IMG/VR virus record: IMGVR_UViG_3300042868_004641
Span: 1-38,282 of that record
Direction: 5' to 3' (one strand)
From: a virus
DNA: 38,282 nucleotides
The position numbers and the translations under genes are program-made. The notes under the pieces were generated by a model. It was not told the DNA's origin, did no database searches, and saw only the letters and a program-made list of their open reading frames with translations. Shown here in pieces: positions 1 to 38,282 of this stretch; within the stretch, counting starts at the first letter, position 1; the number at the start of each line of letters is the position of its first letter.

Positions 1-150
1 CCAGTTGTATTCCAGCTCACGACCAGTGGTGATATTGATTGGCAATGCCAGACAATAAATGCACGTGCGCTGTGGTTACGGGGGTTATATGTAATACGTT
101 TGCCAAACAAGTTCTGAGATGGATCCGAACCAAAACTTCTTGTAAATAAA
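1..150. repeat. Dyad-repeat spacer, left edge
   Basis: No gene is visible. The stretch holds members of the short dyad repeat family that fills every spacer of the left cluster: a variant core TTGGCAATGCCAG at 40-52, a TGTAATACG box at 90-98 and TTGCCAAACAA at 100-110. It is cut by the window edge, so the gene on its left is not seen. Confidence 0.6.
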
Positions 151-173
151 AAACCCCCGAATTACTTCGAGGG
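146..173 (-). terminator. Intrinsic terminator of the 203-748 gene
   Basis: Read on the minus strand, CCCTCGAA pairs with TTCGGGGG around a short loop and is followed by a run of T. It lies about 30 bases past the stop of the gene ending at 203. Confidence 0.8.
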
Positions 174-202
174 TCTTCACCTTTTCTCAACCTTATGTAT
201 TT

Positions 203-748
203 CTACACAACTTCCTTTTGATAATGTTCTAATATTGAATTCGCTTCACTTTCACATTCTTCTTCACTAAAAAAACCTCCGTAACCTTCAACAAAGTTTT
301 TATGTTGGTGACCTAAACTACAAGTTTCAATTTCATAAATTGTAAAACCATATACTTGACCCGTTAGATACTTATCATAAGTTTCAACTTCACTTTCAAG
401 GTATTCAATAACTTTAGTTTCATCAATACCTTCTTTCTTTATTTTATGTTTAGATACAAAGATAAAACCAATTTGACCACTATCCCAACGACAACTGAAC
501 GAACTTGTGGATATAGTTATACCCGAGTGGTCGTATAGATACAAAGGTAAGATAACAACTTCACCTTCATTAGTAATAATACCTTCTTTTAATTCGTCCC
601 AACTATTATAATCTTCCGTACGATAATCGGTCTTGTCACCCAAGTCGTATCGTTTGTGAAAACAAACCATTGTACCTAAATTATCCCACTCGGTACGAGG
701 ATTCATTGGGTCTGTGTCTTGTTCAATTTTTAATTCATACTTTTTCAT
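203..748 (-). CDS. Conserved phage protein of unknown function
   Basis: 181 aa soluble protein, function not known. The central segment (about residues 66-100) reads LPLYLYDHSGITIST followed by a CRWDSGQIGFIFVSK stretch, which I recall as the core of a hypothetical protein found in many unrelated phages. Acidic overall, with no signal peptide or membrane segment. It is a single-gene unit: a host-type promoter lies just upstream (TACCTTTA on the minus strand, 767-774), a terminator follows at 146-173, and dyad repeats flank it. The start sits after AAAACAAACAAT, the same leader as the gene starting at 3426. Probably an early or accessory gene. Confidence 0.85.
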   Translation of the reverse strand: MKKYELKIEQDTDPMNPRTEWDNLGTMVCFHKRYDLGDKTDYRTEDYNSWDELKEGIITNEGEVVILPLYLYDHSGITISTSSFSCRWDSGQIGFIFVSKHKIKKEGIDETKVIEYLESEVETYDKYLTGQVYGFTIYEIETCSLGHQHKNFVEGYGGFFSEEECESEANSILEHYQKEVV

Positions 749-766
749 ATTGTTTGTTTTAGGGTA

Positions 767-774
767 TAAAGGTA
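767..774 (-). promoter_or_regulatory. Host-type -7 box for the 203-748 gene
   Basis: On the minus strand this reads TACCTTTA, close to the Bacteroidota TAnnTTTG -7 element. It sits about 18 bases upstream of the ATG, below a TTAACAAAG tract at about 812-820 that resembles the TTAACAAG found before other genes of this cluster. Confidence 0.55.
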
Positions 775-834
775 ATTCTTTTATATAACATATACAAATA
801 TCATTGCTAAAACTTTGTTAAAGAATTTTCACAG

Positions 835-1160
835 ATGCAGATCTTGTATTATTGATTGGCAAATGCCAAACAAATTGTCTACAATGCTGCGTCCCAAGTC
901 GTTTTGTATTACGTTGCCAAACAATATGTGCACAGGCCTGTGGCGCATGGTCTACAACATTTATCGTTCATTCGTAATACGTTTATCGGTCAAATAGGTG
1001 TCAAAATGATCGATAAATGACTTGTGTTTGAACGATAAGTTTCATTTTGACTTGTAATACGATTGCCAAACAATATACTCCTGCGGCGCAGTTTTGCTGA
1101 GTTTGATAAAAAGTTGCCAAACAATATACTCCTGTGGCACTGTAACTTCAGGGTTAAAAT
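835..1160. repeat. Dyad-repeat spacer A
   Basis: Over 400 bases without a convincing gene. It holds the core TTGGCAAATGCCAA at 856-869, further TTGCCAAACAAT boxes near 914, 1063 and 1114, TAATACG boxes near 974 and 1055, and a separate 10-bp inverted repeat (GTCAAAATGA at 1000-1009 against TCATTTTGAC at 1042-1051). Two neighbouring units both read GCCAAACAATATACTCCTG. The short open frames here have no homology-like features and simply translate the repeats. Confidence 0.75.
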
Positions 1161-1188
1161 AAAAACCCCCCGTATGTAATACGAGGGG
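1161..1188 (-). terminator. Intrinsic terminator of the 1966-1226 operon
   Basis: Minus strand: CCCCTCGTAT, loop TAC, ATACGGGGGG, then five T. The stem contains the same GTAATACG word that recurs in the spacer repeats. Confidence 0.85.
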
Positions 1189-1225
1189 AACATGAAAAAC
1201 ACAATATGAACACAAACAAAAAGAA

Positions 1226-1576
1226 TTAATAGTTATTATCTATAAAATTATGAGGGTTATAATTCCTTCTCATAGGAGTTCTAACTCTATGACTTGTTGG
1301 AGTATAAGACAAAGGTCTATCATTGTTAAATGACCTTTCCATTCTTTGTTCAATAGTAGGAACTTCATAGTCCATTTCAGGTGGAATACCATTCTTAACT
1401 TGCCAAGCCATTTTTTGGATTACGTTCAAGGTTTCCTCAACGAAAACAATTCCGTTGGTTGTGGTTACTTTGGATTGTACCAAACCACTTTTCATATCAG
1501 TATCCATATAGATAGATACGATTTGGTCAACATTTATTAATGTTGGTGTCCCTCTATGGGTTAATTTAATTAACAT
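1226..1576 (-). CDS. Small protein with FlbD-like N-terminal domain
   Basis: 116 aa. The first about 65 residues (IKLTHRGTPTLINVDQIVSI, then a strand-rich stretch ending FVEETLNVIQKM) have the layout of FlbD-like small beta proteins: IKLT, then hydrophobic strands, then a VxExxxxVxxK helix. The tail from residue 75 is polar and Arg/Asn-rich, probably disordered. Third gene of a three-gene minus-strand operon: its ATG directly follows the stop of the 56-aa zinc protein (TAAATG). Function unknown; the FlbD comparison is fold-level only and does not imply a flagellar role. Confidence 0.75.
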   Translation of the reverse strand: MLIKLTHRGTPTLINVDQIVSIYMDTDMKSGLVQSKVTTTNGIVFVEETLNVIQKMAWQVKNGIPPEMDYEVPTIEQRMERSFNNDRPLSYTPTSHRVRTPMRRNYNPHNFIDNNY

Positions 1577-1747
1577 TTAATTTAATTTTAAGTTTGTGAA
1601 TATTAATTCCATTCTCGCAGGAACGACTTTTGTTAGATTACAAACATCACAACATTCATCATTCTCATTTTCAGTTTGTATTGGACTTGGGTCATTACCA
1701 TAACCCTCGACTTCCTCACCACAAAAACAACATTTGAATTTTTCCAT
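1577..1747 (-). CDS. 56-aa cysteine-rich putative zinc protein
   Basis: Short gene read directly from the minus strand: start MEKFKCCFCGEE, later DECCDVCNLTKVV, ending in NLKLN. Two cysteine groups (CCxxC near residues 6-9 and CCxxC near 34-37), about 25 residues apart, can form one treble-clef or zinc-ribbon site. The stop codon abuts the next gene's ATG at 1576, and the start lies 6 bases after the stop of the 70-aa gene upstream, so the three genes are almost certainly cotranscribed and translationally coupled. Function not recognised; proteins of this size often bind nucleic acid or a partner protein. Confidence 0.75.
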   Translation of the reverse strand: MEKFKCCFCGEEVEGYGNDPSPIQTENENDECCDVCNLTKVVPARMELIFTNLKLN

Positions 1748-1753
1748 TTTTAT

Positions 1754-1966
1754 TTAATTTATGATTTCAAAAATATCTTCACCAATAATAAGTCCTAAAC
1801 TTCTACCATTATCCCAACGGACATTTACAACATCATAACCAACATTATAAACTACTCCCTCACTTCCTACCTCAATAGGTAAAGGGTCGTTATTCATTGG
1901 TTCGATAAGTTTAACTCTTTTACCCATTAATATATTTGGGTTTACAACATAGTCATTTATTAACAT
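1754..1966 (-). CDS. DUF4314-like small beta-barrel protein
   Basis: 70 aa. From residue 14 it reads MGKRVKLIEPMNNDPLP, GSEGVVYNV, VRWDNGRSLGLIIGEDIF. This is the DUF4314 pattern: a GxRVxLi start, a DPxPi segment, GxxGxV and a WDNGxxLxLixgxD end, predicted to form an SH3-like barrel. First gene of the three-gene operon. Promoter: TATCTTCG (minus strand, 1986-1993) with TTTG at 2014-2017, 20 bases apart. Molecular role unknown. Confidence 0.8.
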   Translation of the reverse strand: MLINDYVVNPNILMGKRVKLIEPMNNDPLPIEVGSEGVVYNVGYDVVNVRWDNGRSLGLIIGEDIFEIIN

Positions 1967-1985
1967 ATCATTTAGATTTAGAACA

Positions 1986-2017
1986 CGAAGATAAGTAAGT
2001 TATTTTTATATACCAAA
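1986..2017 (-). promoter_or_regulatory. Host-type promoter of the 1966-1226 operon
   Basis: Minus strand TTTG (2017-2014), 20 bases, TATCTTCG (1993-1986): close to the Bacteroidota -33/-7 consensus. A TTAACAAGTATATTCTAA tract lies just upstream, as in the next unit. Confidence 0.65.
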
Positions 2018-2048
2018 TCTTTTTTAGAATATACTTGTTAAATCTATG

Positions 2049-2200
2049 TTAAAGAATATCTCCCCTGTGATCACCTGAGTAAATTTGATTGGCATATGTA
2101 ATACGACCTTCCCGTCTGAGATCAGAATAATTTGATTGGCAATTGCCAAACAATATATTTGCATGCGCATGGTAAAACGTGTAATACGAGGTGGACATAA
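2049..2200. repeat. Dyad-repeat spacer B
   Basis: Holds TTTGATTGGCATATGTAATACG (written in two parts: TTTGATTGGCA, then TATGTAATACG) at about 2083-2105, a perfect 14-bp palindrome TTGGCAATTGCCAA at 2136-2149 followed by ACAATAT and a GC-rich dyad (GCATGCGCATG), and a further GTAATACG. The two unit types meet head to head at the palindrome. No gene supported. Confidence 0.75.
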
Positions 2201-2230
2201 AAAAACCCCACCGATTTCTCGATGAGGTCT
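2198..2230 (-). terminator. Intrinsic terminator of the 2254-2769 gene
   Basis: Minus strand: ACCTCATCGA, loop GAAA, TCGGTGGGGT, then seven T. Lies about 25 bases past the stop codon. Confidence 0.85.
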
Positions 2231-2253
2231 TTCTATTATGAACCAAGAGTTCT

Positions 2254-2769
2254 TTAATTATTGTAAATATAACAATCAGTTTTTTCTACACCATTTTTTA
2301 TATCAATAGAATATATTGATGAACCAACAATATAACTACCATATCCATTTTGTGCTTTCATAGGGTATGAAATTCTAATTCCGTTATTATCACTAAAATA
2401 GATAATACCTTTACTATCATCAATAAAATCTAAACTACTACCATTTTTTAATTTCATTTTAAGATAAATTTTAGACATAGTAATCTGACCATTTAAATAC
2501 ATTATTACTTCGTCCCAACCTTTATGGTTGTCAATGTATTCTTTATTTTTTGGGTTATCCCAAGTTATTTTTTTCCACAAACTGAACAATTCAGAAGATT
2601 TAACTTTCTCATATCTATCTTTATCTAAAGAGAATTTAATTGTTCTTTCAATGCCCACACCATTTTCTAATGTGGAATACAAATATTCTCCATCATATTT
2701 TGGTTGTTTAAGTTGTCCGTATGACACGAACGATACCAATACCATTGAGAACACTAATAACTTTTTCAT
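2254..2769 (-). CDS. Exported protein of unknown function
   Basis: 171 aa from the chosen ATG at 2769, where MKKLLVFSMVLVSFVSYGQ gives a classic cleavable signal peptide (cut near residues 17-19); the upstream in-frame ATG adds a poor leader and lies closer to the promoter. The mature part is polar and beta-rich, with two late cysteine-poor strands and one Cys near the end. No known domain recognised. Own promoter (TATCTTCG at 2802-2809 minus, CAAA complement at 2829-2832, 19 bases apart) and own terminator. An exported product from an early-type promoter suggests action on the cell envelope of the infected host, for example superinfection exclusion; that role is inference. Confidence 0.8.
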   Translation of the reverse strand: MKKLLVFSMVLVSFVSYGQLKQPKYDGEYLYSTLENGVGIERTIKFSLDKDRYEKVKSSELFSLWKKITWDNPKNKEYIDNHKGWDEVIMYLNGQITMSKIYLKMKLKNGSSLDFIDDSKGIIYFSDNNGIRISYPMKAQNGYGSYIVGSSIYSIDIKNGVEKTDCYIYNN

Positions 2770-2801
2770 TTTAATTTTTTTTAATGATTTATAATAGAAC
2801 A

Positions 2802-2832
2802 CGAAGATACTACCTTTTTAGTATATCACAAA
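2802..2832 (-). promoter_or_regulatory. Host-type promoter of the exported-protein gene
   Basis: Minus strand TTTG (2832-2829), 19 bases, TATCTTCG (2809-2802), followed by TG. Upstream TTAACAAGTATATTCTAA matches the tract before the 1966 gene. Confidence 0.7.
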
Positions 2833-2865
2833 ATTATTTAGAATATACTTGTTAAAATATTGTTA

Positions 2866-3125
2866 ATATGTAATACGACCAACCAACCCTTCTTGAGGAA
2901 GACCCGGTCAATATATTGTTTGGCATATGTAATACGACCCCCCGTGGGACGAAGGTGATCGATATATTTTGATTGGCAAATGCCAAACAACATCACCACG
3001 GGTGCACTGTAACTTCAGGGTTAAATGTAATATGAAGTTTTCTCGTCTGAGATCCCAACTATTTGATTGGCAAATGCCAAACAATATTTCACAGAGACGA
3101 TTCTATAACGGCATCTTCATAAAAC
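2866..3125. repeat. Dyad-repeat spacer C
   Basis: Cores TTGGCAAATGCCAA at 2973-2986 and 3067-3080, TATGTAATACGACC near 2870 and 2927, CTGAGATC near 3047, and a 22-base segment (3004-3025) identical to 1137-1158 in spacer A. Units end with GC-rich dyads such as CACCACGGGTG. The short open frame here is repeat sequence, not a gene. Confidence 0.75.
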
Positions 3126-3152
3126 AAAAACCCCCCGTATTTCTACGAGGGG
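3126..3152 (-). terminator. Intrinsic terminator of the 3184-3426 gene
   Basis: Minus strand CCCCTCGTA, short loop, TACGGGGGG, then TTTTTG. Near copy of the terminator at 1161-1188. Confidence 0.85.
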
Positions 3153-3183
3153 AAAGTTATGAAAAACCAGAACCAACAATAAC

Positions 3184-3426
3184 TTAATACTCTACTTCAG
3201 TTTCTTCACATTCAACTTCATAGATATTATCGAAAATTTCTTCACTCAATACAATTGAATGATTATATAAACCTATAACATTATCAATTTGTTCAGTAAC
3301 GTATTCCTCAAAAGTATCACCACTTTCTTTAAAACACGTGTCATTAGTAGATAAGAACAATTTAGTAATGTTTGGTTCAACACCAAATTCGTTTTGTGAA
3401 ATAATCACAATGTTTTCTTTTTTCAT
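3184..3426 (-). CDS. Small acidic hypothetical protein
   Basis: 80 aa from the ATG at 3426 (MKKENIVIISQNEFGVEPN); the longer open frame starts inside the promoter and is rejected. Very acidic, with about a dozen Glu in the last 35 residues (ending VECEETEVEY). No domain recognised. Single-gene unit with promoter CAAAGATA complement at 3445-3452, leader CAAACAAT before the ATG and terminator at 3126-3152. Small acidic early phage proteins are often inhibitors or DNA mimics, but nothing here proves that. Confidence 0.7.
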   Translation of the reverse strand: MKKENIVIISQNEFGVEPNITKLFLSTNDTCFKESGDTFEEYVTEQIDNVIGLYNHSIVLSEEIFDNIYEVECEETEVEY

Positions 3427-3444
3427 ATTGTTTGTTTTAGACCA

Positions 3445-3452
3445 CAAAGATA
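3445..3452 (-). promoter_or_regulatory. Host-type -7 box
   Basis: Minus strand TATCTTTG followed by TGG, an exact TAnnTTTG match, 18 bases before the ATG at 3426. TTAACATATTTTTAACAAG lies upstream. Confidence 0.7.
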
Positions 3453-3499
3453 ATACTTTTTTCTTTATAATTCTTATCTATTAATAATTACTTGTTAAA

Positions 3500-3745
3500 A
3501 ATATGTTAATGTAATACCAAAATCTTTCACCTGTCGTCCACACTCGAATATTGATTGGCATGTAATACCGAACCCCCAACATCCTGATCGGTTACCGAAA
3601 CTTGATTGGCATATCCGATTATATCCGTAGATATACTATAACATATCCGAATCTGCCAAACAACAATTTTCCCGTCGGGGACTCAAGATTCGTTGTATGA
3701 CAAATTTTGCCAAACAATAAAATCACGGACGTGGAGAATATGGTC
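3500..3745. repeat. Dyad-repeat spacer D
   Basis: TTGATTGGCA boxes at about 3551 and 3602, TGTAATACC boxes near 3509 and 3561, and TGCCAAACAA boxes near 3655 and 3709. Between two of them is an ATATCCG-rich segment (3611-3652) with three ATATCCG copies. Unit bodies are GC-richer than the boxes. No gene supported. Confidence 0.7.
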
Positions 3746-3746
3746 A

Positions 3747-3775
3747 ATAAAAAACCCCCGTATTACTACGAGGGT
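3747..3775 (-). terminator. Intrinsic terminator of the 3796-4761 gene
   Basis: Minus strand ACCCTCGTAGTAATACGGGGGT then a T run. The stem again carries GTAATACG. Confidence 0.85.
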
Positions 3776-3795
3776 TAAAACAAAACATATAACAA

Positions 3796-4761
3796 TTAAA
3801 CAATTTCCATTTCCTCGTACTCCTCAAAAACTTCCCCCTCACATTTGTTAAGATGATTACGATTATAACCATTTTTAAGATATGACCTTACAGAAACAAT
3901 TTTATAATCTAATCTTGTAGTTCCATTAGGTTTTAATAATCTTAAATGACTTCTAACGGGAAACCCGTCTAATCTAATACTCACCTCGTTCCAATTTGTA
4001 TCAACAACAATAAATTCTTTCTTTGTTAAGTTTTTACATTCAGTACCTTTTACAAAATTACCAACCTTATCTTTCGGTGGAACAATTTTAAAAGTAGTTT
4101 CTCCCAATTCAATAAATGATATTAACTTAACAAATCTCATATACAAAGATTCATCTCTTTGTTTATCGTGTTGGTCGGTAAATGAATCAGTATAAAAATG
4201 TACTCTATTTTCTAAATCAATATCAATAGTGTATTGTTTAATAGTAATTTCATCTTTATTTCCGTTGAATGAATTTTCATTAACACAATATACAACAACG
4301 ATTCTATTATCAGTTTTTTTATAAACTACCGAAACATCTTTATCAATATAAATCATATCCGTTCTATTCGGTAAGGTTTTAAGATAATCGTAACGAACGT
4401 TCTTATCTACTTTTAATGTTTCAATTAAGTCCAAACATTTTTTAGTCATAACCAATTTACGAATATCTTTTTCAACCCATAAATCAAATCTATCTCTAAC
4501 TAAGTAAAAAGTTTTAGTAGTGTTATAATCTTCCCATAATAAAGATTCAACATAATCTTTTGGTCTTTTACCACTTGATATTAATTTTTCGTACACTTCC
4601 ATACCACCAATTTTTTCAATTAATTCAGTTAGGGGAACATCGCCGATTCCACCATCAATTTCTTTCTTTACAAATTCATTATGTTCTCTCATTCGTTTTT
4701 TAAATTCGTGTGTTTGAATTACGTGAAAAACGGAGTTTTCATCAATTTTAAAATTACTCAT
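3796..4761 (-). CDS. Conserved phage hypothetical protein
   Basis: 321 aa from the ATG at 4761 (MSNFKIDENSVFHVIQTHEF); the first 8 residues of the longer frame fall in the promoter leader. Soluble and charged. The C-terminal part (VVDTNWNEVSIRLDGFPVRS then HLRLLKPNG and a KNGYNR segment) resembles a conserved C-terminal block I recall from other phage hypotheticals (VDSTWF, EGFxVRGHFRLQP, FEKxGYxR); that is recollection, not a search. Function unknown. Single-gene unit: promoter TATCTTTG (minus, 4783-4790), terminator at 3747-3775. Confidence 0.8.
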   Translation of the reverse strand: MSNFKIDENSVFHVIQTHEFKKRMREHNEFVKKEIDGGIGDVPLTELIEKIGGMEVYEKLISSGKRPKDYVESLLWEDYNTTKTFYLVRDRFDLWVEKDIRKLVMTKKCLDLIETLKVDKNVRYDYLKTLPNRTDMIYIDKDVSVVYKKTDNRIVVVYCVNENSFNGNKDEITIKQYTIDIDLENRVHFYTDSFTDQHDKQRDESLYMRFVKLISFIELGETTFKIVPPKDKVGNFVKGTECKNLTKKEFIVVDTNWNEVSIRLDGFPVRSHLRLLKPNGTTRLDYKIVSVRSYLKNGYNRNHLNKCEGEVFEEYEEMEIV

Positions 4762-4782
4762 ATTATTTTGTTTTTGTTCCCA

Positions 4783-4790
4783 CAAAGATA
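4783..4790 (-). promoter_or_regulatory. Host-type -7 box
   Basis: Minus strand TATCTTTG followed by TGG, exact TAnnTTTG, about 21 bases before the ATG at 4761. Confidence 0.7.
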
Positions 4791-4849
4791 ATACTTTTTT
4801 ATTTATATAAACAAATATATTTTAATTAATTTTAGAATATTTTTTTCCT

Positions 4850-5010
4850 TGATCCAGTTTGGATATGTTCTGGCAATTGCCAAACAATAAATTCACGGAC
4901 GAGGTTCGTAAAGAATTTAAAATGTGTTGCCAAACCATATTACCCGGTGACCAGACATCTGTGGGTGTATGACAAATGCCAAACAACATTATGGATTACG
5001 GAGATAGATA
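4850..5010. repeat. Dyad-repeat spacer E
   Basis: TGGCAATTGCCA palindrome at 4871-4882 followed by AACAATAAATTCACGGACGAGG, here quoted in parts as AACAATAAAT and TCACGGACGAGG. The second part is nearly the same as TCACGGACGTGG in spacer D. Further TTGCCAAAC near 4927 and TGCCAAACAA near 4977. No gene supported. Confidence 0.7.
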
Positions 5011-5014
5011 TGGT

Positions 5015-5043
5015 TAAAAAAAAACCACCCCTTTCGGAGTGGT
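5015..5043 (-). terminator. Intrinsic terminator of the 5065-5619 gene
   Basis: Minus strand ACCACTCC, loop GAAA, GGGGTGGT, then nine T. Confidence 0.9.
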
Positions 5044-5064
5044 CGGTTAGTAGGGGAACTAACC

Positions 5065-5619
5065 TTAAAGAATTGTGTATTCTTGTTTAAGAATTTTAAT
5101 TCTCTTAATGTGGTCTAAAGACATTACCTTATAATTTAAGGTATTCTCTAAACCATTTTGATACTTTGAATAGTCGGTCTTTGTATCAATCATATATTGT
5201 TGGAACAATAACTTTTCAATACTATTACCCTCTAACAAATACTTTGTATCAAGATAAGAACTATCGTGGTCTTGGTATCTAAAGTAAAACTTTGTTGGGT
5301 CGGACTTTAAAAATACCAAACTTTTAGAAACCAACTGATAAGGACTTTCTTTTTTATCTTCCTTAACAATAGGGGTAATTCCCTCTTTATCATACTTACG
5401 ACCTAATTGACTATCGTAATCAAAACCTGTTTGGATATTTGATAATCGTTGTTCAACCAATACTCGGTCGTAATAAGGGTTAGGGTTTTGTTTACCACTT
5501 TGTTTGAAGTCAAGATACTTGTTCATCTTAACTTTTTTTAATGTTGTCAATCCCACATTAGGGACAAAGATATCTATACCTGATAGTATATCTTTTAGTT
5601 CAGTTTTAATAATGTTCAT
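5065..5619 (-). CDS. Hypothetical protein, phage early cluster
   Basis: 184 aa, soluble, Lys/Tyr/Asp-rich, with no domain I can name. N-terminus MNIIKTELKDILSGIDIFVP; middle contains KYDKEGITPIVKED and SDPTKFYFRYQDHDSSY. Own promoter (TAACTTTG on the minus strand, 5639-5646) and terminator at 5015-5043. It is the rightmost gene of the left-hand minus cluster; the strand-switch spacer lies upstream of it. Confidence 0.75.
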   Translation of the reverse strand: MNIIKTELKDILSGIDIFVPNVGLTTLKKVKMNKYLDFKQSGKQNPNPYYDRVLVEQRLSNIQTGFDYDSQLGRKYDKEGITPIVKEDKKESPYQLVSKSLVFLKSDPTKFYFRYQDHDSSYLDTKYLLEGNSIEKLLFQQYMIDTKTDYSKYQNGLENTLNYKVMSLDHIKRIKILKQEYTIL

Positions 5620-5638
5620 ATCTAATTGTTTGTTCCCA

Positions 5639-5646
5639 CAAAGTTA
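5639..5646 (-). promoter_or_regulatory. Host-type -7 box
   Basis: Minus strand TAACTTTG followed by TGG, exact TAnnTTTG, about 20 bases before the ATG at 5619; TTTG elements lie further upstream at the expected range. Confidence 0.65.
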
Positions 5647-5699
5647 ATGAATATACCAATACAAAGTTAGAATATACAAATAAAGTTATCCACATTCCA

Positions 5700-6010
5700 T
5701 TGTTAATAACTTGGGGGTTCACCTTCGGGAACTAATGTGGTTTGGCAAACTCTTGAGAACGAACCTTGATGGGATACTCCATTATTGTTTGGCAGGTGGG
5801 GTAAGGTATTGATAGTCAAAGGGTTAGGGGTAGGTAGGAGTGTAGGTAGGGATATACCCCCTCCCCCCTCCCGTATCCCCCCTTTATATAGTGTTTTAGG
5901 GGGGTCTATAAGAGGGGGTCAATGCCACGACTGAAATTTTTCCAGAAAAAATCGGGGAAATTGACCTTACCCCCTAAAGTAGAAATAAAATTTTCCAGAA
6001 TTTTTTGGGG
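5700..6010. other. Strand-switch spacer with C and G tracts
   Basis: About 300 bases without a gene, between leftward early-type genes and rightward late-type genes. It has two inverted TTTGGCA boxes (5740-5746 and 5789-5794 region), a run of GGGTAGGTAGG repeats, a C-rich block, a 7-bp hairpin (CCCCCCT at 5877-5883 with AGGGGGG at 5898-5904) and an inverted GGTCAAT (5917-5923) / ATTGACC (5960-5966). Such G/C asymmetry at a point of divergent transcription would fit a replication or transcription hub, but no origin protein site is recognised. Confidence 0.45.
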
Positions 6011-6019
6011 ATATTTATA
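5937..6019 (+). promoter_or_regulatory. Late-type promoter with TTCCAGAA upstream motif
   Basis: TTTTTCCAGAAA (5937-5948) and TTTTCCAGAA (5991-6000) precede TATTTATA at 6012-6019, 6 bases before the ATG at 6026. The same TTxCAGAA word precedes the next gene (6671-6680) and the 7330 gene (7261-7268). Confidence 0.5.
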
Positions 6020-6025
6020 TATTAC

Positions 6026-6664
6026 ATGAAACTATTAGATACCATATACGAATCCGTTCTATTAGAATACTCATATAAACTCATTGACCTATTGGTAGAT
6101 AGGTTTAGTGAGGAAGGTGTAGATCCCGAAGAGGCAAGGGAGTATATTAATTTGTTTCATAGGTTCTCTCAAGGACTCGATCCTAACAAAAGGGACATCA
6201 CCAAGTATTCGTGGGACGAATTAGTTCAAGTAGTTAATGATAAGAAAGATAGTAGAAGGATTAAGGCAGGGAAAATCGGGGACAAGAATATAGATAAGGA
6301 TGATGTTGTTTATGGTAAGGATGGTGTGATGATATATAGAGGGGACAGTAAGGAGAAATGTATTAGATATGGTAATGGTTACAATTTATGTATATCTTCA
6401 AGAGGAGATGATAACAAATACGATGAATATACGAGTACCACAAGAAACTATTATTTTATATTCAACAATAACTTAGATAAGGATGACCCTTTACATTTAG
6501 TTGTTATACAGAGACTTTTATATCCTTTAACACGTGATTCAAGTCCGTATGTATTGTGGAATGCCGAAAACAGGTTGATGTTCCCTGCCGATAAATTACC
6601 AAGTTTCAAAACAATCGAATTGATATTACCTTGGTTAGAAGGATTGGAACATATCTTCGTATAG
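6026..6664 (+). CDS. Tagged protein: helical YSWDEL module plus WCT-like domain
   Basis: 212 aa from the ATG at 6026; the 7 residues upstream of it overlap the TATTTATA box. Class B tag MKLLDTIYESVLLEYS. Residues about 18-75 form a helical module ending DITKYSWDELVQVV (YSWDEL 61-66). Residues about 95-165 (IRYGNGYNLCISSRG, then YYFIFNN and HLVVIQ) match, in weakened form, a domain also present in the proteins at 23078 and 33552, where the signature is WCT/WCVT followed by FxIMxx. Here W is replaced (NLCIS), so any activity may be altered. Likely a virion or injected protein if the tag is a capsid-targeting leader; enzymatic role unknown. Confidence 0.8.
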   Translation: MKLLDTIYESVLLEYSYKLIDLLVDRFSEEGVDPEEAREYINLFHRFSQGLDPNKRDITKYSWDELVQVVNDKKDSRRIKAGKIGDKNIDKDDVVYGKDGVMIYRGDSKEKCIRYGNGYNLCISSRGDDNKYDEYTSTTRNYYFIFNNNLDKDDPLHLVVIQRLLYPLTRDSSPYVLWNAENRLMFPADKLPSFKTIELILPWLEGLEHIFV

Positions 6665-6687
6665 TAAAAATTTTTCAGAATTTTTTA

Positions 6688-6695
6688 TATTTATA
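6688..6695 (+). promoter_or_regulatory. Late-type TATTTATA box
   Basis: TATTTATA 16 bases before the ATG at 6712, preceded by TTTTTCAGAATTTTTT (6671-6686). Confidence 0.5.
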
Positions 6696-6711
6696 TAACA
6701 AACATCCATAC

Positions 6712-7134
6712 ATGAAAAGAGTAGTTAGACTTACAGAATCTCAATTAAAAGACTTAATTAGTTCTACCGTTAAGAAAAACAAACAGATAAATGAATATTC
6801 GGAAGGATTCATGAGTAAAGTTATTGAAAGATTCAAAAATGAGGCAACATCTGAAATTGAGGACTATGTTATGAGATTTAATGAAATCTCTTCAAACTTG
6901 AAAAATAAAGATTTGAATATGTATTCTTGGGAAGAATTGAAACAAGTTGTTGATTCATATAAAAATAAAAAATATAGAGATAATTTATCATACGTTGAAA
7001 AAAATTCCGATAGATTCAATCCAGATTATGGTCTCGACCAAAGTTCCAAAAATATCCATAAAGATTTAATGAAATATTATATGTTGGATAAAAATTTATT
7101 TAAAAACAGAAATAAGGAATATGGTATGGAATAA
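6712..7134 (+). CDS. Tagged protein with helical YSWEEL module only
   Basis: 140 aa from the ATG at 6712, chosen because the class A tag MKRVVRLTESQLKDLI starts there and TATTTATA precedes it; the longer frame overlaps the previous gene. Residues about 33-82 repeat the helical module of the upstream neighbour (RFKNEATSEIEDYV, then NMYSWEELKQVV, YSWEEL at 71-76). The rest is Lys/Asn/Tyr-rich and has no WCT-like domain, so this looks like a partial paralogue of the 6026 gene. Terminator follows at 7142-7165. Confidence 0.8.
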   Translation: MKRVVRLTESQLKDLISSTVKKNKQINEYSEGFMSKVIERFKNEATSEIEDYVMRFNEISSNLKNKDLNMYSWEELKQVVDSYKNKKYRDNLSYVEKNSDRFNPDYGLDQSSKNIHKDLMKYYMLDKNLFKNRNKEYGME

Positions 7135-7141
7135 TATATAG

Positions 7142-7165
7142 ACCCTCCCTACGGAGGGTTCTTTA
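7142..7165 (+). terminator. Intrinsic terminator
   Basis: ACCCTCC, loop CTAC, GGAGGGT, then TCTTTATT. Seven perfect pairs directly after the tagged gene ending at 7134. Confidence 0.85.
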
Positions 7166-7245
7166 TTAGAACTATATTTCTAATTCCTTTAATATCCCAT
7201 ACCATTTAAGGGGTAAAAACCTGTAAATGGAAATATATTTCTAAA
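7165..7245. repeat. About 80-bp structured repeat, copy 1
   Basis: Begins with the inverted repeat ATTAGAACTATATTTCTAAT (7165-7184), then TTCCTTTAATATCCC, then GGGGTAAAAACC, and ends with GGAAATATATTTCTAA (7229-7244). Copy 2 at 9715-9796 has the same order of parts. ATCCC can pair with GGGGT, giving a hairpin between two dyads. Function unknown; operator pair or structured RNA are both possible. Confidence 0.6.
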
Positions 7246-7298
7246 AAGTGAAATAAAAAATTCCAGAAAATTTTTAGGATATTTAAGAATATTAAACG

Positions 7299-7306
7299 TA
7301 TATTTG
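7299..7306 (+). promoter_or_regulatory. Host-type -7 box for the lipoprotein gene
   Basis: TATATTTG, exact TAnnTTTG, 23 bases before the ATG at 7330. The upstream TTTTTAGGATATTT resembles TTTTTGGAATATTC before the other lipoprotein gene at 19429. Confidence 0.55.
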
Positions 7307-7329
7307 CTCACAACTCAATTCAAATTCAG

Positions 7330-9051
7330 ATGAGAACATTATTAGTCATTGTATTATTCTTAACATTAGGGTGTAAAAAGACAGATTTCATGATGGGACC
7401 ACAACCTCCTGTAAATCAAGAAGAATCTATTAAGTTTAAAACAAATTTAGATACGGGTGTTAACTATGTAAAGGATACCCTTAAATTAGAAATAACTCTA
7501 ACCTCTAAATTACCTGATTCAGGGTTAAAATATACGGTTCAAGTTTTATGGGTGGATAGTAATAGATCCGTTTATAGATTGGATACTGTGGACAAATCGA
7601 AAAGTATTGTATTAAACATCAATGGGTTAAATAAGAAAGGTACTTACCAAGTTTCAGTGGAGGTAGCATCAAAATTAAATCTAAACAATCAAGATCGAAA
7701 AACCTTATCTGTAATAAATGACCCATTAAATCAGTTTGTCGGTTATAAAGTAAATCAAACGGAACTATTAATATCAAGACAGAAAAATTTCGGTATTGAT
7801 TATTGGACCAATACAGGGGTGATGGGTGATTTGATGTTGGCGGTTTTTCAAAAAAATATAAATAATAGTAGGTTCGGGAGTTTCTTCAATGGATTTACAT
7901 ATGGGGACATGAATAACGATGGATATATAGATGTATTCAATGCGGGTACATTTTATCAAAATACACAGACAACATTTTCATTCTTAATATGGGACCCAAT
8001 TAAAAAGATATATGAGAACAAGAACTTATTCAATGATAAGTCATTTACTCAGTTCGGTAGAAATAAAAATGATGTGGTACCATTATACTTGAACACCGAT
8101 AATTATGTTGATTTTGTTGTTGTAGATCTTGGAGATGAATCTACTCCTGAAGGTGATGACTATGAACCAATTAGAATTGTTCTAAGTGATGGTAAAGGTG
8201 GGTACGATTTAAAAGAGATCGAAACAAGTGAAAATGACTTTACCACTATTGGAACCCAAAGGGTAAAAAATAATTCTCCTAAGGAAGATATTGCTATTGG
8301 TGATTTGAACGAAGATAATATACCCGATTTGGCAATATTACAGGGAAACTTCTTTTATATCTTTTGGGGTATTAATTCATTCCCTTATTTCTCATCAAAC
8401 AACCCTGCCAAGTTTAATACCGAATCGGTATCATTAAAAATGAATTTAGATAATGGATTTGGGGAGAATGCTGAATTTTGTGCCGGAGGTGTTAGAGTGG
8501 ATATATTCGACACAAACAAAGATGGAAAGAACGATATATTAATGTACGGAGAAGATAGGAACGCTCAACCCAATTCAAAACAATTTAGAGTTTTATTAAA
8601 CTTAGGTAAAGGTAGATTTAATAACTCAAGTGTTAAACGATTACCTTATTTTCACCCTACTGAACAATATATGGGACAAGACGCAATTATTGATGACATT
8701 AACTCAGATGGTTTAAACGACATTATTGCAATTGGACATAATCAAACATATAGAAATTGGAGTATTATGGTTTATATAAAGAAGACAGATGGAACATATG
8801 AAGTTCAAAATAACTTTGTTCAGTATACAATCAACTCCGATAGATCAAATGATAGAAATTGGAAACCCGAAATAATATACCACGATTATAATGGAGATGG
8901 TATTAAAGATATATCCTATCGTAATTCTGCTGACAATCCAGGATTCATGCAAAAGAAATCCGTATTCATTAGAAAGGGTAATCAGTTTATTGAAGAGGAC
9001 TTCTTTAAATATGATTTATACTCCTCAAGTATATTGTCGAGTATTCAATAG
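7330..9051 (+). CDS. Phage-encoded lipoprotein with FG-GAP/VCBS-type repeats
   Basis: 573 aa. MRTLLVIVLFLTLGCKK is a lipoprotein signal with the lipid-bearing Cys at 15. An N-terminal beta domain (about 35-130) is followed by a propeller-like region with calcium-loop motifs DxNxDGxxD at about 193-201 (DMNNDGYID), 325-333 (DLNEDNIPD), 394-402 (DTNKDGKND), 456-464 (DINSDGLND) and 519-527 (DYNGDGIKD), typical of FG-GAP/VCBS repeats (integrin-like beta-propeller). Probably anchored in the host outer membrane, binding protein or glycan. It has a host-type promoter and no tag, unlike its neighbours, so it looks like a separately expressed cargo gene (moron). Ends 2 bases from a convergent gene. Confidence 0.85.
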   Translation: MRTLLVIVLFLTLGCKKTDFMMGPQPPVNQEESIKFKTNLDTGVNYVKDTLKLEITLTSKLPDSGLKYTVQVLWVDSNRSVYRLDTVDKSKSIVLNINGLNKKGTYQVSVEVASKLNLNNQDRKTLSVINDPLNQFVGYKVNQTELLISRQKNFGIDYWTNTGVMGDLMLAVFQKNINNSRFGSFFNGFTYGDMNNDGYIDVFNAGTFYQNTQTTFSFLIWDPIKKIYENKNLFNDKSFTQFGRNKNDVVPLYLNTDNYVDFVVVDLGDESTPEGDDYEPIRIVLSDGKGGYDLKEIETSENDFTTIGTQRVKNNSPKEDIAIGDLNEDNIPDLAILQGNFFYIFWGINSFPYFSSNNPAKFNTESVSLKMNLDNGFGENAEFCAGGVRVDIFDTNKDGKNDILMYGEDRNAQPNSKQFRVLLNLGKGRFNNSSVKRLPYFHPTEQYMGQDAIIDDINSDGLNDIIAIGHNQTYRNWSIMVYIKKTDGTYEVQNNFVQYTINSDRSNDRNWKPEIIYHDYNGDGIKDISYRNSADNPGFMQKKSVFIRKGNQFIEEDFFKYDLYSSSILSSIQ

Positions 9052-9053
9052 GA

Positions 9054-9704
9054 CTAAATTAATTGTATAGTTTTTTTTGTTACTATATGTGGGTATAAAC
9101 TTATAATACGGTTATAGATATCACCTTGAATACCTTTTGTATAATGACAGTCCTCTTCTTTGTGGTAATCCATCTGATGTAACCAAGCATGAAAACCTGG
9201 ATAAAATTTAATATTTGTACCATATTTCAACAGATCATCACTAAATTCATCATTCACAATGAATAGGTAGTATATCTTAATGTTCTTTTTAACCAATAGT
9301 TCAAATATGGTATCAAACTTATCAAAAATTTTTCTATTATAATCTTCCGTGTGTTTTAAATGGTAATCAAACACACCCATAACATACTCAAGACCTGTGA
9401 AATCCCTATTCAAATAATTTCTCAGAGTATCGTTCACAAAGTAATTAGAGGATAATATTTGTTTTTTATTCTTATCGTAATAGGTTCCTCTAGTAAAAAA
9501 GGAGAAATTAAAGAATAGAACATCACCATCCTGAAAGTTATATATCTCTTTCATAAACTGAGTAAGGATGAGTTCATTAGAATATCCACCCACACCATAG
9601 GGTTTATAGATAAGGTTTAACTTATCAGATATTAATTCAACAAAGTGTTTTGTTCTAAAAGGTATGGTTGCATAACTATCTCCAAAGTGATGTAGTTTGT
9701 TCAT
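9054..9704 (-). CDS. SGNH/GDSL-type hydrolase-like protein
   Basis: 216 aa from the ATG at 9704 (MNKLHHFGDSYATIPF). The SGNH blocks are visible: FGDSYA (Ser about 10), GVGGYSNE (block II Gly), FFNFS (block III Asn) and DCHYTKG (block V Asp/His). The family includes esterases and glycan O-acyl hydrolases. Related in kind, but not closely, to the SGNH proteins at 26248 and 27032. The longer open frame reads back through the structured repeat at 9715-9796 and is rejected. Together with the sugar genes downstream it suggests phage-controlled surface glycan editing; the substrate is unknown. Confidence 0.8.
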   Translation of the reverse strand: MNKLHHFGDSYATIPFRTKHFVELISDKLNLIYKPYGVGGYSNELILTQFMKEIYNFQDGDVLFFNFSFFTRGTYYDKNKKQILSSNYFVNDTLRNYLNRDFTGLEYVMGVFDYHLKHTEDYNRKIFDKFDTIFELLVKKNIKIYYLFIVNDEFSDDLLKYGTNIKFYPGFHAWLHQMDYHKEEDCHYTKGIQGDIYNRIISLYPHIVTKKTIQLI

Positions 9705-9714
9705 ATATGTAAAT

Positions 9715-9796
9715 ATTAGAAATATATTTCTAATTCTTTTGAAATATCCCTCGTAATGGGGTATAATAACCCGAAATTGGAAATATAGTTCCAATT
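9715..9796. repeat. About 80-bp structured repeat, copy 2
   Basis: Starts with the perfect 20-bp palindrome ATTAGAAATATATTTCTAAT (9715-9734), then GAAATATCCC, GGGGTATAATAACCC, and ends with the inverted repeat AATTGGAA / TTCCAATT (9775-9796). It lies between the divergent starts of the SGNH gene (9704) and the tagged gene (9814), where an operator would be expected. Copy 1 is at 7165-7245. Confidence 0.65.
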
Positions 9797-9801
9797 ACGA
9801 G

Positions 9802-9809
9802 TATTTATA
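9802..9809 (+). promoter_or_regulatory. Late-type TATTTATA box
   Basis: TATTTATA ending 4 bases before the ATG at 9814. Confidence 0.5.
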
Positions 9810-9813
9810 TCAT

Positions 9814-10047
9814 ATGAAAATTATACTGACAGAATCACAATTAAAGAAGATTATTAGTGAAGAGAAACCCGTTAGATACTTTGAAGGTGAGGAGTATGAT
9901 ATTCCTGAACAGATTGATTGGTTAATCATGCAAAAAGAGTTCATCTACTTGGGACAAGGATCAGGACATAAATTAAAACTTATAAATAACATTATACATA
10001 ATCTTCAGAAGGTTCATGGTATGATGGGTTCATCCATGATGAAATAA
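9814..10047 (+). CDS. Small class A-tagged protein
   Basis: 77 aa. Class A tag MKIILTESQLKKIISEE with two possible I/L-x-E sites (ILTE and IISE). The rest (GEEYDIPEQIDWLIMQKEF, a Gly-Ser-Gly turn and a basic/amphipathic helix ending HGMMGSSMMK) matches no family I know. If the leader is cut off the mature protein is about 60 aa, the size of an internal head peptide. Divergent from the SGNH gene; TATTTATA box upstream. Confidence 0.75.
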   Translation: MKIILTESQLKKIISEEKPVRYFEGEEYDIPEQIDWLIMQKEFIYLGQGSGHKLKLINNIIHNLQKVHGMMGSSMMK

Positions 10048-10109
10048 AGGTATATTAAGTGTTTTAGTTATATTTACACATTTAATTTGATATTTATTAA
10101 TAAAAAATT

Positions 10110-10325
10110 ATGGAAAAAATTATTACAGATTCATTGAATAACACTATTACAATGAAATACGACGAAACAAATGATTTGATATCGGTAAAAAATAGTGCGG
10201 TTCGTGATGTGTTTATGGAAGTCATTAAAAAAACACCAGACTACCTTGAGTATGATACTTGGTCTGATGATATAACAAGAATTGAATTAAAATTATTTTG
10301 GGATCTGTATAAAGTAACCAAATAA
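10110..10325 (+). CDS. Small hypothetical protein
   Basis: 71 aa, starting MEKIITDSLNNTITMKYDET. Acidic, mixed alpha/beta, ending DDITRIELKLFWDLYKVTK. No tag and no known domain. A TATTTATT box lies at 10091-10098, about 11 bases before the ATG, and the three-hairpin element at 10333-10412 follows, so it is probably a single transcript ending there. Confidence 0.65.
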   Translation: MEKIITDSLNNTITMKYDETNDLISVKNSAVRDVFMEVIKKTPDYLEYDTWSDDITRIELKLFWDLYKVTK

Positions 10326-10332
10326 AGATACC

Positions 10333-10412
10333 TCGGGTTTGAAGACCCGACTTAGGACCGGAATGGTTAACGTTCCGTTGGGATATGAATTCGCTACTCA
10401 TGTCCCTTTTTT
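10333..10412 (+). ncRNA. Three-hairpin structured element ending in a terminator
   Basis: Three consecutive hairpins: TCGGGT/ACCCGA (10333-10350), a 7-bp stem CGGAATG/CGTTCCG (10359-10377) with loop GTTAA, and GGGATATGA/TCATGTCCC (10380-10406) followed by six T. The last is an intrinsic terminator; the first two are more GC-rich than their surroundings. It could be a structured 3' end of the 10110 gene or a small RNA; no known family recognised and no separate promoter identified. Confidence 0.55.
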
Positions 10413-10415
10413 ATG

Positions 10416-10423
10416 TATTTATA
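10416..10423 (+). promoter_or_regulatory. Late-type TATTTATA box
   Basis: TATTTATA with only 4 bases before the ATG at 10428, directly after the T run of the terminator, so a new transcript must begin here. Confidence 0.55.
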
Positions 10424-10427
10424 GTAT

Positions 10428-10964
10428 ATGAAAAACAATATACTTAAAATACTAATAGGATTATTAGTTGTAGGTTTAATAATATTCCTAATCATTAAAT
10501 TAACCCCAACAGATAAACCTTTTAATACAATTGAACTAAAAGACGACAATACTATTGTAAATGGTGTATTCCCCACATATTATGATACGGTCTTAAACGT
10601 GGCAATGTCACAAATGGGATTAAGTGGATATAATGTAATTGTGGAACAAATTAGTGACGCAGCTAAAAGTCAATTCGATGGTGACCTAAAAGCCCACATT
10701 AGATATTACAATAACGGTTTTTATTTGTTTACGGGATCATTGAGTAGAAACCAATCCATTGAGGTATTATGTCATGAGGTTATTCATATGCAACAATACT
10801 CCTCAGGTGATTTGATCTATGATAATGGTAATATTACATGGAAAGGAGAAACCCTCGAATTAAACTCAAAAGAATACGAAAATAGACCATGGGAGAAGGA
10901 TGCCTTTAGTAGACAAACACAATTGATAAAGTTCGTTGAGGATGTCTTATATAAGGACAAGTAA
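10428..10964 (+). CDS. Membrane-anchored zinc metallopeptidase (HExxH)
   Basis: 178 aa. One N-terminal membrane segment (about residues 5-24, ILKILIGLLVVGLIIFLI) then a soluble domain. HEVIH at 116-120 gives the two zinc His and the catalytic Glu; RPWEKDAF (153-160) supplies the likely third ligand (Glu 156). This is the compact gluzincin layout (HExxHxxQ, then PWExxA) also seen in small phage peptidases. With an N-in anchor the domain would face the periplasm. The substrate is unknown. It lacks the N-terminal tag. A second HExxH protein is encoded at 36366-36758. Confidence 0.8.
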   Translation: MKNNILKILIGLLVVGLIIFLIIKLTPTDKPFNTIELKDDNTIVNGVFPTYYDTVLNVAMSQMGLSGYNVIVEQISDAAKSQFDGDLKAHIRYYNNGFYLFTGSLSRNQSIEVLCHEVIHMQQYSSGDLIYDNGNITWKGETLELNSKEYENRPWEKDAFSRQTQLIKFVEDVLYKDK

Positions 10965-10994
10965 TACCACCCTAGGAGATCTTGGTATATAATA

Positions 10995-11002
10995 TATTTA
11001 TA
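10995..11002 (+). promoter_or_regulatory. Late-type TATTTATA box
   Basis: TATTTATA 4 bases before the ATG at 11007. Confidence 0.5.
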
Positions 11003-11006
11003 CATA

Positions 11007-11447
11007 ATGAAACTAATCGACCTGTTAACTGAGGATACAAATGAACCAAGAGTTGTGTATTATAATACTCCCGATGGTTATAATGGTTCACCAGAAGATC
11101 ATAAGAAGATCAGGAAGATGATAAATGTCTATAGAGCCCTGTCTAAGGGTCGTGGCTTGGTTCAGATATATCATGGTACTAATTACCCTCCCCTGGATGT
11201 ATCCTACGAATTACCCCCTTTAAACACCGTTACAATCGTTATTGACTATCCCACTAAAAAACAAATTAAGAATGGTCACGATATTGTTTATATGTTTGAT
11301 GTTGTTGGTAAGGTGAAATATACCCTCCATAACTTTGAAACACAAGGAGATACCGATATTGATAGGTTTATGACACATAAGGGACATGAAATGTCATTTG
11401 TCTATAAAAAGAGATTTGAGGACTTTGATATTGATATTAGTTCTTAA
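11007..11447 (+). CDS. Class B-tagged protein of unknown function
   Basis: 146 aa. Class B tag MKLIDLLTEDTNEP, with LLTE as a candidate prohead-protease site. The body is a compact alpha/beta domain: VQIYHGTNYPPLDVSYELPP, TIVIDYP, VYMFDVVGKVKYTL, ending FEDFDIDISS. The IYHGTNYPP segment is reminiscent of the start of small ADP-ribosyltransferase-like domains (YHGT), but no conserved Glu motif can be assigned, so this stays a weak hint. Preceded by TATTTATA. Confidence 0.75.
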   Translation: MKLIDLLTEDTNEPRVVYYNTPDGYNGSPEDHKKIRKMINVYRALSKGRGLVQIYHGTNYPPLDVSYELPPLNTVTIVIDYPTKKQIKNGHDIVYMFDVVGKVKYTLHNFETQGDTDIDRFMTHKGHEMSFVYKKRFEDFDIDISS

Positions 11448-11525
11448 TTTCTAACCTCCGATAACCCCATTCACGACTTTCCGACGCCGGAACCCCCGTT
11501 CAAAATTTTTGATACTTATAATTGT

Positions 11526-12080
11526 ATGTCATTCTATCACGACCCTCTTCTTTTAGAAGAACTATTGAAATTAAAACAAAAATATAACCACTCCGTTTTT
11601 GTTGAGACGGGGACCGAAATGGGTAATACCGTTAGAACATTAACGGATTACTTTGATATTATCTATAGTTGTGAAATAGATGACAAATATTATCCATCTC
11701 ATACGGATTTGGAAACTAACCCTAAAGTTAAATTATATAAAGGGGATTCGTCTGTTGTATTGAAAGATATGTTGGGTGATATGGTAGATAGTAATTTTTA
11801 TTTATACTTGGATGCTCATTGGGGTGTATGGCCATTGAAAGAAGAATTGAAATCACTTAAAGAATCTGAATTAAAACCCGTTTTGATAATTCACGATTTT
11901 GATTGTAGTACCGTCGGATTATTATATGATGTTTATGATTATAACGGTGTTGAAACAAAATTGGATTGGGACTTTATTAAAGAAGATATTATATCAATAT
12001 ACGGTGAAAATGGATATGATTATCATTATAACACAAAATCGATAATAGACCGTGGTTGTGTGTTCATTTATTCACGTTAA
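11526..12080 (+). CDS. Putative class I SAM-dependent methyltransferase
   Basis: 184 aa. VFVETGTEMGNT (about residues 24-35) fits motif I of the Rossmann methyltransferases, IIYSCEIDDKYY (about 45-56) the acidic end of strand 2 that binds the SAM ribose, VKLYKGDSS the next strand, and YLDAHWG (about 97-103) motif IV. This pattern occurs in small stand-alone methyltransferases near sugar genes. The substrate is unknown; with the glycan-related genes nearby, a sugar or surface polymer is plausible. TACTTATA, a variant late box, lies at 11513-11520. It overlaps the convergent gene by 4 bases. Confidence 0.7.
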   Translation: MSFYHDPLLLEELLKLKQKYNHSVFVETGTEMGNTVRTLTDYFDIIYSCEIDDKYYPSHTDLETNPKVKLYKGDSSVVLKDMLGDMVDSNFYLYLDAHWGVWPLKEELKSLKESELKPVLIIHDFDCSTVGLLYDVYDYNGVETKLDWDFIKEDIISIYGENGYDYHYNTKSIIDRGCVFIYSR

Positions 12081-12940
12081 TGATATAATGTGGAAGATAA
12101 TGGGTATACCTCTATTGGGACTTTATTTATGTGTGGAATAAATAGAAAATATGATAATTGATTAAAATATGTAAAATGATGTATTTTTTTTGAATCATTT
12201 AAATATAAGATGTCTTTCACTAATAAAACAACCTGTTCCATTTTATTATCGTCATAAACATTTGGTAGAAAGTCCTCCTCGTTTATGTACATTTCATTTA
12301 AAAATACATTTGAGTATGATTTTAACTTATCCTTTAATATCTTCGATGTTCCACATACATATACCAATTCATTCGATTCAATTATTTGTCTAAATTGATC
12401 CATATATTCCTCGATGACAATCGGTGAGTCTGTCATATTTTTACCACGAAATGATATGGTTTCATAATTTCCCATATTATTATATTGATTTTTAATGTAA
12501 TCACTGAATATATCAAACTCTTCATTGAAATCTATTTCTAAATTTCTCATGCAGGCTTTATTTATAACACCATGTGAATGATCATAAAATTTAGATAAAT
12601 CTTTGGTATTATCAGATAGAAATATGTCCCAATCAACTTTACCCGAATCATTAAATCCCCTTGTATATGTATAAGTTAGAGGACCATCATAAGGTTTATC
12701 TGAAATGACAATCTCATCAAAATGGGTTAAGAGATATTTTTCATTAAAAATCCTATAGAACATATTGGAATCAAAATAAAATGTAATTCCACAATTCACA
12801 TAAAGAGTCAAATAATCAACATGAGGCCTTAAGTTATTAGAAATATTGATTGTTTCATATAATATCGATAAAATTGTTCCAAACCCCATTTGAACGTTTG
12901 ATTGTATCAATCCTTTGGTCATATAATTAAATACACTCAT
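12077..12940 (-). CDS. Putative glycosyltransferase (O-fucosyltransferase-like)
   Basis: 287 aa from the ATG at 12940 (MSVFNYMTKGLIQSNVQMGF), chosen because the longer frame overlaps the promoter and start of the divergent gene. Features: GFGTILSILYETINISN near the N-terminus, TYTRGFND mid-protein, then ISFRGKNMTDSP (about 165-176) followed by FRQIIESNELVYVCGTSKIL and LKSYSNVFLNEMY. The SFRGK plus later VxVCGTS layout resembles the GDP-fucose-type transferase C-terminal half (HFRRGD, then a nucleotide-binding strand), but key residues cannot be confirmed by eye. It fits the local glycan theme. Confidence 0.55.
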   Translation of the reverse strand: MSVFNYMTKGLIQSNVQMGFGTILSILYETINISNNLRPHVDYLTLYVNCGITFYFDSNMFYRIFNEKYLLTHFDEIVISDKPYDGPLTYTYTRGFNDSGKVDWDIFLSDNTKDLSKFYDHSHGVINKACMRNLEIDFNEEFDIFSDYIKNQYNNMGNYETISFRGKNMTDSPIVIEEYMDQFRQIIESNELVYVCGTSKILKDKLKSYSNVFLNEMYINEEDFLPNVYDDNKMEQVVLLVKDILYLNDSKKIHHFTYFNQLSYFLFIPHINKVPIEVYPLSSTLYH

Positions 12941-12974
12941 ATTTCTATTTTTGTGTCCGTTAGTTATATTGGGA

Positions 12975-12982
12975 TATTTATA
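12975..12982 (+). promoter_or_regulatory. Late-type TATTTATA box
   Basis: TATTTATA 7 bases before the ATG at 12990, in the 49-bp gap between divergent starts. Confidence 0.5.
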
Positions 12983-12989
12983 TGTGTAT

Positions 12990-14705
12990 ATGAAACTATT
13001 TGATATTATATTGGAAGATGAAAACACATCATTGGGTGAAGGTTATAATGTGGTAACAAAGGAAAGTTTTTTAAATAATATGAAAGAAATTTTTCCATAT
13101 AAAGGAGGTTGTCTTTATGACTTTCCTAATTTGGAGGATTTTAGAAAAATTGCAACAGTAAATGCTCATTGTAATAAACATAACATTGATTTTCCCGTAA
13201 AGGTTGATAATCTTAGGAAAGGTGATATTGGTTCAGAAGGATGTGTTGGATGTAAAAAAGATAGAATTTTAAATAAAAGAAATTCAGAAATTAAGAATTT
13301 TTATAATAAGGCTGAGGAAATATGGAAAGATGAAACTGGAAATCCTTTATATATCTATAATAAATCGGGTTTAAGGAGATATAGTGGTATTAAAAATGAA
13401 TTTGATTTTTATTGTCCTAAACTTGGTTCGAATAAAAAACCTCACGGTAAGCAAACAATAAAAAACCCACAAAGTCATATATATCGAGATAATAGATATC
13501 CTAATTATCCATATCAAGGTTGTGAAAAATGTAGAGAAGAACAAGGAATAGTTAGACAATTACCGACCGATCCTCTTTCTCGTATAGATTTTATTAAAAA
13601 AGTTCAAGAAAAAATGAAATCATACGACATTCCTATTAGTTGGTATGATTGGAAGGGAATGGAGTATGTGAACCCATCAAGAAGTGTAAAAATAAAATGT
13701 AAAAAACATAACGAAGAAGTTACAAGGGTAAAGGCATTTAATTTTTTTACCGGAACTCCTTTGTGTCCCGAATGTAATAGAATAGCCGTTAAACAAAAAA
13801 ATTTCATGGATAAAGTCCGTAAACTCTATAATGATAGATTTGTTTTATTATCGGATTTTATTGGTTATAATTCACCTGTTACCCTTGGTTGTACGTTACA
13901 CGGAAAAACCCCATATCCAATTGTAATTACGAGCCCCTCAACAATTTGGGAATCTACAAACAAATATGGTTCAATTGAATGTAAAGAATGTAAAAGAGTT
14001 AACCAACTAAATAAATTTAAAAATACAATTTATAATTTAAATAATGAAAGATTTAAAGATGAAAATGAAAAACCATATTCTTATCCAAATCTTGATAGTG
14101 AATTTAAAAAAATGACCGACGATATTCACATTGTATGTCACAAAATAGGTCCTAATGGTAAAGAGCATGGAATGTTTCCACAAACTCCCTCTAACCATTC
14201 TGCAGGACAAGGTTGCCCAATATGTCAAGAATCAAAAAATCAAATTCATATTAAAAATTTATTATCTGTAAATGATTACGAATTTGAAACAGAAAAACAA
14301 TTCAAAGAATTAGGTAATCAAAAATTTGATTTTTATATACCTGAACCAGGATATGTCAATATCCTTATTGAATATGATGGTGAACAACATTTTGAACCTA
14401 GATTTGCTAAATCAGAATACACTAGACAATTAAATTATAATATACTATATGAAAGTGATAATTTAAAAAACCAATTTATTAAAACTAATAATCTTGGTTT
14501 GGGATTGATTCGTATACCGTATACTTTGAAAAAAGGCACATATGATAAATTATTATTAGATGCATTAAAAAGTGTTGAAGCAAGGGAAATAAAACGTTTG
14601 GGTGACTATCCTGAAAGACAGTTACCTAAAGAACCGGTACATAAAGATAAAATAAATTTTAACAAATCCAAATTATCATTAATGAATACGTTAAAAAATA
14701 TTTAA
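12990..14705 (+). CDS. Tagged multi-zinc-finger PD-(D/E)XK nuclease
   Basis: 571 aa from the ATG at 12990; the longer frame's first 13 residues read through the promoter. Class B tag MKLFDIILEDENT. A long run of Cys/His modules follows (CNKHN...CVGCKK, YCPKLG...CEKCRE, CKKHN...CPECN, CTLHG...CKECK, CHKIG...CPICQE), five or six repeats of about 65-75 residues, likely DNA-binding treble clefs. The C-terminal domain has QKFDFYIPE (Asp 447) and ILIEYDGEQHF (Glu 461, Asp 463), the core of a PD-(D/E)XK endonuclease of the very-short-patch/homing type. A tagged nuclease would be packaged and injected, where it could cut host or rival phage DNA; that is inference. It could instead be a free-standing homing enzyme. 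Confidence 0.8.
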   Translation: MKLFDIILEDENTSLGEGYNVVTKESFLNNMKEIFPYKGGCLYDFPNLEDFRKIATVNAHCNKHNIDFPVKVDNLRKGDIGSEGCVGCKKDRILNKRNSEIKNFYNKAEEIWKDETGNPLYIYNKSGLRRYSGIKNEFDFYCPKLGSNKKPHGKQTIKNPQSHIYRDNRYPNYPYQGCEKCREEQGIVRQLPTDPLSRIDFIKKVQEKMKSYDIPISWYDWKGMEYVNPSRSVKIKCKKHNEEVTRVKAFNFFTGTPLCPECNRIAVKQKNFMDKVRKLYNDRFVLLSDFIGYNSPVTLGCTLHGKTPYPIVITSPSTIWESTNKYGSIECKECKRVNQLNKFKNTIYNLNNERFKDENEKPYSYPNLDSEFKKMTDDIHIVCHKIGPNGKEHGMFPQTPSNHSAGQGCPICQESKNQIHIKNLLSVNDYEFETEKQFKELGNQKFDFYIPEPGYVNILIEYDGEQHFEPRFAKSEYTRQLNYNILYESDNLKNQFIKTNNLGLGLIRIPYTLKKGTYDKLLLDALKSVEAREIKRLGDYPERQLPKEPVHKDKINFNKSKLSLMNTLKNI

Positions 14706-14713
14706 TATTTATA
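14706..14713 (+). promoter_or_regulatory. Late-type TATTTATA box
   Basis: TATTTATA 4 bases before the ATG at 14718, overlapping the end of the nuclease gene. Confidence 0.5.
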
Positions 14714-14717
14714 AGAT

Positions 14718-16082
14718 ATGAAGAAAGTTATAAGAATGACCGAGAGTCAATTAAAGAAAATGGTTGAGGATACCATTAATGAGCAATCAAATAAAAACTA
14801 TTTTGATGTATATAAAAAAACGGGTGGTGAATTAACACAAGTGTCACCAAATCATATGATGGATAATGTGTCATATGAGGGACAGTCATATCATATATGG
14901 GATAATGGTCGTGTTATGAGTGTTGATAATTCCGATAAAACTAATAAACTAATGGGAACGATGGTTATCATTTCCGATAGTTCATATAAAATTGTGTGGG
15001 ATAATGGTTATACATATGACAGTGCAACTGACAAGGTTACTAAAACTGTTACACAACCAAAAATTAATACAGTTAATTGCGCACCTCAATTATTGGACAT
15101 AACTAAAGGTAAGATTTTAAAATTCGGTTGTAAAACACAAGGAGTAAAGGAATTGCAAACATTATTGGATTTCACAACACCAACGGGTTATTTCGGTAAC
15201 ATAACAAAACAAAAAGTTATGGATTTCCAAAAAAAGAATAATCTTAAAGTAGATGGTATTGTTGGACCTGAAACATATAAATCATTAACACCTAATGCTG
15301 TACCGGCACCTGCTCAAGATGTAAAAGAATATGATGACATGTATGATGATGATGAGGATTACAATGAGTTAGATAATTTATTTACAGACAATTTTGATAC
15401 CGAAGACGACTATGATGGTGAACCACTTAGAGGTGACGATGAAGGGTTCAGTGACAAAATGAGAGCTAATCAAATTAAAAAGAAAATAAAATTAGGTAAT
15501 ATTAATATGGGAGATACGTATTATCAAAATAAAGATAAGAAAAAACAAAGAGAGTTCGAGAAAAGGAAATATGCTGGTTTAGATCCTTTAAGAAATGACG
15601 ATCAACCTGAACCGTATAGTCCAATTAGAAGTAACGATCTTCCATTAGACAAATACCTTGAGAAAAAGAAAATGGGTAATTTGGATGAAGATGAAGACAT
15701 CGCAATGTTAGATAATTTATTTACAAAAGACGAAACTCCATCTCAAGATGTTAACGAAGAAGGAACAACAAATACTAACTTAACTGTACCAGAACAAACT
15801 TTATTAGGATTTCTTAATAGATTTTTAAGAGGCGAGGAAGGTGAGTTTCAAAATACACCAATAGAACAATTAAAAAGCAATATGATGTTCAATTCTAAAA
15901 CAATATATCCAATGGCTCAGAAATTATTGGAAAAGAAAAGAACAGGTAAAAAAACATATGACGATAAAACTTTTAATGCATTGTTTTTATCCATGGATAA
16001 GGCAATTACTAAAGAACAAAGATATGAGTTTTTTAACGACGCAGCAAATATAACTAACATTACGTATAATTCAGAATTTTAA
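14718..16082 (+). CDS. Tagged peptidoglycan-binding protein
   Basis: 454 aa. Class A tag MKKVIRMTESQLKKMV, followed by DTINEQ (INE is another candidate cut site). Residues about 131-190 form a peptidoglycan-binding type 1 domain (GCKTQGVKELQTLL, TGYFGNITKQKVMDFQKKNN, VDGIVGPETYKSL). Residues about 203-245 are extremely acidic (DDMYDDDEDYNELDNLF), and a second LDNLFT segment repeats at about 330-338. The C-terminal about 90 residues are helical. No lytic catalytic domain, so it may anchor a virion component to the wall or act as a structural protein. It heads a compact run of coupled genes (16093, 16203, 17438). Confidence 0.8.
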   Translation: MKKVIRMTESQLKKMVEDTINEQSNKNYFDVYKKTGGELTQVSPNHMMDNVSYEGQSYHIWDNGRVMSVDNSDKTNKLMGTMVIISDSSYKIVWDNGYTYDSATDKVTKTVTQPKINTVNCAPQLLDITKGKILKFGCKTQGVKELQTLLDFTTPTGYFGNITKQKVMDFQKKNNLKVDGIVGPETYKSLTPNAVPAPAQDVKEYDDMYDDDEDYNELDNLFTDNFDTEDDYDGEPLRGDDEGFSDKMRANQIKKKIKLGNINMGDTYYQNKDKKKQREFEKRKYAGLDPLRNDDQPEPYSPIRSNDLPLDKYLEKKKMGNLDEDEDIAMLDNLFTKDETPSQDVNEEGTTNTNLTVPEQTLLGFLNRFLRGEEGEFQNTPIEQLKSNMMFNSKTIYPMAQKLLEKKRTGKKTYDDKTFNALFLSMDKAITKEQRYEFFNDAANITNITYNSEF

Positions 16083-16092
16083 AATATAATTT

Positions 16093-16203
16093 ATGGGAAC
16101 AGCGGCAAAAAAACCACGTGCTATGAGAAGTAGACGTTCAGGTATTAAATCATTAAACATCGTTAAAAAGAATTTAGAAATTCTAAAGAAACTTAAGGGG
16201 TAA
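16093..16203 (+). CDS. 36-aa very basic peptide, coupled to the GIY-YIG gene
   Basis: ATG at 16093, reads MGTAAKKPRAMRSRRSGIKS then LNIVKKNLEILKKLKG. About 13 Lys/Arg in 36 residues and no acidic residue except one Glu. Its TAA overlaps the next ATG as TAATG at 16201-16205, which strongly suggests translational coupling with the nuclease gene. It could be a DNA-condensing or chaperone peptide for the nuclease; function unknown. Confidence 0.65.
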   Translation: MGTAAKKPRAMRSRRSGIKSLNIVKKNLEILKKLKG

Positions 16204-17438
16204 TGAAAATACTATTGAGTGAAGACCAATATAATCGATTAATAGATGAGGAAAGACCTCTACCGTATACTGAAAAAGAATTAGAAAAAATTAAAAAAAA
16301 GTATAAAGGTAAACCTATTTCTGAATTTAGAAACGGAGAAGATAGTTCCGTGTGGAGTTATGTATATCGTAAAGGTAATGATTATTATCAAGAATTCACT
16401 AAAGATATGGTTAGACCCACAAGTAATCATTTAAAATATACCGATGATGTGATAAGAAAAATCACCAAAAAATATGACGGTAAACCTATTTCCGATTTTA
16501 TCGCAGATTACCCAAGTTTATATACTAGTATTGGTTATAGAGGAAAAGAATACTTTGATGATGTCACTAAAAACATGACAAGAAAAATTAGAACTTGGAC
16601 CGATAAAGAGATTGAAGACGAGGCAAAAAAATACGAACATATTAAAGATTTCGCGGAAAAATCACCAAAAGCATTTGGGGCGGCTAAAAATAGAGGACCA
16701 ATTGTTGTAGATCCAAAAACAGGAGTTGAAAAAAATACAATGGGATTCTATCGTAAAGTTACGGCACATATGACACCATTAGGTAATATGTATAGAAGAG
16801 TTATATACGTTCATGAGTTTCGTTATAGAAATGGTAAACCCGCAGCTGCTTATGTGGGATTAACTTATAATAGTGATAAAAGATATAAACAACATACAAG
16901 CGGGGTTGATCACAAACTTAAACAAAAAGATACACCTGTTACGTCTTTTATGAGGCAAAATCCAACATTAAAGCACACTTACAAATTATTGACGGATTAT
17001 TTAGATAGAAATGAGGCGGTTATACAAGAAAGATATTGGGAGGACAAATATAAAGAAGATGGTTGGTTAATTTTAAGTATTAAAAGAGCAGGTAGTTTGG
17101 GTGGTAATTTTAAAATCAGAGATCAGGACATTAAAGATTTCCTTGATTTATGTTATAGTAAGGGAATGACCTTAACTCAAATGAGACATAAATTTCCTAA
17201 TCAAGTTAATATTGTATATGCGAGAAATTTACATTTACCTCCACACAATTATCTTGAAAAATTTGAAACATCAAGAAATAAACAATATACCGATCAATCG
17301 GCATTTGATGCTGCAATGAAATATAAAAGTAATGGGGACATATACGAAAAAGATAGAAAATTATATGCCGTATTAGGAAAAAGAAAATTACTACAAAAAG
17401 TAAGAGATGCATTTTCAAAACGTAATAAAAAGAAATGA
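16203..17438 (+). CDS. Tagged GIY-YIG nuclease with DNA-binding repeats
   Basis: 411 aa. Class A-like tag MKILLSEDQYNRLIDEE. Three repeats of about 50 residues (about 22-70, 79-128, 131-190) each run (Y/W)T-x-x-x-(I/L)-x-x-(I/A)-KKY, then a DF or EF, then a final (D/A)(M/HM): the small helical repeat seen in phage homing-type nucleases. The GIY-YIG catalytic domain follows: VIYVHEF (200-206), AYVGLT (216-221), Arg 227, His 231, Glu in QERYWE (265-270) and GGN (290-292). Basic C-terminal tail. The start overlaps the stop of the 36-aa peptide; the stop overlaps the next gene. The combination of a virion-type tag with a nuclease suggests an injected DNA-cutting effector (inference). Confidence 0.85.
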   Translation: MKILLSEDQYNRLIDEERPLPYTEKELEKIKKKYKGKPISEFRNGEDSSVWSYVYRKGNDYYQEFTKDMVRPTSNHLKYTDDVIRKITKKYDGKPISDFIADYPSLYTSIGYRGKEYFDDVTKNMTRKIRTWTDKEIEDEAKKYEHIKDFAEKSPKAFGAAKNRGPIVVDPKTGVEKNTMGFYRKVTAHMTPLGNMYRRVIYVHEFRYRNGKPAAAYVGLTYNSDKRYKQHTSGVDHKLKQKDTPVTSFMRQNPTLKHTYKLLTDYLDRNEAVIQERYWEDKYKEDGWLILSIKRAGSLGGNFKIRDQDIKDFLDLCYSKGMTLTQMRHKFPNQVNIVYARNLHLPPHNYLEKFETSRNKQYTDQSAFDAAMKYKSNGDIYEKDRKLYAVLGKRKLLQKVRDAFSKRNKKK

Positions 17439-17959
17439 TGAAATTACAGAACATATTATTAGAGAAGTTAAGAGATATGGTATCTATACCTATCTATCAT
17501 CATACCACTGAGGAACGTGCTTTAGGTATTATGAATAGTAATATGTTAAAAGGATCTAAACAATACGAGGAGGTTTTAAATTTAGATAGAACATTAAAAC
17601 AATCCAAACATAAAACGATGGTTTCATTTACTCGTGATAAGAACTTTATACCAGATGGGTCTATTGGTAATTCTGGTGACGGTCCTCGTATTAAACCTGA
17701 TATGTTGAACGTAATCTTTGTCGCTGATAGAAGTCGTCTTAAATCACGTTATAGGGTAGTTCCTTTTGATTATAGTACATTAGCGGATAAAGCATGGATG
17801 GATTCAATTCCACGTAGTCGTAAAAATCCTGAAGTAGAAGAAAGAGTATTAACGGATAGAATATATCCATTGAGACAATACCTTACAAACATCATTTATA
17901 CAGGTCAAGATCCCGAGGTACAGAAAAAGATAGATGAGTATCTATCTGGAATTAAGTAA
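17438..17959 (+). CDS. Tagged ADP-ribosyltransferase-like protein (candidate)
   Basis: 173 aa from the second of two adjacent ATGs (17435 and 17438), chosen because the class B tag starts MKLQNILLEK; the first ATG overlaps the previous stop as ATGA. After the tag: IPIYHHTTEERALGIMNSNM, then TMVSFTRDKNF, LNVIFVADRSRL, and EVEERVLTDRIYPLRQYLTN. The YHxT start, SFTRD strand and late EER-helix follow the order of small ART-fold domains found in phages, but the catalytic triad cannot be proved by eye. T4 Alt, a packaged and injected ADP-ribosyltransferase, is the obvious precedent. Confidence 0.65.
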   Translation: MKLQNILLEKLRDMVSIPIYHHTTEERALGIMNSNMLKGSKQYEEVLNLDRTLKQSKHKTMVSFTRDKNFIPDGSIGNSGDGPRIKPDMLNVIFVADRSRLKSRYRVVPFDYSTLADKAWMDSIPRSRKNPEVEERVLTDRIYPLRQYLTNIIYTGQDPEVQKKIDEYLSGIK

Positions 17960-17967
17960 TATTTATA
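17960..17967 (+). promoter_or_regulatory. Late-type TATTTATA box
   Basis: TATTTATA 4 bases before the ATG at 17972; it overlaps the previous stop codon. Confidence 0.5.
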
Positions 17968-17971
17968 TTTA

Positions 17972-18868
17972 ATGAAGCTGCAGATATCAGAATCACAATT
18001 AAAACTTATTGAGCAACAACAGTTAGATGAACTGAAGTGGTTGGCTAATGTTCAATCTCATATTGTTAAAATGGATGTTCCATTGACTCCGTCATTGGTA
18101 AATTACATTTGGGGTAAACAAAGAGTTACTACATTTCATATTGGGGACGTTCATGGTATTAATGATATGGGATCAATAGTTGGAACAAGAAAATCTTTAT
18201 CTACATTTAGATTTATGGATAAAGAATTGGTTAAAAATATGAAAGGAGTACAAACCGAAGGAGGTATATTATACCAAATCGAAGGAGATTTACAATTCGA
18301 TGCACCAACGGATATTATGAGTGCTCCAGATGAAACAGGTAGAAGATGGGTAAATATTAGAAGTTTTCCGTATGATTTTCAAAATAAATTGGAACATGAA
18401 TATGAGGTTCGTGAAAAGTTTAGACATATGAATGAACCTTCAGGACCATCAAAAGATTTAATTGAATATTATAGATTAATGGATCAATTGGTTCGAGAAA
18501 ACGCAAAAGAAATACGTGAGTTTTTCACTGATATTAAAAAGAATAGAGGTGATAATGAAAGTTCGTGGAATGAGACGGTGGTAAATAATATTAAAATTAA
18601 AGATATTTTGTGGAGAGAGGATATTGTTAATTTTTTAGAAACGTGGGAGACTGAGGAGCAAAAAATTAACGTCATTCAAGAAATCGGAATTAAATTAAAT
18701 TCAATTGCGACAGGTGTTGTATATCTATCCGATGGTGGAGGTAGATTTGGTTTTAGAGATATAAATCCCGTTAGATGGGTTCAAAAAAGAGGTGGATTGA
18801 CAGACTTTAAAAAGTATGTAAAAAAATTCCATGTTGATAGTGAACCAAGAACAATACGTTTATCTTAA
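17972..18868 (+). CDS. Tagged protein, possible ART-fold enzyme
   Basis: 298 aa. Class A tag MKLQISESQLKLIEQQQ. Body: VTTFHIGDVHGINDMGSIVG, then TRKSLSTFRFMDKEL, TEGGILYQIEGDLQFDAPTD and DETGRRWVNIRSFPYDF. The xFHIxD, KSLSTF and GGILYQIEG blocks occur in that order in phage proteins I recall, and KSxSTF resembles the STS strand of ADP-ribosyltransferases. The C-terminal half is helical and charged, ending GFRDINPVRWVQKRGG. It overlaps the convergent glucosaminidase gene by 9 bases. Function unproven; enzymatic transferase is a hypothesis. Confidence 0.65.
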   Translation: MKLQISESQLKLIEQQQLDELKWLANVQSHIVKMDVPLTPSLVNYIWGKQRVTTFHIGDVHGINDMGSIVGTRKSLSTFRFMDKELVKNMKGVQTEGGILYQIEGDLQFDAPTDIMSAPDETGRRWVNIRSFPYDFQNKLEHEYEVREKFRHMNEPSGPSKDLIEYYRLMDQLVRENAKEIREFFTDIKKNRGDNESSWNETVVNNIKIKDILWREDIVNFLETWETEEQKINVIQEIGIKLNSIATGVVYLSDGGGRFGFRDINPVRWVQKRGGLTDFKKYVKKFHVDSEPRTIRLS

Positions 18869-19351
18869 CATCTTCTTGATGTTTTTACTATATAAACCTT
18901 TTGGACAATCGGGTGGTGGACAGTAGATATTACTTAATTTACTAATATATTGTTCTTTAGGTAAATTACTCATCCCATTACTATCTTGCCACAATTTATA
19001 ATCTTTAACCGAGTCTTGCCAATTATCATATTTTGCATGTCCTCTATTTTCACCCACGGCGGTCGTATTTCGTTGACGTGCTAGTTTCATACCAAACAAG
19101 TTATTATTTTCTTGGAAGACCTTACTTTTAAAGTGTGCACTTTCCCATTTTGCTTGTGCCAAAACCACATCAGGATGTTTAATACCTAACTTTTGTATTT
19201 CAGAGGACAAATTTTCAGGAGTAAACGGTAATTCCTTAACTTTAGGTATGAAAGTATTCGTATTTTTTGTGAACATTCCGTAATTTGGGGCTCCGACCAC
19301 GGATTGTTCGATGATTTTCTTTAATTGAGACTCAGATATTACCAATTTCAT
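18860..19351 (-). CDS. Tagged glucosaminidase-type peptidoglycan hydrolase
   Basis: 163 aa. Class A tag MKLVISESQLKKIIEQSV. Residues about 45-160 are a glucosaminidase domain (FlgJ/LytG-like): VVLAQAKWESAHFKSKVFQ with catalytic Glu 70, NNLFGMK (83-88), and KYDNWQDSVKDYKLW (107-121). It should cut the glycan strand of peptidoglycan. With a virion-type tag and no signal peptide it is more likely a virion-associated entry lysin than the lysis enzyme, since a GH19 endolysin is present at 31045. The CPPPDCPKGLYS segment near the end may form a disulfide or metal site. Confidence 0.85.
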   Translation of the reverse strand: MKLVISESQLKKIIEQSVVGAPNYGMFTKNTNTFIPKVKELPFTPENLSSEIQKLGIKHPDVVLAQAKWESAHFKSKVFQENNNLFGMKLARQRNTTAVGENRGHAKYDNWQDSVKDYKLWQDSNGMSNLPKEQYISKLSNIYCPPPDCPKGLYSKNIKKMLR

Positions 19352-19378
19352 ATAAAAATAAATATTTCTATAAATATT

Positions 19379-19409
19379 TTTGGAATATTCTAAAATATAC
19401 TTATCTTTG
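19379..19409 (+). promoter_or_regulatory. Host-type promoter of the 19429 lipoprotein gene
   Basis: TTTG (19379-19382), 19 bases, TATCTTTG (19402-19409) followed by TGG: full consensus, as in the left cluster. Confidence 0.75.
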
Positions 19410-19428
19410 TGGTGTAAATTAAAAATAT

Positions 19429-20856
19429 ATGAAAAAATTTTATTATTTGGTATTAGTCATTTTAACAGTAAGTTGTACTAAAACCTTGGAAACCAAGACA
19501 GTAACCCAACCTATTGGTGACAAAGGTTCGATTGTCTTATTATCTGTTAACTTGGAGAATCATGTTGACACTTTATCTATTAGTGGTGTTTACGAACCAA
19601 AATTAATTGCAACATACTCTAATGGGTATAAATCAAATGTTAGTGATAGTGCAACTATTACAACGTCAGATCTAACTGTTTTTAAATCTAATAAATCGTA
19701 TTACGGAGCAAAGTCAGGTAAGGCGATATTTGACATTAAATTCAGGGAATATTCATTCAAAGATACTGTTACGGTTTCTGAAATTGAGTATGTTGATATG
19801 TCTAAGTTCCCGTTCTTGAGTACTCCATCTAATCCAAACGCAAATATTGTTGTGCCGATTGTTGTTATAAATTACTACCCAACTTTAAATGGTATTGATG
19901 TTGACACAAAAAGATCTCCCGGTTTAGGGACTGCGTCACCAATAACTTTGGATGGTATTAAAGAAAAAACTGTTCAATTTTTAAATTTAACAAAATACGG
20001 TTTAGAACAAGGATCTAAATTTAGAGGATATAATAACCCATCTCAAGTTTCATCTGTATCATTTAAGGTTGTTAAATATATAAATGTTTATGAAATTAAA
20101 AAAGGAATGATGGACAAAGTAGGAGGAGTTGTTTATCAACCCGAATACGTTGAATTATTTACTAAAATTAATTTAAAACAACTTATTGAAAATGAAGGTG
20201 TAAAAGAAGTTTGGTTTTCATTAAGACCAATTAGTAATGAATACCCCGTTGTTAAAAATGAAAACATAAGTCCAGAAAATTTTATAAATCTTCCTGAATC
20301 TAATATGTCAAGTCCAACGGGAGATGTATCAAACAGCGTACGTTATCAAAATGATTTACCTGTATATAATAAAACATATGTTGTTTATGGATATAATTTG
20401 GAAACATCGTCTGCCAACATGATACATAACCGAGGTCACCAAATTGAAGCACAATTATCACATTTAGATGGTAATTTTTGGGGGAACCATTCGAATAAAA
20501 CCGATGGTTATGCTGATAGTACTCATTTAGGTTGTACACATAAACCACCAAATACAACAAAAGATTATGATTGGAATAATAAGTCTTTTGCTATGAGTGA
20601 TATTGAAGATTGGAAACCAACAGGTGGAACGAAAAAATTAATCAATAGTGATAGATGGATGAATATTAATTATACTCCACCTACACCGGTTAATTCTATA
20701 CCTTACGATCCAAACGATTCTCAAATGAAATGGTTAATATTTTGGCTACAAAGTATTCCAAGTAATAACAGTAATATAAGTGGAGCGTCAAATTGGTGGG
20801 ATTTATTTTACAATTGGGATGATGCAATAAAAAATAGAAAAAGACTTACGTTTTAA
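19429..20856 (+). CDS. Phage-encoded lipoprotein of unknown function
   Basis: 475 aa. MKKFYYLVLVILTVSCTK is a lipoprotein signal with Cys at 16. Residues about 30-125 look like an Ig/BIG-type beta domain (GVYEPKLIATYSNGYKSNVS). The C-terminal half has NMIHNRGHQIEAQLSHLDGN, FWGNHSNKTDGYADSTHLGC and THKPPNTTKDYDWNN: conserved-looking His, Glu and Asp clusters (HNRGHQIE, DSTHLGCTH) that could hold a metal, though no family is recognised. Host-type promoter, no tag; expressed independently of the tagged neighbours. A bidirectional terminator follows. Likely acts on the host envelope (immunity or exclusion), which is inference. Confidence 0.8.
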   Translation: MKKFYYLVLVILTVSCTKTLETKTVTQPIGDKGSIVLLSVNLENHVDTLSISGVYEPKLIATYSNGYKSNVSDSATITTSDLTVFKSNKSYYGAKSGKAIFDIKFREYSFKDTVTVSEIEYVDMSKFPFLSTPSNPNANIVVPIVVINYYPTLNGIDVDTKRSPGLGTASPITLDGIKEKTVQFLNLTKYGLEQGSKFRGYNNPSQVSSVSFKVVKYINVYEIKKGMMDKVGGVVYQPEYVELFTKINLKQLIENEGVKEVWFSLRPISNEYPVVKNENISPENFINLPESNMSSPTGDVSNSVRYQNDLPVYNKTYVVYGYNLETSSANMIHNRGHQIEAQLSHLDGNFWGNHSNKTDGYADSTHLGCTHKPPNTTKDYDWNNKSFAMSDIEDWKPTGGTKKLINSDRWMNINYTPPTPVNSIPYDPNDSQMKWLIFWLQSIPSNNSNISGASNWWDLFYNWDDAIKNRKRLTF

Positions 20857-20861
20857 AATAC

Positions 20862-20926
20862 CCAGTATTATACTAGTATTAATATATCTAGTTTAAAACC
20901 AGTCTAGTATACTAGATAAATACTGG
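20862..20926. terminator. Long imperfect inverted repeat between convergent genes
   Basis: CCAGTATT (20862-20869) pairs with AATACTGG (20919-20926), and inner CTAGTAT pairs with ATACTAG. It fills the 75-bp gap between convergent genes, so it most likely serves as a bidirectional terminator; the flanking A/T runs on both sides agree. Confidence 0.65.
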
Positions 20927-20931
20927 AAATT

Positions 20932-21735
20932 TTATAAAAAAATTAAATAATCTTTTAAACCTTTTTCTAAATTATATTGAGGTTTCCAATCAATCATCCA
21001 ATTTATTGAATTACTTTTAGTATGAAATTGATATCCTTTTGGGATATCTTTTTCATTATGGTAGGTGTATGGTATTTCTAATATGTCTAATACATCCTCA
21101 AAAGTTCTTGCGTCTCCACTACCAACCTCATACCATTGTCCCATATTTTGATGATAATTTTCCATGGCAAATATATTCGCACTTATAACATCTTTAATAT
21201 AAACAAAATCTCTTTGTGGTTTTTTGGGAAATAACTTGATTTCCTGACCTTCTTTTTGTTTTTCCAACATTTGATATGCAACGGACGCCATCTTTCCTTT
21301 ATGACCTTCTAATGGACCATAAACGTTAAAATAACGTAAAGCCACCCCACCACATTTGACAACGTATTGTTCTGCTGCGTATTTGCTCCAACCATATAGA
21401 TTTGAAGGGTATTCATCATTTGTACCGTAGTTTGCGGCAGATGATGAGTAAATAAACTTTTTACCCAATAATTGGCACCATTCCGCAACTCTACGAGTAA
21501 ACTCAAAATTACGTGTCATCATGTAATTTACATCGGTTTCCAAAGTATCGGAACAAGCACCCACATGAAATACTACCTCAGGATCAAATCGATTTAATTT
21601 AAAATATATTTCATTATACCAATCGGAGACATCAAAAATATCCTCATTAATTTCTAATATTTCGTGTTGGTCTTTTAACTCATTTAATAAGTTTTTTCCA
21701 ATAAAACCATTTGTTCCTGTTATTAAAATTTTCAT
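20932..21735 (-). CDS. hldD: ADP-glycero-manno-heptose 6-epimerase
   Basis: 267 aa, short-chain dehydrogenase/epimerase fold. GTNGFIGKNL (7-16) is the NAD(P)-binding loop; VVFHVGACSDTLETDVNYMM (about 56-75) is the HldD-specific block; SSSAANYG (about 97-104), YGWSKY (Tyr/Lys catalytic pair, about 114-119), RYFNVYGPLEGHKGKMASVA (about 134-153) and RDFVYIKDV (about 172-180) are all family hallmarks. It converts ADP-D-glycero- to ADP-L-glycero-beta-D-manno-heptose. About 40 residues shorter than bacterial HldD. The kinase gene ends 2 bases upstream, so they form an operon. Probably used for lipopolysaccharide-type or virion glycan heptose. Confidence 0.9.
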   Translation of the reverse strand: MKILITGTNGFIGKNLLNELKDQHEILEINEDIFDVSDWYNEIYFKLNRFDPEVVFHVGACSDTLETDVNYMMTRNFEFTRRVAEWCQLLGKKFIYSSSAANYGTNDEYPSNLYGWSKYAAEQYVVKCGGVALRYFNVYGPLEGHKGKMASVAYQMLEKQKEGQEIKLFPKKPQRDFVYIKDVISANIFAMENYHQNMGQWYEVGSGDARTFEDVLDILEIPYTYHNEKDIPKGYQFHTKSNSINWMIDWKPQYNLEKGLKDYLIFL

Positions 21736-21737
21736 AA

Positions 21738-22496
21738 CTATTTTTTTTGTCTTACTATTGGCACACTCACTCCTCTTTTCTGAACAACGATCGAGGCCAT
21801 TTTATTTGCGTATATTATTGACTCTTCAACGTTTTTAGTTTCCAAATATTTTACGGTAAAAGATGCTGTAAATGTATCACCCGCACCACTAACATCAATG
21901 GTTTCACGAGGATCGGGTGACGGGTATATATTATCCATATATTTTGCACCTTTCGATCCTAACGTAACTAATATCTTATTCAACCAACATTTGTCAAAAT
22001 CATGTTTTAAAAATTCTGATTCATTTAATTTGACAAAATTGAAAGAAGATAAAATTTTATTACCTATTTTTTTCTTTGTATCCATAACAATAAAACGAGA
22101 ATGATATGCGACTTCTAATAATATTTTTTCGTTCAAATATCCCTTATTGTAATCACTTACAATAATTGCATCAGATTCTTTTATTTCGTCAATTACATCA
22201 TCAGTCAATTCCAAAGGTGTAATTGTTTCCTCACCTTCATCAACTCTAATAAACATATGATTAGATTTATCATCCACATATCTTGTCTTCTTAATTGGTT
22301 GGAATTGATGTAAATGTTTAATGGTCACATCTTGATCTAATGACTTTAAATTCTCAACCACATTTCCCGCCATTCCAAAATTTCTTTCCACATATAATGG
22401 ATTAAAAACCGGAACAGGGGCCTCAGGACTCAATCTCTTTGTTTCACCATATACGAATATATCCGTACAAAATTCACCTATTACTGTTATTTTCAT
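21738..22496 (-). CDS. hldE: Heptose-7-phosphate kinase (HldE kinase-domain type)
   Basis: 252 aa from the ATG at 22496 (MKITVIGEFCTDIFVYGETK); the longer frame adds a chance hydrophobic leader. PfkB/ribokinase fold: KRLSPEAPVPVF (19-30) is the signature of the HldE/RfaE kinase domain, NFGMAGNVVENL (about 38-49) the substrate-binding glycine motif, and DVSGAGDTFTASF (about 205-217) the ATP/anion-hole motif with catalytic Asp. It phosphorylates D-glycero-D-manno-heptose 7-phosphate at C1. The nucleotidyltransferase half of bacterial HldE is absent, so a host or distant phage enzyme must supply ADP transfer. First gene of a two-gene operon with hldD. Confidence 0.85.
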   Translation of the reverse strand: MKITVIGEFCTDIFVYGETKRLSPEAPVPVFNPLYVERNFGMAGNVVENLKSLDQDVTIKHLHQFQPIKKTRYVDDKSNHMFIRVDEGEETITPLELTDDVIDEIKESDAIIVSDYNKGYLNEKILLEVAYHSRFIVMDTKKKIGNKILSSFNFVKLNESEFLKHDFDKCWLNKILVTLGSKGAKYMDNIYPSPDPRETIDVSGAGDTFTASFTVKYLETKNVEESIIYANKMASIVVQKRGVSVPIVRQKK

Positions 22497-22531
22497 ATTA
22501 TAATATAATAAAACAAATACTAAAATCCAAG

Positions 22532-22539
22532 TATTTATA
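22532..22539 (+). promoter_or_regulatory. Late-type TATTTATA box
   Basis: TATTTATA 16 bases before the ATG at 22556, in the divergent gap with the kinase gene. Confidence 0.5.
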
Positions 22540-22555
22540 TAGAAACACACATAAA

Positions 22556-23017
22556 ATGGGAAAGAAATTTAAAATCACAGAAGACCAATTAAAAAGATTG
22601 GTAGAAAATAAAAGTAGAATTCAAGAACAAAATGAAGGATATATGGACGAAGAACTTGACGGTCCTTCAAGAGAAGAGTATTTTGCTAAACACGGGGAAG
22701 ATAATATAGGTTGGACAGGTAGTTCAAACAAAACATATCAAGATTTACCTGATGGTGACTATGATGATGAAACGTATGATGATTTTGATACATTACATAA
22801 TGCTTATCCTAATTTTCATTCACATTATTCAGGTAAAGGTGAGGTAGATCGAGCAAGAGGAATGTTTGGTACATATAAAAACCTTCGTGGTCCATTACGT
22901 ATGAAGAAAAGAAGATCTATGGATGAGATGGGCATGAAAGAAGATGGTATGATGAACGAATCGATTAAACAATATAAAACCGAATTTGAGAGGTTTTTAA
23001 AGAAACCAAAACAATAG
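22556..23017 (+). CDS. Tagged acidic low-complexity protein
   Basis: 153 aa from the ATG at 22556. Class A tag MGKKFKITEDQLKRLVEN, then EQNEGYMDEELDGPS. Residues about 55-85 are Asp/Tyr-rich (DLPDGDYDDETYDDFDTLHN), followed by a basic stretch (LRMKKRRSMDEMGMKEDG) and a short amphipathic C-terminus. Probably disordered; no enzymatic domain. Tagged small disordered proteins match the profile of internal head peptides. A terminator follows at once. Confidence 0.75.
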   Translation: MGKKFKITEDQLKRLVENKSRIQEQNEGYMDEELDGPSREEYFAKHGEDNIGWTGSSNKTYQDLPDGDYDDETYDDFDTLHNAYPNFHSHYSGKGEVDRARGMFGTYKNLRGPLRMKKRRSMDEMGMKEDGMMNESIKQYKTEFERFLKKPKQ

Positions 23018-23023
23018 TTAATG

Positions 23024-23050
23024 AACCCTTCAGAAATGAGGGGTTTTTTA
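23024..23050 (+). terminator. Intrinsic terminator
   Basis: AACCCTTC, loop AGAAA, TGAGGGGTT, then a T run. Confidence 0.85.
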
Positions 23051-23065
23051 TTATAGTTAAGTCGA

Positions 23066-23073
23066 TATTTATA
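23066..23073 (+). promoter_or_regulatory. Late-type TATTTATA box
   Basis: TATTTATA 4 bases before the ATG at 23078, just after the terminator. Confidence 0.55.
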
Positions 23074-23077
23074 TACA

Positions 23078-24919
23078 ATGAATTTTAATTTCCTTTTAGA
23101 AGAATTGTTACTTGAGTTAAGTGGTAAAGAGATATATCAAAAATATTACTCAAAAATACCATATGAGACTTTTTTAGATATTGTAATGGCCGACCCTAAA
23201 ACCAATATCGATGGTACGGGTGAATTGTTATCGTTAGGAAAATATGCAAAAATGTTATTGTCTTTTTATCAAAAAGGAACATTAAGAGATGAGGATTTAG
23301 TAAAGGCCGAGGAATACTTAGGGTACGTTTATTTACACAATGTCGCATTGGATATAAACAAACTAAGGAGTTTAGGTGATCTATATAAAGTAGTTCAAAA
23401 ATATATCATTTCAGATACATTAAATTTTAACGAAATACTTAATGCACTTGTAATAAACGAAGATTACAAATTATTACATGAAGGTAAGGATTGGGGTTTC
23501 TATCAACCGTTAACAGAAAAGGGTGCTGCTTATTTAGGGTTTAGTACTGAGTGGTGTACTACTTGGGGTCAATATTGTTTAAATAAAAAATACCAAGAAA
23601 GAGACAATCATTTTGAAAGACATCACAAACAAGGTCCTTTATTCATTATGATGAATAAAACCAATCCAACGGACAAGTATCAATTTCATTTTGAGACAAA
23701 TCAATTTATGGACCCAAAGGATAAAAGTTTAAATTTCGTTGAGTTTTGGAGAGGTAAAGATGAAATTAAAAACTATTTCTTTCCATCGTTAGTTAGAGAA
23801 ACAAATGAAGAAGAAATTAAAAATGAAGTAAAAAGAATATCAATATTACCTGATGAAGATGGTATGACAATTCTAAAAAAATCAATTGGGGTAATTGATA
23901 ACCCACTAGTGGAGGCAATATTAAATCAAGATGACGATGCATTAGAAGATTTAATCGACGACAATATTAGAGATGGTGCAGTTTATATTGTTGGAGGTAG
24001 ACTTATTATACAAGTTGAGGAATTAGAAGGTGATGCTGAAGATGTAAACAACACAATTGATCAATATAGAATGGAGGGTAATAATGGATGGGAATGGGTA
24101 CATAACGATGTTGAAAACAGGTATGATGATGATGAAGATTATGCTAGTGATATAGAAGGTGTTTTTAAAAAATACTATGAAGATAATAAAAATGTATTAC
24201 GTGAAGAGTTAGGTGTTACCACATATGACCAATTTAAAACAGATTTTTTTGATAACTATGCTGAAGATGAAAATTTAAAAGATTATTTTATTGATGACGT
24301 CACAGATTTATCACACGCAAGTTACGAATCTGAAAACGATAAAGAGGCCGACTCTATGGAAAAATTCTTATCTTTTGGTTCTTCGGATGAACTTAATTTT
24401 TCAATTGTTTTTTTAGTTCAGTTTTTAATTAAAAGAAATATAAGAGGTATTGGTGAAGAGTTTGATTGGACATTACGAGATATGACTGACAGTTATATTA
24501 GTCATTATAGGTTAACAACAGAAATTAGTGAACCAATCTATAATTATGAAATGACATTACCAAAATACGGCGATAATAATTATATTACAAAACGTACAGA
24601 CGAATATTTTGATAAACTAATAGATGATCCAGAAAGTAATACACGTTGTATTGAATTAAGAAAACAACTAAATTATATTACAAAAACTTTATTTAAAGAA
24701 AAAGATAGATTTGAAAATGATCACGCTAAAGTTATAATTAGATCAACACATATTGATTGTCAAAAGGGTACCATTAAAATTGATTTTGTTAATAAAGACA
24801 ACGGTCAGGTTTTTTATAATAGAGATGTTAAAGTTGAAAATTTACCAAAGTATATCACCAATTATGAATTAGATTTAAAAGAATCTAAATTAAAACTTAC
24901 ATCTTTAATTTATAAGTAA
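23078..24919 (+). CDS. Tagged large protein with WCT domain
   Basis: 613 aa. Class B tag MNFNFLLEELLLEL, with LLEE and LLLE as possible cut sites. Residues about 20-125 are helical. Residues about 145-235 carry the domain signature WGFYQPLTEKGAAYLG, STEWCTTWGQYC (Trp 159, Cys 160, Thr 161), GPLFIMMNK and DKYQFHFETNQFMD; the protein at 33552 and, weakly, the one at 6026 share it. I recall this WCTxx...GPLFIxI...KYQxHF pattern in many phage hypotheticals with no assigned function. The region about 330-420 is very acidic (ENRYDDDEDYASDIEG). Long tail of charged helices and strands. Single-gene transcript by its flanking signals. Confidence 0.8.
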   Translation: MNFNFLLEELLLELSGKEIYQKYYSKIPYETFLDIVMADPKTNIDGTGELLSLGKYAKMLLSFYQKGTLRDEDLVKAEEYLGYVYLHNVALDINKLRSLGDLYKVVQKYIISDTLNFNEILNALVINEDYKLLHEGKDWGFYQPLTEKGAAYLGFSTEWCTTWGQYCLNKKYQERDNHFERHHKQGPLFIMMNKTNPTDKYQFHFETNQFMDPKDKSLNFVEFWRGKDEIKNYFFPSLVRETNEEEIKNEVKRISILPDEDGMTILKKSIGVIDNPLVEAILNQDDDALEDLIDDNIRDGAVYIVGGRLIIQVEELEGDAEDVNNTIDQYRMEGNNGWEWVHNDVENRYDDDEDYASDIEGVFKKYYEDNKNVLREELGVTTYDQFKTDFFDNYAEDENLKDYFIDDVTDLSHASYESENDKEADSMEKFLSFGSSDELNFSIVFLVQFLIKRNIRGIGEEFDWTLRDMTDSYISHYRLTTEISEPIYNYEMTLPKYGDNNYITKRTDEYFDKLIDDPESNTRCIELRKQLNYITKTLFKEKDRFENDHAKVIIRSTHIDCQKGTIKIDFVNKDNGQVFYNRDVKVENLPKYITNYELDLKESKLKLTSLIYK

Positions 24920-24938
24920 TTTTTATTATATTATAATA

Positions 24939-26255
24939 ATGAAAATCATATTTGGATACGATATTATTACCCATAATGGACCGTTACCTAATTGCTTAAA
25001 TCCTAAATTTATACTCACATTTTATGAGGGTTCTAAATTTGATTACGGTAAATCTTACCACTATTTTAATAAAACATGGGGTTGTGATTATTCAGTTTTT
25101 AATAGTAATGAATTTAATGAAATATCAAGGAACAAGTCGACATATGATATAATATTAGACAGAGAAAATGGGAACAATTATAAATGGTTTTATATAATAG
25201 AACCACATTCTGGTTTAGATTTATTTTTTGGTCATCATAAAGTTCATGACGAATTTGCACTTAATTTTATTTCAGATAAATCAATTAATGAAATAAAAAA
25301 TCATAATGGTAATATTTTAATTAACTACACGGTTGATGGGGGATTAGGCATTAATGAAGAAAACCTTAGAATGATAATTAATTTTACAAGAAAAAATGAA
25401 ATTCCCGATGAAAAGGTTTATTTTATATTTGCGGACTACGAGTTAAAAAATAATTTCACTAAATTGGGGGTAAATTATAATGTATGTGATTATAGTTTTT
25501 ATTTACCTTTTAAATCTCATGAATTTAATAAATTAATTAAAAACAATGTTGGTAATGTTGTTTTATGTGATGAATATGAAAATCACATAAATAATAAAAC
25601 AAAAGACTTTCTTCTATTATCACGACACTGGAAACAACACAGGATATTCATATTGAATAAATTACACAGATTAGGTTTGGACAATAGCTTAGTGTCTTGG
25701 GAAAAATCTTATTACGATGATAGAATGATTGATGAACTTTTTAAATATGATAAGAATGAGGAGTTTTCAAAATTAATTAAAGAAACATCAAGGTATATTG
25801 ACGTTGAGGATTTAATTAACGTTTCGGGGTATGGGTTTGAAAATAGGAATATGTATTTAGAAACATATATTAGTTTAGTTACCGAATCAATATTTTTTCA
25901 ATCAGATGTTAATTTTCCAACGGGATTTATTTCTGAAAAAATATGGAAACCGATTGGTCAGTGTCAGCCGTTTATATTGGCCGGACCCGCAAACTCTTTA
26001 AAGTACATTAAAGATAGATTTGGATTTAAAAGTTTTCATCCTTTTATAGATGAAAGTTATGATAGTATTAATAATGATATGGAGAGGTTAAATATGATTT
26101 TAATTGAGATTGAAAAATTTTCAAATAAATCAAAATCAGATAAAATAGAATTTCTTAATAAGGTAAAGGATATTTGTGTTTATAATCAAAAACATTTTTT
26201 ACAATACTCCGAATCTAAACAAGAGATGGAAAAGATTTATCAATTCCTTATTTAA
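24939..26255 (+). CDS. Putative phage glycosyltransferase
   Basis: 438 aa, begins MKIIFGYDIITHNGPLPNCL. The C-terminal part has the acceptor/donor block LETYISLVTESIFFQ, FISEKIWKPIGQCQPFILAG, LKYIKDRFGFKSFHPFIDES, YDSINNDMERLNMIL. The TESxF...SEKxxKPI...QPFIL.G...L order is shared by GT-B type transferases, including fucosyltransferase-like GT10 enzymes, and by phage sugar-transfer proteins. The N-terminal half has WFYIIEPHSGLDLFFG and ILINYTVDGGLG. No signal peptide, so cytoplasmic. It overlaps the convergent SGNH gene by 8 bases. Substrate unknown; together with the heptose genes it suggests glycan decoration. Confidence 0.65.
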   Translation: MKIIFGYDIITHNGPLPNCLNPKFILTFYEGSKFDYGKSYHYFNKTWGCDYSVFNSNEFNEISRNKSTYDIILDRENGNNYKWFYIIEPHSGLDLFFGHHKVHDEFALNFISDKSINEIKNHNGNILINYTVDGGLGINEENLRMIINFTRKNEIPDEKVYFIFADYELKNNFTKLGVNYNVCDYSFYLPFKSHEFNKLIKNNVGNVVLCDEYENHINNKTKDFLLLSRHWKQHRIFILNKLHRLGLDNSLVSWEKSYYDDRMIDELFKYDKNEEFSKLIKETSRYIDVEDLINVSGYGFENRNMYLETYISLVTESIFFQSDVNFPTGFISEKIWKPIGQCQPFILAGPANSLKYIKDRFGFKSFHPFIDESYDSINNDMERLNMILIEIEKFSNKSKSDKIEFLNKVKDICVYNQKHFLQYSESKQEMEKIYQFLI

Positions 26256-27057
26256 TTCTTTCTTCTAAAAATTTAATTGCAATTTCTGAGAATTTTTTAT
26301 ACCCAAAATAACCTGGATGAGTATCACTTGAAAATCCTTTCGTGTCGTCTTGTATGGTTAATTTGTGTTTGTTACAAAAATGACTTGTACTATAAACCTC
26401 GTCCTCAATTATTAGTCTATGATTTTTGTCAAAATCCAAATAAAAATCATTGTAATGTTTAAGAGTTGGGTTTTCAAACATATAATAAAAGTCAACACCA
26501 ATTTTTTCCAAAAAACAAAATAACCCAATTAATTCTCCTTTAAATTTATCGGTATATACTAATGGATTGTGAAAATTATCTAAATAATGTCTAACCTCGT
26601 TTTCAATTTCACCACGAAAATATTCATTATCATAAGGATTATTATTTGGTGAATATGAATATACCACAGATAAGTCACTAAGTGATCCATCATCTTTTCC
26701 ATCATATCTCACATTTACAATCATGTGATCATTAATTTTTTTACTAAACATATCAATACGATGTATAGGATCAGTAATTTCAAAAATAAATAAAGTTTGT
26801 TTTGCCTCCTCAATACCAATTCTTTCTATATATTCATAAGTTCTTCTAACTAATCTAGGCGCACCTGAACCACATTCAGCGTCGTGAATCAATTCTAAAT
26901 TAAAATAATCCGATATGTATTTTGCGTACGTTACATCTTTTTCATTATCCCATTCTATATTATAGAATTCTTTATATTTTTCTTTTATTGATTTATCATA
27001 TAAACCACCGCCGGCAGATAACGAAGATCCGTTACAATAAAGTCTTTTTATCATCAT
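26248..27057 (-). CDS. SGNH-type hydrolase-like protein, duplicate of the upstream N-terminal domain
   Basis: 269 aa (a second ATG is 3 bases in). Blocks: CNGSSLSAGGG (GSS in place of GDS, Ser kept), CGSGAPRLVRRTYEYI (block II), FIFEITDPIHRID, and DTHPGYFGYKKFSE (Asp/His of block V, near 248-251). It is clearly paralogous to residues about 1-270 of the 589-aa protein encoded just upstream. Its start overlaps that gene's end by 26 bases, so the two are cotranscribed. Probably removes or transfers acyl groups on glycans; loss of the block I Asp need not abolish activity. Confidence 0.75.
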   Translation of the reverse strand: MMIKRLYCNGSSLSAGGGLYDKSIKEKYKEFYNIEWDNEKDVTYAKYISDYFNLELIHDAECGSGAPRLVRRTYEYIERIGIEEAKQTLFIFEITDPIHRIDMFSKKINDHMIVNVRYDGKDDGSLSDLSVVYSYSPNNNPYDNEYFRGEIENEVRHYLDNFHNPLVYTDKFKGELIGLFCFLEKIGVDFYYMFENPTLKHYNDFYLDFDKNHRLIIEDEVYSTSHFCNKHKLTIQDDTKGFSSDTHPGYFGYKKFSEIAIKFLEERIK

Positions 27058-28801
27058 TAGTAATTTTTTTAATTAAATCTTTAGCCAATTCTCGGTGACC
27101 AATTTCGCTGGTGTGTAAGTCGTCAACAACACCATTAGTTTCGTGAAATATGGTAGTATACTTTTTTTGAGTAAAAAAATGATTAAAACATTCTTTTTTG
27201 TAATTATTATGTTTGAATAATTTTGTTCTTAGTCCGTTAATTTGGAAAAATTCTATCAATTCTTTTGAAAATTTATCAACATTAATTATGGTAACTCTTT
27301 TACCACTTAATATGGAATCTTTTAATTCATTTAAATTAACATCAAAACGAAAATCATATATTATGTCATTATTTTTAATTATAATATTTTTTAACTCTTC
27401 GTCCGCCATCTCCCATCCTGTAAAATATATACAAAGTCTATTATCGTCTAACATCTCTTTTGACCATATTCTATCGGAATAAACGGTGTCACTATCAACC
27501 CAGCTCCAATGATATATATGTTTATTTTTTTGTTGTAATTCTTTTATAATATGAATATAGTTTATTATTTCTTTCCACCAAACGTTGTAGGATACTTTAT
27601 TTAATGATATAATATCTGTTATGTTCTTTGGTACGTCGTCATTTTGAGGTGAATGATGGTTAAATGGGATAGTGTCGGAAAATTCGTTTACTTCATTTGC
27701 AACCCTAAATCTACCTTCAGAAGTCCAACCAAAAACCAACATATCATTAGGTTGTATATTTAAAAATTGACGAGTTTGTAAAAAAGTGTCAAAGATATTT
27801 TGGTTTGAACATCCACCTTTCCCATTGTTAATAACTTCAATGTTGAAATACTCACCAATTATTTCATCATAATTTTTTGGAATTTTATTTAAGTAATTAT
27901 TATACTCAACTGCCCATGACATATTGGCCTCAATATGGGATTTAAATGATTGGGTATGAGAGTCACCAAAAACAAATAATTTAGGTTTTAACTTTTTTTC
28001 GATAATTTTAATTGTTTCTTTAGCAAATAATTTGTGCCCATAAACTCCAGGATGTAAATCAGTGGTAAAACCTTTTAAATCATCTTTAACCGTCAAATTT
28101 TGATATCCTGCAAATTGATTAATTGAATCGTAATTTTTTACTCTTAACTCCTTATTTGATATTTTTTTATAAAAATCATTAAACGGTGACCAAAGAGTGT
28201 GGTTATCAAATTGATATAGATAATCGATTTCATTTTCTTCAAGGAATGAAAATAATCCAGCAATCTCACCAATAAATTTTCTCGTATAAACAACGGGATT
28301 ATGAAACTTTTTTAAATGTAATTTAATTTGATCAACGTATTTTTCTAAATCTTTTTCACTATAAAAAATACCGTCGTCGGTAGTCGTTTGTTGTATTTGT
28401 ATTGAAGATATATTACCTCCGTTATTACCCTCATTATCGTATCTAACGTTCGCTATAACGTAATCACCAATGTCGTCAATATAAAAATCAACTCTATGGA
28501 TTGGGTCTGTTATTTCAAAAAGGAATAGTGTTTTCCGAGATTCTTCTATCCCATTTTTTTGAATGTAGTTATATGCCCTCCTTATCAACCTAGGGGCTCC
28601 GGAACCACTTTGAGCATCATGGATAAGTTCACATTTAAAATGATCAGCAATGTATTTTGGATAAGTAAAATTTTTCTCGTCCCCAATGTCTATACCCAAT
28701 AGTCTTTTATACTCCCTTTTATTCATTTCGTCGTTCATTCCACCTCCCGCGGTTAATGATGATCCTGACGCGTATATTTTTTTATATTTCCACCATTTCA
28801 T
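27032..28801 (-). CDS. Tandem SGNH-type hydrolase-like protein (two domains)
   Basis: 589 aa from the ATG at 28801 (MKWWKYKKIYASGSSLTAGG); the longer frame adds a hydrophobic leader over the promoter. Domain 1 (about 1-270): YASGSSLTAGGG, QSGSGAPRLIRRAYNYI, DLHPGVYGHKLFA. Domain 2 (about 275-589): KLFVFGDSHTQSF (true GDSH), NNGKGGCSNQNIF, DMLVFGWTSEG, and DDLHTSEIGHREL near the C-terminus. So two SGNH units are fused, the first of which is duplicated again as the downstream gene. A role in glycan or virion-surface esterification is plausible. Confidence 0.75.
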   Translation of the reverse strand: MKWWKYKKIYASGSSLTAGGGMNDEMNKREYKRLLGIDIGDEKNFTYPKYIADHFKCELIHDAQSGSGAPRLIRRAYNYIQKNGIEESRKTLFLFEITDPIHRVDFYIDDIGDYVIANVRYDNEGNNGGNISSIQIQQTTTDDGIFYSEKDLEKYVDQIKLHLKKFHNPVVYTRKFIGEIAGLFSFLEENEIDYLYQFDNHTLWSPFNDFYKKISNKELRVKNYDSINQFAGYQNLTVKDDLKGFTTDLHPGVYGHKLFAKETIKIIEKKLKPKLFVFGDSHTQSFKSHIEANMSWAVEYNNYLNKIPKNYDEIIGEYFNIEVINNGKGGCSNQNIFDTFLQTRQFLNIQPNDMLVFGWTSEGRFRVANEVNEFSDTIPFNHHSPQNDDVPKNITDIISLNKVSYNVWWKEIINYIHIIKELQQKNKHIYHWSWVDSDTVYSDRIWSKEMLDDNRLCIYFTGWEMADEELKNIIIKNNDIIYDFRFDVNLNELKDSILSGKRVTIINVDKFSKELIEFFQINGLRTKLFKHNNYKKECFNHFFTQKKYTTIFHETNGVVDDLHTSEIGHRELAKDLIKKITNDDKKTLL

Positions 28802-28821
28802 ACTTATAATTATAAACAAAA

Positions 28822-28829
28822 TATTTATT
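28822..28829 (+). promoter_or_regulatory. Late-type TATTTATT box
   Basis: TATTTATT, a one-base variant, 17 bases before the ATG at 28847, in the 45-bp gap between divergent genes. Confidence 0.4.
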
Positions 28830-28846
28830 AAAAACAACATTTTTAG

Positions 28847-29446
28847 ATGAAAATAATAATCTCAGAAGATCAATTAGGTAAGTTAAAAAATTCAATAAAA
28901 GATAGAGATATTGATGAGAGAAGTAGAAGTTTTGCATTTACAAGGAAAAAAAGGAAATTTAGTCAACCTGAAAGAATGTCTAATCCGCTTAGATATAAGG
29001 AAAAGGATAGATTGGAAGAATATGAAAAAACTAATGAAAGAAAAATATTAAATTTTTTTGATTTGGTTAGTAAACGTATTGTTTGGATTACCGAACCCCA
29101 TACCAATGGTGAAAGAGTTGAACCGAATTGGGAACACGACACAAATGTAATAACACTATGGAATGTTGAACACCCTGAATCAGGTCAAGAATGGGTTAGA
29201 CAAGCAATACATTTTCCAAAAAATAACTCAGTCAAGTGGTGGAATGAAGTGGGCCAATTTCAATTAACTGACGACAAATACAATCAAATACTAAGAAGTA
29301 TTGAATTATATAAAAAACAAAACGAAAAAGACAAGGACGCCAAATTCCTAACTTGTAAGAATTGTAGAAAGAAATTCACCCAAACAACACACAAAGGTAA
29401 AAAATCTTTACCTATTTGTCCGACTTGCGGAACACATAATAAATGA
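28847..29446 (+). CDS. Tagged protein with C-terminal zinc ribbon
   Basis: 199 aa. Class A tag MKIIISEDQLGKLKNSI, followed by a basic stretch rich in Arg/Lys/Ser (SFAFTRKKRKFSQPERMS). Central domain: VWITEPHTNGERVEPNWEHD, NVITLWNVEHPES, then HFPKNNSVKWW. The C-terminus has CKNCRKKF and CPTCG about 24 residues apart, a zinc ribbon. Likely binds nucleic acid. If packaged it could be an injected DNA- or RNAP-binding factor; not proven. Confidence 0.75.
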   Translation: MKIIISEDQLGKLKNSIKDRDIDERSRSFAFTRKKRKFSQPERMSNPLRYKEKDRLEEYEKTNERKILNFFDLVSKRIVWITEPHTNGERVEPNWEHDTNVITLWNVEHPESGQEWVRQAIHFPKNNSVKWWNEVGQFQLTDDKYNQILRSIELYKKQNEKDKDAKFLTCKNCRKKFTQTTHKGKKSLPICPTCGTHNK

Positions 29447-29485
29447 TATAATTAAAATAAAATTATACAAATATTTTTATTATTT

Positions 29486-29516
29486 TTTGAATATACGATT
29501 ATTATCTATATCTTCG
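29486..29516 (+). promoter_or_regulatory. Host-type promoter of the 29536 gene
   Basis: TTTG (29486-29489), 19 bases, TATCTTCG (29509-29516) then TGG. Confidence 0.7.
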
Positions 29517-29535
29517 TGGTCTAAATTAAAAGACC

Positions 29536-29913
29536 ATGAAAAAAGTGTTATTAGTTTTATTTACTTTATTATCTTACGCAGTAAATGCACAAAAAAGTGA
29601 ATTAATTTATATTCCGGATTTAGTTTCTAATATAATTAAAGAACACGTAACATTTGTTTCGTGGGAAACTTATAATGATACCATAAAAATAAAACAATTA
29701 ATAATATGGGATCGTAAAAATAAAAGATATGTTGATTACTCTATAAATGAAATAGAAAAAAAATATCCTCTTTTATTTCGTGGATTGACAAGTAAGACCG
29801 ATTGTCCAACCAGTTTTACCGTTCGGGGCAACGTTTATAATTTTTACAGTGTCAATCCCGTCGATTTTATCGATTACGGCGGTGTTCAAATCTCTACCTG
29901 GCAGTATTTTTGA
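29536..29913 (+). CDS. Small exported protein, 3' end antisense to the next gene
   Basis: 125 aa. MKKVLLVLFTLLSYAVNAQ is a cleavable signal peptide (cut near residue 19). Mature part about 106 aa, with VSWETYNDTIKIKQLIIWDR in the middle. The last about 47 codons lie opposite the end of the convergent 30984 gene (141 bases of antisense coding overlap), which is unusual for such compact DNA. Either the end of this gene was lost and replaced by chance read-through, or the two ends truly share sequence. Host-type promoter and signal peptide put it in the exported early group. Confidence 0.7.
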   Translation: MKKVLLVLFTLLSYAVNAQKSELIYIPDLVSNIIKEHVTFVSWETYNDTIKIKQLIIWDRKNKRYVDYSINEIEKKYPLLFRGLTSKTDCPTSFTVRGNVYNFYSVNPVDFIDYGGVQISTWQYF

Positions 29914-30984
29914 CGTCAAATATCCCCACGGGAAAGACGGACCTAAATTTTTAAGTAATCTATTTACTCTATGATTTTTATCGTAGTCAGAAAATGATTC
30001 ACTATAACGTTCATTTTCCATCGTAGAACCTTGTCCAAATATATTAGAAAAACTATCCATCATTCCCCATCCTTTTATTGAGTCATCAGATGTATCCTTA
30101 AGAGCCGACATTAAACCGGCATTTGTTGGTTCAACAGGTACAATGGTATTACCTTTCATATGTTCCGGCAAATTTGTTCCAAATCTAGCTCTTAATGCTG
30201 TTCCAATTAAAAATCTATAAGAATCCTTATCTGTTCCCCTAAATAAATTACTACCGTAGGTCTTACCGTTATATTCAAAATAGATAATGTCCGGCATAGA
30301 AATAGTATCTACCCATATTTTTATTCTTCCTTCACCTCTATTTAAATTCCAATCGACCATCTGAGTATAATCACTATCAAAAGGAAGAACACCTCCTGAA
30401 CTATTTTTTGGTTTAGTTTCACAAAGATATTTGTAAGTTTCAGTGTTTGTTGTTTTAGAACCAACTCCATTTATGGTAAATGTGACGAATTGTTCTGATT
30501 TATACTTTTCAATTAAGTTTGGATTATTTTGATCACCTGGCTTATAAGGGGTTGTACCAATTTTAACATTGGTTATGTCCGTTGGAGAGTCTATTTTTAA
30601 AGTTCCATTTTCTATTAATTCAGGGAATAATCGTTCAAAATATTTTTTTACGGTAGTTGCTCTCGCAAACGCCAAACTACCTCTTTTTTCATAACCCTTT
30701 GGATTAGTTACTAAAGATTCTCCTGCTTCAATTTTTAATATAAAATTTCTAGAATCACTATTTTTAATAAATTCTTCAATTTTTGGTCTTAAAGACATTA
30801 TGGAATCTTTAACCTTTTGTGAGTCAATTTGACCATAATCAAACAAATCACCTAAATTTTGACTCGGGAACGTTTTTTGTTCTGTATTAGTTTCTATACC
30901 TGTGACAACTTTTGTTTGTTCATTAACAATTAACTTATCTACCATTCTTTTGATCTGATCTTCAGATAAAATTACTTTTTTCAT
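29773..30984 (-). CDS. Tagged OmpA-like domain protein
   Basis: 403 aa. Class A tag MKKVILSEDQIKRMVDKLIV, then NEQTK. Residues about 75-175 resemble the OmpA C-terminal peptidoglycan-binding domain: RNFILKIEAGESLVTNPKGY, KRGSLAFARATTVKKYFERL. A second beta domain (about 205-270) contains GRIKIWVDTISMPDIIYFEY and LFRGTDKDSYRF. Short C-terminal basic/hydrophobic end. No signal peptide, so the tag rather than Sec export is expected to decide its place. It may bind cell-wall peptidoglycan during entry as part of the virion. Divergent from the endolysin gene, TATAAATA (minus TATTTATA) at 30991-30998. Confidence 0.75.
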   Translation of the reverse strand: MKKVILSEDQIKRMVDKLIVNEQTKVVTGIETNTEQKTFPSQNLGDLFDYGQIDSQKVKDSIMSLRPKIEEFIKNSDSRNFILKIEAGESLVTNPKGYEKRGSLAFARATTVKKYFERLFPELIENGTLKIDSPTDITNVKIGTTPYKPGDQNNPNLIEKYKSEQFVTFTINGVGSKTTNTETYKYLCETKPKNSSGGVLPFDSDYTQMVDWNLNRGEGRIKIWVDTISMPDIIYFEYNGKTYGSNLFRGTDKDSYRFLIGTALRARFGTNLPEHMKGNTIVPVEPTNAGLMSALKDTSDDSIKGWGMMDSFSNIFGQGSTMENERYSESFSDYDKNHRVNRLLKNLGPSFPWGYLTSKILPGRDLNTAVIDKIDGIDTVKIINVAPNGKTGWTIGLTCQSTK

Positions 30985-30990
30985 ATTACA

Positions 30991-30998
30991 TATAAATA
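30991..30998 (-). promoter_or_regulatory. Late-type TATTTATA box (minus strand)
   Basis: Minus strand TATTTATA 6 bases before the ATG at 30984. Confidence 0.5.
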
Positions 30999-31016
30999 CT
31001 TTAAAAAGATAACTTG

Positions 31017-31024
31017 TATTTATT
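31017..31024 (+). promoter_or_regulatory. Late-type TATTTATT box
   Basis: TATTTATT 20 bases before the endolysin ATG at 31045. Confidence 0.4.
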
Positions 31025-31044
31025 AGTATATAAATAGAAAAATT

Positions 31045-31887
31045 ATGTTATTAAAATTAGGATCAGAAGGTGAAGAGGTAAAAAAACTTCAAATTAAATT
31101 GGGAGTAGACCCAATAGGTAAATTTGGACCAAAAACCGAAGCGGCCGTAAAAAATTGGCAATCATCAAACGGTTTAACTGCGGACGGTATTGTTGGTGAT
31201 GGTACTTGGGGTAAGTTATTTACTGAAGGTACTGTAAGTGCTCCGACGGTAATTACTGAACCAGCACCCGTTGCAAATATCGGTGGTTTAAAATTAGAGA
31301 AATTGAAAGGTCATATTCCTGATGCGGTAATCAAACAAATTCCTGATACCGCAGCTAAATTCCAAATCAATACCCCATTAAGATTAGCACATTTCTTAGC
31401 TCAGTGTGGTCATGAATCAGGTGGATTTAGATTAACTAAAGAAAATCTTAACTATTCTGCTAAGGGTCTTACAGGGACATTTAAAAAATATTTCCCTACT
31501 GAAGCCGCAGCAAAACCATACGAAAGACAACCCGCAAAAATTGCAAATAAAGTTTACGGAGGTAGAATGGGTAATGGTCCTGAATCAAGTGGTGAAGGAT
31601 CTAAATTCTGCGGCCGTGGATATATTCAGTTGACTGGAAAGGATAACTATACCGCATTTGGTAAATCAATAAATGAGGATATGGTTTCAAATCCTGATAA
31701 AGTAGCGTCAGATTATGCATTATTATCGGCGGCTTGGTTCTTCTCTAAGAACGGTTTACATAAAATGGCTGATGAAGGTGCATCAGATACAGTTGTGACT
31801 AAAATCACAAAAAGAGTAAATGGTGGAACAATAGGACTTGCAGATCGTATTAAACACTTTAAAGAATATTATTCATTACTATCATAA
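31045..31887 (+). CDS. Endolysin: peptidoglycan-binding domain plus GH19 lysozyme/chitinase-type domain
   Basis: 280 aa. N-terminal peptidoglycan-binding type 1 domain (about 1-60; KLGSEGEEVKKLQIKL, GKFGPKTEAAVKNWQ, DGIVGDGTWGKL), a Pro/Ala linker (62-78), then a GH19 catalytic domain (about 85-280): LAHFLAQCGHESGGF with Glu 124, TKENLNYSAKGL with Glu 133, GGRMGN, GEGSKFCGRGYIQLTGKDNY, and VTKRVNGG near the end. It cleaves the GlcNAc-MurNAc backbone. No signal peptide, so it needs a holin, and it has no tag, so it is probably the true lysis enzyme. Terminator immediately downstream. Confidence 0.95.
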   Translation: MLLKLGSEGEEVKKLQIKLGVDPIGKFGPKTEAAVKNWQSSNGLTADGIVGDGTWGKLFTEGTVSAPTVITEPAPVANIGGLKLEKLKGHIPDAVIKQIPDTAAKFQINTPLRLAHFLAQCGHESGGFRLTKENLNYSAKGLTGTFKKYFPTEAAAKPYERQPAKIANKVYGGRMGNGPESSGEGSKFCGRGYIQLTGKDNYTAFGKSINEDMVSNPDKVASDYALLSAAWFFSKNGLHKMADEGASDTVVTKITKRVNGGTIGLADRIKHFKEYYSLLS

Positions 31888-31914
31888 AAAAAAGGGACTT
31901 TATAGTCCCTTTTT
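31884..31914. terminator. Bidirectional intrinsic terminator
   Basis: GGGACT, loop TTAT, AGTCCC (31894-31909), with an A run before and a T run after, in the 30-bp gap between convergent genes. Confidence 0.9.
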
Positions 31915-31917
31915 CAT

Positions 31918-33552
31918 TTAATATGTTTCTTTAATATCTACATCCGTTTCAGGATCTAAATTAGTAAATCTACGTGAATCGTCATCATCATTTTCTTCAT
32001 CTTTAGGATGCATTTTAGACCCTTCTAATTCCGCCCATTTCTTAGCACCAATAAAGTGTCCGCCTGCCAATTCATTATCCTCATCAATAGGATAAACACA
32101 ATATAGAGTACGGTTATCAATCGGACCATTCTCACCTACCACATATGTCTCAACTAAGTATGACTTGTCTTGATCATCGATGTATAATATAGTTGATGAT
32201 TCGGTATAATGAGGTTCAAACATAACTCCATCGTAAACAACCCAATTTGTTTTATCTAAATGATATAAACCAAAATTTTTCTTATTCTTCTTACTTTTAT
32301 ATAATCTAATCTTAGGATTATCAATACTTGTTCTAGCAGTAATAAATTCATTCTCCATTAAATGTTGATAAATGAAAGCAACACCTAAATCCGCTAAACT
32401 TTGATTAATTGTTCTTCCGTTTTGATCTTGTCTTGAACCAACAGATTTAAGTGTATTATCTAATAATCTAAATTCATTACCTACTTTTTTAATTGTCGAC
32501 ATTAATTCATATGACGAAAATTTATCTAAAACATCTCTTCCTGTTACTGTTAAAATATATAAATTTCTAAGGTTCGGATCCATACTTTTCCAAGACTTCT
32601 CAGTTGATATTACACCACCTCCGTCTAAATAAGCCTTTTTTAATTCTCTTCTTGCTGCAGCAAATTCATTTCTTCCTGGTGTTTCTGTAAGTCGATTGGC
32701 CATGTTTCTATCAAATAATTCGGCCTCATCATATCTTACATATTCGAACTTATCTCTATGTTCAGCTAATTGTGGGTATATTGTAATAACTTCTTGCCAT
32801 GTTTTAGGATTGTCACCATCATTTAACATACTGGTCATCTTAAAACCTGTATATCCATTATCACGTTCACAATATTGTAATGCACAAATGTAATATTTAT
32901 AAACTTCTTTATTTGGGTTGTCTTTAGGATTTTTAGATTCATCCATAACAAACCAAAACGTTCTCCTTGGTCTATATGTTCCCCATAAATTAGAACGAGA
33001 ATCTGACGTATTTCTACCCGTTACACACCATTGAAGACCTCCGTGTTTTTCGGCCATTGCTTGTTGGTAAAATCCGTATTTAATTGATTCTCTAGCGTCA
33101 GATACATAGTGTACTTTAAATCCTTCTTCATTAATGATTACGTCTCTATCACTTGACCATAATTTTTTAGATGCGGAGATTTTCTTGTCGTCAGATGTTA
33201 ATTTACCTTTAAATTCATCTTCTTCACCTGCGGTTAATACCGCATCTCTAAATTCGTGTAATAAAGATTCAATTTCTTCTAAACTATATTGACTAATGTC
33301 CATTAATTTAGACGGATCAAATGCTGGGAAACCACGAGTACCGTCGTGTCTCATTAAAAAAGTATAGACAGCCGGATTATTAACGGTTAAACTTTTTTGT
33401 TTTTCCATGAATAATGTTAAATCGGCTTCAGCTTGTTGTATTTGTTCTGGAGTTGGATTATCACCAAACCATTTTTTTAATAGAAAGTTAAATAGTTTCT
33501 TATTTTTAACCTCTTCTACTATAACGTCATAAACTAAATCTTGTATGTTCAT
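31918..33552 (-). CDS. Tagged protein: helical YSLEEI module plus WCVT domain
   Basis: 544 aa. Class B-like tag MNIQDLVYDVIVEEV (IVEE as possible cut site). Helical module about 17-105, ending KLMDISQYSLEEIESLLHEF, equivalent to YSWDEL in the 6026 and 6712 proteins. Domain about 145-225: GFKVHYVSDARESIKYGFYQ, LQWCVTGRN (Trp 175, Cys 176), TFWFVMDE and YYICALQ, the same family as in the 23078 protein. The remaining about 300 residues are charged, with a strand-rich part at about 400-510, and end acidic (EENDDDDSRRF). So tag, helical module and WCT domain occur in one chain. Confidence 0.8.
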   Translation of the reverse strand: MNIQDLVYDVIVEEVKNKKLFNFLLKKWFGDNPTPEQIQQAEADLTLFMEKQKSLTVNNPAVYTFLMRHDGTRGFPAFDPSKLMDISQYSLEEIESLLHEFRDAVLTAGEEDEFKGKLTSDDKKISASKKLWSSDRDVIINEEGFKVHYVSDARESIKYGFYQQAMAEKHGGLQWCVTGRNTSDSRSNLWGTYRPRRTFWFVMDESKNPKDNPNKEVYKYYICALQYCERDNGYTGFKMTSMLNDGDNPKTWQEVITIYPQLAEHRDKFEYVRYDEAELFDRNMANRLTETPGRNEFAAARRELKKAYLDGGGVISTEKSWKSMDPNLRNLYILTVTGRDVLDKFSSYELMSTIKKVGNEFRLLDNTLKSVGSRQDQNGRTINQSLADLGVAFIYQHLMENEFITARTSIDNPKIRLYKSKKNKKNFGLYHLDKTNWVVYDGVMFEPHYTESSTILYIDDQDKSYLVETYVVGENGPIDNRTLYCVYPIDEDNELAGGHFIGAKKWAELEGSKMHPKDEENDDDDSRRFTNLDPETDVDIKETY

Positions 33553-33603
33553 ACTACATAAATATATAATAAATACCTTTTTATCAATATAAAAACGGGT
33601 ATA

Positions 33604-33957
33604 TTATTGAGATATGAACATATCTGAACTTGTTAGGTTTTTCTTAAGGGTAGATAATTCTTCCGTGACTGACTTTAATAACCTTTCAATCATAAGAACT
33701 TTCATCAAACTATCCGCATCAGTTGTACTAACATCGTTGGTTTGACCACCAAAAAGAGCTAATTTAATTAAACTATCAGTTTCACTTTTAGATTGTTTCT
33801 CCTTCTTTCTTTGGAAATATTTCCTTGAATTTTCTCTTGTACAATCAATACAGTAGTTGCTATGACCATCTAAAACCAATTTGTTCTTGTAAAAATTGTC
33901 AAGTGCTTTAGGTGTCTTACAACCCGAACATCTCTTTTCTCTTTTCTCTTCAGACAT
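33604..33957 (-). CDS. Small protein with zinc-finger (CxxC...CxxC) and coiled-coil tail
   Basis: 117 aa. RCSGCKTPKALDNFYKNKLV, then SNYCIDCTREN: a CxxC-x25-CxxC finger typical of small phage zinc proteins. The following stretch is basic (KYFQRKKEKQSKS), and the C-terminal about 40 residues form a likely amphipathic or coiled-coil helix (LMIERLLKSVTEELSTLKKN). No tag. Host-type promoter TACCTTTG (minus, 33981-33988). Its first 15 bases (ATGTCTGAAGAGAAA-like) match those of the Nmad1 gene at 37577. Probably a DNA-binding or adaptor protein. Confidence 0.75.
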   Translation of the reverse strand: MSEEKREKRCSGCKTPKALDNFYKNKLVLDGHSNYCIDCTRENSRKYFQRKKEKQSKSETDSLIKLALFGGQTNDVSTTDADSLMKVLMIERLLKSVTEELSTLKKNLTSSDMFISQ

Positions 33958-33980
33958 AAATCTATTTTTTGATTAAGACA

Positions 33981-33988
33981 CAAAGGTA
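33981..33988 (-). promoter_or_regulatory. Host-type -7 box
   Basis: Minus strand TACCTTTG then TG, exact TAnnTTTG, 24 bases before the ATG at 33957; TTTG lies about 20 bases further upstream, inside the terminator stem. Confidence 0.6.
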
Positions 33989-34000
33989 ATGTATATTAAA

Positions 34001-34034
34001 AGAAAAACCCAAATATCATAAAAAATATTTGGGT
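34001..34034 (-). terminator. Intrinsic terminator of the 34726-34057 operon
   Basis: ACCCAAATAT (34007-34016) and ATATTTGGGT (34025-34034), a perfect 10-bp stem; on the minus strand it is followed by TTTTTC. It overlaps the promoter of the next gene. Confidence 0.75.
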
Positions 34035-34056
34035 ATAACTTATATTATATTATATT

Positions 34057-34422
34057 TTAATATCCACTACCTGAACCAATATTTAACATTTTACTAAACC
34101 AATCTGAGGCTTTATCATAGAAAGGTTTGTTTTTATTTATTAAAGATTTCCATAATTCTTTGTCAGATTGAGGCATCATATCTCTACAATCCATCATGTG
34201 ACCAGTTGGTTTACAATTTGGTATACTTAATTGATATTGTTTAATTCTTGATGTTAAATCTGCACCTTGAATTTTCTTAGCATCTAAAAATGATTTAGTT
34301 CCAGCATTAATTGCTTGTGTTTGATCGTCTTGAAATGTTTGTTCTTGTATTTCTTGAGTTTCCGTAATTTGACTGTCAATAATCTTTTTGATTTGACTTT
34401 CTGTGAATATATATTTTTTCAT
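34057..34422 (-). CDS. Small class A-tagged protein
   Basis: 121 aa. Class A tag MKKYIFTESQIKKIIDSQIT, then a Gln/Glu-rich stretch (ETQEIQEQTFQDDQTQAI). Central helix (KSFLDAKKIQGADLTSRIKQ), a segment with two cysteines (NCKPTGHMMDCRDMM) and an aromatic helix (FYDKASDWFSKML), ending GSGSGY. No known domain. Second gene of a two-gene operon with the membrane protein starting at 34726. Confidence 0.75.
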   Translation of the reverse strand: MKKYIFTESQIKKIIDSQITETQEIQEQTFQDDQTQAINAGTKSFLDAKKIQGADLTSRIKQYQLSIPNCKPTGHMMDCRDMMPQSDKELWKSLINKNKPFYDKASDWFSKMLNIGSGSGY

Positions 34423-34423
34423 A

Positions 34424-34726
34424 TTATTTAGTTGTTGACCTTCTTTTTTTACTTAAATCATCATTTTCTTTAGTCAGGTATTCAACTTTAACTGTTAAGG
34501 CAGCTACTTCTCTCGTTAAATTCAAAACCATTGTACGTAATTCGTCTTTTTCACTTGCAGATTGTTGTAACAATGCTTCCAATTTAGAAATACGGTCTTT
34601 ACAATCATGTCTGATAAAGTCTTCGTCTTTCTCCTTATGCATTGCTCTTCTTTCGTAATACCTCCAAGCACCTCCACCACCTAAAATGGTTACTGCGGTG
34701 ATTAATACTGAATAAACATTTTCCAT
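34424..34726 (-). CDS. Membrane protein with coiled coil (holin- or spanin-like)
   Basis: 100 aa from the ATG at 34726 (MENVYSVLITAVTILGGGGA); the earlier in-frame ATG lies in the promoter. One membrane segment (about 5-21), a basic RRYYERR-type flank (WRYYERRAMHKEK), then a long coiled coil (about 40-90; ISKLEALLQQSASEKDELRT). This layout (N-terminal anchor, periplasmic or cytoplasmic coiled coil) fits inner-membrane spanins and some holins, and it lies 2.5 kb from the endolysin; but no outer-membrane partner is seen, so the lysis role is only suggested. TATTTATA box at 34732-34739 on the minus strand. Confidence 0.65.
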   Translation of the reverse strand: MENVYSVLITAVTILGGGGAWRYYERRAMHKEKDEDFIRHDCKDRISKLEALLQQSASEKDELRTMVLNLTREVAALTVKVEYLTKENDDLSKKRRSTTK

Positions 34727-34731
34727 ATTGT

Positions 34732-34739
34732 TATAAATA
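34732..34739 (-). promoter_or_regulatory. Late-type TATTTATA box (minus strand)
   Basis: Minus strand TATTTATA 5 bases before the ATG at 34726. Confidence 0.5.
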
Positions 34740-34857
34740 GTGTAATACAAAATAAAATTAAACTTTTTTAGGGACGTTTACCCCTAAAACACAAATTAAT
34801 TTTTACCTGACAAATAGACACCCCATTTTTAGGTATTTTTCTAATCTATAACTTATT

Positions 34858-34933
34858 TATTTTTGTTGTCGGGGGACAAAATAAACTTTTATAAATTAAT
34901 ATACGGGAGATTTCACAAACTCCCCTTTTTTTT
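34858..34933 (+). promoter_or_regulatory. Host-type promoter and attenuator-like leader
   Basis: TATTTTTG (34858-34865, TAnnTTTG) is followed by a hairpin TTGTC/GACAA with GGGG loop (34866-34879) and then an intrinsic terminator GGGAG/CTCCC (34905-34924) with eight T (34926-34933), all 16 bases before the ATG at 34950. No plus-strand gene lies upstream for that terminator to serve, so it may attenuate transcription into the kinase gene. Confidence 0.5.
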
Positions 34934-34949
34934 GTATATTAAGTAAGAT

Positions 34950-35501
34950 ATGAGTAAGATAATTAACTTTTTTGGTGGTCCAGGTATTGGTAAATCCACA
35001 CAGGCCTCAGGTTTATTTACTGAGATGAAAAAACACCACATGAGTGTTGAATATACATATGAGTTCCCTAAAGAAGTTGCATGGGAAGGAAATGTATCTC
35101 AATTGAAGGATCAGTTCTTCATTACTGCGAATCAACATAGAAACATTAGTCGTCTTTATGGTAAAGTTGATTATATTATTGTTGATTCACCTATAGTGTT
35201 GGGTTGTTTTTACGAACAACGATATGGTGAGGGTTATCCAGCATCACACTACTCAATGTCGGGTTTAAGTAATTTCCTTTGGTCTTTATTTAAAAAATAT
35301 GACAACATAAACATATTATTAAAAAGAAATGATGAGACATATGATACAAATGGTAGACTTCAGGGTCTACAAGAGGCTCAAGAGATCGACGAAGACATTA
35401 AACAAACATTGGATGTTAATAACATACCTTATAGTGAATTTAGTGTTCATAATGACACTCCTTTGGAGATTTATAGGTATTTAATAGAAAAGAATTTATG
35501 A
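34950..35501 (+). CDS. P-loop kinase/ATPase of the NadR or dNMP kinase type
   Basis: 183 aa. Walker A GGPGIGKST (9-17) right after strand 1 (KIINFF); VDYIIVDSP (about 74-82) is a Walker B-like strand; NILLKRNDETYDTNGRLQGL (about 119-138) carries the lid-type Arg. This matches the compact AAA_28/NadR-like or deoxynucleoside monophosphate kinases common in phages, which rebuild nucleotide pools. No tag. A possible attenuator lies in its leader. Coupled to the downstream nuclease by an ATGA overlap. Confidence 0.8.
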   Translation: MSKIINFFGGPGIGKSTQASGLFTEMKKHHMSVEYTYEFPKEVAWEGNVSQLKDQFFITANQHRNISRLYGKVDYIIVDSPIVLGCFYEQRYGEGYPASHYSMSGLSNFLWSLFKKYDNINILLKRNDETYDTNGRLQGLQEAQEIDEDIKQTLDVNNIPYSEFSVHNDTPLEIYRYLIEKNL

Positions 35502-36166
35502 GAAAGAATTTAGGTCCCAAGGTTGGGGTGACTATGATGACATTAATGTTATTATTCATTACGGTTTTTACATTTGCACAGGATGTAGTTGTTTTAAAAC
35601 ACACAAATTACACGTCTCACTTCAGTAAATCAAAAAAATATCCGGTAATGGTGGAGTGGTGGATTACAAAGGCAAAAGTTAGTTGTCCTACACCGTTGGC
35701 TAGAAAAGACAATTTTAAACCCGATCCAAAATTACCGTCTGAAACTAATTTATTGGAAGATTATAAAGGTTCGGGAACCGACAGAGGACATATGATGCCA
35801 GCTGCTGAGAATTTGTGTCAAACACCGGCAATTCAAGATGAATGTTTTTATTTTTCAAATATGGCAGCTCAATATCATAGTTTAAATGCCGGTGATTGGA
35901 AATCTGTTGAAACATTGGAAAGAGAATTATCAAAACAACAAGATAGTGTTAAAGTATGGTGTGGTAATATTGGTGTGGCAAAAAGAATTGGTAGGGTCGC
36001 AGTTCCAACAAAATGTTGGAAGGTTATTTACATAGTAAAAACTAAGGAATGGATGGCATTTTTATTTGATAATAATACGTCAAAACCAGACGGTATTCAT
36101 AATAATCAAGTAGATAAAATAGACATAGAAAAATTAACCGGTTTTAAATTCAAATATGTTAAATAA
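35498..36166 (+). CDS. Exported DNA/RNA non-specific endonuclease (DRGH type)
   Basis: 222 aa. N-terminal signal peptide (hydrophobic MMTLMLLFITVFTFA, cut near residue 28). Catalytic motif DRGHMMPA (Asp 95, His 98) and FYFSNMAAQ (metal-binding Asn 121) define the NUC1/EndoG beta-beta-alpha-metal fold. It degrades DNA and RNA with a divalent metal. With a signal peptide it would act in the periplasm or outside the cell, a safe site for the phage's own DNA. Its ATG overlaps the kinase stop (ATGA). Possible roles: nucleotide scavenging, or destroying incoming rival phage DNA. Confidence 0.85.
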   Translation: MRKNLGPKVGVTMMTLMLLFITVFTFAQDVVVLKHTNYTSHFSKSKKYPVMVEWWITKAKVSCPTPLARKDNFKPDPKLPSETNLLEDYKGSGTDRGHMMPAAENLCQTPAIQDECFYFSNMAAQYHSLNAGDWKSVETLERELSKQQDSVKVWCGNIGVAKRIGRVAVPTKCWKVIYIVKTKEWMAFLFDNNTSKPDGIHNNQVDKIDIEKLTGFKFKYVK

Positions 36167-36365
36167 AGAATTAGTAAATTATCAAAATAAACTTTATTAT
36201 ATCTTTAAAAAGGTAAAACAAGATCGTATTAAAGATGGTCATGTAAATGACTTAAAGGAAAATTGGAGATGTGATATTGTTGTTAAAAGTAGAATTAACA
36301 ATGACGATACTCTTCTTTTTTTAATTGAAATTCCTGAAGCGGAGATTGTAAAAGATTTAATTTAA
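36156..36365 (+). CDS. Small hypothetical protein
   Basis: 69 aa, starts MLNKELVNYQNKLYYIFKKV inside the last codons of the nuclease gene (11-base overlap), so probably coupled to it. Ends LLFLIEIPEAEIVKDLI. Short alpha/beta protein with no recognised domain. It abuts the convergent metallopeptidase gene without a gap. Confidence 0.65.
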   Translation: MLNKELVNYQNKLYYIFKKVKQDRIKDGHVNDLKENWRCDIVVKSRINNDDTLLFLIEIPEAEIVKDLI

Positions 36366-36758
36366 TTACATATTCTTCTTAATATGTTTTAAACATATCT
36401 TAGTATATTTTTCTTCATTACGTTTTGCTTCTTTCTCTAATGGATTTTGAGAATAATAATGTGTCTTTTCGTAATTTCTGTATTTTGTTCTAGATTGTAG
36501 ATAATGCGTGTATTCATGAATCATGGTCGCCACAATATCATATATGGTAGTGTTATTAGGTAAATATAATGTTATAGTATTCCTCCAAAAACAGTAGTTT
36601 CCGTAAATGTCGGAATTACCTGATTTTCTTTTCCTTTCACTAACTTTAAAAATTAACTTTCTTCTTTTTCTATCACATAGCCCAAAATACTTCTCGCACC
36701 ACTTCAAAGTTTGTTTTGCATAGTATGTTTTGGATCCTATATCGATAGTTCTAGCCAT
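36366..36758 (-). CDS. Small zinc metallopeptidase-like protein (HExxH)
   Basis: 130 aa. HEYTH at 81-85 (IVATMIHEYTHYLQS) and NPLEKEAKRNE (105-115) with Glu 108 or 110 as the probable third ligand: the minigluzincin/SprT-like layout, without a membrane anchor. A basic N-terminal half (DRKRRKLIFKVSERKRKSG) could bind nucleic acid. Not closely similar to the membrane-anchored enzyme at 10428. Cotranscribed with the 37110 gene (8-base overlap). Substrate unknown. Confidence 0.8.
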   Translation of the reverse strand: MARTIDIGSKTYYAKQTLKWCEKYFGLCDRKRRKLIFKVSERKRKSGNSDIYGNYCFWRNTITLYLPNNTTIYDIVATMIHEYTHYLQSRTKYRNYEKTHYYSQNPLEKEAKRNEEKYTKICLKHIKKNM

Positions 36759-37110
36759 TTTTCTTATCTATTTTAATCGTTCTAGTTGCTCTTTTAGTTG
36801 GTTTTGAGGTTACCTCATTAACAGCGTCGAAGTTCTGTGCAATGTCATTCAAAATCGAAGCGAATTCATAATTTTCCGACTCCTCGTTCTTTTTCCAAAG
36901 AACACTAACAAAACTCCTTAATTCATTATCCGTAAGTTTAGCCCTTACTTTAACTGCATTTTTCATCAGTTTTAAGACCATATATTGAACCCCTAATTTT
37001 TTATCTTGATTTAAGGAGAAGTAATTATTGACCGTCACATTAGATAAAATTGATGTCGATACGTTCTCCAAAAATGAAATGAACGACGGATGGTTAATGT
37101 TTACATTCAT
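36751..37110 (-). CDS. Hypothetical protein upstream of the metallopeptidase
   Basis: 119 aa, helical (MNVNINHPSFISFLENVSTS, VQYMVLKLMKNAVKVRAKLT), with a basic C-terminus (KPTKRATRTIKIDKKNG). No known domain. Overlaps the peptidase gene by 8 bases, so a functional pair is possible. AATAAATA (minus TATTTATT) at 37127-37134 is a candidate late box. Confidence 0.65.
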   Translation of the reverse strand: MNVNINHPSFISFLENVSTSILSNVTVNNYFSLNQDKKLGVQYMVLKLMKNAVKVRAKLTDNELRSFVSVLWKKNEESENYEFASILNDIAQNFDAVNEVTSKPTKRATRTIKIDKKNG

Positions 37111-37160
37111 ATGTCTTTTCGTTTTTAATAAATAGTATTGTTATTGTTCTAAAAATGGAA

Positions 37161-37193
37161 AAGGGGATAAGTTTTTTATTTACTTAACCCCTT
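37161..37193 (-). terminator. Hairpin terminator after the Nmad1 gene
   Basis: AAGGGGATAAGT (37161-37172) pairs with ACTTAACCCCTT (37182-37193) apart from one A-A mismatch; on the minus strand it is followed by a T-rich tract. It lies 25 bases past the stop at 37218. Confidence 0.75.
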
Positions 37194-37217
37194 GACCTTC
37201 AATTTAATGGATAATAT

Positions 37218-37577
37218 CTATTTTCCCCATTTTCCATTCTTTACTAATTGAGCAATAATAGAATAAACCGATAAGTCTTGGTAAGTGTCGTCCACAGCCT
37301 CCCCTACGTTGTCCTGAGCCCCTAAAACGACCAATTGTTTGATCCTTTGAATCTTATCATTCATACGGAACCAAAGCCCCATTTGGGACAATTTACGGTC
37401 CTCCTCCTTACTTAAATCCTTACCTAAGGCGATGTTATCGGGACCATAATTCGACTGTTTTTTACAGAATGTCTCATATTGGTCTCTCATAATTTTTTTG
37501 AATTCTCGGGTCATTTCGGGGTACTTTTCCTCAATTTCTTTGATGACCGGATTTACTTGTAATTTCTCTTCAGACAT
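37218..37577 (-). CDS. DUF1599/Nmad1 nucleotide-modification-associated protein
   Basis: 119 aa. ETFCKKQSNYGPDNIALGKD, then MGLWFRMNDKIQRIKQL, then DDTYQDLSVYSIIAQ and a final NGKWGK: the full signature of the DUF1599/Nmad1 family (K-x-x-NYGxxN; GLxxRxxDKxxR; DTxxDLxxY). The family is all-alpha and is known from phage DNA-hypermodification clusters, where it is thought to handle modified nucleotides. No other modification enzyme is visible in this window. A single gene with a terminator hairpin at 37161-37193; its start codon context matches that of the zinc protein at 33957. Confidence 0.9.
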   Translation of the reverse strand: MSEEKLQVNPVIKEIEEKYPEMTREFKKIMRDQYETFCKKQSNYGPDNIALGKDLSKEEDRKLSQMGLWFRMNDKIQRIKQLVVLGAQDNVGEAVDDTYQDLSVYSIIAQLVKNGKWGK

Positions 37578-37626
37578 AAAATATCATTTATATTATAATA
37601 TAACGATTTTCTTTTGTAATACAAAA

Positions 37627-37634
37627 TATTTATA
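37627..37634 (+). promoter_or_regulatory. Late-type TATTTATA box
   Basis: TATTTATA 15 bases before the ATG at 37650, in the 72-bp divergent gap. Confidence 0.5.
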
Positions 37635-37649
37635 TAAAAACATATACAT

Positions 37650-37895
37650 ATGGCTTCTAAGAAATACAAGGAAATGCAGTCTTCAGGTGAAAAACCGCAT
37701 TCAGACCAACCTAAACACAAACAATTGATTAAAATGTTGACTTTCAGGGTTGTACCGGCTTATTATAAGGAAATTGAGAAGGTTGCAAACCATAAAGACA
37801 TGACAGTATCTAAATTGATCAGAACATATATTAAAGAGGGCATGAAAAGAGACGGTGAATTAACTGATAAAGAAGAAAAAGACTTTGGTTTATAG
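37650..37895 (+). CDS. Ribbon-helix-helix-type DNA-binding protein
   Basis: 81 aa. A flexible basic N-terminal stretch (about 1-27) followed by LTFRVVPAYYKEIEKVANHK, DMTVSKLIRTYIKEGM: a beta strand (TFRV), helix, turn with DMTVS, then a second helix, which is the Arc/MetJ-type ribbon-helix-helix. It should bind operators as a dimer of dimers. Candidate regulator of local dyads, but the target is unknown. Followed closely by a tagged gene (8-base gap). Confidence 0.8.
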   Translation: MASKKYKEMQSSGEKPHSDQPKHKQLIKMLTFRVVPAYYKEIEKVANHKDMTVSKLIRTYIKEGMKRDGELTDKEEKDFGL

Positions 37896-37903
37896 TAAAA
37901 TTT

Positions 37904-38233
37904 ATGGAAAAACAAATTATTACCGAAAATCAGGTAAAAAACATATTGGATAAAGTTTTAATGGAAGAAACTTCCAAAGTTTCTCGTAATGAATTTAGTC
38001 GTGTTCAGTTTAAGATTGAAGAATTACAAAATTCACTTAATGAGACGGTTAGAGAATTAAGAAAATTGGAAGATTCAATCCCTGGAGGACTACAAAACCT
38101 TACAAAATCGAGAATTTCAATGATTTCATCAAATTTAACAAATTCACAAAAATTGTTGGCTCTTGTTAAGGAAAAAATTAGAAATTATAAGAGAAGTTTA
38201 TATTCTCAAACCATAGAAGAAAAGAAAAAATGA
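37904..38233 (+). CDS. Tagged coiled-coil protein
   Basis: 109 aa. Class A-type tag MEKQIITENQVKNILDKVLM, with IITE as candidate cut site. The rest is a helical hairpin or coiled coil (FKIEELQNSLNETVRELRKL; LTNSQKLLALVKEKIRNYKR). No catalytic motif. Its stop overlaps the next ATG (ATGA), so it is coupled to another tagged gene; it also follows the RHH gene closely. Confidence 0.75.
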   Translation: MEKQIITENQVKNILDKVLMEETSKVSRNEFSRVQFKIEELQNSLNETVRELRKLEDSIPGGLQNLTKSRISMISSNLTNSQKLLALVKEKIRNYKRSLYSQTIEEKKK

Positions 38234-38282
38234 TAAAATTTAGTGATTTATTGGTAGAATCGGAAAAAATTGGATTTGACGA
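38230..38282 (+). CDS. Class B-tagged gene, start only
   Basis: ATG at 38230 within ATGA overlap; the first 17 codons read MIKFSDLLVESEKIGFD before the window ends. MxKFxDLLxES is a clear class B tag and is very close in style to T4-type capsid-targeting leaders. The body lies outside the window. Confidence 0.75.
   Translation, partial: MIKFSDLLVESEKIGFD

Follow-up and report, generated by a model that had tools for sequence, protein, structure and literature searches.

In large phages, functions for host takeover and anti-defence are likely to come from blocks of small, fast-changing early genes, which raises the question of how such genes can be added and yet be correctly expressed. For one lake-phage lineage, a standard inter-gene element with fixed spacing of terminator, site and promoter offers a concrete, testable answer, and the signature of its arrays could be used to find such blocks in metagenomes. 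The window, by which we mean the whole 38,282-nt stretch of viral DNA analysed here (IMG/VR record IMGVR_UViG_3300042868_004641), contains one end of such a block. We put at about one-half the probability that the repeated units between its genes are multi-copy DNA sites of a sequence-specific, probably phage-encoded protein that would act on the early block.

A repeat family in the intergenic DNA

The intergenic DNA of positions 1 to 5800, 2,161 nt in all, contains 22 exact copies of the 10-bp arm TGCCAANCAA, on either strand; 1000 dinucleotide shuffles of that DNA gave 0.03 copies on average and never more than 1. No exact arm lies inside the genes of this region, and all 22 fall between positions 35 and 5794, leaving the remaining 32 kb with none. 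A second motif, GTAWTAC, lies 1 to 4 nt inward of many arms; it has 12 intergenic copies in the same region (0.5 in shuffles, with a maximum of 3), none in the genes there, and 9 across the other 32 kb. The repeat family is thus real, as are the conserved-end units that had been described in the left-cluster spacers. In the sense direction of the block genes, we call TGCCAANCAA the R arm and TTGNTTGGCA the L arm. Units face both ways, and four pairs of opposed arms are joined over 2 nt (AA or AT) in the two-arm palindrome TTGTTTGGCA-NN-TGCCAATCAA (Table 1); a fifth pair, at 35-55, is joined over 1 nt and has one arm with a mismatch. Between minus-strand genes, the arms lie 3' of one gene's terminator and before the next gene's promoter, as proposed, and the family does end near 5,800. 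However, the extent first given for it, 1-5030, should reach to about 5,800, since two further arms (one with a mismatch) precede the gene at 5065-5619.

Table 1. Arrays, cassettes and terminators at the left end of the window, with one further gene
Feature	Position	Strand	Details
Array 1, cut by contig end	1-141		arms 35-44 (-), 46-55 (+, one mismatch), 101-110 (+); GTAATAC 91-97; terminator of gene 203-748 comes next
F0, single-gene cassette, 181 aa	203-748	-	PHROG 6186, function unknown
Array 2 and promoter side of F0	749-1165		arms 852-861 (-), 864-873 (+), 915-924 (+), 1064-1073 (+), 1115-1124 (+); palindrome 852-873; GTAWTAC 906-912, 974-980, 1054-1060
Terminator hairpin of three-gene operon	1166-1188	-
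Three-gene cassette F18, F59, F3 (116, 56, 70 aa)	1226-1966	-	F3 is DUF4314; no internal arms
Array 3	1967-2200		arms 2085-2094 (-), 2132-2141 (-), 2144-2153 (+); palindrome 2132-2153; GTAATAC 2098-2104, 2181-2187; -7 box TATCTTCG 1986-1993 (-)
Single-gene cassette, 182-aa ORF	2254-2802	-	missing at same place in G004, L240
Array 4	2803-3130		arms 2916-2925 (-), 2969-2978 (-), 2981-2990 (+), 3063-3072 (-), 3075-3084 (+); palindromes 2969-2990, 3063-3084; GTAATAC 2870-2876, 2929-2935; -7 box TATCTTCG 2802-2809 (-)
Terminator hairpin	3131-3152	-
F200, single-gene cassette, 87-aa ORF	3184-3447	-	missing in L240
Array 5	3448-3752		arms 3551-3560 (-), 3602-3611 (-), 3654-3663 (+), 3708-3717 (+); GTAATAC 3511-3517, 3562-3568; -7 box TATCTTTG 3445-3452 (-)
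Terminator hairpin	3753-3776	-
F60, single-gene cassette, 329-aa ORF	3796-4785	-	same place in G006; elsewhere in block in G009; missing at this place in G004, L240
Array 6	4786-5022		arms 4878-4887 (+), 4928-4937 (+, one mismatch), 4977-4986 (+); -7 box TATCTTTG 4783-4790 (-)
Terminator hairpin	5023-5044	-
F4, 184 aa, first gene of block in sense direction	5065-5619	-	in 6/6 phages with block edge available
Array 7, end of family	5620-5800		arms 5738-5747 (-, one mismatch), 5785-5794 (-)
Gene for 573-aa protein	7330-9051		relatives searched, none found

The phage lineage and its putative early block

The window covers part of a genome from a jumbo-phage lineage (310-335 kb) whose hosts are probably lake Bacteroidetes, and twelve other IMG/VR contigs carry the arm family too. 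The relatives encode SbcC-like, baseplate wedge and terminase families and use Bacteroidota-type promoters; the three largest also carry a bS21 gene, which lies close to the terminase on the reverse strand (position checked in G001). A search for the palindrome in a collection of bacterial and archaeal genomes returned one unrelated contig, and a cellular origin was rejected. Relatives of F0 are found near the genome ends of other large phages.

In six of the twelve contigs, 138 of 139 arm matches fall inside a single block per record (0 for the reversed control), and the other 80-95% of the genomes has no arms. The block coincides with one-strand clusters of TTTG-N19-TAnnTTTG promoters, most clearly in G007, G008 and G009, and it is from these host-type promoters that we infer it to be early. 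The units are conserved in related phages, and arrays are kept even across phages that have few block genes in common.

Architecture of the spacers

In the nine blocks, an exact arm is present in 108 of the 119 spacers that are at least 100 nt long (11 lack one), compared with 6 of 120 shorter gaps; most genes or short operons of a block come with a host-type promoter and a terminator of their own. The order is fixed: terminator, about 39 nt, TTGNTTGGCA, a gap, TGCCAANCAA, about 100 nt, promoter. A sense L arm lies 3' of 59 of 85 terminators inside the blocks and of 0 of 154 outside them; the distance from the T run to the L arm is 29-58 nt in 58 cases, and the mirror orientation was found once. 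The L arm is the first arm past the gene in 99 of the 108 spacers, and the distance from R arm to -7 box is mostly 84-118 nt. The nine phages contain about 250 exact arms (165 L, 88 R), with up to five in an array. The commonest gap between L and R is 2 nt (21/73), and a unit size of about 50 bp recurs. Helical phasing is merely hinted at, with best-fitting periods that disagree. A fixed mismatch in the palindrome was considered as a strand label and dropped (L mostly T, R mixed; G001 was counted in the wrong orientation).

The variable middle of the units

The middle of each unit had been thought often to contain a small GC dyad of its own, but the 166 distinct units compared, taken from the window's phage and its relatives, share no dyad with a fixed centre. 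In these units, 6-bp palindromes number 63 (50.8 ± 6.6 in dinucleotide shuffles) and stems of at least 6 pairs number 5 (5.4 in shuffles); the sole class with some excess is palindromes of at least 10 bp, with 8 compared with 3.0 ± 1.7. RNA folding of the middles gave mean z-scores of -0.13 and -0.14, i.e., no fold, and a hairpin or RNA was rejected as the nature of the middle. The G+C content of the middle is 0.47-0.64, against a background of about 0.33, and is high in all nine phages examined, in which GC-rich flanks occur on the outer side of the arms only; neither middle nor flanks contain conserved letters. Three further readings of this DNA were rejected: a restriction-site island (206 4-bp palindromes versus 204 in shuffles), an antisense to or copy of the phage's own genome (longest matches as in shuffles), and V and V' as mutual inverted copies (identity 0.54 versus 0.56 at random).

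A binding-protein model and its alternatives

Among the roles offered by the original prediction, multi-copy operators are the best supported, by the fixed place of the units, their orientation bias, their confinement to one block and their unstructured middle; the binder is putative. It would act as a dimer or carry two recognition surfaces, and would bind arms and GTAWTAC. L-arm complexes would block read-through leaking past the terminator and R-arm complexes would tune or silence the host-type promoter that comes next, such that each early gene would be insulated and the whole block could be switched together. The GC-rich flanks may act through their composition (stability, stiffness, no promoter-like AT-rich sequence) and not their letters. 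By analogy, this layout is best read as stoperator-like. At about -100, the R arms lie far out for a protein that simply represses or activates, which counts against the model, and because R arms are scarce in G009 (20 L, 1 R), the two-sided form of the model is not universal.

A ParB-like protein, F2, is encoded in seven of the nine blocks, outside the fragment represented by the window. Its predicted structure, modeled with middling confidence, matches ParB/Noc folds at low TM-scores; F2 is only a candidate for the binder. F4 was rejected as the binder, having matched no family or structure and given a poor model. A ParB-like block protein on arms and GTAWTAC could also organise or tether phage DNA, with secondary effects on genes, and P1 ParB likewise recognises motifs of two types, whose order varies. 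We consider such partition-type sites unlikely: the fold matches of F2 and its presence in seven blocks speak for them, but the TM-scores are low, the link between F2 and the arms is conjectural, and the sites here are tied to terminators and promoters, as partition sites need not be. Quite unlikely, too, is that an RNA polymerase or sigma factor encoded by the phage uses the units as promoters, firing outward from the arms (R into the gene, L antisense into the previous gene). An AT-rich conserved motif followed by non-conserved DNA at a fixed place upstream of genes would fit, although the L arms, which are the majority, would point against the genes, the arms are missing from most of the genome, and a search for a multisubunit RNA polymerase (that type only) found none. 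Small RNA genes with conserved ends, another of the roles first proposed, would account for the recurring size and conserved boundaries but are very improbable given the lack of a fold or fixed dyad and of matches between middles and their own genomes beyond those of shuffles; Rfam gave three sub-threshold matches only, with no family at its gathering score, and a tRNA search gave none.

The remaining proposal, that the arms are cassette-exchange sites at which single-gene cassettes enter or leave via a site-specific enzyme or homologous recombination between arrays, agrees with the turnover observed. Gene content does vary between close relatives while the arrays persist: the 329-aa, 182-aa and F200 cassettes are present or absent with homology restarting within arrays, L245 differs from the window by exactly one arm-to-arm unit, and gene order varies across the lineage. 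For homologies of at least 120 nt, ends are about 2.4 times more frequent than expected near arm edges, but this excess is found at both edges, as conserved arms alone predict, and is therefore confounded; for short homologies, the inner arm edge has no excess. Genes also change inside the operon F3-F59-F18, which has no arms, and exchange does not need fixed spacing to terminator and promoter. A search for tyrosine recombinases, the one recombinase type covered, found none in 6 of 7 records, several of them fragments (PF00589 in one, outside the block). The turnover with arrays kept stands, whereas breakpoints are not demonstrably at the arms, and we regard exchange sites as rather doubtful; the repeats may well also recombine passively, as a side effect. 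Also doubtful is a coupling of insulation to gene capture, by which a phage protein (perhaps F2) would read the two motifs and build arrays at nearly every gene boundary of the block, and these would both insulate and serve as a standard socket in which incoming single-gene cassettes work at once.

Comparison with known systems

The stoperators of cluster A mycobacteriophages are more than 20 short intergenic sites whose orientation tracks transcription and which are proposed to halt elongation; each is a copy of one asymmetric 13-mer, found genome-wide and bound by the known repressor of a temperate phage (PMC9283540). The arms resemble them in being short, conserved, intergenic and numerous (22 copies in the window alone) and in their orientation bias, though R arms occur too. 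In contrast to a single asymmetric genome-wide site bound by a monomer, the family here has palindromic pairs, for which the 2-nt spacing is the commonest close L-R arrangement, as well as GTAWTAC and GC-rich flanks, and it occupies one block, always near terminators. Unlike in the temperate stoperator phages, no lysogeny gene was identified in the present lineage.

The PeSL elements of T4-type phages (Arbiol et al., 2010, cited in PMC4177764) are reportedly mobile regulatory cassettes of stem-loop and early promoter, in a plastic region with gene shuffling. The spacers here likewise combine terminators and TAnnTTTG promoters with gene turnover but have, between the two, an extra conserved array, in which arms and GTAWTAC are flanked by GC-rich DNA that is not conserved. 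Integron attC sites have conserved ends and a variable centre and mostly delimit single-gene cassettes, all of which applies here; however, the two ends of a unit here show no complementarity across the variable part, the middle has no fold (z about -0.13 with RNA parameters), and the cassettes have their own promoters. An integron-like element was rejected, there being no shared tyrosine recombinase, as was a CRISPR-like array, since the arms face both ways, the arrays are short and the middles match their own genomes at chance level.

Repeated intergenic motifs whose role is unknown are also represented by the ESAS of cluster K/EF phages and the 18-bp inverted repeats of cluster EG Microbacterium phages, which are kept as neighbouring DNA diverges (PMC7302621). 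Those motifs adjoin start codons, the ESAS with a start-associated motif, whereas the arms here follow terminators and precede promoters by about 100 nt, and they form arrays. The bS21-encoding Bacteroidetes jumbo phages (PMC9723584) have genomes of about 300 kb, with bS21 encoded on the reverse strand close to the large terminase; the searched passages of the paper describing them do not mention intergenic arrays. The largest relatives of the window, itself a fragment without that region, resemble these phages in genome size and in their reverse-strand bS21 near the terminase.

Repeat arrangement

Long spacers separate the minus-strand genes in the first 5.8 kb of the window, a 38,282-base virus record that IMG/VR classes as linear. 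These spacers hold 22 exact copies of a 10-bp arm, TGCCAANCAA on either strand (0.03 in dinucleotide shuffles), and no exact copy lies in genes or in the other 32 kb of the window. A second motif, GTAWTAC, is also overrepresented in the same spacers (12 versus 0.5 in dinucleotide shuffles). In sense order, along the window's minus strand, a gene is followed by its terminator, a GC-rich variable stretch (V), the L arm (TTGNTTGGCA), an inner part, the R arm (TGCCAANCAA), a second GC-rich variable stretch (V′), a promoter, and the next gene.

Across nine blocks (the one putative early-gene region per phage that holds arms), an exact arm is present in 108 of the 119 spacers that reach 100 nt versus 6 of 120 shorter gaps, and the L arm comes first after the gene in 99 of the 108 spacers. 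Simple ORF calling gives a single gene in 66 of 108 cassettes bounded by arrays, i.e., by a spacer's arms and GTAWTAC motifs. The L arm lies 29 to 58 nt from the end of the terminator T-run (median, ~39; n = 58), with one case in mirror orientation, and a sense L arm follows the terminator in 59 of 85 cases inside blocks versus 0 of 154 elsewhere. R arms mostly start 84 to 118 nt upstream of the −7 box. TTTG-N19-TAnnTTTG promoters form dense one-strand clusters in the blocks of G007, G008, and G009 (82 kb), with clustering less clear in G001 (335 kb) under this strict pattern. Same-direction arms are spaced ~51 bp apart, and an L-R gap of 2 nt is the commonest. GTAWTAC stands 1 to 4 nt inside the arm in 41 of 253 arms and recurs ~43 nt outside arms, at the start of the next unit. 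Longer L-R gaps appear bunched near 13, 23, 33, and 43 nt, and a test for 10.5-bp periodicity gave P values of ~0.015 for these gaps and 0.011 for the R-arm-to-promoter distance; the best-fitting periods conflict (9.1 versus 11.6), so that helical phasing of the arms is a hint only.

V has a mean G+C of 0.53 versus 0.33 in spacer DNA distant from arms, and this richness is found in all phages examined, on the outer side of the arms only. At orthologous places, V is almost as divergent as random pairs are (0.49 to 0.55 versus 0.47), and terminators and promoters are more alike. V matched the rest of its own genome no better than chance; in G008 (L118 and L087), which also has a diverged unit form (GTAATACCTAATGCCAAACAAATT), V sequences recur within the genome (TCCAGAGTCTGAAGATGTC), and the other phages differ in this.

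Relatives and probable host

An exact search of IMG/VR for TTGATTGGCA-NN-TGCCAAACAA returned six other contigs, among them ones of 335, 97, and 67 kb. A looser search, with arm counts used to discard chance matches, added records of 310,691, 310,542, and 82,434 bases, and querying with the full palindrome as well as the block's first protein contributed L240 (105 kb), L245 (16 kb), and L250 (9 kb). The family is thus represented in twelve contigs besides the window, including the near-identical G004 and G005. Six of the twelve together hold 139 exact matches to TGCCAAHCAAWWT, of which 138 fall within a single block in each record; the reversed control gave none. The window's first 8 kb had no blastn match in the annotated phage collection, and a palindrome search of the bacterial and archaeal genome collection yielded a single unrelated contig only.

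The three largest records have 126 protein families in common, including large terminase, DNA polymerase, baseplate wedge, and SbcC-like proteins, and each encodes ribosomal protein bS21; in the 335-kb record, its gene is in minus orientation and lies 2.6 kb beyond that for terminase. Window positions 6 to 38 kb are colinear with ~40 to 70 kb of that record. Both bS21 content and its position near terminase agree with the jumbo phages described in PMC9723584, whose predicted hosts are freshwater Bacteroidetes; the searched content of that paper does not mention intergenic arrays of this kind. Kinship to those phages, together with TAnnTTTG promoters, suggests that the window phage infects one of the Bacteroidetes.

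Possible role of the arrays

A DNA-level role with a binding protein would explain most of the observations. We favor binding sites because the arms are short and conserved, pair as palindromes, keep fixed distances to terminators and promoters, show an orientation bias, and are confined to a single block, one with host-type promoters, and because the DNA outside them is constrained in composition and free in sequence. L-arm complexes would stop read-through, and R-arm complexes would act upon the next promoter. One candidate for this protein is F2, which is ParB-like, is encoded in the blocks of seven phages, and is absent from the window fragment; its fold matches are ParB/Noc-like with low TM-scores, and a partition-like role of the arms remains a rival. 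So does the view that the arms are themselves phage promoters. That the units are small RNAs is disfavored. V lacks conserved letters, a dyad at a fixed place, and a fold, and its palindrome excess is small; the small dyads that the original prediction placed in the unit middles are mostly a chance product of GC-rich DNA.

Cassette exchange at the arms also remains a rival. Compared with the 67-kb record, two whole cassettes (a 329-aa gene and a 182-aa gene) are additional in the window, and homology restarts within arrays. L240, whose first block protein is 95% identical to that of the window, is without three window cassettes (F60, the 329-aa ORF; F200, an 87-aa ORF; and the 182-aa gene) and carries a composite array in which a promoter piece is left stranded, and L245 differs from the window by precisely one arm-to-arm unit of ~50 bp before F60. 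F60 occupies a different block position in the 82-kb record, and the order of F2 and F17 differs between records. Such differences in gene content and order indicate that arrays are kept while genes change. Long homologies have more of their ends close to arms than expected, with no difference between the two arm edges, in a count biased by conservation of the arms themselves; among seven records, a single one yielded a tyrosine recombinase.

T4-type PeSL cassettes (cited in PMC4177764) are the closest known system for gene-shuffling context. Mycobacteriophage stoperators (PMC9283540) are closest for layout and orientation bias, and ESAS and cluster EG repeats (PMC7302621) are closest as conserved motifs of unknown role. 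In a limited search of the open-access literature, no compared system matched on all defining features tested, and we therefore file the repeats as a variant of multi-copy intergenic phage control sites.

Additional features

Features of the window and of one relative
Record	Position	Feature	Remark
Window	961-1038	Nested inverted repeat with imperfect 32-nt arms (TTATCG...; 75% complementary)	Similar DNA in G001, G004, and G006 blocks
Window	1166-1188, 3753-3776	Terminators (examples)	GTATTAC or near form in stem and loop of several hairpins
Window	5929-6017, 6662-6697, 7250-7285	Motif like AAATTTTTCCAGAATTTTTTGGGGATATTTATA	Four copies just before plus-strand genes
Window	12951-14705	ORF	Match to HNH/homing endonuclease families in the C-terminal part (PHROG 559; E = 4e-35); G001, G004, and G006 hold relatives
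L250	7981-8690	Three TTGCTTGGCA strings in coding sequence within 700 nt	Usual terminator context lacking; probably chance or codon bias

The GTATTAC-like sequence in several terminator hairpins may point to a common origin of the array motif and the terminators. The nested inverted repeat at window positions 961-1038 and, in relatives, the palindrome GTTCACGNNCCGTGAAC are additional shared modules in the interior of long arrays. The motif resembling AAATTTTTCCAGAATTTTTTGGGGATATTTATA may serve the window phage as a middle or late promoter element.
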